Positions 1 through 64,000 of a stretch of 64,000 nucleotides of DNA are shown here, one piece after another (the stretch's first letter is position 1; the number at the start of each line of letters is the position of its first letter). Under the pieces are notes generated by a model that was not told the DNA's origin, ran no database searches, and was given only the letters and a program-made list of their open reading frames with translations. The position numbers and the translations under genes are program-made. Source of the DNA: Acidobacteriota bacterium (lineage in GTDB: Bacteria > Acidobacteriota > Thermoanaerobaculia > Gp7-AA8); the NCBI GenBank assembly GCA_021781455.1, contig JAJXWV010000047.1, positions 62,001-126,000 on the forward strand. The letters run 5' to 3'.

Positions 1-179
1 ACGTTCACGGTCTGGGTCATCGCGTCGGTGCCGGTGGGCGCGGGCTGCGCCGCGGCGGGAGCGACGGTCTGAGTGGTCACGGTCCCAGGAGCAGGTTGGC
101 GACTTCGCGCTTTGCACGAGCTCATGACGAGCACAACAGATAAGACGATGAGGATGCGGGTCACTGCTTTTCGGCTCAC
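1..179 (-). CDS. Lipoprotein, N-terminal part only (runs off window)
   Basis: The minus strand reads from a GTG at 177-179 off the left edge without a stop, giving about 59 residues. The start is supported by GGAGAGAGG five bases upstream. The product begins VSRKAVTRILIVLSVVLVMSS-C, a short basic n-region, a hydrophobic stretch and a lipobox-like MSSC, so it should be exported and lipid-anchored. After the cysteine comes a low-complexity Pro/Ala/Thr-rich linker, typical of the region after a lipid anchor. The functional domain lies outside the window, so no role can be given. It is divergent from the ketosynthase gene, and the two share about 80 bases of promoter space. Confidence 0.6.
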   Translation of the reverse strand, partial: MSRKAVTRILIVLSVVLVMSSCKARSRQPAPGTVTTQTVAPAAAQPAPTGTDAMTQTVN

Positions 180-247
180 GACGACCTCTCTCCGGTTGAC
201 GCGTCAGGCGCGACGGTCGCTCATGCAATTTCCCTGACAGGATTCGC

Positions 248-253
248 TACAAT
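248..253 (+). promoter_or_regulatory. -10 box TACAAT of the ketosynthase gene
   Basis: TACAAT lies within CGCTACAATGCGC and ends only 8 bases before the ATG at 262. The predicted transcription start is therefore within about two bases of the start codon, and there is no Shine-Dalgarno sequence. This suggests a leaderless mRNA. No clear -35 box is seen. Confidence 0.5.
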
Positions 254-261
254 GCGCCGCC

Positions 262-1881
262 ATGGCTAAACGCAAGCGCATAGGCGTTTTCGGCTGGGGA
301 ATCGTTGCGCCGAAGTCGCCTGACATCGATGCGTTCGAACGAAACCTCGAACAGCCGGAAACGTGGCTCACCCCGTTCCGCGGCTACGGTCAATCGAACT
401 TTCTGGTTGGGTACCCGGACTTTGATTTTGAAACATACCATGACTGGTTCGACGAGCGATTCCCCCCCGCGAAGTTCGCGCAACTGAACGACAAGATGGG
501 GCCAATGGTGAAGTACGCCATCGGCTCATTCATCCAGTCGCTCTCACAAAACCAAGGGATCGAGAAGTACCTTCAGACGCTGGGAACGAAGTGCCACGTC
601 TACGTCGGCACCGGCCTGGGCGAGCTCACCGTCGCCTCGACCGAGGCGGTGCGCTACGACCGCGCGCAGCGCCGGTGGAACGAATTCTGGGGCGCCGCCG
701 AGCGCTGTGAGCCGCTGCGACGACACCGGGCCGGCCAGGCGGATTCCGGTGCGCCCCGCAATCCAGGGGAGCTCCCCATCGGATCGGAAGCGTGGATCGA
801 CGCCAAGCACGAGTGGGAAGCCTATTGGGCCGAGCGCAGCGATCAGCTCGCGGAGTATCTGGCCGAAGCCGCGGCCATCCTCGGCGAGCCGGTGCCGCCG
901 TCGTCCGGGTCCGCCAAGCTCTCCATGATCCGGCAGAAGCTGAACCGGATCAGGCAGCTGAACAGGAAGTGGGGCTGTCCGGAAGAACCGTGGGCGGCCG
1001 TGTCGCCGAACCTGCTCTGGAACATCTCCAACATTCCCGCGGCTCAGGTCTCCATGTTAGGCCGAATCACCGGCCCCGCTTTCGCCCCGATCGCCGCCTG
1101 CGCTTCCTTCGGCATCGCCGCCAAGATGGCCGTCGACTCCATCAACCTCGGCGAAGCGACGGCCGTCATCATCGGCATGACCGATCCTCCGCCCCATCCC
1201 CTGTCCATCTCCGCGTTCTACAACGCCAACGTCGTCTCTGCGGATGCCGACGTGTCGCGGCCGCTCACCGGGCTGAAGGGAACGCACGTCTCCGGAGGCT
1301 CCTGCGTCTGGATCGTCGGCGACGCCGAGGCGCTCATGGCACAGGGATTCCGACCGGTGGGCCTCGAGATCGTCGGCGTAGGCACTTCTTCGGACGCTCA
1401 CCACATCATCACCCCGTCGAAGGGTGGACCTCAGCTGGCGATGAAGGCCGCACTCGACAACGTAAAGGCCACCGACGTCACCACGTGGGACATGCATGCC
1501 ACCGCCACTCCCGGCGACGCCACCGAGATCGAGAACTCGCTGGAGATGCTCCACCCCGACGTCATCTTCACCGCCCGCAAGGGAACCTTCGGCCACGGCA
1601 TGTCGGTGGGCGGCGGATGGGAGCTCACCGCGCAGCACCTCGGTATGGCCAAGGGAAAACTCTTCCCCGTCCCGCTCAGCGAGGGCGAGCTCCACGCCGA
1701 CGTCAAGGTCCATTCGGCGAAGTTCGTCCATGAGGCCGGCTGCTCCGTTTCCGACGGATACAGCGGAAAGCTGAGCATGGGCATCGGCGGCGTCAATTCC
1801 TGTGTCATCAGCCGCCCCTGGGACCCGGAGTTCGTGGCCGCGCACCTGAAGCAGGCAGGCCACACTGCGAAGGCGAGCTGA
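262..1881 (+). CDS. Beta-ketoacyl-ACP synthase family protein (KAS/FabF-like)
   Basis: This is a 539-residue thiolase-fold condensing enzyme. The catalytic triad is visible: Cys280 in IAACASFGIA, His412 in DMHATATPGD (the HGTGT-like motif) and His445 with Lys440 in RKGTFGHGMSVGGG. Such enzymes join an acyl thioester to malonyl-ACP by decarboxylative Claisen condensation. It is about 120 residues longer than FabF. The extra length is an insertion around residues 135-250, rich in Trp, Arg and Glu, between the N-terminal part and the active-site cysteine. There is no acyl carrier protein, ketoreductase or acyltransferase next to it, so substrate and pathway are unknown. It could make an unusual lipid or a polyketide-like product. 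The start is set by the -10 box 8 bases upstream. Confidence 0.85.
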   Translation: MAKRKRIGVFGWGIVAPKSPDIDAFERNLEQPETWLTPFRGYGQSNFLVGYPDFDFETYHDWFDERFPPAKFAQLNDKMGPMVKYAIGSFIQSLSQNQGIEKYLQTLGTKCHVYVGTGLGELTVASTEAVRYDRAQRRWNEFWGAAERCEPLRRHRAGQADSGAPRNPGELPIGSEAWIDAKHEWEAYWAERSDQLAEYLAEAAAILGEPVPPSSGSAKLSMIRQKLNRIRQLNRKWGCPEEPWAAVSPNLLWNISNIPAAQVSMLGRITGPAFAPIAACASFGIAAKMAVDSINLGEATAVIIGMTDPPPHPLSISAFYNANVVSADADVSRPLTGLKGTHVSGGSCVWIVGDAEALMAQGFRPVGLEIVGVGTSSDAHHIITPSKGGPQLAMKAALDNVKATDVTTWDMHATATPGDATEIENSLEMLHPDVIFTARKGTFGHGMSVGGGWELTAQHLGMAKGKLFPVPLSEGELHADVKVHSAKFVHEAGCSVSDGYSGKLSMGIGGVNSCVISRPWDPEFVAAHLKQAGHTAKAS

Positions 1882-1948
1882 GAGCCGGATCTACATCACG
1901 TAGAAACCGCGGCCTGCCTTCCTCACAACTCGCCGCGACCCGCTCCTC

Positions 1949-2169
1949 GTGTGGGACAGGCTTTCCAGCCTGTCCTCCGATCGTCCGCCCTCGGGGACCC
2001 GCGAGACGGACGAAGCAGTGGTCAGCCGATCGTCGACGGCGGCCTAATATGTGCCCGTCCTGGAATTCGATTGGAGCAATGACATGCGGATGAAGATCTG
2101 GTTCGCCACGGCTGTCCTCATTCTCGGTGTGCTCACCTCGGCTCCGGCCCTGGAAAGCCTGCCCCACAC
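1949..2169. repeat. Inverted pair of dispersed CAGGCTTTCCAGCCTG elements flanking a gene remnant
   Basis: GTGTGGGACAGGCTTTCC at 1949-1966, followed by AGCCTGTCC, is a compact palindrome. GGAAAGCCTGCCCCACAC at 2152-2169 is a half copy in the opposite orientation. Related copies occur at 10748, 35544, 44875, 50535 and 55812. Between the two copies lies the N-terminal remnant of a secreted protein. A third dispersed word, GGCTCAGAGCGACGGGG, follows directly at 2176. Confidence 0.7.
2084..2158 (+). pseudogene. Remnant: promoter and signal peptide of a lost secreted protein
   Basis: A -10-like TAATAT (2045-2050), an SD-like TTGGAG (2071-2076) and the ATG at 2084 introduce a convincing signal peptide beginning MRMKIWFATAVLILGVLTSA and ending near APALE. 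The frame then runs directly into the dispersed repeat GGAAAGCCTGCCCCACAC and non-protein-like sequence. It stays open only to 2338, inside the opposing rmlD gene. I infer that the mature part of the protein was deleted and the junction is now occupied by repeat DNA. An unrelated very small secreted peptide cannot be excluded. Confidence 0.45.
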
Positions 2170-2177
2170 CGACCGGC

Positions 2178-3101
2178 TCAGAGCGACGGGGGGATCGCCT
2201 GTGCTCTTCCCTTGGACACGTAGTCCGCCAGCGCGGCCGTCCAGTGGCGCATCGGCAGGAGGCCGAGTCGCTCCGACTCGAGGCAGCGCATCGGCGTGTA
2301 GCGCGGCCGCGGCGCGCGCATCAGCGTGCTCTCGCTGACCGGCTCGATGAAGCTCTCCGCGGAACCCACGAGCCGCGCGGCTTCCCGCGCAAACTCTTCG
2401 TACGTGCAGGTTCCGCTGTTCACGATGTGATACGTCGCCGGCCCGCCGACGCTGAGGATCTCCTGCAGGCGATGGACGAGATCGACGACGTATGTGGTGC
2501 TCGCCCAGATGTCGCGGATGGCCTTCACCCGCTCTCCGTTCCTGAGGCGCTGAGCGGCTGTGGCGAGAAAGCTCTCTTTTCCGTGTCCGAACACCCATGA
2601 CGTGCGGATGATGAAAGCGCGATCGCAGCGCTCGATGACGGCGCGTTCGCCCTCCGCTTTGGTCTTGCCGTAGACGTTCACCGGACGTGGCTCGTCGCCG
2701 ATCGTGTAGAAGTCTGACGCGGCAGCAGGCTGCTGCCGCCCCGGCCGGCTGGCAGCCGGCGCTTCGATCGCGGGACCGCGCGCGCCGTCGAAAACATAGT
2801 TCGTGCTGAAATGGACGACAGTCGCTCCGATCGACGCGGCGGCCGCGGCGATGTTCGACGGCCCGGCGACATTGACGGCGCGCGCCAGGTCAGGCCGGCT
2901 CTCGCATTCGTCCACACCGATGACGGCGCAGTTGAAGACGACCGCGGGCCGGAGCACGCGGAACACACGGCGAACGGCAGCCTCATCGACGATGTCGAGC
3001 TCGGAGTGAGAGAGCGCGATGACGTCGTCCTTACGCTCGAGTTGCGACCTCAGCTCCCTCGCCACCAGACCGGCCGCGCCGGTAATGACGGTCCGCGCCA
3101 T
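2178..3101 (-). CDS. dTDP-4-dehydrorhamnose reductase-like NAD(P)-dependent sugar reductase (RmlD family)
   Basis: This is a 307-residue extended SDR protein. GAAGLVARELRSQL (residues 8-21) is the GxxGxxG nucleotide-binding loop; FSTNYVFDG and NVYGKTKAEGE carry the Thr/Ser-Tyr-Lys catalytic set of RmlD-type enzymes (Tyr and Lys in YGKTK). The family reduces dTDP-4-keto-6-deoxysugars to dTDP-L-rhamnose or makes related sugar nucleotides in the cytoplasm. No rmlA, rmlB or rmlC is nearby, so the exact substrate is inferred only. Between VFDG and NVYG the protein carries about 15 extra residues (IEAPAASRPGRQQPAAAS), encoded by two DNA palindromes of the dispersed family (2719-2760). GGGAG lies 13 bases upstream of the ATG. 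Confidence 0.85.
   Translation of the reverse strand: MARTVITGAAGLVARELRSQLERKDDVIALSHSELDIVDEAAVRRVFRVLRPAVVFNCAVIGVDECESRPDLARAVNVAGPSNIAAAAASIGATVVHFSTNYVFDGARGPAIEAPAASRPGRQQPAAASDFYTIGDEPRPVNVYGKTKAEGERAVIERCDRAFIIRTSWVFGHGKESFLATAAQRLRNGERVKAIRDIWASTTYVVDLVHRLQEILSVGGPATYHIVNSGTCTYEEFAREAARLVGSAESFIEPVSESTLMRAPRPRYTPMRCLESERLGLLPMRHWTAALADYVSKGRAQAIPPSL
2719..2760. repeat. Two palindromic elements inserted in frame inside rmlD
   Basis: The first palindrome has GCGGCAGCA at 2719-2727, the loop ggc, and its exact reverse complement at 2731-2739. The second has GCCGGCT at 2744-2750, the loop ggc, and AGCCGGC at 2754-2760. The second matches intergenic copies with a tcc loop near 35440 and 46403. 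The insertion keeps the reading frame and falls in a loop before the conserved YGKTK motif. Confidence 0.7.
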
Positions 3102-3223
3102 TGCCGATTCGACTCCCTACTGGAACTCGATCCCCGTCCGCATCGCGAAAGTGTACCGGACGGCGACGGGCCGGCTCACGGGTCGAAGCGAGAAAGTATC
3201 CTTGCGGGTCGCCGCCGCAGTCC

Positions 3224-3598
3224 TCAGCGCCGTGTCAGATGACGCGGCGTGGCCTTCACCAGCGCCCCTTCGCGGTCGATGCCGTGGCGTTTGTCGAGCA
3301 GGGTCTGGCGGATGTAGTCGAGCAGGCGATCGAACTCCATGTCCGCTTCGTGCATCATGCGCGCGAGGTGGAGGACGACTTCGACGCCGGCCAGATTGAC
3401 ACCGAGATCGCGCGTGAGAGTGAGGATCATCTCCAGCTTGTGGATCTCGTCTTCGCCGTACAGGCGCGTGTTGCCCGACGTGCGGGCCGGCTTGATCAGC
3501 CCCTCGCGTTCGTAGAGCCGCAGCGTCTGCGGGTGAATGTTGTACCGCTCCGCGATGATCGAGATCATCACGTAGCCGTCTGATCTGCGTCGCGGCAT
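3224..3598 (-). CDS. hspR: HspR-type MerR-family heat-shock repressor
   Basis: This 124-residue protein has a MerR-type winged helix-turn-helix in residues 11-75: ISIIAERYNIHPQTLRLYER, then EGLIKPARTSGNTRLY. A coiled-coil-like helix follows (HEADMEFDRLLDYIRQTLL). It lacks the effector domain of classical MerR proteins, as HspR does. HspR represses dnaK operons at HAIR sites and uses DnaK as co-repressor (known from Streptomyces). Here it lies directly downstream of dnaK on the same strand, which supports the assignment, although grpE and dnaJ are absent. The ATG at 3598 is preceded by GAGGAA ten bases upstream. That putative Shine-Dalgarno is the last unit of the neighbouring repeat array. 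Confidence 0.85.
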   Translation of the reverse strand: MPRRRSDGYVMISIIAERYNIHPQTLRLYEREGLIKPARTSGNTRLYGEDEIHKLEMILTLTRDLGVNLAGVEVVLHLARMMHEADMEFDRLLDYIRQTLLDKRHGIDREGALVKATPRHLTRR

Positions 3599-3605
3599 TT
3601 TGAGT

Positions 3606-3895
3606 TGGTTCCTCGGGTTCCTGGTTCCTCGGGTTCCTGGTTCCTGGTTCCTGGTTCCTGGTTCCTGGGTTCCTGGGTTCCTGGTTCCTGGTTCCTGGTT
3701 CCTGGTTCCTGGTTCCTGGTTCCTGGGTTCCTCGGGTTCCTAGGTTCCTGGTTCCTGGGTTCCTGGTTCCTGGGTTCCTCGGGTTCCTAGGTTCTCAGAG
3801 CAAACCCGAGGAACCCCGAGGAACCCCGAGGAACCCCGAGGAACCCCGAGGAACCCCGAGGAACCCCGAGGAACCCCGAGGAACCTAGGAACCCC
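3606..3895. repeat. Large tandem-arm hairpin repeat, GGTTCCTCGG family, between dnaK and hspR
   Basis: The left arm (3606-3793) is about 25 copies of the 7-10 base word GGTTCCT(G/CGG). The right arm (3802-3895) is its reverse complement in 10-base periods, CGAGGAACCC. The arms are unequal, so many registers can pair. On the minus strand this would be a very long stem in the dnaK-hspR mRNA spacer. The same word family recurs at 32512-32812 and 61313-61392. Confidence 0.9.
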
Positions 3896-3912
3896 ATGCA
3901 ATAGCTTTCACG

Positions 3913-5835
<1,923 letters not shown>

Positions 5836-5859
5836 AATTGCTTCTCCTTCTATGACTTA

Positions 5860-5974
5860 GCAGTATATGAGTCTACTGCCATCAACTTTAACTGAAGACG
5901 TAAACCTGAGTCTAGCATTGTTAATTCCCGATGCGAAGAGCGTTCCGGCGTGCTTAAGCGGCAGGCGACTCAAG
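5860..5974 (-). promoter_or_regulatory. dnaK promoter region with inverted repeat and HAIR-like site
   Basis: On the minus strand a -10-like TATACT lies inside an inverted repeat, GCAGTA and TACTGC (5860-5879), 25-45 bases before the dnaK start. Farther upstream (5953-5974) the minus strand has CTTGAGT, 8 bases, then GCTTAAG. The HspR consensus is CTTGAGT-N7-ACTCAAG, so one half-site is perfect and the other matches 5 of 7 with a spacer one base too long. It is plausible but weak as an HspR operator. The rest of the 5836-6136 gap shows no gene. Confidence 0.35.
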
Positions 5975-6136
5975 CGCTTACCTTCAGGCTGGCTCGACAA
6001 CCGCACGCGGTGCCCGGAGGTCGCTGCACCTCGAACGAACGAGATCTGCGCGTCGTCTCAGCAAAGACACGAGCCCGTCGAATGAGATGCGACGGCAGCT
6101 TGTTATCATCGCCGCAAATCGGAGGAGAAATTCTCA

Positions 6137-6853
6137 ATGGATCAATTCCAACAGCAACCAGCCTGGATCAGCTCGAGCACGGTGGAGACGGATCTGCGGG
6201 TACGGACCTTCGTCCGCACCGTGTACGCATGGATGTTCGGAGGCCTGCTGCTGACCGCCTTCGCGTCGATGTGGGTGATCAGCTCGCGCGCCATGCAGCA
6301 GATGATCTTCGGCAACCGCATCGTTCCGTTCGTGCTCTTCGGCGCGGAGTTGCTTCTCGTGTTCGGCCTCTCGGCCGCGCTCCAGCGGCTCTCCAGCGCC
6401 GCCGCGGCATCGATGTTTCTGATCTTCTCGCTGCTGAACGGCCTGAGCCTCAGCGCGATCTTCTTCGTCTACACGCAGGCGTCGATCGTTCAGGCTTTTG
6501 TCACGGCGGCCGGCATGTTCGGGGCGATGGCCGTCTTCGGCCTGGTCACGAAGAAGGACCTCACTTCCTGGGGATCGTTCTTCTTCATGGGCCTGATCGG
6601 GATCGTGATCTGCTCGGTGGTGAACATCTTTCTGCACTCCGGCGGGCTTTCGTTCGTGATCAGCGTCGTCGGCGTGTTCGTCTTCGTCGGGCTGACGGCC
6701 TACGACAACCAGAAGCTGAAGAGATACGCGACGGTGACCGGCGACATGCAGCAGAACCTCGCCATCGTCGGGGCCTTGGCTCTCTACCTCGATTTCATCA
6801 ACCTGTTCATCATGCTCCTCCGCCTCTTCGGCGGCGGCAACCGGCGCAACTAA
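6137..6853 (+). CDS. Bax inhibitor-1 (BI-1)/YccA family membrane protein
   Basis: This 238-residue protein has about seven hydrophobic helices, starting near residue 30 and ending in LALYLDFINLFIMLLRLFGGG. The last segment is the family hallmark: an acidic residue in the final helix before a basic tail. The bacterial family includes YccA, which modulates FtsH, and BsYetJ, a pH-gated calcium leak channel, so a role in membrane proteostasis or ion leak is inferred. The start follows GGAGGAG seven bases upstream, and a TATCAT -10-like box sits at 6104-6109. It is transcribed alone and ends at a hairpin terminator. Confidence 0.9.
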   Translation: MDQFQQQPAWISSSTVETDLRVRTFVRTVYAWMFGGLLLTAFASMWVISSRAMQQMIFGNRIVPFVLFGAELLLVFGLSAALQRLSSAAAASMFLIFSLLNGLSLSAIFFVYTQASIVQAFVTAAGMFGAMAVFGLVTKKDLTSWGSFFFMGLIGIVICSVVNIFLHSGGLSFVISVVGVFVFVGLTAYDNQKLKRYATVTGDMQQNLAIVGALALYLDFINLFIMLLRLFGGGNRRN

Positions 6854-6873
6854 CAGAGAAACGCTCTTCGCGA

Positions 6874-6903
6874 GACGGCGGCCGCGTGGCCGCCGTCGTC
6901 TTT
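6874..6903 (+). terminator. Intrinsic terminator of the BI-1 gene
   Basis: GACGGCGGCC (6874-6883), a 4-base loop, GGCCGCCGTC (6888-6897), then gtcttt. It begins 21 bases after the stop codon. The U-tract is short, so the strength is uncertain. Confidence 0.6.
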
Positions 6904-6922
6904 GCAGCGATCGCCTGACGGT

Positions 6923-7072
6923 TCAGTGCAGCGCCGCGGCCACGCTCTGCAGGCAGTCCCTCACCGCGGCCAGGATCTGTTCCGCGCGAATCGGTTTCGG
7001 GACGACATCGCAGACTTCGATGCGCTCCAGCTCCGCGCGGACGCGCTCGGAGTCGTCGGCGGTCATGCTGTG
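6923..7072 (-). pseudogene. Response-regulator receiver domain remnant (C-terminal third)
   Basis: The minus strand encodes a block reading MTADDSERVRAELERI, then CDVVPKPIRAEQILAAVRDCL before the stop at 6923-6925. This is the alpha4-beta5-alpha5 end of a REC domain, with the conserved Lys-Pro switch residue (PKP). Upstream the frame continues into unrelated, Trp/Arg-rich sequence and then the repeat at 7235. The phosphorylated Asp and the N-terminal part are missing. I infer a decayed two-component response regulator. Confidence 0.55.
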
Positions 7073-7234
7073 CAGAGCACTCCCGGAGAATGGGGCACAG
7101 ACGATTCCGCCTGTGCCGAGGTGATGGTTGGATTCAGAGTACCGGTGTTGCCATTGCCGAGGAACGTCCCATTCGCGAGGGGAAGCGGCCCCGGATTCGC
7201 CATGGTCGGCACGACATCCGGCGAGCCACAAAAG

Positions 7235-7351
7235 AGTGCTGAGTGCTGAGTGCTGAGTGCTGAGTGCTGAGTCTGGTTAAGCGGCGAGCTCGGCAGTCTC
7301 AAACCAATCCAGCCTCAACACTCAGTACTCAGCACTCAGCACTCAGCACTC
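7235..7351. repeat. Tandem-arm hairpin repeat, CTCAGCACT family
   Basis: The left arm (7235-7273) is about five copies of GAGTGCT. The right arm (7315-7351) is tandem CACTCAGTACTCAGCACTCAG, its reverse complement. The arms enclose about 40 bases. The element lies just upstream of the BON lipoprotein gene. Confidence 0.85.
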
Positions 7352-7405
7352 CGCCGGGTACAGCGGTTGCTATCCCGTTCGACCGTGACTCAAGGAGGGC
7401 AGTTC

Positions 7406-7693
7406 ATGAACAAGAAGTTGTATCTCGCCACGGTTTTTCTTCTGATCTTCGGGCTCGCGTGCGGCTCGATCAACCGCGTGATCCCGACGGATGAGGCGAT
7501 GAAGGCGGACGTCAAAGGCAAGATCGCCGAGGTCTATCCAGCAAAGGCGACTGAGATCGGTGTGAGCGTCGATCACTCCGTGGTTACGCTCAGCGGAACG
7601 GTCGACTCGGCCACGCAGCGCAATGCCATCGGCGACGCTGCCAACAGCGTCCACGGCGTCAAGCAGGTGATCAACGAAATCCAGGTGAAGTAG
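7406..7693 (+). CDS. BON-domain lipoprotein
   Basis: The ATG at 7406 is chosen because AAGGAGG lies 7 bases upstream and the product starts MNKKLYLATVFLLIFGLAC, a lipoprotein signal with lipobox GLAC (Cys19 is the lipidated residue). The mature part (about 30-95) is one BON domain: ADVKGKIAEVYPAK, VSVDHSVVTLSGTVDSATQR and VHGVKQVINEIQVK. BON domains occur in osmotically induced periplasmic or outer-membrane proteins such as OsmY and are thought to bind phospholipids. At 95 residues it is a minimal single-domain form. It is probably tethered to a membrane leaflet facing the periplasm. Confidence 0.85.
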   Translation: MNKKLYLATVFLLIFGLACGSINRVIPTDEAMKADVKGKIAEVYPAKATEIGVSVDHSVVTLSGTVDSATQRNAIGDAANSVHGVKQVINEIQVK

Positions 7694-7698
7694 AGAAT

Positions 7699-7779
7699 CG
7701 GTCACCGGGTCACCCGGTTTCCAGGTCTCCGGGGGCATTCACTCGCGGCTCCCGGTGACCCGGTAACCTGGTGACCCGG
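7699..7779. repeat. Tandem-arm hairpin repeat, GGTGACCCGG family
   Basis: The left arm (7699-7731) repeats CGGTCACCGGGTCACCCGG. The right arm (7750-7779) repeats CCCGGTGACCCGGT. It fills the spacer between the BON lipoprotein and the purine permease. Confidence 0.8.
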
Positions 7780-7810
7780 CAATGCCTCGCGGGGCGCGCC
7801 GCCGGAGCGA

Positions 7811-7816
7811 TAGACT
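7811..7816 (+). promoter_or_regulatory. -10 box TAGACT of the purine permease gene
   Basis: TAGACT ends 12 bases before the ATG at 7829, and there is no Shine-Dalgarno sequence. A GTG at 7817 directly abuts the box and cannot be a start if this is the promoter. The mRNA is probably leaderless or nearly so. Confidence 0.4.
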
Positions 7817-7828
7817 GTGGCCGGCCCC

Positions 7829-9142
7829 ATGCGCACGCGCTTTGCCATCGAGGAACGCGGGAGCAGCGTCCGGACGGAAATCGTCGGCGGCATCACCACC
7901 TTCGTCTCGATGGCGTACATCATCGTGGTCAACCCGGCCATCCTCGAGTTTGCCGGGATTCCGCCCGGCCCGAGCACGATCGCCACGATTCTGACCGCCG
8001 CGTTCGGAACGCTGCTGATGGGGCTTTACGCGAACCGGCCGATCGCGGTCGCGCCGTACATGGGCGAGAACGCCTTCATCGCCTTCGGTCTGGCAGCATT
8101 CGGAATCGGATGGCAGCAGCGACTGGGCGCGGTGTTCATCAGCGGCCTGGTGTTTCTGTTGATCACCTTTCTGGGCGTGCGGACCTGGCTGGCGGACTCG
8201 ATCTCTCCATCGCTCAAGCAGAGCTTCGCCGCCGGCATCGGGCTCTTTCTGACGTTCATCGGCCTGGTGGAGACCGGCATCGTCACGAGCGCGAAGGCCG
8301 TCCCGGTGCAGATCGGAAACCTGCGCGAGCCGACGGCGCTGCTGGCCGTGGCCGGTTTCGTGATCACGTCCGCGCTGCTGTATCGCCGGGTGAAAGGCGC
8401 CATCCTCATCGGCATGGTCGTCACTGCCACCGCCGGCATTCTCCTCGGCTACGGAAAGGCGCCCCAGGGCATCGTGGCGCTGCCGTTCCGCGGCGCGTAC
8501 GACCTCGCGCCGATCGCCTTCCAGCTGGACGTCGTCTCGATTCTGCGCCTCTCGTTCCTCCCCATTCTGCTGACTCTCTTTCTCATGTCGCTGCTGGACA
8601 CGCTGGGAACGCTCGTGGGCGTAGGTGCCGCCGCCGGCATGCTCGACGAGCACGGCAATTTCCCGGACATCAAGAAGCCGATGGTGGTCGACGCGCTTTC
8701 GTGCGTCTTCAGCGGCCTGGCCGGAACGTCGACCAGCGGTGCGTACATCGAGTCGGCCACCGGCATCCGCGAGGGAGCGCGAACCGGTCTGGCCTCAGTC
8801 GTGACTGCCGCGCTCTTCGTCGTCTCGCTGTTCCTGATCCCGCTATTCGAGCCGATGCAGGCGCTGCGCTACGCCTACGCGCCGCCGCTGATGATCGTCG
8901 GAATGCTGATGCTCTCGTCGGTGACGAGGATCGATTTCGACGACCTCACCGAGCTCGTCCCCGCCTTCACGACCATCGTGGTCATGGCCTTCACGTACAA
9001 CATTGCCAACGGGCTGACCGCCGGCCTGGTGCTTCATCCGCTGATGAAGCTGATCACCGGGCGGTATCGAGAGGTGCGCGCCGGGTCGATCGCGCTGGCG
9101 CTGCTCTGCCTGGTGTACTACTTCTTCGGGATCGTGCACTGA
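7829..9142 (+). CDS. NCS2-family purine permease, AzgA type
   Basis: This 437-residue, very hydrophobic protein has 12-14 membrane segments. It starts MRTRFAIEERGSSVRTEIVGG, followed by ITTFVSMAYIIVVNPAIL, the signature of AzgA/PbuG-type (COG2252) transporters. APYMGENAFIAFG, LDTLGTLVGVG and GTSTSGAYIESATGI are the substrate-site motifs of the two half-helices. Family members import adenine, guanine or hypoxanthine with protons across the inner membrane. The exact base cannot be read from sequence. The downstream FAD enzyme gene is convergent, 16 bases away. A longer start at GTG 7817 is possible but overlaps the likely promoter. Confidence 0.9.
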   Translation: MRTRFAIEERGSSVRTEIVGGITTFVSMAYIIVVNPAILEFAGIPPGPSTIATILTAAFGTLLMGLYANRPIAVAPYMGENAFIAFGLAAFGIGWQQRLGAVFISGLVFLLITFLGVRTWLADSISPSLKQSFAAGIGLFLTFIGLVETGIVTSAKAVPVQIGNLREPTALLAVAGFVITSALLYRRVKGAILIGMVVTATAGILLGYGKAPQGIVALPFRGAYDLAPIAFQLDVVSILRLSFLPILLTLFLMSLLDTLGTLVGVGAAAGMLDEHGNFPDIKKPMVVDALSCVFSGLAGTSTSGAYIESATGIREGARTGLASVVTAALFVVSLFLIPLFEPMQALRYAYAPPLMIVGMLMLSSVTRIDFDDLTELVPAFTTIVVMAFTYNIANGLTAGLVLHPLMKLITGRYREVRAGSIALALLCLVYYFFGIVH

Positions 9143-9158
9143 GACCCGGCGGCGGTTG

Positions 9159-10601
9159 TCAGAGCCCGGAACCGCGAATGCCGAAGCTCCTTCGTAACGC
9201 GGAGCAGGCGGCCCAATAGCCGCACATGCCGTGAACGCCGCCGCCGGGCGGGGTCGAGCTCGAGCCGATGTAGATCCGCCGGTTGGGCGTTGCGTACGGA
9301 TCAAAGGCCGGAAACGGCCTCATGAGCAGCTGCAGGAAATCGTTGGCTCCGCCGGCGATGTCGCCGCCGACGAGATTGGCGTCGTGGTCCTCGTATTGCG
9401 CTGTATTCATCGTGGCACGCGCGAGGATCCGGCCGCGGAAGCCGGGCGCGAAGCGTTCGACCTGCTTCTCGATCGCGTCCGTCATGTCGACGGTCGAGCC
9501 GTTCGGCACATGGCAGTAAGCCCAGCCGGTCTGTTTTCCGTTCGGCGCGCGCGTCGAATCGAAAAGGCTCTGCTGCGCGACGAGCACGAAAGGCCGGTCG
9601 GTCGTCCTCCCCTGCCAGACTGACGACTCGTAGGCCGCGATTTCTTCGAGCGTTCCCCCGACATGAACCGTTCCCGCAGTCCGGCACTCTTCGGCGCGCC
9701 AGGGAATCGGATCGTCGAGCGCCCAGTCGACCTTGAACACGCCCGGCCCGTAGCGAAAACGGCGCAGCTTCCGGACAAAGCGATCGGGCAGATCGTTTCC
9801 GGCAATCGCGGCCAGCTGCCGCGGAGTGACGTCGAAGATGACCGCGCGGGCGGCCTCCGGAATGTCTCGCATCGAGCGCACCGGCCGCGAAGTCTCGATC
9901 TCCCCGCCCAACGATTGGAAGTGCGCGGCCAGCGCGGAGGAGATCGCGCCCGACCCCCCGCGAACGCACGGCCATCCGGCGGTGTGACCGGCCAGCGCGA
10001 GCGCGATGCCGACTGACGCCGACCCTGCGCAGTGGAGAGGGCGGATTGCATGCGCGCCGCAGCCGGCGAACAGAGCCCGGGCGGCAGGAGTTCGAAACCG
10101 CCGGGCGATCGCGCTTGTCGACCGCAGACCGTAGATCCCAAGCCTCGCCATCAGCGGGAGCTGCCGTCGAGCGTCGAGGAGCGGCCGAAGCATCTGCGAG
10201 AGCAGCGCCTCCGCATGCCTGACGAACGGCTCCATGAGCGTGCGATAGGCCGGTCCGTCGATCATCAGGCCAGCCACTGTGCGCTCGAGCGATGGATCGA
10301 GAACCGCGGCGGATCCGTCGTCCAGGGGATGGGCGAGAGCGTGCGGCGACTGCAGGAACTCGACGCCGAGGCCGGCGAGCGGCAGGGTGCGAAAGAAGGG
10401 CGAGACCACGGCCATCGGATGAATCGCCGAACAGGCGTCGTGCAGAAACCCGGGCAGAGTGAGCTCGGCTGTCCGCGCGCCGCCGCCGATCGTGTCGTTC
10501 GCCTCGACCAGGAGCGTCTTCACTCCGCCGCGTGCCAGCGCGACGGCGGCGGCGAGACCGTTTGGCCCGGCACCGACGACGACGGCGTCATACGACGGCA
10601 T
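9159..10601 (-). CDS. NAD(P)/FAD-dependent oxidoreductase (phytoene desaturase/COG1233-like)
   Basis: This 480-residue protein opens MPSYDAVVVGAGPNGLAAAV, a Rossmann GxGxxG dinucleotide-binding site (residues 10-15) followed by the acidic end of beta2 (LLVEAND). GGGARTAEL matches the second FAD motif, and the C-terminal GSSSTPPGGGVHGMCGYWAA matches the end of the FAD site in carotenoid desaturase-like enzymes. Relatives desaturate or isomerise carotenoids, retinol or other lipids, but no crt genes are near, so the substrate is unknown. The start at 10601 is chosen because the Rossmann strand begins at once; an in-frame extension to 10673 looks non-protein-like. Confidence 0.85.
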   Translation of the reverse strand: MPSYDAVVVGAGPNGLAAAVALARGGVKTLLVEANDTIGGGARTAELTLPGFLHDACSAIHPMAVVSPFFRTLPLAGLGVEFLQSPHALAHPLDDGSAAVLDPSLERTVAGLMIDGPAYRTLMEPFVRHAEALLSQMLRPLLDARRQLPLMARLGIYGLRSTSAIARRFRTPAARALFAGCGAHAIRPLHCAGSASVGIALALAGHTAGWPCVRGGSGAISSALAAHFQSLGGEIETSRPVRSMRDIPEAARAVIFDVTPRQLAAIAGNDLPDRFVRKLRRFRYGPGVFKVDWALDDPIPWRAEECRTAGTVHVGGTLEEIAAYESSVWQGRTTDRPFVLVAQQSLFDSTRAPNGKQTGWAYCHVPNGSTVDMTDAIEKQVERFAPGFRGRILARATMNTAQYEDHDANLVGGDIAGGANDFLQLLMRPFPAFDPYATPNRRIYIGSSSTPPGGGVHGMCGYWAACSALRRSFGIRGSGL

Positions 10602-10747
10602 CTCCAGACGATATCGGATTCGCGTCACCCAATGCCGATTCGCGGCGGGCGCTCTCGAGCGGATGCCTGGCACTGCCGTCGCTCAGTTGCCATGCCGGGG
10701 GACATGCCGCGGCAGACGAGGGAAAGAGGCACCGAAACGGGCAGACT

Positions 10748-10765
10748 GGAAAGCCTGCCCCACAC
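10748..10765. repeat. Dispersed half element GGAAAGCCTGCCCCACAC
   Basis: An 18-base exact copy of the sequence also found at 2152 and 35544. It lies in the spacer between the divergent FAD enzyme gene and the small gene at 10841. Confidence 0.7.
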
Positions 10766-10840
10766 GAGGCATGAAAACTTTCGAGCCACCCGGGTAGGGA
10801 AAGCGGCTCGGCGGTCACTCCTCAGGCGGGAGAGGTCTTT

Positions 10841-11236
10841 ATGAAGCTCGTCGCGAGCGTCGCCAGGAGCATAGCCGCGAGTCCGGAGGTCGAGACGCTG
10901 CTGCTGTCGAACGACCAGCTGCAGTACCTCGAGCGAATCAGCCAGTCGATGAACCCGGAGATGCCGGGGGCCTTCGGCTGGCCACACGTCGTTCGCGCCA
11001 TTCTCGACAGGGTCGAGAAAAGCGGCATCGACCTCACTGCGGCGCGCAATGAAGAAGAGATCACCCAGCTCGCAGCGGGGGGGCTGCGAGGTCGCTACGG
11101 ACGCCGGCCGGCGCGGCTCAGCGAGCCGCTTTCCTCTTCCCGGTTCCGACGAGCAGATCGACCAGCGTGTCGAGTGAATCGGCCTGGGACAGGTCGATGC
11201 CACTCTGGAACGCCGCCTCGATCAGGCCGCGAATGA
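10841..11236 (+). CDS. Small RHH-like protein, 3' end probably rearranged
   Basis: GGAGAGG lies 7 bases before the ATG, and the first about 80 residues look like a real protein: VETLLLSNDQLQYLERISQS, then a loop, then WPHVVRAILDRVEKSGIDL and an acidic helix. This pattern (strand, helix, loop, helix ending SGIDL) matches the opposing gene at 11118-11393, which has VVLLDRHVAYLDRLAIDI and AEIIRGLIEAAFQSGIDL. I infer two diverged copies of one ribbon-helix-helix-type DNA-binding protein. After residue about 88 the product turns into Arg/Pro-rich sequence lying opposite the other gene, so the true C-terminus was probably lost when the two became convergent. The target is unknown. Confidence 0.6.
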   Translation: MKLVASVARSIAASPEVETLLLSNDQLQYLERISQSMNPEMPGAFGWPHVVRAILDRVEKSGIDLTAARNEEEITQLAAGGLRGRYGRRPARLSEPLSSSRFRRADRPACRVNRPGTGRCHSGTPPRSGRE

Positions 11237-11393
11237 TCTCGGCCCGGCTGATGGCCTTTCCGTGCTTGAGACGGATGTCGATGGCCAGCCGGTCGAGATA
11301 GGCCACATGCCGGTCGAGCAGGACGACCGTAATTTTGGCCCAGGGTTCGGTGTGTACGATGGGACGACCGCGATTGCTCTTGACAGGACTCAC
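11118..11393 (-). CDS. Ribbon-helix-helix (CopG-like) small DNA-binding protein
   Basis: This 91-residue basic protein starts at a GTG with GAGGAG 7 bases upstream. KITVVLLDRHVAYLDRLAID (about 20-39) fits the RHH strand and first helix, and ISRAEIIRGLIEAAFQSGID (about 48-67) the second helix. A short acidic tail and the basic end KRKAAR follow. RHH proteins bind DNA as dimers and often repress their own gene, commonly as antitoxins, but no toxin gene adjoins. A nested perfect dyad (11418-11459) lies 25-66 bases upstream and is a natural autoregulatory operator. The 3' end overlaps the convergent gene at 10841-11236. Confidence 0.7.
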   Translation of the reverse strand: MSPVKSNRGRPIVHTEPWAKITVVLLDRHVAYLDRLAIDIRLKHGKAISRAEIIRGLIEAAFQSGIDLSQADSLDTLVDLLVGTGKRKAAR

Positions 11394-11417
11394 GCGTACT
11401 CCTCGAAGTTGAATTTT

Positions 11418-11459
11418 TTGACCGGGCGAAGGAAAGTCTAGTTCCTTCGACGGTCAAAG
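11418..11459. promoter_or_regulatory. Nested dyad, likely operator of the RHH gene
   Basis: Outer arms are TTTGACCG (11418-11425) and CGGTCAAA (11452-11459). Inner arms are CGAAGGAA (11428-11435) and TTCCTTCG (11443-11450). Both pairs are perfect. The surrounding sequence is unusually AT-rich for this genome, as expected of a promoter. The minus-strand gene starts at 11393. Confidence 0.6.
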
Positions 11460-11643
11460 TCTATTTTTCCTTATCTAAGTTTTGGCTGCAAGAAGCCCGT
11501 GCTGGCCAGCCATCGCCGGACCCACGGCGCTACGGCTGGAGGTGGAGCAGCATTTCCGTTGCTCCTCACTGACCGATGTTAAACCGGAGCGGTCGCTGCT
11601 GCAATCGGCCAATTATCGCGCCCGTCATCCGCTTGTAACCCAT

Positions 11644-12429
11644 TCAGCTCATGGCCCGCTTCATGAACGAGCGCAGCCCCAGGTAGGTGAAGAGGGCAGC
11701 GAGCGCGAGCAACGCGGCGATGATGGCCGGCTCCGGCATGTGCGGCACCGCCGGCGTGAGCGCACTGCGCAGTCCTTCCGACACGTACACGAGCGGGTCG
11801 ATCAACACCAGCCACTTCATGACCGGCACCGCGTCGAGACCGCGCCACGGGTAGTAGGTGCAGCCGAACATGATCATCGGCGCGATGATCACGCTGAACA
11901 TCAGCCCGATCTGCTGCGGCGCGATGGCCGTGCCGATGAACAGCCCGATCGCAGAGAATGCCAGACCACTGAGGATGGTCATGATCATCAGCATGCCGAC
12001 GTTCCGGAACGTCAGGCCGGGGATCGGCCCCATGATCAGGCGTGCGATCGGAAGAACGAAGATCGAAGCGACGATGCCCTGCATCGCCCCGGCCACGATT
12101 TTTTCCACGGCCACGAGCTGATTGGCGATCGGTGCGAGCAGGCGATCCTCGATTTCCTTGGTCCAGCCGAACTCCTGCACCATCGGCAGGGAGACCGCCT
12201 GGACCGCCGAAAGGGCGAGGCTCAGGGCCAGAATCCCCGGCAGCATCGTGGTCGTGTAGGCGCGACCGACGATCCCCATTCGCGGCATGATCAGCCCGAA
12301 GATCAGCACGAAGAGAAGCGGCTGCAGGGTCGTCCTGACCAGGAAGTACCCAATCTCCCGGCGCGCGACGGTCACGTCGCGCATCAGGAGCGCGGCGAAG
12401 ATCCGCCAGTACGGCACGCGTTCGCTCAT
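11644..12429 (-). CDS. ABC-2 type transporter permease
   Basis: This 261-residue inner-membrane protein has about six hydrophobic helices, beginning MSERVPYWRIFAALLMRDVT then VARREIGYFLVRTTLQPLLF. The C-terminal half (MFSVIIAPMIMFGCTYYPW, WLVLIDPLVYVSEGLRSAL) matches the ABC-2 membrane family of drug, polysaccharide and antibiotic exporters such as DrrB. It is translationally coupled to the ATPase: its ATG shares four bases (ATGA) with the ATPase stop. Two copies plus two ATPases should form the exporter. The substrate cannot be told. A longer in-frame start (12573) would overlap the ATPase gene and is not supported. Confidence 0.9.
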   Translation of the reverse strand: MSERVPYWRIFAALLMRDVTVARREIGYFLVRTTLQPLLFVLIFGLIMPRMGIVGRAYTTTMLPGILALSLALSAVQAVSLPMVQEFGWTKEIEDRLLAPIANQLVAVEKIVAGAMQGIVASIFVLPIARLIMGPIPGLTFRNVGMLMIMTILSGLAFSAIGLFIGTAIAPQQIGLMFSVIIAPMIMFGCTYYPWRGLDAVPVMKWLVLIDPLVYVSEGLRSALTPAVPHMPEPAIIAALLALAALFTYLGLRSFMKRAMS

Positions 12430-13394
12430 TCCAGCTTCCTCCCCGTCAGTGAGATGAAGAGGGTCTCCAGGCTGGGGCGTGACAGGTGAATGTCGCGCAC
12501 GCTCATGCCATGCCCTTCGCCGATGGCAATGAGCAACGGGATGGTCTCTCCTCCCCGCCCGCTGTACACGCACAGATCGTTTCCGCGTGCCTCGGCCTTC
12601 GTCGTTCCTTCAACGCGCGAGGCCTCGCTGACCAGCGCCTCCGCGGGGGCGTCGAAGGTCACTTCCACGATCGTGTCGCCGGGCGCCTGTATCTTCAGTT
12701 GCTGCGGCGTATCCAGCGCGAGCAACTTCCCGTGGTCGACGATCCCGAGCCGGTCGCAGAGCTGGTCGGCCTCTTCCATGTAGTGCGTGGTCATGACGAT
12801 GGTGCGTCCCTGGCGATGGAGGTCGCGAAGGATGTCCCAGAGCGCGAGCCGCGCCTGAGGGTCGAGCCCGACGGTCGGCTCGTCGAGGAAAAGCACCTGC
12901 GGGTCGTGGCTGAGGGCCCGGCCGATCATCAGCCGTTGCTGTTGTCCGCCCGAGAGCTGATCGACTTTCGCGTCCTTCTTCTCGGCGAGACCGAGGCGCT
13001 CGAGGAGCTCTCCGGCACGACGGCGAGCCTGGGCCGCCGTAATGCCGAAGTATGTGGCGTGAAAAACGAGATTCTCGAATGCGCTCAGGCTCCGGTCGGG
13101 ATTCGGCCGTTGCGGCACGACGCCGATCCGGCGGCGCACGCCCGCTGGATCGGCATTGACGCTGATCCCCGCGACGAACGCCTCGCCCGACGTCGCCCAG
13201 ACGCGCGTGGTCAGGATTCCGATGGTGGTCGTCTTTCCGGCGCCGTTCGGGCCTAACAGGCCGAAGAACTCCCCATCCCCGATTTCGAGATCGAGCGAGT
13301 CCACTGCGACCACCGGAGGCAGCTTCTGTGCACCCCGCCGTGTGGGCGGGGGGTCGTACACCTTTCGGAGCCCTCGTGTCTGGATCGCGCTCAT
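12426..13394 (-). CDS. ABC transporter ATP-binding protein (DrrA-like)
   Basis: This 322-residue ATPase has Walker A GPNGAGKTT (residues 48-56), signature LSGGQQQR, Walker B VLFLDEPTVGLDP and the switch His in VMTTHYMEEADQ. The C-terminal about 80 residues (VEVTFDAPAEALVSEASRVE onward) are the extra domain of DrrA/CcmA-type exporters. It powers the permease encoded directly downstream. The N-terminus has an unusual loop DPPPTRRGAQKLPPV between the first strand and the usual AVDSLDL strand. The start at 13394 keeps the conserved beginning IQTRGLRKVY; an ATG five codons upstream is equally open and neither has a clear Shine-Dalgarno. Confidence 0.9.
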   Translation of the reverse strand: MSAIQTRGLRKVYDPPPTRRGAQKLPPVVAVDSLDLEIGDGEFFGLLGPNGAGKTTTIGILTTRVWATSGEAFVAGISVNADPAGVRRRIGVVPQRPNPDRSLSAFENLVFHATYFGITAAQARRRAGELLERLGLAEKKDAKVDQLSGGQQQRLMIGRALSHDPQVLFLDEPTVGLDPQARLALWDILRDLHRQGRTIVMTTHYMEEADQLCDRLGIVDHGKLLALDTPQQLKIQAPGDTIVEVTFDAPAEALVSEASRVEGTTKAEARGNDLCVYSGRGGETIPLLIAIGEGHGMSVRDIHLSRPSLETLFISLTGRKLE

Positions 13395-13413
13395 TGAGGC
13401 GCGAATCATAAGC

Positions 13414-13520
13414 GAGTCCTGAGTGCTGAGTCCTGAGTCCTGAGTGCCCCCCAGCCCTTGTTCCCGGCGCGAACGGTACGATCGTCGTTCTCAGCACTCA
13501 GGACTCAGGACTCAGGACTG
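13414..13520. repeat. Tandem-arm hairpin repeat, CTCAGGACT/CTCAGCACT family
   Basis: The left arm (13414-13447) mixes GAGTCCT and GAGTGCT units. The right arm (13490-13519) carries CTCAGCACTCAGGACTCAGG. It lies in the divergent promoter region between the ABC ATPase and the M48 peptidase, so it cannot be only a 3'-end element. Confidence 0.85.
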
Positions 13521-13576
13521 TTTTTCAGGCCGTTTCCGCATATTCTTTGCAGAACGCCGACACGGAGGATGAAATC

Positions 13577-14374
13577 GTGAGGTACTCGGGGCGTCTCGCT
13601 GTAATCGTGTTGATATCGCTCGCCATCGGCTGCATCTCCGGAGACCAGAAACGCGGGACGCGTCACTACAACGTGATCGCCGTCGAAGACGAGTGGCAGC
13701 TCGGGGCGGCCCTGTCGGCGGACATCGCCCGCCAGGTGCAGCTCGTGAACGACCCGCAGGCGCTGACGTATCTTCGCGCGCTGGGCGAACGGCTGGTACG
13801 CCAGACGACGCTGTCGAACCTGCCATGGGAGTTCCACATCGTCAACAGTCCCGACGCGTACGCCTTTGCGATTCCGGGAGGTCACGTCTACGTGACCACC
13901 GGAGCGATCAAGACGATGCGCACGGCCGCGGAGCTGGGCGGGCTGGTCGCCCATGAGCTCGGCCATGCCGTCGATCGCCAGACGATCGCCGTGCTGTCCG
14001 CGCGCTACGGCGTTCGCGAACTTGCCAGCGCTGCGAACGGCGGGAACCCCGCCATCTACAAGCAGGTCTTGAGCGAAGTGGTGCCGGCCTCGCCCCCGAT
14101 GCGCTTCACCTCTGCCGATGAAAAGACCGCAGACGATTTCGCGGTGAAGTGGCTGCAGAACGCGGGATATGACCCCAACGGTCTGGTGGGGATGATTCAG
14201 GCGCTGCAGGCACTGCAAGCGACGAACGCCGCAGGCGTGCAGCGGTTCTTCGCCGCCCATCCGCTGGACAATGACTCGATCACAGAGATCCGCGGGGAGA
14301 TTTCCAAGCTGCCGAAGAAGGCCGGCCTGATCAGCGACGAGCCGGAGTTCCACGCCGCGAAGGACCGTCTCTAA
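13577..14374 (+). CDS. M48-family zinc metallopeptidase, lipoprotein
   Basis: The GTG at 13577 is chosen because GGAGG lies 7 bases upstream and the product then starts with a lipoprotein signal, VRYSGRLAVIVLISLAIGC (Cys19). The mature part carries VAHELGHAVD, the HExxH zinc site (His126, Glu127, His130). SADEKTADDFA, around Glu182, supplies the third ligand in the M48 pattern. Relatives such as BepA and LoiP are periplasmic proteases that clear misfolded outer-membrane proteins. At 265 residues it has no TPR domain, so it is the short form. Its 3' end overlaps the convergent antiporter gene by 44 bases. Confidence 0.9.
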   Translation: MRYSGRLAVIVLISLAIGCISGDQKRGTRHYNVIAVEDEWQLGAALSADIARQVQLVNDPQALTYLRALGERLVRQTTLSNLPWEFHIVNSPDAYAFAIPGGHVYVTTGAIKTMRTAAELGGLVAHELGHAVDRQTIAVLSARYGVRELASAANGGNPAIYKQVLSEVVPASPPMRFTSADEKTADDFAVKWLQNAGYDPNGLVGMIQALQALQATNAAGVQRFFAAHPLDNDSITEIRGEISKLPKKAGLISDEPEFHAAKDRL

Positions 14375-15617
14375 CGGCGCGGGTCTCCGCGCCGTCGTGC
14401 TCCCCGTCCATCGGCGCTTCCATCACGAAGTCCGCTTCGCCGTGCAGCTGGGTCGCGGAACCACGAGCGAGCATGACTCGCAGCATCAGCGGTGTGACCA
14501 GCGTCGTCAGGATGACCATCAGCGCCACCGCGCTGTAGAGGCCCGCGTCGAGCAGCTTCGTCGACAAGCCGATCTGGGCAAAGATGAGGCCGACCTCGCC
14601 GCGCGGGATCATCCCCACCCCGATGACGCTTCGCCGCAGGCCGCGACGCATGACCGCGAAGCCCGCCACGACCTTCCCGATGATCCCGATCACCGTCAGA
14701 GCCAGGCCGATCTCGAGGTAGCGCCGGGCTTCGGCGTTGATTGGATTGATGGAGGTGAGGTCGACCGCCGCACCGACCACGACGAAGAAGATGGGGATGA
14801 AGAACTGCGCCACGTCGTGTACGTCGCGCTCGATCTGCTCCCCCTTCTTCGTGCGCGCCAGGACCAGCCCTGCCGCGAACGATCCGATGATGACGGCAGA
14901 ACCGACGCGCAGGGCCAGATACGCCAGCGCCAACGCGAAGATCAACGCGCCATAGAACAGGCCGCGGGCGATGTCGAGCTTCTCGATGACTCGGATGAGA
15001 TACGGCGCCAGTTGCGAGCCGATGACAATGGCCAGGATCACGAATCCGAAGGCCACCACGACGATCCGTCCGACGCCCAACGTCGTCAGCTCGCCACCTT
15101 CCGCGAGCGTGCTGAGGATCGTCAGCAGCACCAGCCCGATGATGTCGTCGACCACCGCCGCGCCGAGGATGACCTGCGACTCCGCATCCTTCAGATGGCC
15201 AAGATCCGACAGCACGCGCGCGGTGATGCCCACCGAGGTCGCGGTCAGCGCCGCCCCGAGGAGCGCCGCCACCATCATGCGAAATCCCATGAAGGTCCCG
15301 AACGCGAAGCCACCCGCAAACGGCAGCGCCACACCGACCACGGCCACGACGGTTGCCGATCCACCCACGGAGATCAGTCGCTTGAGATCCGTTTCCAGGC
15401 CGATCAGGAACAGCAGCAGGATGACCCCGAGCTCCGAAAGGAGGTGGATGGTCTGGTCGGCCGGGTCGACGAGCCGCAGCCCCGAGACGCCGATCACGAC
15501 ACCGCCGATCAGCTCGCCGAGGACGGCCGGCTGGTGAACGCGCTCGGCGAGCTCGCCGAAGATCTTCGCCGTGAGGAAGATCGCAATCAGGGCGACCAGA
15601 AAGTCCCCGACGTTCAT
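14331..15617 (-). CDS. Cation:proton antiporter, CPA2/KefB-like (membrane part only)
   Basis: This 428-residue protein has about 12 membrane helices. MNVGDFLVALIAIFLTAKIF, GELAERVHQPAVLGELIGG and LLSELGVILLLFLIGLETDL are the opening signature of CPA2 exchangers. AAVVDDIIGLVLL holds the paired aspartates that bind the cation, and PRGEVGLIFAQIG is the late motif. It exchanges K+ or Na+ for H+ across the inner membrane. The C-terminus is a short Arg-rich tail without the RCK/TrkA-N nucleotide-binding domain of KefB, so gating must differ. It stands next to a K+ channel and two K+ uptake systems. Confidence 0.92.
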   Translation of the reverse strand: MNVGDFLVALIAIFLTAKIFGELAERVHQPAVLGELIGGVVIGVSGLRLVDPADQTIHLLSELGVILLLFLIGLETDLKRLISVGGSATVVAVVGVALPFAGGFAFGTFMGFRMMVAALLGAALTATSVGITARVLSDLGHLKDAESQVILGAAVVDDIIGLVLLTILSTLAEGGELTTLGVGRIVVVAFGFVILAIVIGSQLAPYLIRVIEKLDIARGLFYGALIFALALAYLALRVGSAVIIGSFAAGLVLARTKKGEQIERDVHDVAQFFIPIFFVVVGAAVDLTSINPINAEARRYLEIGLALTVIGIIGKVVAGFAVMRRGLRRSVIGVGMIPRGEVGLIFAQIGLSTKLLDAGLYSAVALMVILTTLVTPLMLRVMLARGSATQLHGEADFVMEAPMDGEHDGAETRAVRDGPSRRGTPARR

Positions 15618-15754
15618 GACAAGGCCGGGCCAGAGGCCTCTCGAGCGGAGCGGACGGTGTGCGGAGTGCGGGCCATCGATGTGTCTCTCTCCGCGGACGG
15701 CGGCCCGACCGTCCGCATCACCTGCGGCGCTCGAGCGCGACGCACCCGTGACGA

Positions 15755-15787
15755 AGTTTAGCGAAAACGCGAGTGGCGCGTTTTCGC
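15755..15787 (-). promoter_or_regulatory. Palindrome abutting a -10 box upstream of the antiporter gene
   Basis: GCGAAAACGC (15761-15770) and GCGTTTTCGC (15778-15787) form a perfect 10-base dyad with a 7-base spacer. On the minus strand it is followed at once by TAAACT (15760-15755), a -10-like box about 140 bases before the antiporter start. A protein bound there would cover the -35 to -10 spacer, so it reads as an operator. Confidence 0.4.
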
Positions 15788-15865
15788 CTGACTTCGATCC
15801 TGCCTCGGGCTTCTCGGGCCTGACAGGCCCATTTTCAACAATCCAGGAAGGCCCGACGAGCCCTC

Positions 15866-15942
15866 ACCACAGAGACACAGAGGTCACAGAGGTCACAGAG
15901 GTCTCTCCATTATCTCCGTGTGCTCTGTGTGCCTCGGTGGTG
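15866..15942. repeat. Tandem-arm hairpin repeat, CACAGAGG family
   Basis: The left arm (15866-15903) is CACCACAGAGACACAG plus tandem AGGTCACAG. The right arm (15914-15942) is the degenerate reverse complement ending CCTCGGTGGTG. A related copy encloses 55557-55798. It separates the K+ channel gene from the antiporter gene. Confidence 0.8.
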
Positions 15943-15970
15943 ATTCTGAATTCGGAGTCGCGGCAGGCCG

Positions 15971-16960
15971 TCACGCGCCGGTGAGCGACACGGACTCGAT
16001 CTCGTGGAGCTTCCGGATGTCGACGCTGATGGTGCCGTCCGGGTGAGGCGGGTTGAACATGCTCGTGAATTTCGCGCCCCAGACGATCTCCTCGGCCTTG
16101 TAGGACGAGCGAGTGTGCACGGTCTGGGAAAACGTCTCATCGAAGCCGTTGAGGAGGATCAGGAACTCGCCTTCCTGAGCGCGCAGGGCTTGGTCATCGA
16201 GACCGTAAATCGGGCTGGTGGCATCGATCGGGTGAACGATGGTCCAGGCCAGCGGAAAAAAGACCACGCCGTCGCGCTCGAGCTTCAGCTGGATGAAATC
16301 GCGATCGGTGGCGGCGACGCCGCCGCGCTTGCGCCGGACCATCAGCACTTTGGCCTCCATCTCGACGATTTCGTTCGTCTTCCGGTTCACGATGCGGAAC
16401 ATCAGGGCGGTGATGCCACGGTACGGCGCGATGATGGCGTTCCGACTGAAGACGATCTGCGCCGTCGGGCGTGAGAATCGAGCGAAGACGATGCCGGCGA
16501 CGAAGGCGAAGGCGATCAGGCCGATGAAGGCCTCGAAGGTGACGAGAAGGTTGGCCGCGAGGCCATGGGGCGTGATCGAGCCGTAGCCGATCGTGACGAC
16601 CGTATCCACGCTGAAGAAGAAGGCCTGGGCAAAGCGCTCGCCCGGACTTTGCGCGGTCAATCCGGAGAGCGCGTCTGCTCCACATGCCAGGTATGCGAGC
16701 GCGAACAGCGCGTTCGCGAACAGATAGCCGGCCACGAGGTAGGCGAACAGCTTCGGCCAGGTGATGGTCAGGAAGTAGTGATAGAGCGAGAGCGACTGAA
16801 GGAACGGCAGCCCTTCGCGCTTGACGTTGAAGCTGCCGTCGCGGTTGAGGAGGCGTTTGCGGGACTCGCGGGCGACGACCACCCCGAATCCGAGATCGGC
16901 GTTGACGTCCTCGATGCTCCGGTCCGGCGCCGGCCGGAGGTCCTCCTCGATCCCGCTCAT
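15971..16960 (-). CDS. Inward-rectifier potassium channel (KirBac type)
   Basis: This 329-residue protein has two membrane helices around a pore: YLVAGYLFANALFALAYLAC, the filter TIGYGS at residues 123-128, then LLVTFEAFIGLIAFAFVAGI. The cytoplasmic part (about 160-325) has the immunoglobulin-like Kir fold: SRNAIIAPYRGITALMFRIV is the start of the first strands, with VFFPLAWTIVHPIDATSPIY farther on. KirBac channels conduct K+ as tetramers and are gated by lipids and pH. The N-terminal slide helix region (about 55-75) has PFLQSLSLYHYFLTITWPK. It sits between the antiporter and the DUF5666-like lipoprotein, all on the minus strand. Confidence 0.95.
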   Translation of the reverse strand: MSGIEEDLRPAPDRSIEDVNADLGFGVVVARESRKRLLNRDGSFNVKREGLPFLQSLSLYHYFLTITWPKLFAYLVAGYLFANALFALAYLACGADALSGLTAQSPGERFAQAFFFSVDTVVTIGYGSITPHGLAANLLVTFEAFIGLIAFAFVAGIVFARFSRPTAQIVFSRNAIIAPYRGITALMFRIVNRKTNEIVEMEAKVLMVRRKRGGVAATDRDFIQLKLERDGVVFFPLAWTIVHPIDATSPIYGLDDQALRAQEGEFLILLNGFDETFSQTVHTRSSYKAEEIVWGAKFTSMFNPPHPDGTISVDIRKLHEIESVSLTGA

Positions 16961-17042
16961 GGAATGTTCATCCTACCGCTGGAGCACTGGCTTCAGGCGA
17001 CACTCCCGCAGGGACAGACGACCGCCTCGTCGCCCGCGTTCG

Positions 17043-17077
17043 AAAAAAAGGCCGGCGGCTCACTCGCCGCCGGCCTT
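17043..17077 (-). terminator. Intrinsic terminator of the DUF5666-like lipoprotein gene
   Basis: AAGGCCGGCGGC (17048-17059), a 6-base loop, and GCCGCCGGCCTT (17066-17077), followed on the minus strand by a run of U (17049-17043). It lies about 180 bases past the lipoprotein stop and before the K+ channel gene. Nothing else was recognised in 16961-17259. Confidence 0.75.
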
Positions 17078-17259
17078 CCTCGACTCTCTGCAGCGGCCTC
17101 CAGAAAGGCTGCTGCCGTGCACTTTTCGCATCTTCCGGCGACCCGCTCACCACGCCCCTCCCCTGGGACCGCCACTCCTGTGCACTCCGGAGCAATCACT
17201 GCATCCCGCCGCGGCGCGCCACACTTCCAACCATCCGTGCGCCGAGGCGGGACAGTTCG

Positions 17260-18381
17260 CTAATGTCCGCCGTGAGTCCCCGGAGCGTCCTGAACTTCGA
17301 TCTGCCGCGCCAGAATCGTGGTGGCATCCACGGCGGTGCCGAGGCATTCCACCTGGTCGCCGGTCTGAATCGCAGAAAAGTCGATGGTTTTCCCATACTT
17401 CCTGATCACGGTCTGCGAGTTGACCTGCACGGTCACGTCGGTACCGTTTTCGCGATGGACGACCATGTCCGTCGTGCCGGTCGACTGCACGATTCCGTTC
17501 GCGGTCACCGCCTGCGAGCCGTTCGATGATCCGTCGTCGCCCTGGTCCTGCACGATCACTTCGATGGCCGTGTAGGTGTTGTTGCTGAAGGTGGCCTTCA
17601 CATGCACGCGGTCACCGACCTTCAAATCGGCCGGAGCGACCGTGGTCTGGCCCTTCCGGATGATCGTGGTCGAGGTCAGCGCCACCGTGAAGTCTCCCTT
17701 CGACTGCGTGGAGACGACGATCGACGCAGTCCCGGGCGTGGAAATCACGCCTTCGATTTCCACGTCAGTCCGGGTGCCGTTGTCGCCCGAATCGTTCTGA
17801 ACGATGACTTCGAGAGCGGTGTAGGTGCTGTTCGCGAACGAAGCCTTGACGTGAACCTGCTCACCGGTCTGGAGGTCGCCCGGAGCGACCATGGTCTGCC
17901 CTTTCCGGATCACTGTGGTCGAGGTCAGCGCGACAGTGACGTCGCCCTTGGATTCCGTGGTCACGACGATCGACGTGGCACTGGCCGTCTTGATCGATCC
18001 TTCGATCTCGATTCCTGCAGAGGCCGACCGATGTCGCCCGTTGGTGACCGCCGTCTTCGAGAGCTCGATGGCGTTGAAACCCGCCACCGCGGTGGTGGTG
18101 GCGTCGATCCCGTCGGTTGCCCGGCGCAGATGCAGGACCGCTCCGTCGGGAACTCCTGCGAAGGTGAAACGGCCGTCATTGCCGAGAATGGCTCTCATTC
18201 CGGTGCCACCGACGCTGATCTCGACGCCGGCCGGGCTGCCGTTGCCCGCATCGCCCGCCATCGTGACCTGCCCGGTGATGACGGCGTTACCGTACGAGCC
18301 GGTGATGCTTCGCTCCTGGTTGTGGCAGCCGCCCAACACGAGCAGTGCCGTGATGATGATTGCGATTCGCCTTGTAGTCAT
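17260..18381 (-). CDS. DUF5666-like repeat lipoprotein
   Basis: The ATG at 18381 follows GGAGG 6 bases upstream. The product begins MTTRRIAIIITALLVLGGC, a lipoprotein signal with lipobox LGGC. Residues about 30-105 look like a carboxypeptidase-regulatory beta-sandwich (GVEISVGGTGMRAILGNDGR, then FTFAGVPDGAVLHLRRATDG). Three tandem DUF5666-like modules follow. Each has an opening such as SIVVTTESKGDVTVALTS, then TVIRKGQT, a GDxVHVKA or GDQVECLG turn, and AxEVIVQ or ARQIEVQ. The first two modules are nearly identical, suggesting recent duplication. The function of DUF5666 is unknown; an OB-like periplasmic binding module is a guess. A terminator hairpin precedes the gene inside its probable leader. 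Confidence 0.8.
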   Translation of the reverse strand: MTTRRIAIIITALLVLGGCHNQERSITGSYGNAVITGQVTMAGDAGNGSPAGVEISVGGTGMRAILGNDGRFTFAGVPDGAVLHLRRATDGIDATTTAVAGFNAIELSKTAVTNGRHRSASAGIEIEGSIKTASATSIVVTTESKGDVTVALTSTTVIRKGQTMVAPGDLQTGEQVHVKASFANSTYTALEVIVQNDSGDNGTRTDVEIEGVISTPGTASIVVSTQSKGDFTVALTSTTIIRKGQTTVAPADLKVGDRVHVKATFSNNTYTAIEVIVQDQGDDGSSNGSQAVTANGIVQSTGTTDMVVHRENGTDVTVQVNSQTVIRKYGKTIDFSAIQTGDQVECLGTAVDATTILARQIEVQDAPGTHGGH

Positions 18382-18396
18382 CGAGTCCTCCGGAAA

Positions 18397-18465
18397 ATAA
18401 AAAAGGAGGGCGTGGTACGCCCTCCTTTGGTGCCGCACTTCTGTATGCCGTGGCCGCTGATTCTA
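18397..18465 (-). promoter_or_regulatory. Leader with intrinsic terminator before the DUF5666-like gene
   Basis: On the minus strand a -10-like TAGAAT (18465-18460) is followed by a perfect 12-base stem (18402-18413 with 18417-18428, 3-base loop). TTTTATTTT comes next, and then the SD and start at 18381. No minus-strand gene lies upstream that would need this terminator. It therefore looks like an attenuator in the 5' leader. The stem contains CGCCCTCC, which could also pair with the GGAGG ribosome site. Confidence 0.5.
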
Positions 18466-18633
18466 CGGACGACGCGTAAGCCATCTGTGAGGCGGATCAC
18501 GTTTTTTGCAGATCACCCAATCGTCGTAGAGCGCCGTCGAACTCTCGCAGGGAAAGTGCGCCAGAACACACCGGGCCCTGCCGGAGCGCGCTACAGTCAG
18601 TCGGTTCCCCTCACCTGAACCGTCGAGGCCCGA

Positions 18634-21288
18634 ATGCCTGACCAGCAGCAACAGCCGTTCACGTTGATCCCGGGAGGCGTGCGCAGTGACGAGGTGGAAC
18701 GACTCCGTGCGGAAATCGAGGCGCGCCAGCGCCAGGGCACGGCCATCGCCGAGCTCGGTCAGGCCGCGCTCACCGGCGTCGAGAGCAGCATTCTTCTCGG
18801 GCAGTCGTGTGCGCTCATCGAGTCGGCTTTGGGCATGTCTCATTGCCGGGCTCTGGAGCAGACGCTCAGCGGACGGATGATCGTCCGGGCGGCCATGGGC
18901 TCGAATGAGTCGTTCCTCCACTGCAATCGCGATGAGGAGGAAGACGACTCGATCGGCATGTACGTCCTGGTCTCGGATGCGCCCGTGACGTTCTCTACGG
19001 CCGAGGACGAGACGCGGTTCAAGTGCAGCCATCTCCGCGACCACCACCACATTCAGAGCGGCGTCGGCGTGGCCATCCACAACCAGTACGGCCGATACGG
19101 CGTCCTGCTCGCCTACTCGGACGATGAGCGCCGGCTGCGCGATTTCGAGGTCGACTTCCTCCGCTCGACGGCGAACATCCTCGGCGATGCACTGGCGCGC
19201 GGGCGGGTGGAAGTGGCGTTGCGCAAGTCCGAGTCACGGCTGCGGCAGCTCGTCGGCTCGGCGCTCGACGCCGTGGTGACGATCGACCGCTACGGGATGG
19301 TCACCGAATGGAACCCGAAAGCGGAGGAGACGCTCGGCATCGAGGCGCGGAACGTGATCGGAGGGCCGCTGCCCACGTCGATCTTTGCGAACCGCGAGTA
19401 CCGGGTCCTGGATCGCCTGCTGGTGCGGGCGCGCCAGAACGTCCGTCGGGAGACGTTGCGGCGCCGCAGCGAGACCATGGTCCGGCGAGCGGACGGACAT
19501 GCTTTCCCCGCCGAGGTCACCATCGAGGCCATCGGCAGCGGAGGCGATCAGCTCCTCACGCTGTTCATCCGCGACATCTCCGAGCAGAAGCGTGTTCAAA
19601 GAGAGCTGGAGATGAGCGAGCGCCGCTTCCGCACCATGTTCGAGAACAGCTGGAGCGGCGTGGCCCTGCTCGACGAGCATCTCTGCTTTTCATTCGCCGG
19701 CTCCTCGACGCCGAACATCCTCGGCTACCGCGAGAAAGACCTGGTCGGCCACGACCTGCTTTCCTTCGTCCATCCCCACGAGCGCGAAGCGGTGGCGCAG
19801 ATGTTCACCGACATCGCGGTCTGGCCGAACAACGAGGCCCACGGCGAGCTGCGCTTCCGCCACCTCAACGGCACCTGGATCTGGCTGGAAGGTTTTGCCC
19901 AGAACATGCTGAGCGACCCGAGCGTCGGGGCGATCATCATGAACTTCCGCGACGTCACCCAGCGCCGCATGACCGAGAAGCAGCTCGAGTACCGGGCCCA
20001 TTACGACCCGCTGACCGACCTCCCCAACCGCGTGCTCTTCCGCGATCGCGTCGTCAACGGCCTGGCCCAGGCTCGTCGGCACCACAGCGGCCTGGCGATC
20101 ATGTATCTCGACCTCGACCACTTCAAGCTCGTCAACGACGCCCTCGGCCACTCCTTCGGCGACGCGCTGCTGGCGGCCGTCGCCCGCCGTCTGCAAAGCT
20201 GCCTGCGCGCCTCGGACACGATCTCCCGTATCGGCGGCGACGAGTTCAGCATCCTCATCAACGAGGTCACCGGCACTGATCCGGTCAGCCACATCGCCCG
20301 AAAGCTGATGGAGTCATTCAACGAGCCGTTCCGGATCGAGCAGCACGATCTCCACGTCACCGCATCGATCGGCATCTGTCTCTATCCCGCGGACGGCGAG
20401 GACGCGGACACGCTCGTCAAGTGCGCCGACGCCGCCATGTACCGCGCCAAGGAACTGGGACGCCACCAGGCCCAGCTCTTCACCACCAGCATGAACGAGC
20501 GCTACGCGCGCCGTCTGGCTGTCGAGCGGGACCTCCATCAGGCCGTGGAGCGCAAGGAGTTTTCGCTGGTCTATCAGCCGATGTACGACGCGGAACGCAA
20601 CGACATCGCCGCGATCGAAGCGTTCATCCGCTGGGTCGATCCCGAGCGCGGCCTGATTCTTCCGGAAGAGTTCATCCCTCTCGCCGAAGAGACGGGCCTC
20701 ACCCTGCCGATCGGCGAATGGGTGCTGCACAACGCCTGCGCGCAGATGCAGAGCTGGGCCAGCCTGGCGGCCGACGGCGTGCGGATCAGCGTCAACGTCT
20801 CGCCGCACCAGCTGCAGCAGACGGACTTCGCCGGCAGCGTCCAGCGAATCCTGGCCGACACGGGACTGCCGGCCCGGCGTCTGCAGCTGGAGATCACCGA
20901 AGGTGCGGCGGCCGAAAGCGTGGAACGAACGATGATCACGTTGCGCGACCTTCGCGCGCAGGGCATCTCCATCGCCCTCGATGACTTCGGAACCGGACAG
21001 TCGTCGCTGCTCTACCTGCGACGCTTTCCGATCGACGTCATCAAGATGGACAACGCCTTCCTGCGGGAGATCAGCGACGACAAGACAGCGGCGGCCGTGG
21101 CCTCGCACATCATCGGAGTCGCCCACGCCGTGCGTTTGAAGGTCGTGGCGGAGGGAGTGGAGAGCGAGCAGCAGTCCGAGATCCTGCGCGAGTTCAAGTG
21201 CGATCAGCTGCAGGGCTACTTCTTCACGAAGCCGCTTGCGGCCGATGCGATGACCGAGTACCTGAGACGGACCTCCGCCCAGCGCTGA
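18634..21288 (+). CDS. GAF-PAS-PAS-GGDEF-EAL cyclic-di-GMP signalling protein
   Basis: This 884-residue soluble protein has a GAF-like sensor at about 30-190, PAS domains at about 200-325 and 330-445, then GGDEF and EAL domains. The cyclase motif is intact (GGDEF, residues 534-538; LDLDHFKLVNDALGHSFGD). The phosphodiesterase domain has IEAFIRW at 662-664 instead of EAL. It keeps NVSPHQLQQTDF, EITEGAAAES, DDFGTGQSSLLYLRRFPID and VAEGVES, so activity is possible but may be reduced. No membrane segment is seen; the GAF/PAS part would sense a cytoplasmic signal. It lies between K+-transport genes. A TACAGT -10-like box is at 18592-18597. Confidence 0.92.
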   Translation: MPDQQQQPFTLIPGGVRSDEVERLRAEIEARQRQGTAIAELGQAALTGVESSILLGQSCALIESALGMSHCRALEQTLSGRMIVRAAMGSNESFLHCNRDEEEDDSIGMYVLVSDAPVTFSTAEDETRFKCSHLRDHHHIQSGVGVAIHNQYGRYGVLLAYSDDERRLRDFEVDFLRSTANILGDALARGRVEVALRKSESRLRQLVGSALDAVVTIDRYGMVTEWNPKAEETLGIEARNVIGGPLPTSIFANREYRVLDRLLVRARQNVRRETLRRRSETMVRRADGHAFPAEVTIEAIGSGGDQLLTLFIRDISEQKRVQRELEMSERRFRTMFENSWSGVALLDEHLCFSFAGSSTPNILGYREKDLVGHDLLSFVHPHEREAVAQMFTDIAVWPNNEAHGELRFRHLNGTWIWLEGFAQNMLSDPSVGAIIMNFRDVTQRRMTEKQLEYRAHYDPLTDLPNRVLFRDRVVNGLAQARRHHSGLAIMYLDLDHFKLVNDALGHSFGDALLAAVARRLQSCLRASDTISRIGGDEFSILINEVTGTDPVSHIARKLMESFNEPFRIEQHDLHVTASIGICLYPADGEDADTLVKCADAAMYRAKELGRHQAQLFTTSMNERYARRLAVERDLHQAVERKEFSLVYQPMYDAERNDIAAIEAFIRWVDPERGLILPEEFIPLAEETGLTLPIGEWVLHNACAQMQSWASLAADGVRISVNVSPHQLQQTDFAGSVQRILADTGLPARRLQLEITEGAAAESVERTMITLRDLRAQGISIALDDFGTGQSSLLYLRRFPIDVIKMDNAFLREISDDKTAAAVASHIIGVAHAVRLKVVAEGVESEQQSEILREFKCDQLQGYFFTKPLAADAMTEYLRRTSAQR

Positions 21289-21469
21289 GCGCTGTCATTC
21301 CTAGCGTCAGCGAGCAATCCGGGGCGGGCGGGTGGCTCGCCATCGATCCCGCGACCAGCCCTGACGGCCTCATCCCTTGCCGTGGCGCCGCCGAGCCGAG
21401 CTAGAATGTGCCCCCGCTGCGCGGAGGCACTCTGCGTGCCTGCAGTTTGACGGGTCGCGCAGCCACCGA

Positions 21470-23347
21470 ATGCAATCGCCTCCTCCCGAAAAGGGCTCGC
21501 GCTACAAGTACGGCCTCTCCCTCGCTGCACTCGGCGTCGTGTACGGCGACATCGGCACGAGCCCCCTCTACGCACTCCGCGAGTGTTTCCACCCCGGACA
21601 CGGCGTGCCGCCCACACCCGCCAATGTGATGGGTGTGCTGTCGCTGATCGTCTGGTCGCTGATCGTCGTCATCTCCATCAAGTACATCGTCTTCGTGATG
21701 CGGGCCGACAACCGCGGCGAGGGCGGCATCCTGGCACTCATGGCGCTGGCGAGATCAGGCAGGTCGATGCGTTACGCCGTCATCGTGGCCCTCGGCCTGT
21801 TCGGCTCGGCGCTGCTCTACGGAGACGGCATGATCACGCCAGCCATCTCGGTGCTCAGCGCCATCGAGGGACTGGAAACCGTCGCGCCCAGCTTCACGCC
21901 CATGGTCGTGCCCATCACGATCATCGTGTTGATCGTGCTCTTTCTGCTGCAGCGGGTCGGCACGGCCAGAGTGGGCGCCATGTTCGGCCCGGTGATGCTG
22001 GCCTGGTTCCTCATCATCGCCTTCATTGCCCTCGACGACATCGGCCGAGAGCTGCGCGTGCTGCTGGCCATCGACCCGCGCTACGCGGTGACCTTCTTCA
22101 TTCACAACCGGCTGCATGGGTTCCTGGTCCTCGGGGCCGTCTTTCTCGTTGTCACAGGAGGAGAGGCCCTCTATGCCGACATGGGCCATTTCGGCGCGGG
22201 GCCGATCCGCCTGGCGTGGTTTGCGATCGTGTTTCCCTCTCTGCTGCTGAACTACTTCGGCCAGGGCGCACTGCTGCTTCATACGCCGCGTGCGATCGAC
22301 AATCCCTTCTTCCATCTCGCCGCCGAGTCGGCGCGCTACCCGCTCGTGGCGCTGGCGACCGTGGCCACGGTGATCGCCTCGCAGGCCATCATCTCCGGCG
22401 CGTTCTCGTTGACACGGCAGGCCGTGCAGCTCGGCTACGTGCCCCGCATTCAGATCCGCCACACCTCGGAGCGCCAGATCGGACAGATTTACATTCCGTC
22501 GGTGAACTTGCTTCTGATGCTGTCGACGATCGGCCTCGTCCTGGCGTTCCAGAAGTCGAGCAACCTGGCCGCTGCCTACGGAGTGGCGGTCACGGCCACG
22601 ATGGCCATCACGACCTTGTTGCTTTCGGTCGTGGAACGCCAGCGCTGGGGCTGGTCAACTCTGGCCATGCTCGGGTTGACGGTCCCGCTGCTGGCGGTCG
22701 ACCTCTCCTTCTTCGGCGCAAATCTGGTGAAGGTCGTCGAAGGAGGATGGTTCCCACTGGTCGTCGGCATCCTGATCTTCACGCTGATGACAACCTGGCG
22801 GAAGGGACGCGAGATCCTCGGACAGCGCGCCGCGGCCAAGGCCATTTCCATCGACGGGTTTCTCGATAATCTGGCCCGCAACCAGATCCACCGCGTACCG
22901 GGCACGGCCGTATTCCTGACCCGGACCCCGGAAGGGATTCCGGCCACGCTGTTGCACAACATCAAGCACAACAAGGTCGTCCATGATCGAATCGTGATCC
23001 TGACGATCGAGACCGAGGAGCAGCCGCGGCTTGGAGATGAGGAGCGCTGGACGATGACCGACATCGGATATGGCCTGTATCGCCTGGTGATCCGTGTCGG
23101 CTTCATGGAAGATCCGAACATCCCTCAGGCGCTGGAGCGCATCAACGAGAGGTGGCACCTGTTCGACCCGATGTCGACGAGCTACTTCCTCGGCCGCGAA
23201 AACCTCGTCGCCACGCAGAAGCCCGGGATGGCCATCTGGCGCGAACGGCTGTTCGGGTGGATGATGCGGAACTCGACGAGCGCGTCGCACTTTTTCAGCC
23301 TTCCGGCGAATCAGGTGATCGAGCTCGGCGAGCAGATCGAAATCTGA
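21470..23347 (+). CDS. kup: Low-affinity potassium transporter Kup
   Basis: This 625-residue transporter of the KUP/HAK family starts MQSPPPEKGSRYKYGLSLAA. LGVVYGDIGTSPLYALRECF is the family hallmark in the first helix. About 12 membrane helices follow (for example YGDGMITPAISVLSAIEGLE), then a soluble C-terminal domain of about 150 residues (GTAVFLTRTPEGIPATLLHN onward). Kup imports K+ with protons. The ATG at 21470 is chosen because similarity begins there; the in-frame extension upstream to 21377 is not protein-like and a TAGAAT -10-like box sits at 21402-21407. The next gene starts 3 bases after the stop, so the two are co-transcribed. Confidence 0.95.
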   Translation: MQSPPPEKGSRYKYGLSLAALGVVYGDIGTSPLYALRECFHPGHGVPPTPANVMGVLSLIVWSLIVVISIKYIVFVMRADNRGEGGILALMALARSGRSMRYAVIVALGLFGSALLYGDGMITPAISVLSAIEGLETVAPSFTPMVVPITIIVLIVLFLLQRVGTARVGAMFGPVMLAWFLIIAFIALDDIGRELRVLLAIDPRYAVTFFIHNRLHGFLVLGAVFLVVTGGEALYADMGHFGAGPIRLAWFAIVFPSLLLNYFGQGALLLHTPRAIDNPFFHLAAESARYPLVALATVATVIASQAIISGAFSLTRQAVQLGYVPRIQIRHTSERQIGQIYIPSVNLLLMLSTIGLVLAFQKSSNLAAAYGVAVTATMAITTLLLSVVERQRWGWSTLAMLGLTVPLLAVDLSFFGANLVKVVEGGWFPLVVGILIFTLMTTWRKGREILGQRAAAKAISIDGFLDNLARNQIHRVPGTAVFLTRTPEGIPATLLHNIKHNKVVHDRIVILTIETEEQPRLGDEERWTMTDIGYGLYRLVIRVGFMEDPNIPQALERINERWHLFDPMSTSYFLGRENLVATQKPGMAIWRERLFGWMMRNSTSASHFFSLPANQVIELGEQIEI

Positions 23348-23350
23348 TCG

Positions 23351-25351
23351 ATGAACGAGAAGAACGACAACGATCAGACGGGGATCCGCCGGCTCAAGCG
23401 GATCGTCATCGGCAAGGCTCGCGATGTCAGCGATCCCGAGATCTTCCGCCACACGTCGCTCATCGCCTTTCTGGCGTGGGTGGGGCTGGGCGCCGACGGC
23501 CTTTCCTCCTCCGCGTACGGACCCGACGAGGCCTATCGGGCGTTAGGTCCGCACGGCCACCTGGCGATCATCCTCACGGCCATGACGGCGGTCACCATTG
23601 CCGTCATCTCCACCGCCTACGCGAACCTGATCGAGTACTTCCCCGGCGGTGGCGGCGGCTATCTCGTGGCGACCAAGCTGCTCGGCAACCGCGTCGGCGT
23701 GGTTTCGGGATGCGCGCTGCTGGTCGATTACGTCCTCACCGTCACGGTCTCGATCGCCTCGGCGTGCGATCAGCTCTGGTCGTTTCTGCCCTCGCACGTG
23801 ATCGGCTACAAGTTGATGACCGAAGTGCTGATCATCCTCTTTCTGGTGGTGCTGAACCTGCGTGGCGTGAAGGAGTCGGTCAATTTCCTGACGCCGATCT
23901 TCATCGCCTTCGTGATCGCCCACGTGGCCACGATCGGCTACTCGCTGACCGTGCACTTCACCCGGATGCCGGCTGTGTTTCACGATGCGGCCACGGATTT
24001 CCACGCCTCGGTTCACTCGCTCGGAATGGTGCCGCTGCTGCTGCTCATCCTCAGGGCGTATTCGATGGGCGGCGGCACGTACACGGGACTGGAGGCGGTC
24101 TCCAACGGCGTGTCCATGCTTCGCGAGCCGCGCATCGTCACCGGGAAGCGGACCATGGGACTCATGGCCGTCTCGCTGGCCTTCACGGCCGGCGGAATCA
24201 TGTTCAGCTACCTGCTGGTCGGCGCGCATCCATCGCACGGCAAGACCATGAACGCCGTGCTCCTGAGCAGCCTCTTCGGAGAAATGCACCTGGGGGGAAT
24301 CCCCATCGGGACCGGCATCGTGATCTTCACCCTGATCACCGAGGCGGCGCTGCTGGTCGTGGCGGCGCAGACGGGGTTTCTCGACGGGCCGAGGGTGCTG
24401 TCCAACATGGCGGTCGACTCGTGGATGCCGCATCGCTTCGCCCAGCTTTCGGACCGGCTCGTCACTCAGGACGGCATCCTGATGATGGGCCTGGCCGCGT
24501 TTGCCGCCCTCATGTACACGCACGGCGACGTGACGACACTGGTGGTGATGTACTCGATCAACGTCTTCATCACCTTTTCGCTATCGCTTCTGGGCATGTC
24601 CAAACACTGGATCCAGGACCGGAAGAAAGAGCGGAAGTGGAAGAGCCGCCTTTTGATCCATGGCAGCGGTCTGATCCTCTGCGTGTCCATCCTGGTCGTG
24701 ACGATCTACGAGAAATTCGCCGAGGGCGGATGGATCACGATCGCCATCACGGGTGTTTTGATCACGATCGCCTTTGCCATTCACCGGCACTACCAGAACA
24801 TTCGCGCCGGAATGCGCAGGCTCGACGAGGTCCTCACGGACATCCCGCCGATCCAGCCGGACGCAAAGCCGCAACCGCTCGACCGGAACGCCCAGACGGC
24901 GGTGATCATGGTGAAGTCCTTCTCCGGATTCGGCATTCACGAAGTGCTCTCCATCCACCGCCTCTTCCCCCGCACGTTCAAGAACTTCATCTTCATCAGC
25001 GCCGCTGTAGTCGACTCCGGCACGTTCAAGGGCGCGCAGGAAATGGATTCGCTCGAGTCGGAGACGCGCGCCGACCTGGAGAGATACGTGCACTGGGCCC
25101 GCGGCCAGGGCATGAATGCCGATTACCGGATGACCGTCGGCACGGATCCCGTGCAGACCGTCACGGAGATGTGCAAGGCGATCGTCGAGGAGTATCCGCG
25201 CGCGATCTTCTTCATGGGCCGCCTCATCTTCAGGGAAGAGAAGTGGTACTACCGCATCCTGCACAACGAGACGCCTAACGCCATCCAGCGCCGCCTGCAG
25301 TTCGATGGCCTGCAGGCCATCGTGCTTCCGATCCGCGTGCTGGAGAGCTGA
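23351..25351 (+). CDS. APC-family permease, KimA/YdaO-like (probable K+ importer)
   Basis: This 666-residue protein has about 12 membrane helices with APC-fold motifs: SLIAFLAWVGLGADGLSSSA, YGPDEAYRALG, then EYFPGGGGGYLVATKLLGNR. The C-terminal about 150 residues (QTAVIMVKSFSGFGIHEVLS, then VDSGTFKGAQEM) form a soluble USP-like domain. This layout matches Bacillus KimA (YdaO), a high-affinity K+/H+ symporter inhibited by c-di-AMP. K+ as substrate is inferred from that and from the overlap with kup (3-base gap); an amino-acid substrate remains possible. No Shine-Dalgarno is obvious, so it may be translated by coupling to kup. Confidence 0.85.
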   Translation: MNEKNDNDQTGIRRLKRIVIGKARDVSDPEIFRHTSLIAFLAWVGLGADGLSSSAYGPDEAYRALGPHGHLAIILTAMTAVTIAVISTAYANLIEYFPGGGGGYLVATKLLGNRVGVVSGCALLVDYVLTVTVSIASACDQLWSFLPSHVIGYKLMTEVLIILFLVVLNLRGVKESVNFLTPIFIAFVIAHVATIGYSLTVHFTRMPAVFHDAATDFHASVHSLGMVPLLLLILRAYSMGGGTYTGLEAVSNGVSMLREPRIVTGKRTMGLMAVSLAFTAGGIMFSYLLVGAHPSHGKTMNAVLLSSLFGEMHLGGIPIGTGIVIFTLITEAALLVVAAQTGFLDGPRVLSNMAVDSWMPHRFAQLSDRLVTQDGILMMGLAAFAALMYTHGDVTTLVVMYSINVFITFSLSLLGMSKHWIQDRKKERKWKSRLLIHGSGLILCVSILVVTIYEKFAEGGWITIAITGVLITIAFAIHRHYQNIRAGMRRLDEVLTDIPPIQPDAKPQPLDRNAQTAVIMVKSFSGFGIHEVLSIHRLFPRTFKNFIFISAAVVDSGTFKGAQEMDSLESETRADLERYVHWARGQGMNADYRMTVGTDPVQTVTEMCKAIVEEYPRAIFFMGRLIFREEKWYYRILHNETPNAIQRRLQFDGLQAIVLPIRVLES

Positions 25352-25421
25352 GGATCGGTCATCCCGAGCGTCAGCGAGGGATCCGGGCGTCCCTAATCGT
25401 AGGCGCCAGTTGGGCGGCGGT

Positions 25422-25583
25422 TCACGCCTCCCTGATGAGCCGCTCGTATTCTTCGTGTGAGCCTACCCAGAACCAGACAATTCCGGCGGGCGAGTCGACG
25501 CCAAGGGCACGATACGACGAGCCGACTCGCGCCGACCAGTCCTTGCCGACGCGCTTGAAGTGAAGTGATGGATGATGCGGGTC
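25422..25583 (-). pseudogene. RelE/ParE-like toxin remnant (C-terminal about 53 residues)
   Basis: The minus strand encodes DPHHPSLHFKRVGKDWSARV, GSSYRALGV, then IVWFWVGSHEEYERLI before the TGA at 25424-25422. This matches the C-terminal half of small RelE/HigB-type toxins, including the basic and aromatic positions. Going upstream, the frame meets TAG within two codons and no start codon precedes the block. The N-terminal half and any antitoxin gene are gone. The flanks contain dispersed GTCATCCCGAGCG-type words (25359, 25740, 25775). Confidence 0.6.
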
Positions 25584-25799
25584 AGACTAGCAATCGTCTC
25601 CAGATGCGCGGATCGTGGAGTCTTGCTCTCGATCACGGTCCTTGTTGCTGCCGAAGAGAGGCCGGCTCACCCCGATCGTGCAATCTGGAGACTCTTCGCC
25701 GCGCTCCGCCGCGCACCCACCCGACCGCCCGCGGCTCCGCCGGCTCAGAGTGACGGGGTTCGAGCGGTTTACGCCGGCTCAGGATGACGGGGCAGGATG
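25584..25799. other. Gene-free spacer with dispersed GGCTCAG-ATGACGGGG words
   Basis: No credible gene is seen. It carries two close copies, GCCGGCTCAGAGTGACGGGG near 25737 and GCCGGCTCAGGATGACGGGG near 25774. They are related to the words at 2173 and, in inverse orientation, at 21294 and 25359 (GTCATyCCkAGCGTCAGCGA). Confidence 0.5.
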
Positions 25800-27071
25800 C
25801 TATCGGCTCGCTACCCGCGTCCGTCCCACGTCACTTCCGACGATGCGCACCGCACCGGTGAGGGTCGCGGACTCGTTGCCGCTGTGCGCCAGGACCGTCG
25901 CCGATCCGGCCGGAGCGTTCGCGGCAACGCGGAAGTTCGCATAGACGAAATTCGACGCGTAATGGAAATCCGAGACCCGCTGCACGCCCGGATTGAGCAC
26001 CTCGAAGGTGGTCATCCCGCCCGTGAAGCCATCACCTCCGAGAGCCACGGCCACGGTCTGACCTGGAACCAGAGTCACCGCGGTCGAGTTCAGCGAGAAG
26101 TCCGCCGTGCTTGCCGGTGCCGTCCCGATCCACTTCGGATTCAACGTCACCGGGGCTCCGCTGGTGTTCACCACAAGGTTGCCGTAGACCTTCCCGGCGT
26201 CGACCTGCAACGCCCCGCCGTCGGCGAACTGCGTCGGGAACGAAGTCACGCTCGCGTTGCGCCATACCCCGGCGAAGTTGCCTGGCTGCACGGGACCGTC
26301 GAGCGGCTCCGCGTAGATCCGGTACTTTCCCGCTGGCACGCCCTGCATCGTGAAATCCCCACCCGCGTCGGTCAGGGCCGTCGCCACCGGTTGGCCGTCA
26401 TCGTCGATGGCCACGACCTGGGCGGCAAATACGCCTCCGCTGTTGCCGACCACCTGTCCCTCGAAGGTGGCGCCCGAGAGTGTCGGGTCGTGTTTCGGAT
26501 AGAGATTGGCGATGGCGATCTCGTCGTCGGGATCGAGATCCGTCGAGGCGGTCTTGCAGATGTACGGGTACATCACCGATGTCAGCACGCCGGAATGATC
26601 GAGGCCGAGGAGGTGGCCGACCTCGTGCTCGATGGCCTCCTGCACGTTGTAGTTCCCGTTGCCAAGGGAGGGATCGATCTGAATATCGGCCTCACTGATC
26701 TCGCCGCTGCCGTCGTACCAGTTCGTCGTCACGGCGATGAAGCCCTGGTTCTTGAACAGATCGTCGGCGAGAGTGACCGAGTTGACGCCGTCCTTCCCCG
26801 CTCTCGAGCCACTGACGACTCCGGCGGCTTTGAAACTGACGTTCGCGCCCGGAACCGCGGTCCAGGCGTCGAAGGCGCGCTCGACCGTGCTGACGCCGAA
26901 CTTGTCGATCACCCGCTGGTCGACGGCGTACGCGATCGGAAAGGCGGACGGAGGCCAGAACACCGCCGTCGGCGCGCCATCCATCGCATAGGTCAGGCGG
27001 ACCGCGGCAGCAGCCGGCGAGGCTGCGGCGGCAACAAGGGCTGCAACGGCAAGCCAGTGGATTGGACGCAT
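25800..27071 (-). CDS. Secreted matrixin-like (M10) metalloprotease
   Basis: This 423-residue protein begins MRPIHWLAVAALVAAAASPA, a Sec signal peptide cleaved near AAA-VR. The catalytic domain (about 25-190) has HEVGHLLGLDH (149-159), the HExxHxxGxxH zinc site of metzincins, followed by SVMYP, the Met-turn. ADIQID before it is a usual Ca/Zn-binding strand. The C-terminal half has a carboxypeptidase-regulatory-like sandwich (TALTDAGGDFTMQGVPAGKY) and an Ig/IPT-like domain (SLNSTAVTLVPGQTVAVALG). It probably acts outside the cell on peptides or matrix. The start at 27071 is chosen for the signal peptide; there is no strong Shine-Dalgarno. Confidence 0.88.
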   Translation of the reverse strand: MRPIHWLAVAALVAAAASPAAAAVRLTYAMDGAPTAVFWPPSAFPIAYAVDQRVIDKFGVSTVERAFDAWTAVPGANVSFKAAGVVSGSRAGKDGVNSVTLADDLFKNQGFIAVTTNWYDGSGEISEADIQIDPSLGNGNYNVQEAIEHEVGHLLGLDHSGVLTSVMYPYICKTASTDLDPDDEIAIANLYPKHDPTLSGATFEGQVVGNSGGVFAAQVVAIDDDGQPVATALTDAGGDFTMQGVPAGKYRIYAEPLDGPVQPGNFAGVWRNASVTSFPTQFADGGALQVDAGKVYGNLVVNTSGAPVTLNPKWIGTAPASTADFSLNSTAVTLVPGQTVAVALGGDGFTGGMTTFEVLNPGVQRVSDFHYASNFVYANFRVAANAPAGSATVLAHSGNESATLTGAVRIVGSDVGRTRVASR

Positions 27072-27174
27072 ATCTAGGTCGCTTTTGTGCAACCAGAGTG
27101 CCACGATCAGTGAAAAACGGATAGCAGCGAGGGAGCGGCGATGGCGAATTCCTCCCGCTGACTGCTAAACCTGA

Positions 27175-27549
27175 CTACGCCAGCGCAATCAAGTCGATCT
27201 CCACCTGCGCTCCTCGGGGCAGTTCCTTGACCCCCACGGTCGAGCGCGCCGGCTTGTGATCGCCGAAGTACTCGGCGTAGATCGCGTTCAGCGTCTGAAA
27301 GTTCGTCAGGTCGGTCAGATAGACGGTGACCCGCGTGACCTTTTCGAACCCGCTGCCGCCTTCGCGAAGGACGGCCGCGAGATTGTCGAATACCCGTCGC
27401 ACCTGGGCCGGAAAATCACCGTTGACCATGTTGCCGCTGGCGGGATCGAGAGCAATCTGACCCGAGGCGAAAAGCAGCCCGTTCGCCCGAACGGCCTGCG
27501 AGTAAGGCCCGATTGCCTTGGGCGCTCCTGAGGTGGCAACGAAGTCCAT
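27175..27549 (-). CDS. RidA family reactive-intermediate deaminase
   Basis: This 124-residue protein of the YjgF/YER057c/UK114 family starts after AAAGGA 8 bases upstream. IGPYSQAVRANGLLFASGQI (13-32) and ARSTVGVKELPRGAQVEIDL (101-120) are the family signatures; Tyr17 and Arg102 match the active-site residues that bind the imine carboxylate. RidA hydrolyses reactive enamines/imines such as 2-aminoacrylate formed by PLP enzymes. It works as a trimer in the cytosol. It is divergent from the TPR gene. Confidence 0.92.
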   Translation of the reverse strand: MDFVATSGAPKAIGPYSQAVRANGLLFASGQIALDPASGNMVNGDFPAQVRRVFDNLAAVLREGGSGFEKVTRVTVYLTDLTNFQTLNAIYAEYFGDHKPARSTVGVKELPRGAQVEIDLIALA

Positions 27550-27617
27550 ATGTTTCAGTCCTTTCAATCGTCTGCTGGGCGCGGAGTATACGCGCCGGGA
27601 GGATCAGTGGCGGTTGC

Positions 27618-27623
27618 TATAAT
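27618..27623 (+). promoter_or_regulatory. -10 box TATAAT upstream of the TPR gene
   Basis: A perfect TATAAT in GTTGCTATAATCACGG, 92 bases before the TPR gene start at 27715. No -35 of equal quality was seen. Confidence 0.45.
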
Positions 27624-27714
27624 CACGGCCATCAGCCGGTCCGGAACGCGGGACATTGCGGACAGAGCCGTCCGCGACTCATGCGATCCGCGCCGCATCG
27701 GAGACCCTCTTTTC

Positions 27715-29919
27715 ATGAGCACATACGAAGGCAATCCTTCCCTGGCCACTGCGGTCAAAGATCGCGTGACCACGACCTTTCAGCAGGCCGTTACGCTTTA
27801 CAAGCATGGGCGCATCGACGAGGTCGTGGCCGGCTGCACTCTGATTCTGCAGATGGACCCCCTGTTCGACCCGGCCAAGAAGCTGCTCGAAAAGACGCGC
27901 AACCCCGCGGCCCCGATCGATGTCGATGCTCTGCTCGGCGGAGGCTCCGCGGATCCGCTCAAGGAAGCTCGGGAAGCAATGTCCGCGCGCGATTTTCAGC
28001 GCGTGGTCAACATCACCACCGAAGTGCTGACCAACGACCTCATGAACGACGAAGCCCGGACCCTCGGTGACGCCGCGAGAGAGAGGATGGAAGCCTCTCC
28101 CTTCGTCGACCAGTTCGCGAAGAAATGCGAACAGCATCTGGCGACCGGCAACGTCGTTGCCGCGAACGCCGATCTCGAGAAGGCGCGATCGCTCGACCCC
28201 ACGCACCCAGCCGTCCTGCGCATCCAGCAGATGATCGCCGCCAGCCAGCCCCAGGCTCCCGCCGCGCCCCGGCAGGCACCATCCTTCGTCGTCGACAATC
28301 CCCCTCCGTCCGGCCGCTCCGCCTCGCAGGCCGCCGACTTCGGCTTCACATTCGAGGAAGACAAGAACGAGCCAGCGACGACGCAGAAGCCGGCTCCTGC
28401 TGCAGCGGCCCCGCCGGCAGCTCCTGCCGAGCCGGACCTCAGCAAGAAGATGACGTTCTCCGGCTTCTCGTTCGACGCGCCGTCCGCGGCTGGCTTCTCG
28501 TTCGACGCTCCCTCTTCCTCGGGCGGCTTCTCGTTCGACGGCAGCGCCGCGCAGTCGGGGGCATTCAACCCTGAGGCACCCAAAGCGCCCGCAAACGCTG
28601 AATACGACTTTTCCACCGCCAGCATGGAGACCTCCGAGGAGGATCGGAAGAAGATCGATCAATATCTCGGCGAGGGCGACCAGGCCTTCGACTCCGGCGA
28701 CTACCAGCAGGCCATCGACGCCTGGTCCCGCATTTTCCTCATCGACGTCACCAACGATCAGGCCTCGGAACGAATCGAGAAGGCCAAGGGCAGACGCCGC
28801 GAGCTCGAGCAGAAGGTCGAGCCTGTTCTCACCGCGGCCGTCCAGGCCTACGACCGCAAGGACTACGACACCGCGCGCCTCAAATTCAACGAGGTGCTGC
28901 GCATCGACTCGAGGAACCAGAACGCACTCGATTATCTGCAGCGCCTTCCGGAGCCGGCCTTCGCGAAACCGGCCGACGGAGCTGCCGTCCCGCCGCCGCC
29001 ACCACCGGCCGCGCCAATGCCCGACATCTTTGCCGACGAGCCGATGGGCGGCGGATTCGAAGAGCCGCTGGCCACCCCCTCCGCTGCTTCAAAACCGGTC
29101 GCCGACAAGAAGGCAGCACCGGCGAAGGCAAAAGCCAAAAAGGCATCGAAGGGCCTGCCGCTGATCCCGATCATCGCCGCCGCAGCGCTGCTCGTGCTGG
29201 CCGTGGGCGGATGGTTCGCCTGGTCGAAGTTCAGCAAACCGGCCTACGATCCGAAGGCCACCCAGGCGGTCTTCAAGCAGGTAGAGGTGCTCACGAAACA
29301 GGGGCAGTACGACGAAGCGATCGCGCTGCTCCAGGACGTGAATCCCCAGGATCCACAGCACGATCGAGCCGTGCTGATGATCGCCGACCTCCAGCACAAG
29401 AAGGGGCAGGGCTCTCAGCTGGTCGGGGGACGGCCGGCCGCGGTGTACTACCGGGATCAGATCGCAGCGGGGCGCTCGGCCTTCGACGCGCACGATTACG
29501 ACGGAGCGAAGAAGAGCTTCGAGCAAGCCATGCGCGTCAAGGCGCTGCCTCCCGACGTGCGCCCGCTCTACGACAACGCCGCACAGCAGGTGGCCAAGCT
29601 CGACGGCGCGAAATCGCTCTTCCGCGCCCGCCAGTACCAGGACGCACTCGGCAATCTCGAGTCGCTGCTCCAGCAGGATCCGCAGAATCCGAACATCCGC
29701 CGCATGATCATCGACGCGCACTTCAACCTCGGTGCCACGGCGCTGCAGGAGGAGCGGCTCGACGATGCCATCAAGGAATTCGACGAAGTGCTGAAGCTCG
29801 ATCCGACCGACGAGCTGGCCAAGCGCAGCAAAGAGCTGGCGACGCGTTACAACGGCCAGGGAAAAGACCTGCTCTTCAAGATTTACGTAAAATATCTACC
29901 GCTGCGGCAAGTGAACTGA
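27715..29919 (+). CDS. TPR-repeat membrane protein with FSFD-repeat linker
   Basis: The ATG at 27715 gives 734 residues: MSTYEGNPSLATAVKDRVTT. The N-terminal half has helical repeats (YKHGRIDEVVAGCTLILQMD; FQRVVNITTEVLTNDLMNDE). Next comes an Ala/Pro linker containing four FSFD units (GFSFDAPSAAGFSFDAPS and so on), then TPRs (GDQAFDSGDYQQAIDAWSRI; YDRKDYDTARLKFNEVL). Residues about 479-503 form one membrane helix (LPLIPIIAAAALLVLAVGGW), and more TPRs follow on the other side. TPRs mediate protein-protein contacts; the partner is unknown. The RDD gene follows in the same direction 60 bases on. In-frame sequence upstream to 27550 is not protein-like. Confidence 0.8.
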   Translation: MSTYEGNPSLATAVKDRVTTTFQQAVTLYKHGRIDEVVAGCTLILQMDPLFDPAKKLLEKTRNPAAPIDVDALLGGGSADPLKEAREAMSARDFQRVVNITTEVLTNDLMNDEARTLGDAARERMEASPFVDQFAKKCEQHLATGNVVAANADLEKARSLDPTHPAVLRIQQMIAASQPQAPAAPRQAPSFVVDNPPPSGRSASQAADFGFTFEEDKNEPATTQKPAPAAAAPPAAPAEPDLSKKMTFSGFSFDAPSAAGFSFDAPSSSGGFSFDGSAAQSGAFNPEAPKAPANAEYDFSTASMETSEEDRKKIDQYLGEGDQAFDSGDYQQAIDAWSRIFLIDVTNDQASERIEKAKGRRRELEQKVEPVLTAAVQAYDRKDYDTARLKFNEVLRIDSRNQNALDYLQRLPEPAFAKPADGAAVPPPPPPAAPMPDIFADEPMGGGFEEPLATPSAASKPVADKKAAPAKAKAKKASKGLPLIPIIAAAALLVLAVGGWFAWSKFSKPAYDPKATQAVFKQVEVLTKQGQYDEAIALLQDVNPQDPQHDRAVLMIADLQHKKGQGSQLVGGRPAAVYYRDQIAAGRSAFDAHDYDGAKKSFEQAMRVKALPPDVRPLYDNAAQQVAKLDGAKSLFRARQYQDALGNLESLLQQDPQNPNIRRMIIDAHFNLGATALQEERLDDAIKEFDEVLKLDPTDELAKRSKELATRYNGQGKDLLFKIYVKYLPLRQVN

Positions 29920-29979
29920 TCCGGGCGAGCGGCAGTCCTCGTGCCCGCTGCTCGCTATCCGCTGGAATGGGAGGGTGTG

Positions 29980-30465
29980 ATGCGATTCGACGAGATGGAG
30001 CTCGAGACAGTGATGCTCGACTCTGTGCCACAGCAGGGCGCCAGCACGGAGCATCGGCACGCCCCGCGTCTCCGGCGCCTCTTCTCACTGCTCACCGACC
30101 TCTCCCTGTTCGCCGCACTCGGCGTCGGTCTCTCTCCTCTTCTCCCCCAGTCCCGCAACTGGCTGGCCGTCTCTTCGCTGGCGGGATTCGTCTTCGTGAT
30201 CTCGTTCTACTACTTCGTGGCCATGTGGATCCTGTGGGGCAGGACCATCGGCGGTGCAATCTTCGACGTGCGCGTGATCCCGAACGAGAACGAAGCGGTG
30301 ATCCGCGGACCTAACGCCATGACCGCCAGGACCGCCGTCATCCGTTGGGCCGGGCTCTACCTCTCGCTGCTCACCGGCGGCCTTGGCTTCTTTCTGGCCC
30401 TGCTTCCCTCCCACCGCTCCCTCGCCGACCGCATGTCCGCGACCCGGTGCGTGGCAGCGGGCTGA
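29980..30465 (+). CDS. RDD-family membrane protein
   Basis: The ATG at 29980 has GGGAGG 7 bases upstream. The 161-residue product has an acidic N-terminus and a first helix after RRLFSLLTDLSLFAALGVGL; this gives an LTD in place of the usual Arg-Asp-Asp. A second helix is SLAGFVFVISFYYFVAMWIL. WGRTIGGAIFDVRVI follows, and AVIRWAGLYLSLLTGGLGFF and HRSLADRMSAT close the domain. RDD proteins are small membrane proteins of mostly unknown function, sometimes linked to ion exchange. It is likely in one unit with the TPR gene upstream. Confidence 0.8.
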   Translation: MRFDEMELETVMLDSVPQQGASTEHRHAPRLRRLFSLLTDLSLFAALGVGLSPLLPQSRNWLAVSSLAGFVFVISFYYFVAMWILWGRTIGGAIFDVRVIPNENEAVIRGPNAMTARTAVIRWAGLYLSLLTGGLGFFLALLPSHRSLADRMSATRCVAAG

Positions 30466-30475
30466 CGGCATCGAC

Positions 30476-30555
30476 GTAGGGACGCGCAGCAGCGCGTCCG
30501 CAACTCCGGGGTGAGTGAGACACGCGAGCTGCGGACGCGCTGCCGCGCGTCCCTA
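30476..30555. repeat. Inverted pair of GTAGGGACGCGCAGCAGCGCG elements
   Basis: GTAGGGACGCGC plus AGCAGCGCGTCCGCA (30476-30502) is mirrored by TGCGGACGCGCTGCCGCG plus CGTCCCTAC (30529-30555) with one mismatch. Single copies occur at 35391-35420 and 50695-50720. It lies between the RDD gene and the convergent GH3 gene; no gene is seen in 30556-30734. Confidence 0.75.
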
Positions 30556-30734
30556 CGAACCCAGTCCCACGGGAGCGCACGGATCGCGCGCGGAGACTTT
30601 TCCCGCTTCCACCCAGGCGAAGCGCGTGATCGCAGCGAAAATGCAGGAAATGTTGAATGTTGAACATTCAACATAGGGAGGGCCAGAGCCAGCAGACCCT
30701 TGGGGGGCCGAAGCCCGGCTGAGCGGGCCCATCG

Positions 30735-32483
30735 TCACTTCGCCGGCGCGGTCAGCCCCTCCCCGATCGGGTACATCCCCGGCAGATTGATCGGCAGCTT
30801 CCCCTTGAATGGGATTTCGCCTGTGATGGCGCGAATGGCCGCCAGTTCTGCCGCCGGCGTGATGTCGTAGGTGACGATGTAGCTCGGCAGCTCGGGCAGG
30901 TGCAGCAGCGGATACGGGCTGCCGTAGGCGGTGTAGACGAGCGGCTTTTTCATGGCGACCAGATCGCGGAGCAGCGCCAGCTCGGGAGTGGTCAGGTCGA
31001 TGGAGCCTTTGTAGGCCGCCACGCGGATGTAGCCGTTGACCAGAAGTACGTCCGACATCTGCGCCAGCTTGCGGACGATGTCGAATTCGTTGGACGTGCT
31101 CTGGTCGTCGACCTGGACGGTTACGGACTTCGGGAAGCGCTTCGGCAGCTCGGCGGTGAGAACGCGGCCGACCGGCCCCTCACGCCAGCCGAGGCGGTTG
31201 TCGAGGATGTTGATCTGGACGACGCGGAGGTCGGGGGATGGCTTGAGCGGAAGAACGTGCTGGTCGTCGCGCACGAGCGTCACGGCATCGTCGGCCACGC
31301 GTTGCGCGAGATCGCGGTGCGGCCGCGTGCCGACCTTCTCCATCAGATCGGAAACGTTCGTGAAGCGGTTCTTCGGGTTCTGCAGGTCGAGCTGCGCCTT
31401 GAGGCGGAGGATACGGCGCACGGATTCGTCGATGCGGCTCTCGGGAATGTCGCCGCTCTCGACCGCGGACTTGATGGCGTTGAACGACGTCTCGACGCTG
31501 GGGCTGAAGATGAGGACGTCCACGCCGGCCTTCACTGCCCGCAGCGTGGCATCGGCGAGAGTGAAGTACTTCGTGATGCCGCCCATGTTCATGGCATCCG
31601 TCACGATGACCCCGTTGAAGTGAAGCTCGTCGCGAAGGATCCCGGTGAGGATGGTCTTCGACAGCGTGGCTGGAACGTTCTTCTCCGGCTCCAGCTGCGG
31701 CATGTAGATGTGCGTGGTCATGATCGAGCCGACGCCGGCGGCGATGGCAGCGCGGAACGGTACGAGCTCGAGTTTCTCGAGCCGATCCCGCGACACGTCC
31801 AGGACCGGAAGCGCGATGTGTGAATCGGTAGCCACGTCGCCGTGCCCTGGGAAGTGCTTGGCCGTGGCGATGACGCCGTTCTCCTGCGCTCCGCGGATGT
31901 ACGCGGTGACCATCTTCGCGACACTTTCCGGATTCTCACCGTAGGAGCGGATGTTGATGATCGGATTGGCGGGATTGTTGTTCACGTCGGCGACGGGGTA
32001 GAAGATCCAGTTCACACCGATGGCCCGGCACTCCTCGGCGGTGAGTTTCCCCGCCTCGTAGGCCAGCTGCGGATCGCCGGTGGCACCGAACGACATCGCC
32101 AGCGGAAGCCGCGTGGCGCCAAAGAGCACGTACGCCGGTCCGCCTTCGACGTCGGCCGTGATCAGCAGCGGGACCTTCGCCTCGTGCTGCATGGCGTTGA
32201 TCATCAGCGCGTTCGCCGCCGGGTCGCCGCCGAAGGTGTGGTATCCGCCGACGTGGAATTCGGTGATGTTGCGGCGGATCGTGTTCATGTCGTCCGAATC
32301 GATCGCCCGGAAGTTGCCGGGCGGCGCGCCGGCCGGGACGAACATCTGCCCGATCTTCTCGTCGAGGGTCATCGAGCGGAGGGTCTTCTCGACCCATCGC
32401 TCACGGGAGCGATTCGAATCCCGGGCTTCAGCGGTGGTGGAGATGATCAGAACGAAGGAGAGGATGACGAGTGCGTGCTTCAT
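30735..32483 (-). CDS. Glycoside hydrolase family 3, NagZ-like, exported
   Basis: This 582-residue protein begins MKHALVILSFVLIISTTAEA, a Sec signal peptide. The GH3 barrel (about 30-370) has TLRSMTLDEKIGQMFVPAG, the beta-hexosaminidase signature KHFPGHG (209-215) followed by DSH, and VIVTDAMNMGG (Asp296, the expected nucleophile). A C-terminal alpha/beta sandwich (about 400-580) is present, so it is a two-domain form like Bacteroidetes and Bacillus NagZ. It likely removes N-acetylglucosamine from peptidoglycan fragments or other glycans in the periplasm or outside. The tandem-arm repeat at 32512 separates it from the dehydrogenase genes. Confidence 0.9.
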   Translation of the reverse strand: MKHALVILSFVLIISTTAEARDSNRSRERWVEKTLRSMTLDEKIGQMFVPAGAPPGNFRAIDSDDMNTIRRNITEFHVGGYHTFGGDPAANALMINAMQHEAKVPLLITADVEGGPAYVLFGATRLPLAMSFGATGDPQLAYEAGKLTAEECRAIGVNWIFYPVADVNNNPANPIINIRSYGENPESVAKMVTAYIRGAQENGVIATAKHFPGHGDVATDSHIALPVLDVSRDRLEKLELVPFRAAIAAGVGSIMTTHIYMPQLEPEKNVPATLSKTILTGILRDELHFNGVIVTDAMNMGGITKYFTLADATLRAVKAGVDVLIFSPSVETSFNAIKSAVESGDIPESRIDESVRRILRLKAQLDLQNPKNRFTNVSDLMEKVGTRPHRDLAQRVADDAVTLVRDDQHVLPLKPSPDLRVVQINILDNRLGWREGPVGRVLTAELPKRFPKSVTVQVDDQSTSNEFDIVRKLAQMSDVLLVNGYIRVAAYKGSIDLTTPELALLRDLVAMKKPLVYTAYGSPYPLLHLPELPSYIVTYDITPAAELAAIRAITGEIPFKGKLPINLPGMYPIGEGLTAPAK

Positions 32484-32511
32484 CGAAAAGGGATTATCGC
32501 ACCCGATCTAA

Positions 32512-32812
32512 CGTTCCGCGGTTCCTTGGGTTCCGCGGTTCCTTGGTTCCTCGGAGTTCCTCGGTTCCTCGGTTCCTTGGTTCCTCGGAGTTCCTTGGTT
32601 CCTCGGAGTTCCTCGGTTCCTCGGTTCCTTGGTTCCTCGGGTTCCTCGGGTTTCTCGAGGGGTGATTGGAGTTGCTCGGATTCCTTGCCCGGTTGCGATC
32701 CTCAGCCGGAACCGAGGAACCCCGAGGAACCCCGAGGAACCCGAGGAACCCGAGGAACCCGAGGAACCCCGAGGAACCCGAGGAACCCCGAGGAACCCCG
32801 AGGAACCCCGAA
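32512..32812. repeat. Large tandem-arm hairpin repeat, GGTTCCTCGG family
   Basis: The left arm (32512-32660) is tandem GGTTCCTYGG/GGAGTTCCTCGG. The right arm (32707-32812) is tandem CGAGGAACCC with a few CGAGGAACC units. About 46 non-repeat bases lie between. The right arm stops just short of the dehydrogenase stop codon. It is related to 3606-3895 and 61313-61392. Confidence 0.9.
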
Positions 32813-32822
32813 CGATGCGCTG

Positions 32823-34316
32823 CTACACGATCCGCCGGTACTTTCCCGGATTGGACTCGTGCATCAGCGCGTACACCGCCTCGAAGATCGACTCGCGGTT
32901 CGGCTTCGACCAGTAGTCGCCGTCGGAGCCGTAGGCGGGGCGGTGCTCCCTGGCGGTGATGGTGCGCGGCTCGCTGTCCAGCCACTCATAGCCGCCGTCG
33001 CGCTCGAGAACGTTGCGCATCATGAAGGCCGTGGCGCCGCCCGGCACGTCCTCGTCGACGAACGCCACGCGGCTGGTCTTCTTCAGCGACTCGACGATCA
33101 CCCCGCGCCGGTCGAACGGCAGCAGTGTCTGCACGTCGATGACTTCGCTCCCGACGCCGGCCGACGAAAGCAGCTCCGCGGCCTCGAGCACGATCCGCAG
33201 GGTGGCGCCGTACGACACCAGCGTGACGTCGCTCCCCTGCCGCACCACTTCCGGGACGCCGAGCGGGACTGTCATCTCGGCGATGTTCGACGGCAGCTTC
33301 TCCTTCACGCGATAGCCGTTCAGCACTTCGATGACCAGCCCCGGGTCGCCGCCGCGAAGGAGCGTGTTGTACATCCCGGCGGCCTGGGTCATGTTCCGCG
33401 GAACACAGACGTGCATGCCGCGCACGAGGCTGATGATCCCGGCCATCGGCGAGCCGGAGTGCCAGATCCCCTCGAGACGGTGGCCGCGCGTGCGGATGAT
33501 CGCCGGCGCCTTCTGGCCGCCGGCGCTGCGCCAGCGCATCGTGGCCAGGTCGTCCGACATCGTCTGCAGCGCATAGAGCAGGTAATCGAGGTACTGGATC
33601 TCCGCGATCGGCCGCAGCCCGCGCAGCGCGGTGCCGATGGCCTGGCCGATGATGGTGGTCTCGCGGATCCCGGTGTCGGAGACGCGCCGCTCGCCGTATT
33701 TCTCCTGCAGCCCGGCGCAGCCCTGATTGACGTCGCCGAGCTTGCCCACGTCCTCGCCGAAGATGATCACGCGCGGATCGCGTTCCAGGGCGTGGTCGAA
33801 GCAGTGGTTGATGATCTCGAATCCGTTGAGCACGGGCGAGTCGTCCGCATACTTCGCCTCGACGACCGGCACCGCCAGCGCCGAGTCCTCGCCTTCCGCG
33901 ACCAGGTGCTCGTCGTAACGGCGTTCGTTCAGTTCATTGGTTCGCTTCCGCCACAGCAGAATCTCTGCGGGGATGTTTTCGTCCCGCGCCAGCACGACGG
34001 CCGAGGTGAGAGCACGCATGGCATCGCGCCGGTATGGACCGCGCAAGCGCTGCAGATCGGCACGAAGCTCCTCGAGCTGCTTCCTTTTCTCATCGCTGGA
34101 GGCGCCGGAAGCGAGCCGTTCGAGGAAGCCGATCGTCGTGCGCACGTCGTCGTCGATCGAGGCGCGATACGCGCTCCAGGCCCGCTGCTGCGCCTCCTTT
34201 ACGATCTGCACGTCCTCGCGCTCGAAGGCATCCATCTCGGCGGCGACGGCGATTCCCTGGCCGACCATCCATTCGCGCATCTTGCGAATGCAGTCGAACT
34301 CCTCCTCCCACTGCAA
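32823..34316 (-). CDS. 2-oxoacid dehydrogenase E1, beta part (downstream of in-frame TGA)
   Basis: Residues from about 165 on form an E1-beta domain: NGFEIINHCFDHALERDPRV, IIFGEDVGKLGDVNQGCAGL, TGIRETTIIGQAIGTALRGL and EVIDVQTLLPFDRRGVIVES. This half binds TPP with the alpha part and feeds lipoyl-E2 of the pyruvate or branched-chain 2-oxoacid complex. The first about 160 residues are the end of the alpha part (RLQWEEEFDCIRKMREWM). They are in the same frame as the upstream gene, separated only by the TGA at 34349-34347. If translated alone it could begin at TTG 34316, which has AAGGAG three bases upstream. It was most likely one 803-codon fused gene. Confidence 0.85.
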   Translation of the reverse strand: MQWEEEFDCIRKMREWMVGQGIAVAAEMDAFEREDVQIVKEAQQRAWSAYRASIDDDVRTTIGFLERLASGASSDEKRKQLEELRADLQRLRGPYRRDAMRALTSAVVLARDENIPAEILLWRKRTNELNERRYDEHLVAEGEDSALAVPVVEAKYADDSPVLNGFEIINHCFDHALERDPRVIIFGEDVGKLGDVNQGCAGLQEKYGERRVSDTGIRETTIIGQAIGTALRGLRPIAEIQYLDYLLYALQTMSDDLATMRWRSAGGQKAPAIIRTRGHRLEGIWHSGSPMAGIISLVRGMHVCVPRNMTQAAGMYNTLLRGGDPGLVIEVLNGYRVKEKLPSNIAEMTVPLGVPEVVRQGSDVTLVSYGATLRIVLEAAELLSSAGVGSEVIDVQTLLPFDRRGVIVESLKKTSRVAFVDEDVPGGATAFMMRNVLERDGGYEWLDSEPRTITAREHRPAYGSDGDYWSKPNRESIFEAVYALMHESNPGKYRRIV

Positions 34317-34346
34317 CCGCTCCTTCGTCTTGTAGCGTTCGTGGCT

Positions 34347-35234
34347 TCAGCATGTCGAGTGCCCCTGCGGCTGCGTCAGCTCGATCACGTGGACGATCGA
34401 CGGCACGTGCTCCATCCTGACGATGCTCGCCGCGGCGATGTAGGTCTCGCAGAGCGCCGGATAGTCCCAGCCTTTCACCCGGTAGATGTCGAAACCATGC
34501 TTCTGCCGTGGCTGCCGCTGAAACCCCTTGAGCAACTCCGAGAGATCTCCCTTGGTGATCTGGTACTCGTTCGGGACGGAGATGCCGTAGTTGTCGTCCC
34601 AGATGGAAATGATCATCGGGACCCCGAGGACGCCTCCCGCGTTCACCGATTCCCAGAACATCCCCTCGGCGCAACTGGCATTGCCGATCGTGCCCCAGGC
34701 GATCTCGTCGCCGCTGCGCGAGAACTCGACCATGCCGCGCAAGTCGGCGTTGTCGCGATAGATCTTCGACGCCCAGGCCAGCCCCACCAGCCGCGGCATC
34801 TGTGAGCCGGTCGGCGACATGTCGGCCGACGAGTTGAACGTCTCGGTCTGCGTCTTCCAGGCGCCCGAGTCGTCGAGCATCCGGGAGGCGAAGTGCGAGT
34901 TCATCGACCGCCCGCCCGACCACGGGTCGTACTTCGTGTCTGCGTGGGCGTAGAGCTGGGCGAAGAACTCGTCGAGCGTGCCGATGCCGAGCGCCAGGAT
35001 CAGCGTCTGGTCGCGGTAGTAACCGGAACGCCAGTCGCCTTTGCGAAAGGCGCGGGCCACCGCCAGCTGCGCGATTTCCTTGCCGTCGCCGAAGATGCCG
35101 AACTTCGCCTTGCCGGTCAGCACTTCCTTGCGGCCGACCAGGCTGGCCTGACGACTGCGGAAGGCCAGACGGTAGTCTTCGATGATGCTCTCGCGCGTGA
35201 ACTGGGTGCGCGTCTGTGGGTCAGGCTCAGGCAC
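34347..35234 (-). CDS. 2-oxoacid dehydrogenase E1, alpha part, ends at in-frame TGA
   Basis: This 295-residue product begins [20 protein letters not shown]. It has the E1-alpha pattern: [20 protein letters not shown], the loop [11 protein letters not shown], and a TPP-binding [20 protein letters not shown] with DDNYGISVP. It ends [13 protein letters not shown] followed by TGA. The next codons of the same frame read SHERYKTKERLQWEE, exactly what the family has next (GHSTSGSHERYK). One substitution (GGA to TGA) would explain the stop. The protein is then a nonsense mutant, a split two-subunit form, a readthrough product or a sequence error. No E2 or E3 gene is close. Confidence 0.85.
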
Positions 35235-35390
35235 GATTGTTTGGGCTCCAATCGGTTGTGAGTTTCCGTCGGTTGTGAGCTTCCGCGGCGAGGTCCCGCG
35301 GTAGCCGGCTGCGCCGCGGCTCGACTCCGAACCTTCGCCTGAGGTTGCCGGATGTTCTTTCGCGAAATGCTAGCACGCGAAGGGCGTCGC

Positions 35391-35561
35391 GTAGGGACGC
35401 ACAGCAGCGCGTCCGCAGCTCCCGCTGCGGCGGGGTGCCGGCTTCCAGCCGGCCGCTCGCCAGGCATCTTGCCTGGCGGGTCTTCCGAGTCGAGGCCGGT
35501 AGCCGCGGGGCTGGAAGCCCGCCCAATTTCAAAGAGGCTGGCTGGAAAGCCTGCCCCACAC
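35391..35561. repeat. Cluster of four different dispersed palindromes
   Basis: It contains GTAGGGACGCACAGCAGCGC (35391), GTGCCGGCTTCCAGCCGGCC (35437), GCCAGGCATCTTGCCTGGC (35458) and GGAAAGCCTGCCCCACAC (35544). Each is found elsewhere in the window or has the same arm-loop-arm shape. The spacer 35235-35575, between the E1 and phosphohexomutase genes, holds no gene. Confidence 0.75.
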
Positions 35562-35575
35562 GATACTCGGCATGT

Positions 35576-37027
35576 TCACACCCGATCGAGCTGTGCCACG
35601 GCGATGTCGAGCATCTCCTGGACGCGGCCGCGCGACGGGCTCTCGCAGTAGATGCGGATGATCGGCTCCGTTCCCGACTTGCGGAACAGGATCCACGACC
35701 CGTCCGCGAAGTTCATCTTCACGCCGTCCTTCTCCTCACGCCCCGCGAATCCGCGGCCGAACTCGTTGTCGAGCTCGCCCGCGCGGACTCTCTCGATCAG
35801 CCGCCCGCACGCCTCCATGGTCCGGTGCAGGTCGCGACGGTCGTAGTGCAGTGCCCCGAACTCCTCTTCCATCTCGGCGATGATCTCCGAGAGCGCACGC
35901 TCGTGGTGGGCGACGCACTCGGCCACGAGCAGTCCGGAGAGAATTCCGTCGCGCTCCGGCAGGAAATGGCCGAAGCCGATGCCGCCGCTCTCCTCGCCTC
36001 CCACGAGCACGTCGCGGGAGAGCATCAGGTCGGCCACGTACTTGAATCCGATGGGAGTCTCGTGAAGAGTCGCTCCGAGCTTCTTCGCCACGCTTTCGAT
36101 GAGCCGCGTCGTGGAGAACGTCTTCACGATCTCGCCGTGCAGCTTCTTCTCGCGCACCAGGTAGAGCGCCAGCAGGGAAATGATCTTGTGCGGAGAGACG
36201 AACTCACCGCGCTCGTCGAGGATGCCCAGGCGGTCGGCGTCGCCGTCGTTGCAGATGGCCAGGTCGTACTCGCCGGTGAGCATCACGTTCCTGGCAGCGA
36301 CGAGGTTCTCCGGAATCGGCTCGGGATTGACGCCGCCGAAAGAGGGATTGGTATCGCCGCGGATGCCGTCGACGATGGTCTCGTGGCCGGCTTCGAGGTT
36401 CTTGCGAATGATTCGCGAGGAGCCGACGTAGTCGATACCCAGGATCCGCGACGGCAGCGTGGCCGCAACGCCATGGATGGGATCGTGCAGGATGGCCAGG
36501 TTCGCGCGGCGGATGAGGGCCACGTCGAGCTGCTGGCGAAGAGCGCCGAGGTAGTCCTCGAGGATGTCCTCCTCGGAGATCGAGCCGCCTTCACGACGGG
36601 CGCGCTGGTCGAGGCTGGCGGCGATGGTCCGGTACATCTCCGGCAGCGCGGAGCCACCGTACCAGGCCTTGAACTTGATGCCGTTGTAGCGGGCCGGATT
36701 GTGGCTGGCCGTGACCACCACGCCGCCGAGGATCCTGCGCCGGAAGGCGGTGAAGGAGATCGTCTGCGAGGGCGTGGGAGCATCGGAGAGAAGCACGCGG
36801 AATCCCGCATCGCGGAGCTCTTCGGCCACCGTCCTCGCAAACTCGCGCGACAGGAACCGGCGGTCGAATCCGACGACGAGCGAGTTGCGGTCGATGCCCT
36901 CCGGCGGCTCGAGCGTGCGCGCCGCCACGGCGATGGCCGCGCTGACGCGGCGGACATTGTCGAAGGTGTAGCCGTCTGCGATCACCGCACGCCAGCCGTC
37001 CGTTCCGAACGAGATTTCTCTCTGCAT
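35576..37027 (-). CDS. Phosphohexomutase (phosphoglucomutase/phosphomannomutase family)
   Basis: This 483-residue alpha-D-phosphohexomutase has all four loops: TASHNP (106-111, phosphoserine Ser108), the metal loop NDGDADRLG, the sugar loop GGEESGGIGF and the phosphate loop FRKSGTEPIIRIY. It opens MQREISFGTDGWRAVIADGY, the usual N-terminal strand. It interconverts hexose 1- and 6-phosphates, probably glucose or mannose, via a bisphosphate intermediate, feeding nucleotide-sugar synthesis. The start at 37027 is chosen because the family start is there and a -10 box TACAAT lies only 10 bases before it; the mRNA would be leaderless. Confidence 0.93.
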   Translation of the reverse strand: MQREISFGTDGWRAVIADGYTFDNVRRVSAAIAVAARTLEPPEGIDRNSLVVGFDRRFLSREFARTVAEELRDAGFRVLLSDAPTPSQTISFTAFRRRILGGVVVTASHNPARYNGIKFKAWYGGSALPEMYRTIAASLDQRARREGGSISEEDILEDYLGALRQQLDVALIRRANLAILHDPIHGVAATLPSRILGIDYVGSSRIIRKNLEAGHETIVDGIRGDTNPSFGGVNPEPIPENLVAARNVMLTGEYDLAICNDGDADRLGILDERGEFVSPHKIISLLALYLVREKKLHGEIVKTFSTTRLIESVAKKLGATLHETPIGFKYVADLMLSRDVLVGGEESGGIGFGHFLPERDGILSGLLVAECVAHHERALSEIIAEMEEEFGALHYDRRDLHRTMEACGRLIERVRAGELDNEFGRGFAGREEKDGVKMNFADGSWILFRKSGTEPIIRIYCESPSRGRVQEMLDIAVAQLDRV

Positions 37028-37037
37028 GAGGCCGCGT

Positions 37038-37043
37038 ATTGTA
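37038..37043 (-). promoter_or_regulatory. -10 box TACAAT of the phosphohexomutase gene
   Basis: On the minus strand CGCTACAATACGC precedes the ATG at 37027 by 10 bases. It matches the boxes of the ketosynthase (248) and orn (54922) in the wider motif CGCTACAATRCGC/CAC. Confidence 0.5.
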
Positions 37044-37118
37044 GCGTGGCGGTGACGGCCCGATCTGTGCAAACGGACGGGCGATGGAGCCGCTGCCTAA
37101 CCTCCCCGCTCCTCGCGT

Positions 37119-37586
37119 CTACTGCTGCTCTTTGAAGATTCCGCCTGACAGCCTGGGAAGTGGAACTTTCGGGGACTTCGCGATGGCGACATCGCTCCCC
37201 TGGCCCACGATCGCCGCCCCGCCCTCCGCTCTCCCGACCACCGGCGCGGCTGTGGCTGAGGCCGGCGGTTGAGCCTGCGTCGGAGTGAGTTGGGGAGAGC
37301 CGAGGTATTGCGCACGCGCGGCCGGCTCGAGCAGCATCGGGTCGGGCGCCGTCTGGTCGTCGATCGTTCCCTCGGTCACGACCTCGGGCGCGCGAGTTGC
37401 CACTGTGTCGGTCGGCAACTGCTCGCCGACGAGGCGGCCATAGTCGGTCGGGGCGGGCCGCCGGTGGCGTGCGACGAGCTCGACCGCTGCAAACAGAGCG
37501 ATCATCACCGCCAGAAGCGCGCCGAAGTTCCTCAGCGTCAAAATGCGGACCCTGCGCCGCCGCTCTGGTATGAGTAACCGGGACAT
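37119..37586 (-). CDS. Hypothetical single-pass membrane protein
   Basis: This 155-residue protein is of unknown function. A basic N-terminus (MSRLLIPERRRRVRILTLRN) precedes one membrane helix, FGALLAVMIALFAAVELVAR (about 21-40). The rest is Pro/Ala/Thr-rich and probably disordered, ending PLPRLSGGIFKEQQ. The inside-positive rule places the tail in the periplasm, as in SPOR- or TonB-like accessory proteins, but no known domain is recognised. It has no clear Shine-Dalgarno. It is divergent from the Gfo/Idh/MocA gene across a tandem-arm repeat. Confidence 0.6.
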   Translation of the reverse strand: MSRLLIPERRRRVRILTLRNFGALLAVMIALFAAVELVARHRRPAPTDYGRLVGEQLPTDTVATRAPEVVTEGTIDDQTAPDPMLLEPAARAQYLGSPQLTPTQAQPPASATAAPVVGRAEGGAAIVGQGSDVAIAKSPKVPLPRLSGGIFKEQQ

Positions 37587-37626
37587 TTGCTCAGGTTATT
37601 GTTCACATTAGCTGCCAACAGCGACC

Positions 37627-37722
37627 AGTGCTGAGTACTGAGTGCTGAAGTACTGAATGCTGAGTTGGCGAGCGAACACTCAGTACTCAGCACTCAGTAC
37701 TCAGTACTCAGTACTCAGCACT
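37627..37722. repeat. Tandem-arm hairpin repeat, CTCAGTACT/CTCAGCACT family
   Basis: The left arm (37627-37665) has GTGCTGAGTACTGAGTGCTG and similar units. The right arm (37676-37722) is tandem ACTCAGTACTCAGCACTCAG. It fills a divergent promoter region, and the right arm runs into TTAGGAG, the ribosome site of the gene at 37735. Confidence 0.85.
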
Positions 37723-37734
37723 TAGGAGTTTGCT

Positions 37735-38787
37735 ATGGGACGTATCGGCATCATCGGCACCGGCTGGGGCGCACGCGTCCAGGTGCCCGTATTTCGCGAA
37801 GCAGGACTGGAGGTCGTGGCCATCGCGGGGCACGACAGCGACAAGACGCGGCAGGCTGCGGACGACCTGCAGGTCAAGCCGTTCGCATCGTGGCGCGAGC
37901 TGATCGCGTTCGATCTCGACCTCATCACCATCGTCACGCCGCCTTCGGAACACGTGGAGATGGCGTGCGCGGCGCTCGCGGCGGGCAGGCACGTCCTCTG
38001 CGAAAAGCCGACGGCGCTGAACGCGGACCAAGCCCGACAGCTCGTCGCCGCGGCGAAAGCGAAGCCGGACCGCATCGCACTGCTCGATCACGAGCTCCGC
38101 TTCCTCCCGGCCTGGCGCGAGGCGCGGCGGAGGATTCCGGAGCTCGGAGGCTTGCGCTATGCCGAGGTGCGTTATGCGAGCCCCAGCCGCGGAGATCGCA
38201 GCCGCCCCTGGAACTGGTGGAGCGATGCCGCGCGCGGCGGCGGAGTCCTCGGCGCCATCGGCTCGCACATGGCGGACAGCGTGCGGTATCTCATGGGCGA
38301 GATCGAAGCGGTGCAGGCGAGCTTGAGCACGATCATTGCCGAGCGGCCACTGCCCGGTGGCGGAAGACACGAACGGGTCACCTCCGACGACTTCGCCGTG
38401 GTCAACGTGCGCCTCGACAACGGCGCGGTCGTCACGATGTCCTTGAGCGCTGCTGCCGGAGGCCCCGACGAGCCGACCTCGATCACGATTCACTGCGAAG
38501 AGGGCGCTATTCGTCTGATGGAGGAAGAACTCCTCTTCGCCAGGCGCAATCAGCCCTTCCAGCGGATCGCGGGAAGCGACGTGGCGAAGCGCCCCGGCAA
38601 TACCGTCGGCGGAGCGTTCGGCAGCGGCACCTTCTATCTCGGTCTGGCGCTCAAGTCCGCTCTGGACGACGGAAGCCGCGACACGCTCGCCCCTGCCGCC
38701 ACATTCGAGGACGGCCTGGCCCAGCAGCGCGTGTTAGACGCAGCACGGCGCTCGAATGCGAACGAGGGCCGGTGGGAGCGCATTTAG
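37735..38787 (+). CDS. Gfo/Idh/MocA-family oxidoreductase
   Basis: This 350-residue protein starts MGRIGIIGTGWGARVQVPVF, a Rossmann NAD(P) site (GTGWG, 8-12). CEKPTALNADQARQLVAAAK contains the EKP motif whose Lys is catalytic in the family. DHELRFLPAWREARRRIPEL opens the C-terminal beta-sheet domain. HMADSVRYLMG carries a His in the usual active-site position. Members oxidise or reduce sugars, inositols or related alcohols; the substrate is not evident. TAGGAG lies 8 bases upstream of the ATG. It appears monocistronic. Confidence 0.9.
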   Translation: MGRIGIIGTGWGARVQVPVFREAGLEVVAIAGHDSDKTRQAADDLQVKPFASWRELIAFDLDLITIVTPPSEHVEMACAALAAGRHVLCEKPTALNADQARQLVAAAKAKPDRIALLDHELRFLPAWREARRRIPELGGLRYAEVRYASPSRGDRSRPWNWWSDAARGGGVLGAIGSHMADSVRYLMGEIEAVQASLSTIIAERPLPGGGRHERVTSDDFAVVNVRLDNGAVVTMSLSAAAGGPDEPTSITIHCEEGAIRLMEEELLFARRNQPFQRIAGSDVAKRPGNTVGGAFGSGTFYLGLALKSALDDGSRDTLAPAATFEDGLAQQRVLDAARRSNANEGRWERI

Positions 38788-38902
38788 GAGTGCGGACGTC
38801 TCGTCCGCAACGGTCGGGCGTCCCCGCCCGACCGTTCTCGGTAACTCCTGATGACACCGCCGGGCGAGACGCCCGGCGGCTGCGGACGAGACGTCCGCAC
38901 TC
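38788..38902. repeat. Cloverleaf of nested palindromes
   Basis: The outer arms are 22 perfect bases, 38788-38809 with 38881-38902. Inside are two more perfect hairpins: AACGGTCGGGCG (38809-38820) with CGCCCGACCGTT (38825-38836), and CCGCCGGGCG (38857-38866) with CGCCCGGCGG (38870-38879). Each outer arm is itself a small palindrome, GCGGACG, 3 bases, CGTCCGC. It occupies the convergent spacer between the oxidoreductase and the VPS10 gene. Confidence 0.85.
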
Positions 38903-38913
38903 CATATCGTCAA

Positions 38914-41900
38914 CTACTTGACTGTTATGGCGGGTATGTTCTGGACCGTCTTGTTGAACGCCGGCAGGTCGGTCTTCCAGATCGTGTCGAGTTTGGCCAG
39001 CTCGGCGTCGATCTGCTTCACCAGCTCGTCGCGTACGGCGATCTGCTGCACCGTCGGCGCGTTGAACCCGAGCGCCGCCGAGTCGCCTACGCCCGCCAGC
39101 TTGTCGTTGAGCCTGATCGGAAAGTTCAGCGGATCCTCCGGGCTGTGGTTCTTCGTCTGATAGAGCGTCTCCTCGATGGCCGTGATCTTCTTGTCGAGGT
39201 CATTGGCGGCGTCGACCACCGGCTTCGACTCCTTGGATTTGCCGACGCGCTTCTTGATGTCAGCCAGCTGGCGGTGCACGTCGCGAATGTGCGAAATGGC
39301 CTCGTTGGTCTGCGAGAGCTTCTCGTGAACACTCATCACGAAATCGAACTGCGCCTTCAGGTCGGCCGGCGATGCCGTCGTCCGCGGGTCCTGCCGGATC
39401 TCGAACGGGACCGTCACCGGCGCCAGGTCGCCCACCGTCAGGCGAGCCTGGTAGCTCCCCGGCAGTACACGAGGACCTAACGTGCCGCCGGACCACATGA
39501 CCAGACCGGGAAAGCGCTTCGCTTCGGGCATGCGCAGATTCCAGGCGAAGCGATTGTGGCCGTTGGTCACGTCCTTCAATACGTCGAGGTCGCGCCCGCG
39601 CCGGCCGCCTTCCTCCGCCGCTTCCGGTTTCTCCTCGCCCGAGGCTTCCGCGGAAGGCTGCTGCTCAGCAGCACCGCCCTCGGATTTCACAGCTACCTTG
39701 GATTCCTCCTGCCGCTCGGCCGCTGCCGCCGCCGGCTTGTTCATCTCCGACGCCTTGAGCTCCTTCGGCTTCGGCGCCTCCGCCTCGACCTTCCCTTTGA
39801 ATTCGCGCAGAACCTTGCCATCAGGCCCCAGGAACGCCAGAGAGACTTTCGTTCCCGGCTTCTGGTCGTGGATCATGAAGTCGACGACCGCTCCGTAAGG
39901 CGGATTCGCCCCTATCGCTCCGCCGCCGCCTCCGAATCCGCGGCCGCCGCCCTCCATGCGCCAGGCCAACGGTGGCGTGAAGAGCTGCTCAGCCTTCGTG
40001 GCCATGTCGGGCGTGAGCTGCCGCAGAGGCTCCAGGTCGTCGAGCATCCAGAAAGCGCGGCCGTGCGTCGCTGCGATCAGTGCGTCATCGTGCACCAGAA
40101 GATCGGCGATCGGCACTGTGGGCAGCTTGTACTGCAGCGACTGCCAGTGCCCGCCGTCGTCGAACGAGACGTACACGCCGCGCTCCGTGCCGGCATAGAG
40201 CAGGCCCTTCCGCTTCGGATCGGCGCGGATCACGCGCGTGAACTCGCCGGGGGGAATGCCGTCGGTGATCTTCGTCCAGGTCTGGCCGTAGTCGGTGGTC
40301 TTGTAGAGGTAGGGGCGGAAATCGTCCCACTTGTACATGGTGGCCGCGACATACGCGGTTCCCTTGTCGATCGGGCTGGCGTCGATCTCGTTGATCATGA
40401 TCCATTCCGGCATGATCGATTTCGGTGGGGTGACGTTCGTCCAGTGCTGTCCGCCGTCGCGCGTGACGTGGACCAGCCCGTCGTCGGACCCGACCCAGAT
40501 CACGCCCGGTTCCACCGGCGATTCGGCGCCGTAGAAGATCGTGCAGTAGTACTCGACGGAGGTGTTGTCCTTCGTGATCGGGCCGCCGGTGGGCTGCATC
40601 TTCGTCGGATCGTTGCGGGTGAGGTCGGGGCTGATGACCTGCCAGCTGGCTCCGCCGTTGGTGGACTGCATCAGGTACTGGGAAGCCGCATAGAGCTTGT
40701 GCGGGTCGTTCGGCGAAAAGAAGATCGGGAAGTTCCACTGGAAGCGCTGCTTGAGGTCGACGTCGCCGGCACCCATGGGATTGTCGGGCCACGGATTGAC
40801 GTCGCGAATCGCTCCGGTGCGGTGGTTGAGGACCACCAGCAGGCCGCCGTAAGAGCCGCCGTAGACGATGTCCGGATTCGTGGGATCGGCCACGATATAG
40901 CCGCTCTCGCCGCCGGCCGTTACCTCCCAGTCGCGCTCGCCGATGCCCCCGCCGGACGTCGCGTGGCGGATTCTCACTGCCGTGTTGTCCTGCTGCGGCC
41001 CTAACAGCCGGTACGGGAAGTCGGTATCGACCGAGACGCGGTAGAACTGAGCCGTGGGCTGGTTCATCTGGGTGGTCCACGACGCGCCGCCATCCGTGGA
41101 GACGTTCACGCCGCCGTCGTTGGCTTCGATCATCCGCTGCGGGTCATTAGGCGCGATCCAGAGGTCGTGGTTATCGCCGTGCGGCGTGCGAATGGCCGAC
41201 CACGTCTTTCCACCGTCCTTGCTCTTGTGGAAACCGACGTTCACTACATACGCAGTGTCCTCGTCCTTCGGATCGGCGTAAATCCGGGTGTAATACCAGG
41301 CACGCTGGCGAAGATCCGAGTCGCTGCTGACCTTCGTCCAGGTGTCGCCGCCGTCGCGGGAGCGGTAGACCCCGCCGTCCTTCGCCTCCACGATGGCGTA
41401 GACATTGTTCTGATTCGTCGGCGAGACGCTCACGCCAATGATGCCGAGGGTGCCCTTGGGCATGCCCTTGTTCCGCGAGAGCTCCTTCCAGGTGTCGCCG
41501 CCGTCGGTCGACTTCCACAGCGCCGAGCCTTCGCCGCCGCTCTCGAAGAAGTAAGCGCCGCGGCGGAAGCGCCACGTCGACGCGTAGAGGATGCGCGGGT
41601 TCGTCGGGTCCATGGCCAGGTCGACCGCGCCCGAGTCGGGATTCACGAACAGGATCCGCTCCCACGTCTTCCCGCCGTCGTGCGAGCGATAGACGCCGCG
41701 GGTCTGATTCGGCCCAAAGGCGTGGCCCATGGCCGCCACGTAGACCAGATCGGGGTTCGTAGGGCTGACGCGGATGCGCCCAATGTGCTGCGAGTCCTCC
41801 AGGCCGATGTGCGTCCACGTTTTTCCAGCGTCGGTCGACTTCCACACGCCGGCGCCCGGTGACACGTTGCCGCGGATGGTCTCCTCGCCGGTCCCGACGT

Positions 41901-42249
41901 AAACGACCGCCGGATCCGACGGAGCCACGGCGATGGCCCCGATCGTTCCGCCGAAGAAGCCGTCGGATACGTTCTTCCAGGTCTGGCCGCCGTCGGTGGT
42001 CTTCCAGACGCCGCCGCCGGTGGCGCCGAAGTAGTAGGTCTCGCGGTCGCCCGCGATTCCCTCGACCGCATCGGCCCGACCGCCGCGGAACGGCCCGACC
42101 AGCCGCCACTGCATGGCTTTCAGGACCGAAGCATCGGGTTCATTCGTCGATTTGGCGGCCGTCGCCGCTTTTCTAGGTGCGGCCTGGAGGAATCCAGTGA
42201 AAAGAGAGGAGAGGATGAGCAGCAGGACCGCCCGTCGAAAACGTGGCAT
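38914..42249 (-). CDS. Secreted VPS10/sortilin-like BNR-repeat protein
   Basis: This 1111-residue protein has a signal peptide (MPRFRRAVLLLILSSLFTGF, cleaved near LQA). From about 40 to 740 it carries many BNR/Asp-box repeats: GVWKTTDGGQTWKNVSDGFF, GVWKSTDAGKTWTHIGL, GVYRSHDGGKTWERI, ALWKSTDGGDTWKELS and more. They form a ten-bladed propeller as in VPS10 and exo-xyloglucanases. A Lys/Glu/Ala-rich disordered stretch of about 75 residues (about 810-880) leads to a helical C-terminal domain (VMSVHEKLSQTNEAISHIRD). The family is common in Acidobacteria and Bacteroidetes; its substrate is unknown, glycan or protein binding being likely. AAGGAG lies 8 bases before the ATG. Confidence 0.88.
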   Translation of the reverse strand: MPRFRRAVLLLILSSLFTGFLQAAPRKAATAAKSTNEPDASVLKAMQWRLVGPFRGGRADAVEGIAGDRETYYFGATGGGVWKTTDGGQTWKNVSDGFFGGTIGAIAVAPSDPAVVYVGTGEETIRGNVSPGAGVWKSTDAGKTWTHIGLEDSQHIGRIRVSPTNPDLVYVAAMGHAFGPNQTRGVYRSHDGGKTWERILFVNPDSGAVDLAMDPTNPRILYASTWRFRRGAYFFESGGEGSALWKSTDGGDTWKELSRNKGMPKGTLGIIGVSVSPTNQNNVYAIVEAKDGGVYRSRDGGDTWTKVSSDSDLRQRAWYYTRIYADPKDEDTAYVVNVGFHKSKDGGKTWSAIRTPHGDNHDLWIAPNDPQRMIEANDGGVNVSTDGGASWTTQMNQPTAQFYRVSVDTDFPYRLLGPQQDNTAVRIRHATSGGGIGERDWEVTAGGESGYIVADPTNPDIVYGGSYGGLLVVLNHRTGAIRDVNPWPDNPMGAGDVDLKQRFQWNFPIFFSPNDPHKLYAASQYLMQSTNGGASWQVISPDLTRNDPTKMQPTGGPITKDNTSVEYYCTIFYGAESPVEPGVIWVGSDDGLVHVTRDGGQHWTNVTPPKSIMPEWIMINEIDASPIDKGTAYVAATMYKWDDFRPYLYKTTDYGQTWTKITDGIPPGEFTRVIRADPKRKGLLYAGTERGVYVSFDDGGHWQSLQYKLPTVPIADLLVHDDALIAATHGRAFWMLDDLEPLRQLTPDMATKAEQLFTPPLAWRMEGGGRGFGGGGGAIGANPPYGAVVDFMIHDQKPGTKVSLAFLGPDGKVLREFKGKVEAEAPKPKELKASEMNKPAAAAAERQEESKVAVKSEGGAAEQQPSAEASGEEKPEAAEEGGRRGRDLDVLKDVTNGHNRFAWNLRMPEAKRFPGLVMWSGGTLGPRVLPGSYQARLTVGDLAPVTVPFEIRQDPRTTASPADLKAQFDFVMSVHEKLSQTNEAISHIRDVHRQLADIKKRVGKSKESKPVVDAANDLDKKITAIEETLYQTKNHSPEDPLNFPIRLNDKLAGVGDSAALGFNAPTVQQIAVRDELVKQIDAELAKLDTIWKTDLPAFNKTVQNIPAITVK

Positions 42250-42325
42250 GGCATCGCTCCTTTTGGGGGCGAATGTTTATCACAGGCGACGAGCGCAGAG
42301 CAGAGTCCTCTGCGCGTTGTCCCCG

Positions 42326-44776
42326 CTACCCCGCGGGCTGCAAGGCGCCTTCCTCGAGCCAGCGCGCCACGAGGCGGCGGACGCGGAAGGCGTCGGTGGC
42401 GATCTGGCCTTCCCAGTCGCGGATCGGCGCACCGGCCGAGGCCTTCAGCCAGACGTCGCGAATGATGGCGGGATCCTTCTCCTCGGGATCGGGCGTCGGC
42501 TTGGAGGAGGTGGCCTTGAGCGCGAGCTCGTCCGGCACCATCACGCTCGCCTGTTTCAGCTCGTCGTGCCGGCGAATGCCCTCGAAGATCAACCCCATCA
42601 CTTCCTGCGGCTCGCCCCTGGTGCGCACCGTGTCCGGCTGCTGCGGCACGAACGAGAACGTGCCGACCGTCGGCCGCTCCAGAAGCTGGTAGAGAGCATC
42701 GGAGCCGCGCAGTTGCGCACACTGTGCGTCCGCAAACTTTCCGCCGACGAACAGCAGCTTGCCGGCGGTCTGCCGCGACTCTTTGCTGCTGAGCGTCACG
42801 ATGCCGGTGGCCTGCGTCTCGGCGAGCGACTGCATCAGCGACGGCAATCCGAAGAACTGGAGGTCGCCGGTCAGGGTGGCCGTACCCTCGCGCGCCGCCG
42901 TGGTCGAGTCCGACGCGAGATTCTCGAGCGCCGCGGCAGCGGCTCGACCGACATCGTGCTCGGGGAAGCGTTCCACGATGTCGGCGAACAGATTCTCGAC
43001 GACCTCCGCGCGCGTGCTCGACAAGGCCTCGATCAGCGGAAGGGGCGGCGCCTGCCGCCTGGGAAGCACGCGGCCGAGAATCCTGCTGGGAAGATCCTCG
43101 CGAATGGTCTTCACCAGCAGGTTCACGGTGGTCTCGTCGAACGAGAGGTCGTGCTGCGAGAGGACCGACAACCGGGCGCGCGTGTCGCCGAGGAGTGGAT
43201 TCGGTTTCATGCCGTGACGGGCCACGGTCAGCAGCGCGGCCGGCGTGCCGATCCGTGCCAGCGCTGCGACGGTGCGGTCGAGCACTTTCTGCATCTCCTG
43301 CGCGGGATAGAGCGAGGTGTCCTTGCGCAGCAGGAGGGCCTCGAACTCGGCGAGCCGCAGCGTGAGCAGCTTCACCGCGGCATCGCCCTTCATCTGTCCG
43401 AGTGGGATCACCGCTTCCTTGATCACGTAAATCGACTGGTTCCGCGCCGATGCTCGCGTGAGGAGCTCCAGCTCCTTCTGGAAATCTTCCGACTCACGCG
43501 GGATGCGGTGCAGGAGGTAGATGACATTGCGAAGGTAGTACGTGTCGATCTCGGCCGGTGAGCGTTTGAGCTCCGCTTCCAGTTCGACCAGGGCCGCAGA
43601 TCGGGCCTCGCCGCCGTAGGCCTCGAGCAGACTCAGTAGCGCGCGCCGGCGCTCCGGCCGCTGCTCGCCCCGAAGGTCTGCCAGCAGACTCTCCTTGGTC
43701 AGCGCCGGGAACGAGCTGAGGACCTTCCGCAGCAGCGCATGCTTCGACTTGTTCTCGGCGTATTTCTTCAACTGCTCGGAATTGAGAGCCTGCACGGCGT
43801 CGAGGCGGACGCGATCGACGGTCGATGGATCGATCTTCTTCTCGAGAATGACCGCGTCGGCCAGTTCGAGCATCGACGCTGCCGCAGAGAGCGAGCCGGC
43901 GTTGAACTGGTCCACTGCCGTCATCAGCAGGTCGCGGAAGCGCTTGTTGTTCTCCAGCGGGTTCTTTGTCAGAGAAAGGATCTTGTGCATCGCCTCCACG
44001 GGCGCCGGCGCCTTCACTCCTGCCGAGGGAGGAACGAGGATGTTCCAGGCCGGAAGGCTCGTCGCCAGGATGCGGAAGAGGTTTTCCGAATTCGTGTCGC
44101 CGGTGTAGGGCTTCAGTTTTTCGATGTACTGCTGGAGCTCCTGCTCGGACGAAGAGCTCGCAGCGGCCATACTGACGAGCTCCGCCGCCGGCGTCTCCAT
44201 CGGCAGGGGCGCCGAAGCCGTCTCCGCTGCCGCAGTGGGCGCGGAGGCGGCGGTGGCGCCGGGAACGCGCCGCGCCAGCCGGTCGATCACCAGCGACAGC
44301 CGGCGCGCGCTGCGCGTGACCACGTCGGTGACCTTGCCGGTGGCACTCTGCGGTTTCAGCGCCGCACCGGGAGCACGCGAAATGTCGACGGCGGCACCGG
44401 ACACCGGCTGCGTGTCGCCAAGGGCAGCCAGGTTCTTCCGCAGGAGCTCGCGATCCTCGGCCGGACAAAGCTGCAGCGCCATCGGGATCAGCTTCGCGAG
44501 ATAAGCCTCGATCGCCGGCTTTTCGATGAGCTTCAGCGAGGCGAAAAGGTAGATCTTTTTCAGCGCGTGATACAGCAGGTCGGTCATGGCCGCCGACTGC
44601 AGACGTCCCTGCTCGAGCGCCCACCCGTTGATCTGCCGCATCATCAGCACAGGTGGCTGCTGCATCATCAACTGCACCGACTCGGAAGCAGTCAGAGGAG
44701 GGATCTGATCCAGGAGATAACGCTGGATGTCCCAGACTGCCGTTTGGACTTCTTCGCTCAGCTCCTGCTCAGCCAC
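42326..44776 (-). CDS. HEAT-like repeat protein with C-terminal DUF4388 (PatA-N-like) domain
   Basis: This 816-residue soluble protein is mostly helical and repeat-like (RRALLSLLEAYGGEARSAAL; AAAALENLASDSTTAARE). Near residues 690-775 it has a DUF4388 domain: LTGDLQFFGLPSLMQSLAET, QATGIVTLSSKESRQTAGKL, LFVGGKFADAQ. DUF4388 occurs in signalling proteins of Myxococcota, Acidobacteria and Cyanobacteria (PatA); its ligand is unknown. The GTG at 44776 is chosen because TAGGAG lies 5 bases upstream. An in-frame ATG at 44797 lies only a few bases from the -10 box and would precede the transcript start. It is divergent from a histidine kinase, a possible partner. Confidence 0.75.
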   Translation of the reverse strand: MAEQELSEEVQTAVWDIQRYLLDQIPPLTASESVQLMMQQPPVLMMRQINGWALEQGRLQSAAMTDLLYHALKKIYLFASLKLIEKPAIEAYLAKLIPMALQLCPAEDRELLRKNLAALGDTQPVSGAAVDISRAPGAALKPQSATGKVTDVVTRSARRLSLVIDRLARRVPGATAASAPTAAAETASAPLPMETPAAELVSMAAASSSSEQELQQYIEKLKPYTGDTNSENLFRILATSLPAWNILVPPSAGVKAPAPVEAMHKILSLTKNPLENNKRFRDLLMTAVDQFNAGSLSAAASMLELADAVILEKKIDPSTVDRVRLDAVQALNSEQLKKYAENKSKHALLRKVLSSFPALTKESLLADLRGEQRPERRRALLSLLEAYGGEARSAALVELEAELKRSPAEIDTYYLRNVIYLLHRIPRESEDFQKELELLTRASARNQSIYVIKEAVIPLGQMKGDAAVKLLTLRLAEFEALLLRKDTSLYPAQEMQKVLDRTVAALARIGTPAALLTVARHGMKPNPLLGDTRARLSVLSQHDLSFDETTVNLLVKTIREDLPSRILGRVLPRRQAPPLPLIEALSSTRAEVVENLFADIVERFPEHDVGRAAAAALENLASDSTTAAREGTATLTGDLQFFGLPSLMQSLAETQATGIVTLSSKESRQTAGKLLFVGGKFADAQCAQLRGSDALYQLLERPTVGTFSFVPQQPDTVRTRGEPQEVMGLIFEGIRRHDELKQASVMVPDELALKATSSKPTPDPEEKDPAIIRDVWLKASAGAPIRDWEGQIATDAFRVRRLVARWLEEGALQPAG

Positions 44777-44799
44777 GGAGACTCCTACCGCAACCATTT

Positions 44800-44805
44800 A
44801 TTGTA
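44800..44805 (-). promoter_or_regulatory. -10 box TACAAT of the DUF4388 gene
   Basis: CGCTACAATAAATGG on the minus strand. Predicted transcription would start near 44793, downstream of the ATG at 44797, and gives a short leader with TAGGAG before GTG 44776. Confidence 0.45.
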
Positions 44806-44874
44806 GCGACAGCCGAAACGGCAAAAGGTGCCCAGGTCACACAATTGCCGCCATTTGACGTGATCTCGGGCCTG

Positions 44875-44938
44875 GTGTGGCGCGGGCTTTCCGGCCCGCG
44901 CACGTCGAGAGTCCCTCCCTGGAAAGCCCGCGCCACAC
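44875..44938. repeat. Perfect inverted pair of GTGTGGCGCGGGCTTTCC
   Basis: GTGTGGCGCGGGCTTTCC (44875-44892) is mirrored exactly by GGAAAGCCCGCGCCACAC (44921-44938). It is a variant of the CAGGCTTTCC family. It lies in the divergent promoter region between the DUF4388 gene and the histidine kinase. Confidence 0.85.
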
Positions 44939-44997
44939 GGGTGGCGGCAGTGCGGCCCGTCAGGGACTGCGCTAGGCTGTGAAGCTCGAGATCCGCC

Positions 44998-46383
44998 ATG
45001 CCGAACGACAAGACGCGCCCGCCTTCCGACGACCGCATCCGCGCGTATCGAGATGCCGCCGTCGCCCTGCGCCTCGGGCAGTTCCCGGTCAAGGTCCCGC
45101 TCGAAGGCGCCGACGACGTCACGCGCCTCGGCGAAGCGATCCATGAGCTCGCCCAGACCGTCGAGCGGAAATACCGCGAGATGTCCGAGCTGGTGAAGAT
45201 CACCGAGCGTGTCAACGCCGGCCTGATCCTCGACGAGGTCCTGGAGTACGTCTACGCGTCATTCCACGAGATCATCCCGTACGATCGCATCGGCTTCTCG
45301 CTTCTCGAGGAGAATGGCCGCATCCTGCGCGCCCGATGGGCGCGGTCGGAAGCCCCGAACGTTCGCATCAACGCAGGCTTCTCCGCGCGCATGGAAGGCA
45401 GCAGTCTCCAGGAGGTGCTCGACACAGGACGGCCGCGAATCCTCAACGACCTCGTCGCCTACCTGAACGAACACCCCCATTCCGAGTCCACACAGCTGAT
45501 CGTCGAAGAGGGTGTGCGATCGAGCCTCACCTGCCCTCTCGTGAACGAAGGCAAGGCCATCGGGTTCATCTTCTTCTCGAGCTTCCAGGGGCACACGTAT
45601 CGCGATGCGCACGTGGATCTGTTTCTCCAGATTGCCGGCCAGCTCGCGGCGATCGTCGAGAAGAGCCGGCTGTACAAGGAGCTGCTCGAGCTGAACGAGG
45701 CCAAGAATCGTTTCCTGGGGATGGCCGCGCACGACCTGCGTAATCCCATCGGCGTGGTGCAGTCGTTCGCCACGCTGCTGCGCGAAGGCGTTCTCGGTCC
45801 GGTCGACGACAAGCAGAGGAAAGCCCTGCAGCAGATGGAGCAGTCGTGCGGATCGATGCTGCACCTGATCGACGACCTGCTGGACGTGAGCGCCATCGAG
45901 TCCGGCCAACTCGTCCTGGAGATCGTCCCGACGGCGCTGGAGCCCTTCCTGGAACGCGTGGTCGAGACCAACCGGATGCTGGCCAGCGGCAAGACCATCG
46001 AGCTAAGGCTGGAGATGGCGAAGGCGATCCCGCGCGTGCCGCTCGACGCCCGCCGCATCGAGCAGGTGATCAACAATCTGGTCAGCAATGCCGTGAAGTA
46101 CTCCCAGCGCGACACGTTGGTGGAGATCCGCGCCGCTGTCGATGGGGAGCGGCACGCGGTCGTCATCTCGGTCGCCGACCAGGGTCCGGGCATCCCCGCG
46201 AACGAAGTGGACAAGCTCTTCCACGATTTCTCACGAACGAGCGTGCGGCCGACCGGCGGCGAGAAGTCGACCGGGCTGGGCCTCTCGATCGTGCGGCGCA
46301 TCGTCACAGCTCACGGCGGATCGGTATGGGTCGACAGCGCCGTCGGCCGCGGCTCGACCTTCAGCTTCTCGCTGCCGCTCTAG
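44998..46383 (+). CDS. Soluble GAF-domain sensor histidine kinase
   Basis: This 461-residue kinase has no membrane segment. Residues about 20-65 resemble a HAMP helix pair (LRLGQFPVKVPLEGADDVTR, LGEAIHELAQTV). A GAF domain follows (about 70-230: YASFHEIIPYDRIGFSLLEE). The HisKA H-box is AAHDLRNPIG, and the ATPase domain has NNLVSNAVKYS (N box), VADQGPGIPANEVDKLF (G1) and GGEKSTGLGLSIVRRIVTAH (G2). It should autophosphorylate on the H-box His in response to a cytoplasmic ligand. No response regulator adjoins, so the partner is elsewhere; a remnant regulator is at 6923. A TAGGCT -10-like box is at 44973-44978. Confidence 0.93.
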   Translation: MPNDKTRPPSDDRIRAYRDAAVALRLGQFPVKVPLEGADDVTRLGEAIHELAQTVERKYREMSELVKITERVNAGLILDEVLEYVYASFHEIIPYDRIGFSLLEENGRILRARWARSEAPNVRINAGFSARMEGSSLQEVLDTGRPRILNDLVAYLNEHPHSESTQLIVEEGVRSSLTCPLVNEGKAIGFIFFSSFQGHTYRDAHVDLFLQIAGQLAAIVEKSRLYKELLELNEAKNRFLGMAAHDLRNPIGVVQSFATLLREGVLGPVDDKQRKALQQMEQSCGSMLHLIDDLLDVSAIESGQLVLEIVPTALEPFLERVVETNRMLASGKTIELRLEMAKAIPRVPLDARRIEQVINNLVSNAVKYSQRDTLVEIRAAVDGERHAVVISVADQGPGIPANEVDKLFHDFSRTSVRPTGGEKSTGLGLSIVRRIVTAHGGSVWVDSAVGRGSTFSFSLPL

Positions 46384-46394
46384 GAGTGCGGTGC

Positions 46395-46515
46395 AGGAGT
46401 GCCGGCTTCCAGCCGGCCGGTCGCCGGCCTTCCAGGCCGGCGACTTCTTCTCCCGACAGAAACGACAGCGGCCGGGCAGGACGCCCGGCCGCAGGCGGGC
46501 GAGACGCCCGCAGTC
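46395..46515. repeat. Cluster of dispersed palindromes
   Basis: GTGCCGGCTTCCAGCCGGCC (46400), GCCGGCCTTCCAGGCCGGC (46425), GGCCGGGC-3-loop-CGCCCGGCC (about 46472-46492) and GCGGGCG-aga-CGCCCGC (46495-46511) follow one another. All have 3-4 base loops. They fill the convergent spacer between the kinase and the radical SAM gene. Confidence 0.75.
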
Positions 46516-46526
46516 CGACTTCAGAT

Positions 46527-48452
46527 CTAACGGTAGAGCGCGAACTGCATCGAAAACGCGGCGAACTCATCGGCGTTGGGGACGACCACGCGGATGCGGT
46601 CGCGATACTCGCGGAGACGCTCGCCGAGCTCTTCGACGGCCTGATGCTCGGCCTTGGCCAGGCGTTCGAGATCGAGCACCAGCCGCTCCTTGCGTTCGCG
46701 CAGAGCGTCGCCGATCTCGGTGGCCAGGCGTCGTGCACCGGCAGTGTTGAGCGTTCCCGCCACCGTGACCCACACCGTCGACTCGGGACGAAGCTCTACC
46801 TGCACGTTGTGATCGGAATCGTGTACGGCACAGAGCCGCCGCCAGACACGGGCGGGCAGCGACTCTTCCGGCATGCGGAAGGTGTGACGGATCAGGCTGG
46901 GATGCTGCTCGATGCCGAGCTTCAGGGACAAGCCCGTCCAGGCCGCCAGGCCGAGGGCAGCGGTCGATTGAATTCGCTCGCCGAATGTCGGCTGGCCAAA
47001 GGCGTCGTGAATGCGCGTCTCCAGCTCCGCGATGCGCTTCCGCACCTCCGCCCCCTGACCTAACACTTTGCCGGTCAAAAACACCGGATACGCGCGGCGG
47101 ATCTCGAAGGCGAATCGCTCCGCCTTGCGGCGAAGCATCGGGTTCTCGGAATCCTTCAGGCGCTCGTAACCGAGCAGCCACGTCTCCAGCGAGCGGAACA
47201 TCGACGGTCCGAGCTGGCGCACGTCCTCGGCGAAACAATGCTCCTGTGCCGCCTCGATCGCGCCGGCGCTCATCGTCGGATGAACGACCATGGACTTGAA
47301 CCCGCTGCAATTGCGGTAGTAGAGCTCGCGATCGTCGGTCATCTCCTTCTGCAGCCGGCCCTCGCTCATGACCTGCTCGTAGAACGGCGTGCCGGGCGTC
47401 GGACCGTAGATGAGGAACTGACACAGCGTCGGCTCGAGATCGAGAAGACCCTGCATCTCCTCCTCGATGATCTCGGGAGTCTGGTACGGCAGCCCCACGA
47501 TCATGGAACTGAGAATGCTGATGCCGTGCTCGCGCAGGTCCTTGAAAAGTTCGGCAGCCGGCCTGCCGCTCTGCTTCGCGTAGCCCGAGCGCGTCCCCTC
47601 GTAACCGATCCAGACGCCGTCGATCCCCATCTCCAGGATCTCGGTCATGGTGTACTGGCTCAGCGCCTTGATGCTGGCAAAGGCGAAGATGGAGAGAGCT
47701 TTTCCACCCTCGATGACGCAGTCGCGCAGCTCCATGGCCCGCTTGCGGTTGAGGAGGAAGTCCTCATCGAGAACGACCAGCGACATCTCCGGCTCGATCT
47801 CGAGATAACGCTGCATGACGCCGTAGATGTCGCGACCCGTGGGGAGGAGCTTGATGTGCTTCCGTTTGAAGAAGTGCGAAGTGCAGCAGAAATCGCAGCC
47901 GTTCGGGCAGCCCAGCCCGGCGAAGATCATACCGGTGCGCGACACCTCGCGGCCGAAGACCTTGAGACGACTGACCACCAGTGGATGGCGCTGCGGCAAC
48001 GGCGTCGGGCGCTCGCCGAGAAGCCGCTGCATGAAGCCGACGCCCTCTTCGCGGCAGACGTAGTCGGACCATGGCGCGAGCTCTTCGTCCGAAAGCACTG
48101 TGCCGTACCCGCCGAGGATGACCTTCGAGTGCGGCGAGTGCTTGCGGATCAGCGCTACCGCTTCCTTCATCCTGTGGTACGTCGACAGGACGAATGACAT
48201 GCCCACGTAGTCGTAGCCCTTTTCGAGCTCCCGGATCAGCTCACGTTTGCTCGGGTAGTGCAGGACCGTGGTGGGGGCGTCGAGGTTCTCGGCGATGTAT
48301 TCGGCCGAGAACTGGACGTGGTTGGCCCGCGGGCTGAAGAGCCCCTGGGCGCGGGTGACCTGGCCGTAGAGGAGCTCGTATCCGACGCTTTTTGCATCGC
48401 CGTAGCGCTCGCCGAGCGGACGGCATACGCTTGTAAGAAGAACTCGGGACAT
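46527..48452 (-). CDS. B12-binding radical SAM protein with C-terminal STAS-like domain
   Basis: This 641-residue protein starts after GGAGG 8 bases upstream. Residues about 1-150 fit a cobalamin-binding Rossmann domain (MSFVLSTYHRMKEAVALIRK; SKVILGGYGTVLSDEELAPW). GCPNGCDFCC gives the CxxxCxxC [4Fe-4S] cluster (Cys182, 186, 189), and the SAM barrel continues to about 420 (DGVWIGYEGTRSGYAKQSG; LIYGPTPGTPFYEQVM). The last about 80 residues (STVWVTVAGTLNTAGARRLA, KERLVLDLERLAKAEHQAVE) read like a STAS domain. Class B radical SAM enzymes often methylate unactivated carbons. The substrate is unknown, and the STAS-like module suggests control by a phosphorylation or partner switch. Confidence 0.85.
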   Translation of the reverse strand: MSRVLLTSVCRPLGERYGDAKSVGYELLYGQVTRAQGLFSPRANHVQFSAEYIAENLDAPTTVLHYPSKRELIRELEKGYDYVGMSFVLSTYHRMKEAVALIRKHSPHSKVILGGYGTVLSDEELAPWSDYVCREEGVGFMQRLLGERPTPLPQRHPLVVSRLKVFGREVSRTGMIFAGLGCPNGCDFCCTSHFFKRKHIKLLPTGRDIYGVMQRYLEIEPEMSLVVLDEDFLLNRKRAMELRDCVIEGGKALSIFAFASIKALSQYTMTEILEMGIDGVWIGYEGTRSGYAKQSGRPAAELFKDLREHGISILSSMIVGLPYQTPEIIEEEMQGLLDLEPTLCQFLIYGPTPGTPFYEQVMSEGRLQKEMTDDRELYYRNCSGFKSMVVHPTMSAGAIEAAQEHCFAEDVRQLGPSMFRSLETWLLGYERLKDSENPMLRRKAERFAFEIRRAYPVFLTGKVLGQGAEVRKRIAELETRIHDAFGQPTFGERIQSTAALGLAAWTGLSLKLGIEQHPSLIRHTFRMPEESLPARVWRRLCAVHDSDHNVQVELRPESTVWVTVAGTLNTAGARRLATEIGDALRERKERLVLDLERLAKAEHQAVEELGERLREYRDRIRVVVPNADEFAAFSMQFALYR

Positions 48453-48610
48453 GGGTTAGATCCTCCAGCAGTGGCGAGTTCGCTGGAGTGAGTTCTCCGT
48501 CGAGTGCAACTGTAGGATTGGACAATGAAGGATGGAGGCGGGGGCGTCAAGATGAAATATCGCGCCCTTGCGACGTGGCGTCTCGCGTTCACCGAGTGTT
48601 TTCGGGGGGG

Positions 48611-48699
48611 CGATGGGACCTATGGGACAGATGGGTAGCACGGTCCCATAGGTCTCATCTGTCCCATAAGTCCCATCGGTCCTATAGGTCCCATAGGAG
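48611..48699. repeat. Tandem-arm hairpin repeat, GGTCCCATA family
   Basis: The left arm (48611-48635) is CGATGGGACCTATGGGACAG and one more unit. The right arm (48641-48699) is five variants of GTCCCATAGGTC/GTCCCATCGG. It lies between the radical SAM start and the ychF stop. Confidence 0.85.
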
Positions 48700-48710
48700 C
48701 GAACACCCGC

Positions 48711-49796
48711 CTAACTGTGCCTGATGTTCAGGATGTCCCCGTCCTTGACGATGTAGCCCTTCCCTTCCAGCCGCCAGTGGCCCGACTCCTTCGCCTTCGC
48801 AAACGATCCTCCCGCGGCGATGAAATCGTCGTAGTGCACGACCTCGGCACGGATGAAGCGGTTCGAGAAATCGGAGTGGATCACTCCCGCGGCTTCCTGG
48901 GCCGACATGCCGGCGCGGATGGTCCAGGCACGGCACTCGTCCTCGCCGACGGTGAGGAACGATTGCAGACCTAACAGTGCATACGCTTCGCGGATGAGCG
49001 TGTCGAGCGCGGACTCCCGGATCCCGTACTCGTCCATGAACATGCGGGCATCCTCGCCGGAGAGCTCCGACATCTCCATGTCGATCTTTCCGAAGAAGGC
49101 CGCCACCCGCGTTCGCAGACCGGCTTTGGCTGCCGCCACCCGCGCGACCTCCGCGTCGATGATCGAGAGCTGTGACTCGTCGAGCGAGAGCGCGATCAGC
49201 ATGGGCTTGAGTGAAAGCAGCTGATAGCTCTTCAGCAGGTGCAGCTCTTCCGGCGAGAGATCCTCGTTCCGCAGCGACTTTTCAGCCTGCAGAGACTGCA
49301 GGCACTTCTCCATGACCGGCAGCTCTTTCTTCATCTGGTCATCATGCGTGCGCGCGGCCTGCTTGTGGATCTTGTCGATCCGCGACTCGACGACGGCCAT
49401 GTCCGCGAGGATGAACTCCGTCTCGAACGTCGCCACGTCGCGCAGCGAGTCGATGCTTCCCTCGGGGTGCGGCAGCGCGTCGTTTCTGAACAGCCGGACC
49501 ACCTGCACGAGCGCGTCGTTGGTCTTGACCGCCGAGAGGAAACTCGTCGTGAACTGCGCAGTCTGGCTCTCCCCTTTCTTCAGCCCGGCGACGTCGACGA
49601 ACTCGATCGTCGCGTGCACGGTGCTCTTCGGCGAGAACAATTCCGCACAGCGGTCGAGCCGCGGGTCGGGCACTTTGGCGGTGCCGAGGTGTGCCTCGGC
49701 CTTCGCGGCCACCGCGTGGTCCAGATGCGTCTTCGTCACAGCCTGAAAAAGGGTCGACTTCCCTGAAAACGGGAGTCCTACGATGCCGAGTTGCAT
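48711..49796 (-). CDS. ychF: Redox-regulated ATPase YchF (Obg family)
   Basis: This 361-residue protein opens MQLGIVGLPFSGKSTLFQAV, the P-loop GLPFSGKST at 7-15. IEFVDVAGLKKGESQ is the G3 region, a coiled coil runs through about 115-200, and the C-terminal TGS domain ends VHYDDFIAAGGSFAKAKESG with GKGYIVKDGDILNIRHS. YchF/OLA1 hydrolyses ATP rather than GTP and binds ribosomes, with roles in oxidative stress. The length is normal. The start at 49796 is chosen for GGAGAG 8 bases upstream; an in-frame extension to 49883 is not family-like. Confidence 0.95.
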   Translation of the reverse strand: MQLGIVGLPFSGKSTLFQAVTKTHLDHAVAAKAEAHLGTAKVPDPRLDRCAELFSPKSTVHATIEFVDVAGLKKGESQTAQFTTSFLSAVKTNDALVQVVRLFRNDALPHPEGSIDSLRDVATFETEFILADMAVVESRIDKIHKQAARTHDDQMKKELPVMEKCLQSLQAEKSLRNEDLSPEELHLLKSYQLLSLKPMLIALSLDESQLSIIDAEVARVAAAKAGLRTRVAAFFGKIDMEMSELSGEDARMFMDEYGIRESALDTLIREAYALLGLQSFLTVGEDECRAWTIRAGMSAQEAAGVIHSDFSNRFIRAEVVHYDDFIAAGGSFAKAKESGHWRLEGKGYIVKDGDILNIRHS

Positions 49797-50019
49797 GAGG
49801 TTCTCTCTCCTGATGAGATGCCCGGTCAGAGTATCCCAACCGATGCATTGCGAGGTGACAGCTGTCGCCGTCCGCGCGAACAACGAACCGCCCGCGACCT
49901 GCCGCGTCTAACTGGTAAGCTCCGGAAAGAGAGGCTCAGATGCGAAAATTCTTATTCGTCTTTCTCACGGCGACCCTCTCCCTGCCGCACAACCCTCCAG
50001 GCGGATCGGCGAGCGGCCG

Positions 50020-50493
50020 ATGTCCGTCAGCGTCATGGCCGGACAGGCTGAGGGGGCTGTGAAGCAGGCCATGCAGCAGGTCGCGGCGATGAAGGCGAGA
50101 TACGACCGCGACCTCGACGTGCTTCGGCACCTCCGTGCGGCGGACGAGGCTCTCACCGACCCGACCCAGCCGAACAATGCCGTGCAGAAGGCGCTCGAAG
50201 AGATCGGTGCGGCGAAGACATTGAATCCCGAGTTCCTCGTCATGCAGGGCGTGATCAACGCGGAACGAGCCGTCGAGGCAGCGCGCCTCAGCCCCGCCAC
50301 CGCCGATTTCGGCCGGCTGCGGGGAACCATCCGCACCGAAGCCATCGGTCCGGTCACCCGCGTGGTGGCGCGCAATGGCGCGATCCTCCAGGAAGAGACG
50401 CTCGCATGGCTCCGCGTTCAGGAGATGATCGCCTCACACCTGCGCACGATCGCCGAGATCAGCGCGGAGAGCCTCCGCGCCGCGCAGCAGTGA
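50020..50493 (+). CDS. Conserved-looking secreted protein with frameshifted signal peptide
   Basis: The 157-residue frame MSVSVMAGQAEGAVKQAMQQ, helical and Ala-rich, resembles nothing I can name. No ribosome site precedes 50020. Upstream, an ATG at 49940 with GAGAGG before it encodes MRKFLFVFLTATLS, a good signal peptide. That frame stops soon after, whereas the long frame continues upstream as LPAAQPSRRIGERP. A one-base indel near 49975-49985 would join them into a single exported protein of about 184 residues. Either the gene is freshly broken or the sequence has an error. A terminator follows at 50648. Confidence 0.55.
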   Translation: MSVSVMAGQAEGAVKQAMQQVAAMKARYDRDLDVLRHLRAADEALTDPTQPNNAVQKALEEIGAAKTLNPEFLVMQGVINAERAVEAARLSPATADFGRLRGTIRTEAIGPVTRVVARNGAILQEETLAWLRVQEMIASHLRTIAEISAESLRAAQQ

Positions 50494-50534
50494 GGGCTTG
50501 TAACATCCTGCGCAGGAGATCGAATTGGATCCCC

Positions 50535-50594
50535 GTGTGGGGCAGGCTTACCAGCCTGCCCTCCTCAGGACAGGCTTGAGAGGCTGTCCTACAC
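50535..50594. repeat. Two CAGGCT palindromes of the dispersed family
   Basis: GTGTGGGGCAGGCTTACC followed by AGCCTGCCC, then GGACAGGCTTGAGAGGCTGT and CCTACAC as a closing mirror of GTGTGG. It lies in the convergent spacer between the frameshifted gene and pnp. Confidence 0.75.
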
Positions 50595-50647
50595 GGAGCC
50601 TCATGGCGCAGCGTTGAGCCGGGAGCTGATCGGTGCTCTGAAACGAC

Positions 50648-50673
50648 AAAGCCCCCGTTTCCGGGGGCTTTGA
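50648..50673. terminator. Bidirectional intrinsic terminator
   Basis: AAAGCCCCCG (50648-50657), a 4-base loop, CGGGGGCTTT (50662-50671). It lies between convergent genes (50493 stop and pnp stop at 50724) and has A/T tails on both sides, so it can serve both strands. Confidence 0.7.
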
Positions 50674-50694
50674 ATTCACTGATTTGACGAGGGA

Positions 50695-50720
50695 GCGGAC
50701 GCGCTGCTGCGCGTCCCTAC
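50695..50720. repeat. Dispersed GTAGGGACGCGCAGCAGCGC element (minus orientation)
   Basis: GCGGACGCGCTGCTGCGCGT plus CCCTAC, matching the arms at 30476-30555 and 35391. It ends 4 bases before the pnp stop codon. Confidence 0.7.
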
Positions 50721-50723
50721 GCG

Positions 50724-53150
50724 CTACGCGTTGCCGCCCTCGCTGCCACCTTCGTGGCCGCCGCCATCGTGATGACCACCTTCGTGACCACCCTCGCGCG
50801 GGGCTGCGGCATGGCCTCCGCCCTCGCCACCTTCGCGACGGGGACCGTGATCATCGCGGCGCGGGCCGCGATCGTCACGACGCGGTCCACGGTCGTCACG
50901 GCGCGGGCCACGGTCGCCGCCCCGGAAACCGCCGCCGCGATGCTCGCCACCGCGGTCGCGATCACCACCGCGGAACCCTCCGCCGCGATGCTCGCCTCCG
51001 CCGCCATGCTCGCCGCGCGGAGCGCGCGCCGCACGCTCACGAGCCGCCGCCATCTCCTCCTCGGTGGGAGGCGGAAGCAACGGCTTGCGCGACAGGCGGA
51101 TCTTGCCGGTATCGGGCTCGATGCCCACGACCTGCACTTCCACCTCGTCGCCGATCTGGAAGAGATCGGTGACCTGGCCGACGCGCGAATGCGCCATCTC
51201 CGAGATGTGCAGCAGGCCGTCCTGGCCGGGAAGGATCTCCACGAACGCTCCGTACGGCTCGATGCGCTTGACCGTGCCTTTGTAGTTCCTGCCGATCTCC
51301 GCCGAGGCCGTGAGGCCCTTGATGATCTCGATGGCCCGCTCGGCGGACTTGGCGTCCATCGAGGCGATCGTGACCTTGCCGTCGTCTTCGACGTCGATCT
51401 TCGTCCCGGTCTCTTCGATGATCCAGCGGATGGTCTTGCCACCGGAGCCGATGACGTCGCGGATGCGGTCCTTCGGAACCTGGATCGTGTACAGACGCGG
51501 TGCGAACTCGGAGAGCTCCGCGCGCGGGCCGGCGATGGCTGCTTCCATCTTGCCGAGGATGAAGAGACGGCCGGCGTGCGCCTGCTCGAGCGCCTGGGCC
51601 ATGATCTCGCGCGACAGCCCTGACACCTTGATATCCATCTGCAGGGCGGTGATGCCCTTGCGCGTGCCGGCAACCTTGAAGTCCATGTCGCCTTCGTGGT
51701 CCTCCATCCCTGCGATGTCGGTGAGGACCGCGACACGGTGGCCATCGCCGCTGACCAGACCCATGGCCACTCCGGCCACGGCGGCCTTCAGCGGCACGCC
51801 TGCATCCATGAGCGAAAGCGAGCCGCCGCAGACCGAGGCCATCGACGACGAGCCATTGGACTCGAGGATGTCGCTGACGCAGCGGATCGTGTACGCGAAC
51901 TCGTCCTCGGTCGGGAGCAGCGGCTGCAGTGCGCGACGAGCCAGGTTTCCATGGCCGATCTCGCGCCGCGCCGGTCCGCGCATGAACTTCACTTCGCCGA
52001 CCGAGAAGGGCGGGAAGTTGTAGTGGAGCATGAAGCGCTGGAAGGTCTCGCCTTCGAAATCTTCGATCTTCTGCGCTTCCTGCGGAGTACCGAGGGTGAC
52101 GGTGACGAGGGCCTGGGTCTCGCCGCGGGTGAAGATGGCGGAGCCGTGGGTGCGCGGAAGGACGCCCAGCTCGATCGAGATCGGACGGATCTCATCGAAC
52201 TTGCGGCCGTCGACGCGCTGCTTCTCGTCGAGGATGATCTTGCGGAAGACGCGCACTTCCATCTCGCCGAAGGCTGCTTCCACCGCGGCCAGCCGCTCGA
52301 GGTCTTCGGCCGGCACGGCGGCCAGCATCTCCGCCTTGAGCTGCTTGATGGCGTCGTAGCGGGCGAACTTGCCGGTGGTGAGCATGGCCGAGCGCAACGC
52401 GCTGCCGTGCTTCGCCATCAGCTCGTTGAGCAGTTCGTCCGTGAACTTCGGCGTGTAGCTGACTTCGAGTTTCGGTTTGCCGACCTCGGCTCGCAGATCG
52501 AGCTGCAGCTGGCAGATGCGCTTGATCTCGGCGTGGGCGGCGTCCAGCGCGTCGAGGACGATCTTCTCGTCGACTTCGCGGGCGCCCGCTTCGACCATCA
52601 CGATCGCATCCGGCGTTCCGGCCACGACCAGGTCGAGATCGGAAAGATCGCGCTGCGCGTTCGTCGGATTCACCACGATCTGTCCGTCGGTGTAGCCGAT
52701 GCGCACCGCCCCGATGGGATGGTGGAACGGGATCTCGGAGATCACCAGCGCCGTCGAGGCGGCGTTGATGGCCAGGGTATCGGGATCGTTCTCGCCGTCG
52801 GCAGAAAGCACGAGGGCGATGATCTGCGTCTCCTGGCGGTAGCCCTTCTGGAATGACGGGCGCAGCGGCCGGTCGATCAGGCGGGAGGTCAGGATCTCTT
52901 TTTCGGTCGGACGTCCTTCGCGCTTGAAGAAGCCGCCCGGGATGCGTCCGCCGGCGTAGGTGTACTCCTTGTAGTCAACGGTCAGCGGCATGAAGTCGCC
53001 GAGCACGTTACCGTCCTTGTAGCAGGCTGTGGCGAGCACGACCGTGTCGCCGTAGCGGATGACGCAGGCCCCATTGGCCTGCTTCGCGACCGCACCTGTC
53101 TCCAGCGACAGGGTTTTCCCGCCGATCTGCATTTCCTTTTTGTTGCTCAT
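50724..53150 (-). CDS. pnp: Polyribonucleotide nucleotidyltransferase (PNPase)
   Basis: This 808-residue protein has two RNase PH domains (about 10-145 and 310-545), the helical linker between them, a KH domain (IRDVIGSGGKTIRWIIEETG) and an S1 domain (YKGTVKRIEPYGAFVEILPG). PNPase degrades RNA 3' to 5' with phosphate and works as a trimer, often with RNase E. The last about 95 residues are an unusual Gly/Arg/His tail: RGG-type repeats (EHRGGGFRGGDRDRGG) and GPRRDDRGPRRDD repeats, likely extra RNA binding. GAAGGGA lies 5 bases before the ATG. It follows rpsO, as in most bacteria. Confidence 0.97.
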   Translation of the reverse strand: MSNKKEMQIGGKTLSLETGAVAKQANGACVIRYGDTVVLATACYKDGNVLGDFMPLTVDYKEYTYAGGRIPGGFFKREGRPTEKEILTSRLIDRPLRPSFQKGYRQETQIIALVLSADGENDPDTLAINAASTALVISEIPFHHPIGAVRIGYTDGQIVVNPTNAQRDLSDLDLVVAGTPDAIVMVEAGAREVDEKIVLDALDAAHAEIKRICQLQLDLRAEVGKPKLEVSYTPKFTDELLNELMAKHGSALRSAMLTTGKFARYDAIKQLKAEMLAAVPAEDLERLAAVEAAFGEMEVRVFRKIILDEKQRVDGRKFDEIRPISIELGVLPRTHGSAIFTRGETQALVTVTLGTPQEAQKIEDFEGETFQRFMLHYNFPPFSVGEVKFMRGPARREIGHGNLARRALQPLLPTEDEFAYTIRCVSDILESNGSSSMASVCGGSLSLMDAGVPLKAAVAGVAMGLVSGDGHRVAVLTDIAGMEDHEGDMDFKVAGTRKGITALQMDIKVSGLSREIMAQALEQAHAGRLFILGKMEAAIAGPRAELSEFAPRLYTIQVPKDRIRDVIGSGGKTIRWIIEETGTKIDVEDDGKVTIASMDAKSAERAIEIIKGLTASAEIGRNYKGTVKRIEPYGAFVEILPGQDGLLHISEMAHSRVGQVTDLFQIGDEVEVQVVGIEPDTGKIRLSRKPLLPPPTEEEMAAARERAARAPRGEHGGGGEHRGGGFRGGDRDRGGEHRGGGFRGGDRGPRRDDRGPRRDDRGPRRDDHGPRREGGEGGGHAAAPREGGHEGGHHDGGGHEGGSEGGNA

Positions 53151-53293
53151 TGTTCCCTTCGATGCGTGAAGCCACTCATCACTGCACGCTTTGGATTTGA
53201 CCGCTTTGGCCGAACGATGGGATCCGGCCGGAGGGGGATTCGGCGCAGGGTTTGCGCCGGATGGAGGGCAGATTCGTCTGCCCCGAAAACGAA

Positions 53294-53319
53294 GAGGACA
53301 GGCGTTGCCGCCTGTCCTC
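53294..53319 (-). terminator. rpsO-pnp intergenic hairpin
   Basis: GAGGACAGGCG (53294-53304), a 4-base loop, CGCCTGTCCTC (53309-53319), just past the rpsO stop. On the minus strand it is followed by TTCGTTTTCG. In E. coli the same spacer holds a terminator and an RNase III site used in pnp autoregulation; the role here is inferred. Confidence 0.6.
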
Positions 53320-53327
53320 CACCTGGT

Positions 53328-53597
53328 CTACTTGCGGATGCCGAGCTTGTCGATGATCGTGCGATAGCGCTCGAGGTCGGCCTTCTTCAGGTAATCGAGA
53401 AGGCGGCGCCGGCGGCCGACGAGCTTCAGGAGGCCGCGGCGGCTGTGGTGATCCTTCGCGTGGGTCTTGAAGTGCTCGGTCAGGTAGTTGATGCGATTCG
53501 AAAGAAGTGCGATCTGCACCTCCGGCGACCCGGTGTCGCCGTCGTGGGTCTTGTACTGCGAAATGAGCTCGGTTTTCTGTTCCTTGGTGGTCGGCAA
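53328..53597 (-). CDS. rpsO: Small ribosomal subunit protein S15 (uS15)
   Basis: This 89-residue S15 has full family length. [40 protein letters not shown] and [17 protein letters not shown] cover the helices that bind the 16S rRNA three-way junction. S15 is a primary binder in 30S platform assembly. It starts [26 protein letters not shown] lies just before the ATG. It is followed by pnp and preceded by truB, with a tandem-arm repeat in the truB-rpsO spacer. Confidence 0.98.
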
Positions 53598-53702
53598 AAT
53601 CCAGTCTCCTTAACCGGTTAAGCGTACCTTGTGGATACACGTGGTCTGTAAAGTCGCGACACCATAACAGCGGGTGGTGGTGAAATCAATCCCGACCGGC
53701 TC

Positions 53703-53856
53703 GAGACCGCAGACGGCAGACCTCAGACCGCAGATTACAAATGACTTAGCACGCACTCGTCTCGTTGAGAGGTGGTCTACCGCCTGCGGTCTGCGGTCTG
53801 CGGTCTGTGGTCTGTGGTCTCTGGTCTGTGGTCTGTGGTCTGTGGTCTGTGGTCTT
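53703..53856. repeat. Tandem-arm hairpin repeat, GGTCTGTGGTCT family
   Basis: The left arm (53703-53735) has GAGACCGCAGACGGCAGACC and similar. The right arm (53772-53856) is about ten units of GGTCTGCGGTCTGTGGTCTG. It fills the spacer between the truB stop and the rpsO start and lies within their transcription unit. Confidence 0.9.
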
Positions 53857-53866
53857 CCTCTCCGCC

Positions 53867-54796
53867 TCACCCCGCCAGCACCACCTTCGGCTTCACTTCC
53901 ACCGGCCCGCCCTCCCGCAGCACGTTGACCACCTCGCCGATCGCCACGAGCTGGTCGTGCGGGTTGCCGAGAGCCAGGAGGTCGCCTTTGTGAACGGGAA
54001 TCGTCGGAACCATGATCACGCCCTGGCCCTGCATCATCTTTCCCTGCTGCGCCCAGTCGATGCGCAGGCGCTCCAGTGGCAGTTCGATTGCGGAGAGCGG
54101 CTGGAAGTGCGGCGGCGCGAGGATCTGCTCGGTCGTGTCCTCGACGAGCCGGTCAAACGCGATCGCCTGTTCCACGGAGAAGCTGCCGATGGCGGTGCGG
54201 CGAAGCTCCTTTAGATGCGCGGGGATGCCAATCGAGCCTCCCAGGTCATGCGCCAGCGAGCGGACATAGGTACCGGCCGACGAGCGCACGCGGAAGCGCA
54301 CTCTCGATGTCTCCACGCCCAGGATCACGAACTCGTAGACGGTGACGCGCTTCGGCGCGAGCGGGACCGCCTCCCCTTTTCGAGCGAGCTCGTAGGAGCG
54401 GACGCCCTGCACCTTCTTCGCAGAGAACACCGGCGGGATCTGCTCGATCTCGCCGAGGAACTTCGCGATGTGCGGTGTGAAGTCGATGTGCTCGACGTCC
54501 GCTTCGACCGGTTCGCCGACCGGCTCGCCGGCGGCGTCGTACGAGTCGGTCGCCCAGCCGAACTGGATCGTCCCTTCGTACGTCTTCTCCATCCCCATGA
54601 GGTAGGCCTGCAGGCGCGTGGCCTTGCCGACGCAGAGGACGAGCAGTCCGGTCGCCAGAGGATCGAGCGTGCCGGTGTGCCCGGCTTTCTTCACTTTGGT
54701 GCGACGCCGGAACCTCTCGACGACGTCGTGCGAGGTCAGGCCCGATTTCTTGTCGACGAGGAGGATGCCATCGGCTGGTTTGGGTTGGGCGAGCAT
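53867..54796 (-). CDS. truB: tRNA pseudouridine(55) synthase TruB
   Basis: This 309-residue enzyme opens MLAQPKPADGILLVDKKSGL and carries the catalytic motif GHTGTLDPLATGLL with Asp45. KTYEGTIQFGWATDSYDAAG, QIPPVFSAKKVQGVRSYELA and FRVRSSAGTYVRSLAHDLG are the other conserved blocks. The C-terminal about 70 residues form a PUA-like domain. It makes Psi55 in the T-loop of tRNAs. The start at 54796 is the family start, with a -10-like TATGCT ending 11 bases upstream; an ATG at 54829 lies before that promoter. Confidence 0.95.
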   Translation of the reverse strand: MLAQPKPADGILLVDKKSGLTSHDVVERFRRRTKVKKAGHTGTLDPLATGLLVLCVGKATRLQAYLMGMEKTYEGTIQFGWATDSYDAAGEPVGEPVEADVEHIDFTPHIAKFLGEIEQIPPVFSAKKVQGVRSYELARKGEAVPLAPKRVTVYEFVILGVETSRVRFRVRSSAGTYVRSLAHDLGGSIGIPAHLKELRRTAIGSFSVEQAIAFDRLVEDTTEQILAPPHFQPLSAIELPLERLRIDWAQQGKMMQGQGVIMVPTIPVHKGDLLALGNPHDQLVAIGEVVNVLREGGPVEVKPKVVLAG

Positions 54797-54807
54797 GTTG
54801 GTGGCGA

Positions 54808-54813
54808 AGCATA
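54808..54813 (-). promoter_or_regulatory. -10-like box TATGCT of truB
   Basis: On the minus strand ACTATGCTTCGCC lies 11 bases before the truB ATG. The same spacing is found for other genes in the window with no Shine-Dalgarno, suggesting a separate promoter for truB and leaderless translation. Confidence 0.35.
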
Positions 54814-54921
54814 GTCGATGAGCCCTCATGGCGGCGCCTGCGGCGCTTCGATGGCGGGAGCGACGTTCCAGTGAACGGAGCCGCGATCGCCACCGCCACC
54901 AAGGTCCGCTGACGCGCTCGC

Positions 54922-54927
54922 TACAAT
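54922..54927 (+). promoter_or_regulatory. -10 box TACAAT of orn
   Basis: CGCTACAATGCAC ends 8 bases before the ATG at 54936. It is nearly identical to the ketosynthase promoter at 248 in sequence and spacing. There is no room for a ribosome site. Confidence 0.5.
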
Positions 54928-54935
54928 GCACATCC

Positions 54936-55487
54936 ATGATGAAACGAAGCAAGAAACGCATGGTGTGGATCGACTGCGAAATGACGGGGCTCGATCCGGA
55001 GACGGACGTGCTCATCGAGATCGCTACGATCGTCACCGACTACAACCTGAAGGTCATCGCCCGGGGGCCGGACCTCGCCATCCGCACGAGCGAGGCACGG
55101 CTGCGCAACATGGACGCCTGGAACCGGCGCACGCACAAGAAAAGCGGCCTCATCGACCGGATCCGCGCAGAGGGTGTCTCGGTGGAAGACGCTGAACGCC
55201 TGACGCTAGCCTTCGTCAGGAAGCACTGCTACGCGAAGACCGCGCCGCTCTGCGGAAACAGCGTCGGCCAGGACAAGCGATTCCTGGTCCGCTACATGCC
55301 GCAGCTCAACGAATTCCTGCACTACCGTGTCGTCGACGTGAGCACGATCAAGGTGCTGGTGAAGGAGTGGTACCGCGGGAAGATCGAACCGCCGAAGAAA
55401 GACGAGACCCATCGAGCTCTCGCCGACATCGAAGACTCGATCGCGGAGCTGGAGTTTTACCGGAAGGCTGTGTTCAGGAAGGGGTGA
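54936..55487 (+). CDS. orn: Oligoribonuclease
   Basis: This 183-residue DEDDh exonuclease begins MMKRSKKRMVWIDCEMTGLD, with Asp13 and Glu15 as the first metal ligands. GNSVGQDKRFLVRYMPQLNE holds the next Asp, and THRALADIEDSIAELEFYRK holds the His and final Asp. Orn degrades 2-5 base RNAs and pGpG, the product of EAL phosphodiesterases, so it links to the GGDEF-EAL protein at 18634. It lies divergent from truB, splitting the translation block. The ATG at 54936 is chosen because it is followed by the family start and preceded by a -10 box. Confidence 0.95.
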   Translation: MMKRSKKRMVWIDCEMTGLDPETDVLIEIATIVTDYNLKVIARGPDLAIRTSEARLRNMDAWNRRTHKKSGLIDRIRAEGVSVEDAERLTLAFVRKHCYAKTAPLCGNSVGQDKRFLVRYMPQLNEFLHYRVVDVSTIKVLVKEWYRGKIEPPKKDETHRALADIEDSIAELEFYRKAVFRKG

Positions 55488-55556
55488 GTCGCCCCCGTCA
55501 TCCTTAGAGGCTGTGCAGAAATCCCCGACGGTTCCAGCCTCCGTCCAGAGTTTCAA

Positions 55557-55798
55557 CCACAGAGACACGGAGGCACAGAGATTCAAAGCACAGGCTCGCT
55601 CCGCTCGCCCGCATCCGAAGATGGCCTCATAGGTCCCCTCGCCCCGTGCGGATCAGTTTCGCGAGATTGTTCGTCGGGGAGCACGGGGCGAGGGGACCGG
55701 TCGCCCTGCCGCTTGTGCAAGGAAATCTCCGCGTGGCGCGCAGAATTCACAGAGGAAACTCTGTGTACCTCGGTGTCTCTGCGTCTCTGTGGTGAAGA
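55557..55798. repeat. Nested hairpin: CACAGAGG arms around an 18-base perfect inverted repeat
   Basis: The outer arms ACCACAGAGACACGGAGGCA (55557) and the degenerate mirror ending GCGTCTCTGTGGTG (about 55780-55793) belong to the CACAGAGG family (see 15866). Inside, GGTCCCCTCGCCCCGTGC (55632-55649) pairs exactly with GCACGGGGCGAGGGGACC (55681-55698). A CAGGCT element follows at 55812-55838. It fills the convergent orn-rbfA spacer; no gene is seen in 55488-55848. Confidence 0.8.
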
Positions 55799-55848
55799 TT
55801 CAGGCAAGGGAGGGCAGGCTGGAAAGCCTGCCCCACACCGCCGGGAGC

Positions 55849-56253
55849 TCACGACTCCTCGTCGTCCGCTTCTTCGTCCTCCGCGCCGGCAGCTCCCGCC
55901 TCGGATTCCTTCTTCGGCATCACCTGCTGGAGAAGATCCTCGATGCGTCCGGCGCGGATCGGCGTCTCGTCGTACTTGAACTCCAGGTCGGGCGTGAAGC
56001 GCAGGCGGATGCGCTGGCCGAGGGCGTGGCGTACACGGCCGCGGGCGTTCTGCAGCTCCTTGACCTTCGCCTTCGCCTCCTCCTCACTCATGCCGCTGAT
56101 GAAGACGCGCGCAAGGTGAAGGTCGGGACTGACCTCGACGCCGGTGATCGAGTTGAGGCCGAGGGGAACGTCCTTCACGTCGTGCCGGAGGACTTCCACG
56201 AGAGTGTCGCGGATCATCTCTCCGACGCGTGAGGTTCTGCGGGTTTTTCTCAT
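55849..56253 (-). CDS. rbfA: 30S ribosome-binding factor RbfA
   Basis: This 134-residue KH-fold protein begins MRKTRRTSRVGEMIRDTLVE. ITGVEVSPDLHLARVFISGM and LQNARGRVRHALGQRIRLRF match the family, ending LEFKYDETPIRAGRIEDLL before an acidic tail (GAEDEEADDEES). RbfA binds late 30S intermediates near helix 1/28 and is needed in the cold. It lies between ylxP and truB in the usual gene order, but orn and a large repeat now separate it from truB. Confidence 0.95.
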   Translation of the reverse strand: MRKTRRTSRVGEMIRDTLVEVLRHDVKDVPLGLNSITGVEVSPDLHLARVFISGMSEEEAKAKVKELQNARGRVRHALGQRIRLRFTPDLEFKYDETPIRAGRIEDLLQQVMPKKESEAGAAGAEDEEADDEES

Positions 56254-56331
56254 CCAGTCAATCTCACGATCTTGGGGCGCGTGGTACGAGTGATTTGTGC
56301 GCCTCGTACCCGTGTCTTCCCGAGGAGTGCC

Positions 56332-56637
56332 TTATAACGCGACTTCGGCGTCGAAATCGAGCTTCTCGCTCGTCCATCCATTGAGACGGGCGTCGGTATT
56401 CGATTCGATGAAGGTCACGATTCTCTCGAGCTGGGCGTCCGCTGCCGGGCCGTCGAGTGCGACGAACGATATCCCGAGCCGTGCTCTCTGATGGAGGTCC
56501 TGCAACCCCACCTCGGCCGCGGAGATCTCGAACCGCGCACGCAGCTTGTCGCGAAGCGATTTCACGACCATGCGCTTTTCCTTCAGCGACTGGGCATACT
56601 CGATGTGAATCTCGAAAAGGGCCACGGCCACCAGCAT
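56332..56637 (-). CDS. DUF503 (YlxP-like) protein
   Basis: The ATG at 56637 gives 101 residues: MLVAVALFEIHIEYAQSLKE, then KRMVVKSLRDKLRARFEISA. DLHQRARLGISFVALDGPAA and RIVTFIESNTDARL follow, and the whole matches DUF503. In Firmicutes ylxP lies between infB and rbfA, exactly as here, and an assisting role in 30S maturation has been suggested. The usual ylxR and ylxQ genes between nusA and infB are absent. Ten in-frame residues upstream (from 56667) are not conserved-looking. Confidence 0.9.
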   Translation of the reverse strand: MLVAVALFEIHIEYAQSLKEKRMVVKSLRDKLRARFEISAAEVGLQDLHQRARLGISFVALDGPAADAQLERIVTFIESNTDARLNGWTSEKLDFDAEVAL

Positions 56638-56689
56638 TGCTCGCCTAAACGCGGCGCGTGCCGACATTCATCCAACGATCGTGAAAAGC

Positions 56690-56745
56690 AAAGTCCTGAG
56701 TCTCGAGCAGCATACCGGCCACTCAGGACTCAGGACTCAGGACTT
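56690..56745. repeat. Tandem-arm hairpin repeat, CTCAGGACT family, infB-ylxP spacer
   Basis: AAGTCCTGAGTC (56692-56703) mirrors the right arm of three CTCAGGACT units (56722-56743). On the minus strand it follows the infB stop after 7 bases. It is the smallest member of the family seen at 7235, 13414 and 37627. Confidence 0.8.
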
Positions 56746-56752
56746 TTTCGCG

Positions 56753-59668
56753 CTACGCGAGCACCGCGGCGAGCTTCTCGACCCGGAAGCCTTCGATGAT
56801 GTCCCCGATCTTGATGTCCTGGAACTTCTCGATGGCAATGCCGCACTCGAAGCCCTGCCGCACTTCACTGACGTCGTTCTTGAAGTGCCGCAGCGAGGCG
56901 ATCTTCCCTTCGTAAATGACGCGGTTGTCGCGCAGCAGCCGCACGGTGGCGGTTCGGGGAATCGTCCCGTCGGTGACCATGCATCCCGCCACCACGCCGG
57001 CCTTCGGCACCTTGAAGGTGTTCCGCACTTCGGCCCGGCCCTGGTAGACCTCCTGGAACTTCGGCTCCAGCAGGCCGGTCATGGCGGCCTTCATCTCGTC
57101 GACGAGGTTGTAGATGACCGTGTACATGCGGATGTCGACGCCTTCCTTGTCGGCCAGCTCGGAGGCATTGCGCTCGGGGCGCACGTTGAAGCCCACCACG
57201 ATGGCGTCCGAGGCGGTCGCCAGCAGGACGTCGTTGGTGGAGATCGCTCCGACGGAGGAGTGCAGCACGTTGACCTTGACCTCGCCGGTCGACAGTTTCC
57301 GCAGCGTCTCGTTGAGCACTTCCACCGAGCCCTGCACATCGGCCTTGAGGATGACGTTGAGCTCCTTGACGTTGCCCTGCTGCATGCGCTGGAACAGCTG
57401 GTCGAGCGACATGCGCGAGCCCTTGTTCTGATTGGCCTCGCGCGCCTTCTCCTGGCGCATCTGGCCGATCACGCGGGCCTGGGTCTCGTCGTCGAGAACC
57501 TGCAGCGAGTCGCCTGCGTTCGGCACGTCGTCAAAGCCGCTCACCTGCACCGGTGTGGCCGGCGGCGCTTCCTTGACGCGCTCGCCGCGCTGGTCGGTCA
57601 TGGCCCGAACGCGGCCGTAGGTGGAACCGGAGAAGAACGCGTCGCCGATGCGCAGCGTGCCGTCCTGGACGAGCACCGTGGAGACGATGCCGCGCCCGAC
57701 TTCCTTCCGCGCCTCGAGGACCACGCCCCTGGCCGGAAGCTCGGGATTGGCCTTCAGGTCGAGCATGTCGGCGGTGAGCAGGATCATGTCCAGCAGATCG
57801 TCGATGCCCTGCTTCTTGACGGCCGAAACTTCGACGGAGACGACGTCGCCGCCCCACTGCTCGACGAGCACGCCGAACTCGCTGAGCTCGCGGCGGACGC
57901 GGTCGACATTGGCGTTCGGCTTGTCGATCTTGTTGATGGCCACGATCATCGGCACCTTGGCGGCGCGCGCGTGGTCGATGGCTTCCTTGGTCTGAGGCAT
58001 GACGCCGTCGTCGGCCGCGACCACCAGGACGACGATGTCCGTCACCTTGGCGCCGCGCGCTCGCATCATCGTGAACGCTTCGTGGCCGGGCGTGTCGAGG
58101 AAAACGATCCGGCGATCGCGCTTCTCCACCATGTAGGCGCCGATGTGCTGTGTGATGCCGCCCGCTTCGGCCGCCGCGACATTGGTCTCGCGGATGGCGT
58201 CGAGCAGCGAGGTCTTGCCGTGGTCGACGTGGCCCATGACCGTGATGACCGGGCCGCGTGGAGTGGTGCCAGCGGTCGTGGTGGCTTTTTCGATCGACTG
58301 AAGCTCGACCGCGTCTTCGAAGGACACGACCTCCGCGTCCATGCCCAGGTCCTTGGCGATCTCCAGGGCCAGCTCGGCGCCCAGCGGCTGATTGATGGAA
58401 GCCATGATGCCGCGCTTGGTCATGAGGTGGCGCATGAGGTCATTGGCCTTCACCGACAGCTTGTCGGCGAGCTCCTTGACCGTGACGCCTTCCGTCAGGG
58501 CCACCTTGCCGGTGGGGCGCTTGAACTCGAGCACGCGAGCGGTTGCCGAGACCGGCTGCTTGCGCGCGTGGCGGCGTGACGACTTCGTCTCTTCTCCTTC
58601 CACTTCCGGAAGGACGATGTCGGGACCGAGGTCGTCGGCGATGATCTGGGTTCCGGAGAACGGCCCTTTCGTGAAGAGCTCGTTGTCCACTTCCACGGCT
58701 CGGGTGGTCTTGCCGCGCTTGCCGGTGGTTTTCTTCTTCTCGCGATCCTCGGTCTCGTCGACCTTCTTCCGGCGGACGCCGAGACCGACGCCGGGCGCCG
58801 GCGGCGGAGGCGACATGGGGCGTCCCGGAGCGCTGCCTGGACGGACTCCCGGACCCGCACCGCGCATTGCAGTACCCGGACCGGACGGACGCATGCCCGG
58901 GCCCGGCCGTCCCGGCGCGCCGGGACGCAGGCCCGGACCGGCAGGACGAGGGACACCCTGACCGGCAGGACGCATTCCCGCCGGAGCAGCCGGGCGAACC
59001 GCCATCGAGGGGCGGCTGACGGGCGTCTGGCCGGCGTAATTGGGCCGCGGACCCTGAGGAGCGCGGGCCCGTGGGCCGGTCGGCCCGGTGGGGCGCCGTT
59101 CCGGATGAGCGGCCGTCGGACGATGAGGAGCGGCCGGTGCAGCGGGAGGAGGTGCTGCAGCGGCTGGTTGGGGCGCTGCGGCGGGTGCGGCAGCCATCGG
59201 TTGCGGCGCCTCGGCAGCGGCAGGCGCATGAGCGGCAGCCGGTGCGCGTTTCGGTTTTTCGACGGGCGGCTGTGCGGGCTGCTCGGGAGCTTCGAGCGCG
59301 GCGCGCTCTTCGGCTTCCGCGGCCTGGACGAACTCAGGGATGATCACCGTGGGAGGCGGCGCCGCGACCACGGGCTCCTCTTTCGGAGCTTCCTTGCGGA
59401 CGCGAACCGGCGGCTGGACGATGGGGCGCGGCGGACGGACCGCTTCTTTCTTCTTTTCGACCTGGGGCTTGTCCTCGCGCATGATCACGCTGCGCATGCG
59501 CGTATTCAGCTTCTTGCCTGTGATCAACGCCTGGATGACTTCCGGTTCCAGGACCTGGTTCGGATCGTTGATCTCGGCACCGAGCGACTGAAGCCGGAAG
59601 ATGAGGTCCTTATCGGAAACGCCCATCTTCTTGGCTACGTCACTCACACGGAACTTTGCTGCCGCCAT
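56753..59668 (-). CDS. infB: Translation initiation factor IF-2
   Basis: This 971-residue protein has an N-terminal IF2-N segment ([20 protein letters not shown]) and a long Pro/Ala/Arg-rich linker (about 70-310) with repeats such as [19 protein letters not shown] second IF2-N motif follows ([20 protein letters not shown]), then the G domain from about 470: [12 protein letters not shown] (G1), DTPGHEAF (G3), NKIDKPNAN (G4). Domains II-IV end in [17 protein letters not shown]-2 brings fMet-tRNA to the 30S and promotes subunit joining. The very long disordered linker is typical of high-GC genomes. Confidence 0.97.
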
Positions 59669-59763
59669 TCAATCTCCCTTGAGCTATCTATCCGCTGAAC
59701 GTCACATTTGAGAATCCTTCGTCCCGTTGCTCGTGCCCCGGGGCCTCAGGATGACTCCGGCGA

Positions 59764-61293
59764 TCATTCGACCGGAGCCTCTTGTGGCTCTTCGCTGGCG
59801 GCCTCTTCGTCGCCCGACTCTTCGCCCGTTGCTTCTTCTTCCTCGGCCGGAGCGCCGATCTCCTGCGCTTCCAGCTGCTCGTGCTTGCGCGCGAGCTCGA
59901 TCATGCGGGCCGCCATCTCCGCGTCGATGCCGTCGATGGCGGTCAAATCCTCGACCGAGGCGTTGATGATCGAGTCCAGATCGTCGTACCCGGCTTCCTC
60001 GAGCTTGTCCGCCCATTCCGGCGGCAGGTCCTCGATCTCGTGCACATTGGTCTGCGAGCGGGCCTCGGCCATGGCTTCCTGGAGCATAGCCGACAGCGCG
60101 TCCGCCACTTCGCCCTTGACCTCTTCCTCGGACTTGATGTCGATCCGGGCGCCGATCAGCTCAGCGGCCAGCCGCACGTTCAGCCCGCGCTTGCCGATGG
60201 CCAGCGAGAGCTGATCGTTGTCGACGATGACGTCGAGGTGCGGCCGATGCGCGGTCTCGTCGCTGGTCACCGAGACGCGGGTGATCTTGGCCGGAGCGAG
60301 AGAGTTCTGGGCGAAGATGACGATGTCCTCGTGCCAGGGGATGATGTCGATCTTCTCGCCGCGAAGCTCGCGGATGATGGACTGCACGCGCGAGCCCTTC
60401 ATACCCACGCAGGCGCCGACCGGGTCGACGTCACGCTCGCGCGAGGCCACCGCGATCTTGGCGCGCTCGCCCGGCTCGCGGACAGCGCACTTGATCACGA
60501 CGGTGCCGTCGTAGATCTCCGGCACTTCCATTTCGAAGAGCTTGATGAGGAGGCGCGGATCGGTGCGCGAGAGGACGACCTGCGGTCCCTTGGGCTGCGT
60601 GTGCACGTCGACGATGACGGCCTTGATGCGGTCGCCCTGCGAATAGCGCTCGGCGCGCGACTGCTGCGATCGCGGGATGATGCCCTCGGTCTTGCCGTTG
60701 AGGTCGATGATCATGTCGCCGCGCTCGAAACGCTTTACGTAGCCGTTCTCGAGCTCGCCCATCTTGTCCTTGAACTCGTTGAACACCTTCTCGCGCTCGG
60801 CCTCGCGGACCTTCTGGTAAAGGACCTGCTTGGCCGACTGCGCGGCGATGCGCCCCAGCTCGTCGGGCGGTTTGGTCAGCGGGATCTTGACCTCGTCTCC
60901 CTGCTCGACTTCCGAATCGATTTTCTGGGCTTCGTAGGTGCGGATCTGCGTGTGCGGATCCTTCACCACGTCGACGACTTCCTTGGTGATGTAGCTCAGC
61001 CGGATCGTTCCGCCGACCTGGGCGTTGGGATCGACTGCGCGGGCCTGCTCGAGCGTCCATTGAGCCTGCGGATCCTCGATCTGGTTCTCGTCCTCGACGA
61101 TCTCCTTGATCACCCAGATGATGACGTTGCCATTGCTGCGCTCGATCTCCGCTTCCAGCGGCTCGCGTGTCTTGTAGTACTTGCGCGCCGCCGTCGAGAG
61201 AGCGTCCTCGAGAGCGTCGAACACACGCTCGACATCGATGGACTTCTCATAGGCAAGCGCCTTGATGTCTTTGCTGACGTTTTCGTTGAACAT
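59764..61293 (-). CDS. nusA: Transcription termination/antitermination factor NusA
   Basis: This 509-residue protein has the N-terminal RNA-polymerase-binding domain (MFNENVSKDIKALAYEKSID), an S1 domain (GYVKRFERGDMIIDLNGKTE) and two KH domains (GACVGMKGSRVQSIIRELRG; SLAIGKRGLNVRLAAELIGA). It ends in a helix-hairpin-helix-like acidic repeat (YDDLDSIINASVEDLTAIDG) and a Glu-rich tail. NusA binds elongating polymerase, affecting pausing and termination, and joins the rRNA antitermination complex. It is downstream of rimP, as in most bacteria, but separated by a GGTTCC-type hairpin. Confidence 0.97.
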   Translation of the reverse strand: MFNENVSKDIKALAYEKSIDVERVFDALEDALSTAARKYYKTREPLEAEIERSNGNVIIWVIKEIVEDENQIEDPQAQWTLEQARAVDPNAQVGGTIRLSYITKEVVDVVKDPHTQIRTYEAQKIDSEVEQGDEVKIPLTKPPDELGRIAAQSAKQVLYQKVREAEREKVFNEFKDKMGELENGYVKRFERGDMIIDLNGKTEGIIPRSQQSRAERYSQGDRIKAVIVDVHTQPKGPQVVLSRTDPRLLIKLFEMEVPEIYDGTVVIKCAVREPGERAKIAVASRERDVDPVGACVGMKGSRVQSIIRELRGEKIDIIPWHEDIVIFAQNSLAPAKITRVSVTSDETAHRPHLDVIVDNDQLSLAIGKRGLNVRLAAELIGARIDIKSEEEVKGEVADALSAMLQEAMAEARSQTNVHEIEDLPPEWADKLEEAGYDDLDSIINASVEDLTAIDGIDAEMAARMIELARKHEQLEAQEIGAPAEEEEATGEESGDEEAASEEPQEAPVE

Positions 61294-61312
61294 CGTGCTC
61301 CCCGATTGGACA

Positions 61313-61392
61313 GAGTTCCTCGGTTCCTCGGTTCCCGGTTCCTCGGTTTTTCAGCCCGAGGAACCGAGGAACCCCGAGGAACCGAGGAACTC
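61313..61392. repeat. Tandem-arm hairpin repeat, GGTTCCTCGG family, rimP-nusA spacer
   Basis: The left arm (61313-61348) is GAGTTCCTCGGTTCCTCGG and more units. The right arm (61355-61392) is CCCGAGGAACCGAGGAACC and more. The arms pair almost perfectly around a loop of about 6 bases. The right arm ends 3 bases from the rimP stop. It is the short member of the family at 3606 and 32512. Confidence 0.9.
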
Positions 61393-61394
61393 CG

Positions 61395-61862
61395 TCAGAT
61401 CTCCACTTCCAACCGCGTCTCCTTGATGTCGCCGAGCGGAATCTCGTAGTCGGGATCCTTCTTCATCACCGGATCCGTGACCACGACTCTCTGCCCGTCG
61501 AACTCCTTCAACCTGCCGACGATCACGTGAAGTCCGCGAATCGCTTTCGACGTCTTCACCCGCACCAGTCGGCCGACGAACTTCCTGTAATCCGAGTCCC
61601 GATAAAACTTACGATCGAGCCCGGGCGACGACACCTGCAATTCATACTCGCCCGGCACTGGATCTTCGACGTCGAGGTAGGTGCTCACCTGGTGCGAGAT
61701 CAGCTCGCAATTCTCCAGATTGACTCCCCCGTCCTTGTCAATATCGATGCGAAGCAGATAGCCGCCCCCCTGCCGCTTGTATTCGACATGGACGAGCTCC
61801 ATCCCCTCTGATGCCACGATCTTCTCGATCTCCGCCTCGACCTTCTCCGGCAAACCGCTCAT
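61395..61862 (-). CDS. rimP: Ribosome maturation factor RimP
   Basis: From the ATG at 61862 this is a 155-residue protein beginning MSGLPEKVEAEIEKIVASEG. GYLLRIDIDKDGGVNLENCE and HQVSTYLDVEDPVPGEYELQ and VSSPGLDRKFYRDSDYRKF are the RimP N-domain signature; the C-terminal Sm-like fold ends EIPLGDIKETRLEVEI. RimP helps assemble the 30S head and body. Two upstream in-frame starts (ATG 61871, TTG 61877) exist; the TTG falls in the T-run of a terminator, and 61862 fits the family start best. It is the first gene of the nusA block. Confidence 0.92.
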   Translation of the reverse strand: MSGLPEKVEAEIEKIVASEGMELVHVEYKRQGGGYLLRIDIDKDGGVNLENCELISHQVSTYLDVEDPVPGEYELQVSSPGLDRKFYRDSDYRKFVGRLVRVKTSKAIRGLHVIVGRLKEFDGQRVVVTDPVMKKDPDYEIPLGDIKETRLEVEI

Positions 61863-61874
61863 ACCTACCATCAA

Positions 61875-61938
61875 CAAAAAAAGCGGCCGAAATCGGCCGC
61901 TTTCGAAGGATCCGCTCGAAAGCTGTCGAATGATACAA
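61875..61938 (-). promoter_or_regulatory. Probable attenuator in the rimP-nusA leader
   Basis: On the minus strand a -10-like TATCAT (61938-61933) is followed by GCTTTCGA (61923-61916) and its complement TCGAAAGC (61906-61899). The terminator stem AAAGCGGCCGA with TCGGCCGCTTT (61903-61880) comes next and runs into a T-run just before rimP. TCGAAAGC shares five bases with the terminator's first arm, so the two structures exclude each other: a terminator/antiterminator pair. It may alternatively just end the PilZ transcript. Confidence 0.5.
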
Positions 61939-61990
61939 CCTACTGCGGGCGCCTACAACATCAGGGACTTAGCTCGGATTCCCACCGCCC

Positions 61991-62072
61991 GGCCGGTTGC
62001 GAGGTTGCGCGGTTACGAGGTTGCGCGGTGCGGTTGCAACCGGACACTGCGGAACCGCGGAACCGCGCAACC
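61991..62072. repeat. Tandem-arm hairpin repeat, GAGGTTGCGCGGTT family
   Basis: The left arm (61991-62035) repeats GGTTGCGAGGTTGCGCGGTT. The right arm (62036-62072) has GCAACCGGACACTGCGGAAC and CGCGGAACCGCGCAACC. It lies directly past the PilZ gene stop at 62075. Confidence 0.8.
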
Positions 62073-62074
62073 CG

Positions 62075-62815
62075 TCACGGCTGGAAACGGCCCGGCGGAA
62101 TCCCCTCCCCCTCGGCGATCGACAGCTGCGCAAAGAGCTGGATCATCTTCCGCCCCTGTTCATCCGAGCGTGCGTAGGCATCGCAGAGCAGTTGAACCTG
62201 CTCGGCGTCCTCGAGGGCAGAAATCGTGAACCCCTGAGCCGGCTGCCCGGGATCGTGCGTCCGCTTCTGCCTCCAGCCGTTGTTCTCCCACTGATAGCAG
62301 ACATAGCCGCTTTCCTTGGCCATGCGGGAGGTCGGGAGCACCGATGAGCCGACCGCTTCCTTGACGTCCTTGACATTGGCGGTGAGCTGGCCACCGTGGC
62401 GGAAGATCGGCATCTTGCCGACCTCGTGCTTCGGCACGACCCCGCGGGCGTTCATCTTCTGCTCCTCGAGAGCGCGGGTGATGAAGACGCCGATCATCTT
62501 CTTGAGGGATGCCTTGGTCGCCCCGACGATATTCATGAACTCCAGGCCGGAGTGATAGACGGTCATCCCGTCCGCACCGACCGAGAAGCGCTCCAGCCGG
62601 GAGCGGACGATTCGGCAATCGACCGAGATGTCCTCTTCTTCCCAGCGGAACGCCAGGTGACCGGTGCTCCCCGCGGCCAGAGCGCTGGCGTGCTCAATGC
62701 GCGCACCGAGGACGCTGACGTCGACAATGACGACCTGGGCCGTTCCGAGCCGCGCGATCAGCGGCTGCGGCAGATGGACCCTTTGTACGCGACGCGTCCT
62801 CGGATACTGCTGCAT
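62075..62815 (-). CDS. PilZ-domain protein
   Basis: From the ATG at 62815 this is a 246-residue protein: MQQYPRTRRVQRVHLPQPLI. RRVQR, then DVSVLGARIEHASALAAGS about 20 residues on, resemble the RxxxR and D/NxSxxG c-di-GMP-binding motifs of PilZ, although the first is shifted. The C-terminal half (MPIFRHGGQLTANVKDVKEA and WENNGWRQKRTHDPGQPAQG) is not recognised. It may be an effector for the cyclase at 18634. The start is chosen because TATCAT (62831-62826) lies 10 bases upstream; a TTG at 62824 abuts it. Confidence 0.75.
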   Translation of the reverse strand: MQQYPRTRRVQRVHLPQPLIARLGTAQVVIVDVSVLGARIEHASALAAGSTGHLAFRWEEEDISVDCRIVRSRLERFSVGADGMTVYHSGLEFMNIVGATKASLKKMIGVFITRALEEQKMNARGVVPKHEVGKMPIFRHGGQLTANVKDVKEAVGSSVLPTSRMAKESGYVCYQWENNGWRQKRTHDPGQPAQGFTISALEDAEQVQLLCDAYARSDEQGRKMIQLFAQLSIAEGEGIPPGRFQP

Positions 62816-62907
62816 CAGCTGCAAAATGATAACTGGTCAACTCGCCCCCGTCGTCAGCGCGGCATGAGCGGAGCGTAAAAATCGAGCTGGCAGCGGGGCT
62901 TTGGCGA

Positions 62908-63096
62908 GGCGGCGGAGCCGCCGACATCATTTAGCGGCGGCCGTGGGGCCGCCGTCCGATCGGCCCGACCCAGCGTCCGAGCGCGCGCAGCGCGCAACAG
63001 ATCCTCGGTCTGTTTCCCCGGACTTCTGTCGGGCACTTCGTGCCCTCGTACGCTGATGCGATCACTTGCTCCGGCGGCCTGACGGCCGCCGCTAAA
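62908..63096. repeat. Composite of GGCGGC palindromes with a 15-base inverted repeat
   Basis: TTTAGCGGCGGCCGT (62930-62944) is mirrored exactly by ACGGCCGCCGCTAAA (63082-63096). Small 3-loop palindromes lie alongside: GGCGGC-gga-GCCGCC (62908-62922) and GGCGGC-tac-GCCGCC (about 63104-63118). The gap 62825-63294 has no gene. Confidence 0.7.
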
Positions 63097-63237
63097 TTCT
63101 TACGGCGGCTACGCCGCCTGTCGCTGCTCCGCGGCGGGAGTGCCCTTTCGAAATTCCGCCGCACCCGCTGAATATCCTGAAGAGCCGAAAAAGTCAGAGA
63201 GTCCCTGGTCGCCCTGCCCGCTACCCGCTACCCGCTG

Positions 63238-63268
63238 AAAAAAAAAGGCCGCGCGTTGCCGCGCGGCC
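63238..63268 (-). terminator. Intrinsic terminator of the gene at the right edge
   Basis: GGCCGCGCG (63247-63255), a 4-base loop, CGCGCGGCC (63260-63268), followed on the minus strand by a run of U (63246-63238). It lies 27 bases past the stop at 63295. Confidence 0.8.
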
Positions 63269-63294
63269 TCGGGCTGAAAATCGAGGAAAATCCG

Positions 63295-64000
63295 CTAGTG
63301 CTTCACTGCGCGGTGCATCACCGGAACGCCCTTGCAGGGGGTCTGCCCCGCGCCGGGATAGATGCAGGAGATCTGATTGTCGGTCAAGGCGAGGAAGTAC
63401 TGCGGCTCGAGCGTCGTGGCGTCGCCCGACGCGTTGTCGGCAACCGAACCGTAGGCGAAGAAGGCCGGGCAACCGTTCGGCAGACAGTTCGTCGGGGCGT
63501 CGCTCGTCGGCGTGCTGCTGATCTGCTGGACCGTCACGAAGAAATTCGTTCCGGAGACGCCCGGAAAGGCTGTGGGGAGCGGTATCTGCGTTTGGCCGAG
63601 CGGTCCGAGGGAGGCCTGGTACGGCGTGCCGACCGGCGTAGTCGGAGCGTTGCCGGCGTAGAGGGTGACCTTGAGGACCGTGTTCGAAAACTGCGACGCG
63701 TTCACCAGACCGATGTTGCTGCGATAGGTCCCAGCCGTGCCGGTGGTGCCGTTCTGCGTGATGCCGGTGATGAACACCTGATCGAGGCCGTTGGCCGCCT
63801 GGTCAGAGGAGACGAAGTTGTACCAGGGGTATCCGGTGAAGAGCTGGCCGGTCGTTGGCGGAGCGGCGAGTACCTGCCCGCAGCTGTTCGTGTAGGGCTG
63901 GCCGAGCGTGGCCCCCGAAGGAATCGAGTAGACGCGCGTCTCGACCGAGATATTGCGGAAGTTCGGGCTGACGCCGTTTGAATTCTGCGTATCGGCGCCG
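63295..64000 (-). CDS. Secreted or surface protein, C-terminal part (runs off window)
   Basis: The frame is open from the right edge (GADTQNSNGVSPNFRNISVE) to the stop at 63295, about 234 residues. It contains VETRVYSIPSGATLGQPYTN, TGYPWYNFVSSDQAANGLDQ, then VFITGITQNGTTGTAGTYRS and NIGLVNASQFSNTVLKVTLY. The last two blocks look like beta-sandwich modules seen in large secreted proteins of Acidobacteria. Cysteines (CLPNGCPAF; CIYPGAGQTPC) suggest an oxidising location. There is no start in the window; a GTG at 63777 is internal. The role is unknown. Confidence 0.7.
   Translation of the reverse strand, partial: GADTQNSNGVSPNFRNISVETRVYSIPSGATLGQPYTNSCGQVLAAPPTTGQLFTGYPWYNFVSSDQAANGLDQVFITGITQNGTTGTAGTYRSNIGLVNASQFSNTVLKVTLYAGNAPTTPVGTPYQASLGPLGQTQIPLPTAFPGVSGTNFFVTVQQISSTPTSDAPTNCLPNGCPAFFAYGSVADNASGDATTLEPQYFLALTDNQISCIYPGAGQTPCKGVPVMHRAVKH

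Follow-up and report, generated by a model that had tools for sequence, protein, structure and literature searches.

We report that a dispersed palindromic DNA unit lies in frame within an RmlD-like (dTDP-4-dehydrorhamnose reductase-like) gene of an Acidobacteriota bacterium, where it lengthens a loop that has the same length in most homologues. We are highly confident that this segment is one REP/REPIN-like mobile unit, most likely spread by RAYT-type transposases, that landed in frame in a tolerant loop, probably with near-neutral consequences. Two REP families have entered this one loop in two sister species, on the comparison of one congener. The DNA analyzed was a 64,000-nucleotide stretch (the window) of contig C40 of the genome designated G000.

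Results

The host gene (positions 2178 to 3101, minus strand) encodes 307 amino acids and retains the YGKTK motif. We call it RmlD-like because its TIGR01214 score (211.8 bits) falls below the equivalog cutoff (224.05 bits) and because it belongs to a clade, with support of 100/100, that is separate from the canonical RmlD of the same genome; within this clade, the gene and its counterpart in a congener (G001) are sisters (100/99). The gene otherwise looks intact, scoring 235 bits against Pfam RmlD_sub_bind (PF04321), and alignment with solved RmlD structures extends over the sequence to either side of the insert. In an AlphaFold model, built from a shallow alignment of 3 sequences and with a mean pLDDT of 63.8, the insert forms the least confident coil (residues 102 to 136), between a strand and a helix. 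The idea that the gene simply sits beside PKS genes was rejected, as the 12 kb before the window carry other genes and AMP-binding/formyltransferase modules occur only at the far end.

Two back-to-back palindromes had been predicted at 2719 to 2760, and an inverted-repeat search recovered both of them there, each perfect. Hairpin 1, which is conserved in the family, occupies 2744 to 2760 on the minus strand (8-bp arms at 2744 to 2751 and 2753 to 2760, 1 nucleotide between; GCCGGCTGCCAGCCGGC on the coding strand), and hairpin 2, which is variable in the family, occupies 2719 to 2739 on the same strand (10-bp arms at 2719 to 2728 and 2730 to 2739, 1 nucleotide between). The flanks of other copies, together with their alignment, define a common unit consisting of a GGAG tag, conserved hairpin 1, CGG, and variable hairpin 2; thus, the two palindromes are the normal anatomy of a single unit. 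In the RmlD-like gene, this unit spans 2717 to 2765 (minus strand), its 5' tag tetranucleotide (2762 to 2765) reads GAAG rather than the GGAG of the family, the coding strand reads GAAG-CGCCGGCTGCCAGCCGGCCGG-GGCGGCAGCAGCCTGCTGCCGC, and the in-frame product is EAPAASRPGRQQPAAAS. The single-stranded segment is predicted to fold into two hairpins (z = -2.67), with 0 shuffles folding equally well. A covariance model of the unit (R1), trained on 17 other copies and thus not on this one, matched it with 54.4 bits and an E value of 6.6e-6, a value that is rough given the shortened calibration of the model, and nhmmer also matched it (1.8e-4). The gene carries a single unit and no doublet. Extra residues are indeed present, but their number had been put too low, at about 15: the unit measures 49 nucleotides (about 16 codons), and the loop exceeds its usual length of 17 residues by 20.

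Copies of the unit are dispersed throughout the genome. The relaxed pattern GCNGGCTNNNAGCCNGC matched three times in the window against an expectation of 0.01. Across the whole 4.88-Mb genome, the hairpin 1 pattern GCCGGCTNNNAGCCGGC was found at 38 places, compared with 0 for the reversed control, and the 25-mer core GRAGCGCCGGCTGCCAGCCGGCCGG was found exactly at 8 places and at 39 when up to 3 mismatches were allowed (reversed control, 0). Two intergenic copies lie on the plus strand of the window, one at 35432 to 35480 (C40:97432-97480), belonging to the GGAGTGCC/TTCC-type subfamily, and the other at 46396 to 46444 (C40:108396-108444). The second palindrome had been said to match these intergenic copies, and it does: both 7-bp arms are common to 35437 to 35453 and 46401 to 46417, and the centers are GGC versus TTC (2 mismatches in 17). 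In total, the R1 family comprises about 85 units over 58 sites, of which 27 are two-unit, REPIN-style sites; inverted pairs were seen by direct reading on C29, C35, and C38. Covariance-model matches numbered 84 in this genome, 34 in G001, 38 in G008, and few or none in other relatives. G008 represents another genus of the family; its count is close to that of the congener, yet most members of the family lack R1 units, which suggests patchy gain or loss of this REP-like system.

The VFDG-YGxxK loop was readable in 41 homologues. In 36 of them, among which is the canonical RmlD of this genome, it has 17 residues, compared with 37 and 69 residues in the RmlD-like genes of this species and the congener, respectively. 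The segment is missing from nearly all homologues, as anticipated, and the original prediction of a palindromic repeat inserted in frame is supported by the dispersed unit, the open frame, and a loop longer than that of homologues. The remaining loops in the RmlD-like clade have 3, 3, 17, 17, and 19 residues, the shortest two occurring in paralogues of two genera (L005 of G012 and L010 of G010; VLDPVNVYARTK and AVDVVNVYGQTK). Given the lengths of 3, 3, and 19 residues within this clade, the loop of this paralogue is unusually length tolerant, and the constancy seen elsewhere is relaxed. A contig search for closer relatives returned only two Acidobacteria MAGs (the G015 and G012 places) and a Paenibacillus locus.

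These observations bear on whether the segment might instead be a normal loop of the protein, with palindromes arising by chance from its G+C-rich codons. The genome is G+C rich, alanine- and arginine-rich loops are common, and the region contains many short chance inverted repeats. However, the 25-mer in the RmlD-like gene is the same as seven other copies except for one base of the tag, two of these copies lie beside a transposase gene, the control yielded 0, and each canonical RmlD that was read has the 17-residue loop. Exact genome-wide copies combined with the constant 17-residue loop rule out a chance palindrome in an ordinary loop for practical purposes, and we assign this explanation a negligible probability.

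A source of mobility is suggested by the transposase-like genes. Among 14 Y1_Tnp matches in this genome, a RAYT-like gene at C19:100388 has a copy of the GGAGCGCC unit on each side, the two being inverted and exact over 35 nucleotides; this is the subfamily that is inserted in the RmlD-like gene. For another match, at C27:56360, the copies on either side belong to the GGAGTGCC subfamily. RAYT genes were defined by their position between two inverted REPs (PMC2817692). The C19 protein matches Y1_Tnp above the cutoff. Against the NCBIfam REP-associated tyrosine transposase family (NF047646), the C19 and C27 proteins score 75 to 77 bits (74.6 bits for C19), slightly below the cutoff of 80. The earlier description of the dispersed palindromes as mobile is well founded, since the repeats are associated with transposase genes, and the inverted unit pair flanking a REP-associated tyrosine transposase-like gene would account for the unit's mobility. 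Judging from this arrangement, RAYT-type single-strand (Y1/HUH) transposases encoded in the same genome are the most likely agents of the unit's spread. A further RAYT-like gene, on C39, lies between GTAGGACAGGCTTTCCAGCCTGTCC-type repeats of a GTAG-tagged family with copies also in the window (GACAGGCTTTCCAGCCTGTC type). This second palindrome family has seven matches in the window (0.01 expected), with copies at 1955 to 1974, 10740 to 10759, 35536 to 35555, 50541 to 50560, and 55813 to 55832.

Coding status was judged in stretches around R1 matches by a codon score for which the long open reading frames of the window served as training set, and sites were scored as intragenic when both sides were coding on the same strand and in one frame. 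Four of the 58 sites are in frame inside genes, all in loops or between domains, and the rest look intergenic by codon score. Besides the RmlD-like gene, single units occur in two PKS linkers upstream on the contig of the window, one between ACP and KS domains (C40:13393-13441; L087) and one between DH and KR domains (C40:46199-46247; L098). The ACP-KS unit is read in the same frame as in the RmlD-like gene and encodes a nearly identical peptide, GAPAASRPVRRLPG, so that the peptide recurs in an unrelated protein family, as had been proposed as a check; the DH-KR unit is read in another frame. The fourth site is in priA (C10:34942-35060; L078), where a complete REPIN in the third frame adds 35 residues between RYDRFVILEER and KQQAAIDLL; it is absent from 14 relatives, the congener included. 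Another candidate, C8:17814, passed the first coding filter and was set aside, as its open reading frame starts at the repeat and looks spurious. Because one frame was required on both sides, gene-breaking insertions would appear only as sites with one strand but unequal phase on the two sides. C36:40262 and C40:162118 are two sites of this kind.

In the congener, the loop contains an in-frame inverted pair, GTAGGGCACGACTGCGCCGTGCC...GGCACGGCGCAGCCGTTCCCTGC, which is a GTAG-GGCACG REPIN of the usual layout, a family with 110 matches in G001 (control, 1 + 1) and 3 in G000. An R1 profile search of the congener's gene, bearing on whether the two species might share an ancestral R1 unit, found none (best E value on that contig, 4.2); by eye, the loop bears a weak likeness to R1, at 16 of 24 bases, with EAPAASRP against EAAAARAT. 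Even without the REPIN, the loop is longer than 17 residues. The codon score misses this site as intragenic because one REPIN arm, which contains a mismatch, was treated as flanking sequence.

Different REP families in one loop of two congeners raise the question of whether REP transposition preferentially targets this loop, or its DNA, and hit it independently in each species. None of the other sites among 20 sampled for the GTAG-GGCACG family in G001 looked intragenic, and there is a precedent in recB of two Xanthomonas species (PMC3733652). Against this, the left boundaries of the two inserts are unlike, the canonical RmlD paralogues of both genomes lack an insert, and the loop has also been deleted to 3 residues within the clade, a change better explained by relaxed constraint than by a preferred target. 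We therefore consider a hot spot rather unlikely. It is similarly doubtful that, throughout the genus, unrelated REP families have repeatedly landed in the loop of this one paralogue, which would then record REP turnover inside a coding gene and possibly reflect a true target preference. Either a loop that expanded once and then collected repeats or a loop hit twice fits the data; expansion in the ancestor of the genus, with repeats such as the GTAG REPIN of the sister species gained later, is a plausible but less certain scenario.

Discussion

The explanation that we favor is a mobile unit tolerated in a permissive loop. A nonautonomous REP/REPIN-like unit (GGAG tag, hairpin 1, and variable hairpin 2) was most likely moved by RAYT-type transposases of its own genome, and a copy inserted into a fast-evolving RmlD-like paralogue, in the loop that joins the VFDG strand to the YxxxK helix. 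The reading frame survived because the G+C-rich unit has no stop codons in its frames and adds a net length divisible by three. Once translated, the unit would contribute about 16 residues to a loop that tolerates changes in length and is probably disordered, and its effect on the protein is most likely near neutral. Alternatively, the REP-encoded peptide could have been exapted to alter the oligomerization or substrate range of the RmlD-like enzyme; long open, in-frame loops have been kept in two species, and nearly the same peptide is retained in a PKS linker. This alternative appears very unlikely, however, since the peptides at the four in-frame sites come from three different frames, the loop sequence is unconserved between the two species, and the AlphaFold model shows no structure there.

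The family resembles the REP/REPIN and RAYT systems of Pseudomonas, Stenotrophomonas, and E. coli (PMC3116915, PMC2817692, and PMC8266576) in its short palindrome with a 5' tetranucleotide, its many dispersed and mostly extragenic copies, its inverted doublets of about 110 to 120 bp, and the RAYT-like gene between inverted copies. It differs in its tag, in its two-hairpin unit with a variable second hairpin, and in its Acidobacteriota host. The refined REP definition requires a GT(A/G)G tag (PMC3686654), whereas the tag here is GGAG in the family and GAAG in the RmlD-like gene; other families in these genomes carry GTAG. We therefore use the term "REP-like," because the family behaves as REP/REPIN and strict membership fails on the tag.

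In-frame palindromes had been described in the original prediction as well known only in Rickettsia, which proved too narrow: intragenic, in-frame GTAG and CGTC REPs were published in 2013 for Opitutus terrae, Xanthomonas, Thauera, Thioalkalivibrio, and others (PMC3733652). According to that report, they are often found in replication and repair genes, their survival is ascribed to tolerant loops and linkers, and two Xanthomonas species have distinct REPs at roughly the same position of recB; it also describes Rickettsia RPE-4/6 as CGTC tagged and CGTC repeats as lacking association with a transposase gene. Like the Rickettsia RPEs, the R1 unit is palindromic DNA lying in frame within genes of unrelated families, but the tags, the one feature compared, differ (CGTC versus GGAG/GAAG). 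Like the intragenic GTAG and CGTC REPs, it occurs in frame in unrelated proteins, in tolerant loops and linkers, and in a replication/repair gene (here, priA), and different REPs lie near one site in two congeners, as in recB of Xanthomonas.

In sum, these results indicate that, in an Acidobacteriota genome, palindromes of the RAYT type have sufficient mobility to insert into genes and to be read as protein. To the known intragenic REPs, they add an Acidobacteriota host, of which the portion of PMC3733652 used here notes no intragenic case, and a GGAG-tagged family with a two-hairpin unit. The most interesting addition is the occurrence of two REP families in one loop of two sister species, which provides a comparable site for measuring how far coding genes tolerate such elements.

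Follow-up and report, generated by a model that had tools for sequence, protein, structure and literature searches.

Two small genes lie tail to tail in a 64,000-nucleotide stretch of an Acidobacteriota contig (JAJXWV010000047.1, positions 62,001 to 126,000), which we call the window. One of them, gene A, probably encodes a small DNA-binding protein. The other, gene B, encodes its diverged paralogue. The features at this locus are:

10792–10822, plus strand: promoter element of B, GGGTAGGGA-N15-CACTCCT, of the ECF-sigma type; exact at 15 of the 16 orthologous loci
10841 to about 11119, plus strand: gene B, homologous part; an RHH-like paralogue that has neither the RGRP arm nor the basic residue of the strand
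11120–11236, plus strand: ORF B's run-on tail, which lies antisense to where gene A ends
11118–11393, minus strand: gene A, 91 amino acids, GTG start; a basic RHH-like protein with an RGRP (AT-hook-like) arm
11417–11458, no strand: dyad in two layers, enclosing the -10 element of A; a possible operator
11435–11463, minus strand: promoter of A, sigma70-like, TAGACT-N17-TAGACT

The first-pass annotation of this DNA described two convergent RHH-like genes that overlap by 119 bases, and the list of ORFs in the window confirms both reading frames and the peptides that were quoted from them. The full ORF B runs from 10841 to 11236 on the plus strand (131 amino acids) and shares 11118–11236 with ORF A, which is indeed 119 bases. 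The overlap is incidental: it is long (113–125 nt) in just 7 of the 16 loci with the pair, while in 8 of the 16, ORF B stops at or near the stop codon of A (-4 to +10 nt). (At the remaining locus, L051, a gap of Ns makes the overlap uncountable.) The homologous part of B finishes before A begins, and judging from the sequence, the long tail over A is a run-on and probably not a functional part of the protein.

We scanned six neighbors, which encode a permease-family protein, an FAD/amine oxidoreductase, a pair of ABC transporter proteins, an M48 peptidase, and a Na/H exchanger. There is no toxin among these transport, redox, peptidase, and exchanger genes, as the first-pass annotation had also noticed, and the neighboring toxin that marks a toxin-antitoxin module is thus not seen among the six.

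Several comparisons give good support for A and B being paralogues, with a likeness that is far above chance. The earlier suggestion that they are diverged copies thus holds up. Direct BLASTP aligns 62 amino acids without gaps at 24% identity (E = 2e-7), and within their own 4.9-Mb genome, A and B are each other's second-best match (E = 0.053 and 0.031). The comparison of HMMs that had been suggested as a check, which we ran with hhalign on profiles of 15 B and 26 A-family sequences, gives a probability of 97.6% and E = 2.6e-12 across 67 ungapped columns. A wider A profile matches the B profile with 98.2% probability. (This wider comparison and the later trees used 10 of the 15 B sequences and 6 or 7 of the 18 A sequences.) Furthermore, when 396 genomes from the phylum were searched with the A-family profile, gene B was picked up in three genomes of the family (E = 4e-7, 2e-6, and 4e-5).

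How the two copies arose is another matter. The first-pass annotation proposed an inverted duplication, after which one copy lost its end. This is not supported: B has the whole homologous region, and our trees neither date nor orient the duplication. With two sequences from locus L242 removed, B groups with the family's A copies with support of only 64/25, and a clade of B with group f8 is not rejected by a tree test (p-AU = 0.28). (The B protein of L053 was left out of the first tree.) We also considered the truncation of one copy by itself and rejected it, as B covers the homologous part in full and the long tails are run-ons that are absent from half of the relatives.

The pair is typical of most genomes in one family of soil Acidobacteria. 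A is present in 15 of the 17 other genomes of this family, with 82–93% identity. At all 15 of these loci (L044–L058), as in the window, we read the DNA and found B tail to tail with A. The other two genomes, G004 and G013, have neither gene, which leaves the pair in 16 of 18 genomes. The B protein at L053 is highly diverged (25% identity), was missed by the protein search, and was found by reading the DNA; it may have lost its function. L051 was left out of the B alignments because of its gap, and L059 and L060, which have A without B, were left out of the counts of pairs. In a search of 100 genomes, no match to B at E = 0.01 lay away from A, apart from A-like proteins. Additional copies of A without an adjoining B were seen at L060, where we read the ORFs, and at L062–L064, where we used tblastn with the window's B. 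The surroundings vary: in the flanking DNA examined, B adjoins the oxidoreductase in the window and at 6 of the named loci (L044–L058). The window and 5 of these 15 loci have ABC transporter genes on the upstream side of A.

Two other loci are worth mentioning here. An 80% identical copy of A (L059, 3001–3240) is on a 70-kb contig that is labelled as Paceibacterota; the contig was probably misbinned or the gene transferred. And in another family of the class, two overlapping ORFs in tandem look RHH-like by eye (L242, 1453–2123, minus strand), which is perhaps a second paired case.

A and B differ sharply in how fast they evolve. The core of A is invariant at 51 of 57 columns across the 16 loci, and A orthologues are 96–100% identical in this core, as compared to 64–72% for the neighboring oxidoreductase. 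In the core of B, just 6 of 69 columns are invariant (14 sequences, with L053 left out). B is fast-evolving, yet it is under purifying selection: pN/pS relative to the window's B is 0.43–0.85 (14 comparisons), and dN/dS is about 0.1–0.2 for three pairs among L055–L057, with many of the dS values near saturation.

The two proteins also differ in charge and in motifs. A has a pI of 10.0–10.3 at 16 of 16 loci. The core of B (the first 82 residues) has a pI of 4.1–5.7 in 13 of 15 proteins; the exceptions are L052 (7.0) and L057 (8.4). The pI of the whole B protein, as aligned, ranges from 4.2 to 10.8 and reaches 8.4 or more in 5 of 15 cases (8.4 in the window, and also L049 and L055–L057), because many B proteins end in a basic, RRR-type stretch. 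This basic tail might bind nucleic acid. All 16 A proteins have RGRP just before the strand, which we take to be an AT-hook-like arm, and none of the 15 B proteins has GRP. The strand itself reads K-I-T-V-V-L in A, in place of which 13 of the 15 B proteins have E-T-[LIV]-x-L (L053 and L054 differ). B has a conserved core of its own, with the consensus NPxMPxAFGWPHAIRxILDR.

That the A family belongs to the RHH proteins is likely but unproven. The first-pass annotation's label of RHH-like is plausible, yet no RHH profile matched at E < 0.01: the sole RHH match from Pfam was RHH_8, to one of the 26 A-family sequences (E = 0.042), and none of the 15 B sequences had any. Like the CopG/Arc/MetJ regulators (RHH_1), the A family appears to have the order strand, helix, helix, with a SRAEIIR motif at the expected place. 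Unlike in those regulators, a third helix follows in the predicted models of A and B, and comparing the A-family profiles to the RHH_1 set gives E = 0.001 to 0.005 but probabilities of just 7–20%, with only 0.9% for the B profile. (The RHH_1 profile used for B included L255 and L273, which are in the wrong frame; a later version went without them. L269–L272 were left out.) A search of the genome with RHH_1 matched two other loci and neither A nor B, and sequence searches of Pfam and the PDB found no convincing family for either protein. NCBIfam and PHROGs, searched with A, gave weak matches. In PHROGs, phrog_2503 (unknown) matches 22 of the 26 A-family sequences (best E = 0.0003) and phrog_4738 (transcriptional repressor) matches 19 of 26 (best E = 0.0046). 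In NCBIfam, TIGR02574 ("putative addiction module component") matches 2 of 26, weakly (best E = 0.0049), which is at odds with the lack of a toxin among the six neighbors. The AlphaFold models of the monomers are modest (pLDDT of 70 and 78); they have helices at corresponding positions, and the strand is modelled as coil or helix. Foldseek and VIA-align, run on these monomers, returned weak and unrelated hits with no RHH chain among them, which is not evidence against the RHH fold.

Directly before the start codon of B is a conserved element that the first-pass annotation overlooked and that is very probably, from its sequence and distribution, a promoter for an ECF sigma factor. The element, GGGTAGGGA-N15/16-CACTCC, is exact at 15 of the 16 loci; the exception is L046, with a single mismatch (CTCTCC). 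The 18 genomes of the family contain 160 exact copies, of which 15 are B's own, while the reversed pattern occurs once. Every one of these genomes has at least one copy; the sole copy in G008 is B's. The window's own genome has 4 exact copies, against 1 for the reversed pattern. Across the other 130 genomes of the class, there are 3 copies as compared to 6 for the control. If two mismatches are allowed (with a spacer of 15), then the window's genome has 6 sites and the control has 4, so the weaker sites in this genome are indistinguishable from chance.

We read 84 of the 160 exact sites in detail, none of which are B's own. The spacer is 15 nucleotides in 68 of the 84 and 16 in the other 16; spacers of 14 or 17 never occur, although our pattern allowed both. 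There is also bias beyond the pattern, towards A or T following GGGTAGGGA and, around CACTCC, towards G and T in front of it and T behind it. Among the 68 sites with a spacer of 15, the -10 side has C at 57%, G at 71%, and T at 63%. The -35 box lacks AAC. An ORF with an ATG start and at least 60 codons begins no more than 70 nt downstream of 60 of the 84 sites. On the opposite side, 16 of 84 have such an ORF, as do 485 of 1,680 random places. The element thus has what is expected of an ECF promoter, with a pair of boxes at fixed spacing that precede start codons and recur near ECF genes. One such place is in the window's own genome (G000:C74, locus L111):

5926–6522, minus strand: gene for an ECF sigma factor (Sigma70_r2, E = 7e-6)
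4580–5929, minus strand: gene for a 449-amino-acid TPR protein that starts with HxxxCxxC
near 4505–4535: GGGTAGGGA element, after the pair of sigma factor and TPR genes

We read the TPR protein, from its HxxxCxxC start, as a candidate anti-sigma factor of the zinc type. The gene behind this copy of the element encodes a small, secreted-looking protein that ends in PKP. Matches to the L111 sigma factor at E < 1e-60 are found in 15 of the 18 family genomes, and in at least 9 of these 15 (including the window's own), the element lies 1338–1415 bp downstream of the sigma factor gene on the same strand. Of 38 weaker matches to the sigma factor, 7 have the element 57–390 bp upstream. It is the 160 copies versus 1 for the reversed pattern, along with several copies beside ECF sigma factor genes, that point to an ECF promoter. 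Classic ECF sigma factors have AAC and CGT boxes and positive autoregulation, according to a review (PMC8103513). As in known regulons of ECF sigma and anti-sigma factors, our element is bipartite with two spacings, lies beside or upstream of ECF genes, and is rich in CGTC on the -10 side. Unlike in the classic ECF groups of PMC8103513, its -35 side is GGGTAGGGA instead of AAC, and the candidate anti-sigma factor has TPRs. A literature search found no description of the GGGTAGGGA motif as a promoter, which does not prove that there is none.

The genes behind the element are varied and include sigma factors, AraC-type regulators, phospholipases, and a TonB receptor, as well as small proteins that appear by eye to be secreted. 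We scanned the products of 76 of the 84 ORFs (those with 55 amino acids or more) with PADLOC and obtained four weak families with one member each, so we do not claim a defence theme. Also, G004 and G013 retain 4 and 5 elements without having A or B, so A is not the element's purpose.

Two kinds of genes behind the element caught our attention. A recurrent protein of about 60–75 amino acids (SERVLDRLADILFASDEILDM ... NELMKTLTD) is encoded there at L112, L148, L156, L173, L191, L199, and L219. And at L183 and L206 (5835–6977), ORFs that resemble a TIR-type protein (judged by eye) and a patatin-like phospholipase follow the element.

Matches to A outside of the family are sporadic: just 12 of 396 genomes from the phylum have one, and 5 of these 12 are the window's own genome and four others from the family. 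We examined eight distant relatives, of which four have a ParA-type gene directly upstream on the same strand (L233 and L234, from Pfam; L236 and L276, from the Walker motif). L276 is a contig from a virus collection. At the other four loci (L232, L235, L237, and L238), there is no ParA Walker motif within the flanking DNA that was examined. The genes after ParA at L233 and L234 had no convincing match in Pfam, and a search of plasmids found no match for A or for its relative from L234. Nor is there a Walker ParA motif in the window or, within the DNA examined, at any of the 17 loci L044–L060. Because a ParA-type gene is beside half of the distant relatives and none is seen beside A, the best reading of these sequences is that A is an orphan from a family in which ParA is a frequent partner.

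We tentatively propose that B is an inhibitor that is induced by ECF sigma factors and pairs with A. The proposal builds on the homology of A and B, their convergent linkage, the class of B's promoter, and the contrasts in rate and core charge, all of which come directly from sequence comparison. A, an orphan of a putatively RHH-like family whose relatives often partner with ParA, would be made from its sigma70-like promoter, and its extreme constraint is what we would expect of a protein that touches many DNA sites or fixed ones. B would be a paralogue that has lost the arm with RGRP and the strand's basic residue and kept the region that is expected to dimerise. ECF sigma factors would activate the transcription of B, and at least one of these factors has a partner gene for a TPR-containing, anti-sigma-like protein. 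As B accumulated, it would pair with A and remove it from the DNA, and the expression of A's putative targets would change in response to the ECF signal. In other words, B may be a switchable brake on A. We infer the RHH fold, the heterodimer, the antagonism, and the existence of A's targets. Some of our observations fit poorly with the inhibitor: B as a whole is not uniformly acidic, with its basic tails, and the cores of two B proteins (L052 and L057) are neutral or basic. The AlphaFold monomers are modest, the match of B to RHH_1 is at 0.9%, and the B of L053, at 25% identity, may no longer work.

The principle would resemble that of the Id proteins, which lack the basic domain and are dominant inhibitors of bHLH factors (PMC2967066). 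A binder of the RHH type would be restrained by a linked paralogue that has lost the DNA-gripping arm and strand and kept the dimerising region, and the inhibitor would be deployed by a lineage-specific ECF regulon. We consider this generalization to be speculative and somewhat doubtful. The likeness is only in the proposed logic, a dimerising paralogue without the DNA-binding part; A and B are of an unrelated fold and from another kingdom, and antagonism by B is putative. If the analogy is true, then a frozen and possibly nucleoid-wide DNA binder has been rewired to respond to stress. This is a testable case of a paralogue that possibly turned into an inducible inhibitor. Searches of the literature on RHH antagonists, on ECF sigma factors with TPRs or in Acidobacteria, and on RHH proteins with ParA turned up no title on the A-B pair, although this does not prove absence. 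An unnamed and highly conserved family of small proteins is tied to a family-wide ECF-type promoter for which we found no description, and the promoter motif allows a regulon to be mapped directly in soil Acidobacteria that are uncultured.

Alternatively, B could be a neofunctionalised regulator with a changed DNA specificity, so that A and B have separate targets and their linkage is historical. The conserved core that B has for itself, the purifying selection, and the often basic tail are all as expected for such a regulator. But B has lost the arm and the basic residue of the strand, its core is acidic in 13 of 15 proteins, and it co-occurs with A, none of which fits well, and we think this explanation is rather unlikely.

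We also considered that A might be a chromosomal centromere-type protein, similar to the RHH-ParBs, whose ParA is encoded elsewhere; B would then modulate partition and not transcription. A is small and RHH-like, as are the centromere-binding proteins ParG of TP228 and Omega of pSM19035, and ParA-type genes are directly upstream of its relatives at L233, L234, L236, and L276. Unlike in those systems, A has no adjoining ParA, carries the RGRP arm, and is accompanied by B. With no ParA motif in the window or in the DNA examined at L044–L060, a centromere role for A seems unlikely. Roles in partition and in transcription could coexist, since RHH-ParBs also bind promoters of their own systems, according to PMC9499535.

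It is still less likely that B acts chiefly in cis, with ECF-driven convergent transcription and run-on antisense RNA lowering A and with the B protein being secondary. As this explanation would have it, the genes are tail to tail at every one of the 16 loci, and their junctions range from about -125 to +10 nt. However, the extent of the overlap varies, and the non-synonymous sites of B are constrained, so the B protein matters.

This leaves the dyad upstream of A. A sigma70-like promoter of A, TRGAC[TAG]-N16/18-TANACT, is found at 14 of the 16 loci (all but L053 and L054), at a distance of 63 to 90 nt ahead of A's start. In the window, the dyad encloses the -10 element of this promoter, and both layers are at the positions given by the first-pass annotation and are exact: outer arms at 11417–11424 and 11451–11458 (TTTGACCG and CGGTCAAA) and inner arms at 11427–11434 and 11442–11449 (CGAAGGAA and TTCCTTCG). 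The annotation viewed the dyad as the operator for the product of A, and suggested searching the genome for more copies. Searching for the outer arms by their 7-base cores (TTGACCG, 22–30 bases, CGGTCAA, exact) gives just one place in the genome. With arms that occur once, and with a dyad sequence that varies while the core of A is nearly invariant, it is doubtful that the dyad is A's own operator. As the single best inverted repeat, the window's dyad has p = 0.11 (200 dinucleotide shuffles). A nested dyad that is conserved as the operator of A is not supported. The dyad may nevertheless be an operator of A, though not a conserved site of this near-invariant protein. As for the pair being a simple autoregulated couple with the dyad as A's operator, we consider this to be very unlikely: the dyad does enclose the -10 element, and L046 and L050 have perfect dyads of different sequence in roughly this position (p = 0.03 and 0.01), but the window's dyad is not significant, is at one genomic place, and has arms that diverge among relatives whose A cores are nearly identical. 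Across all 16 upstream regions, Fisher's method gives p = 0.004, which is driven by a few loci with differing arms.
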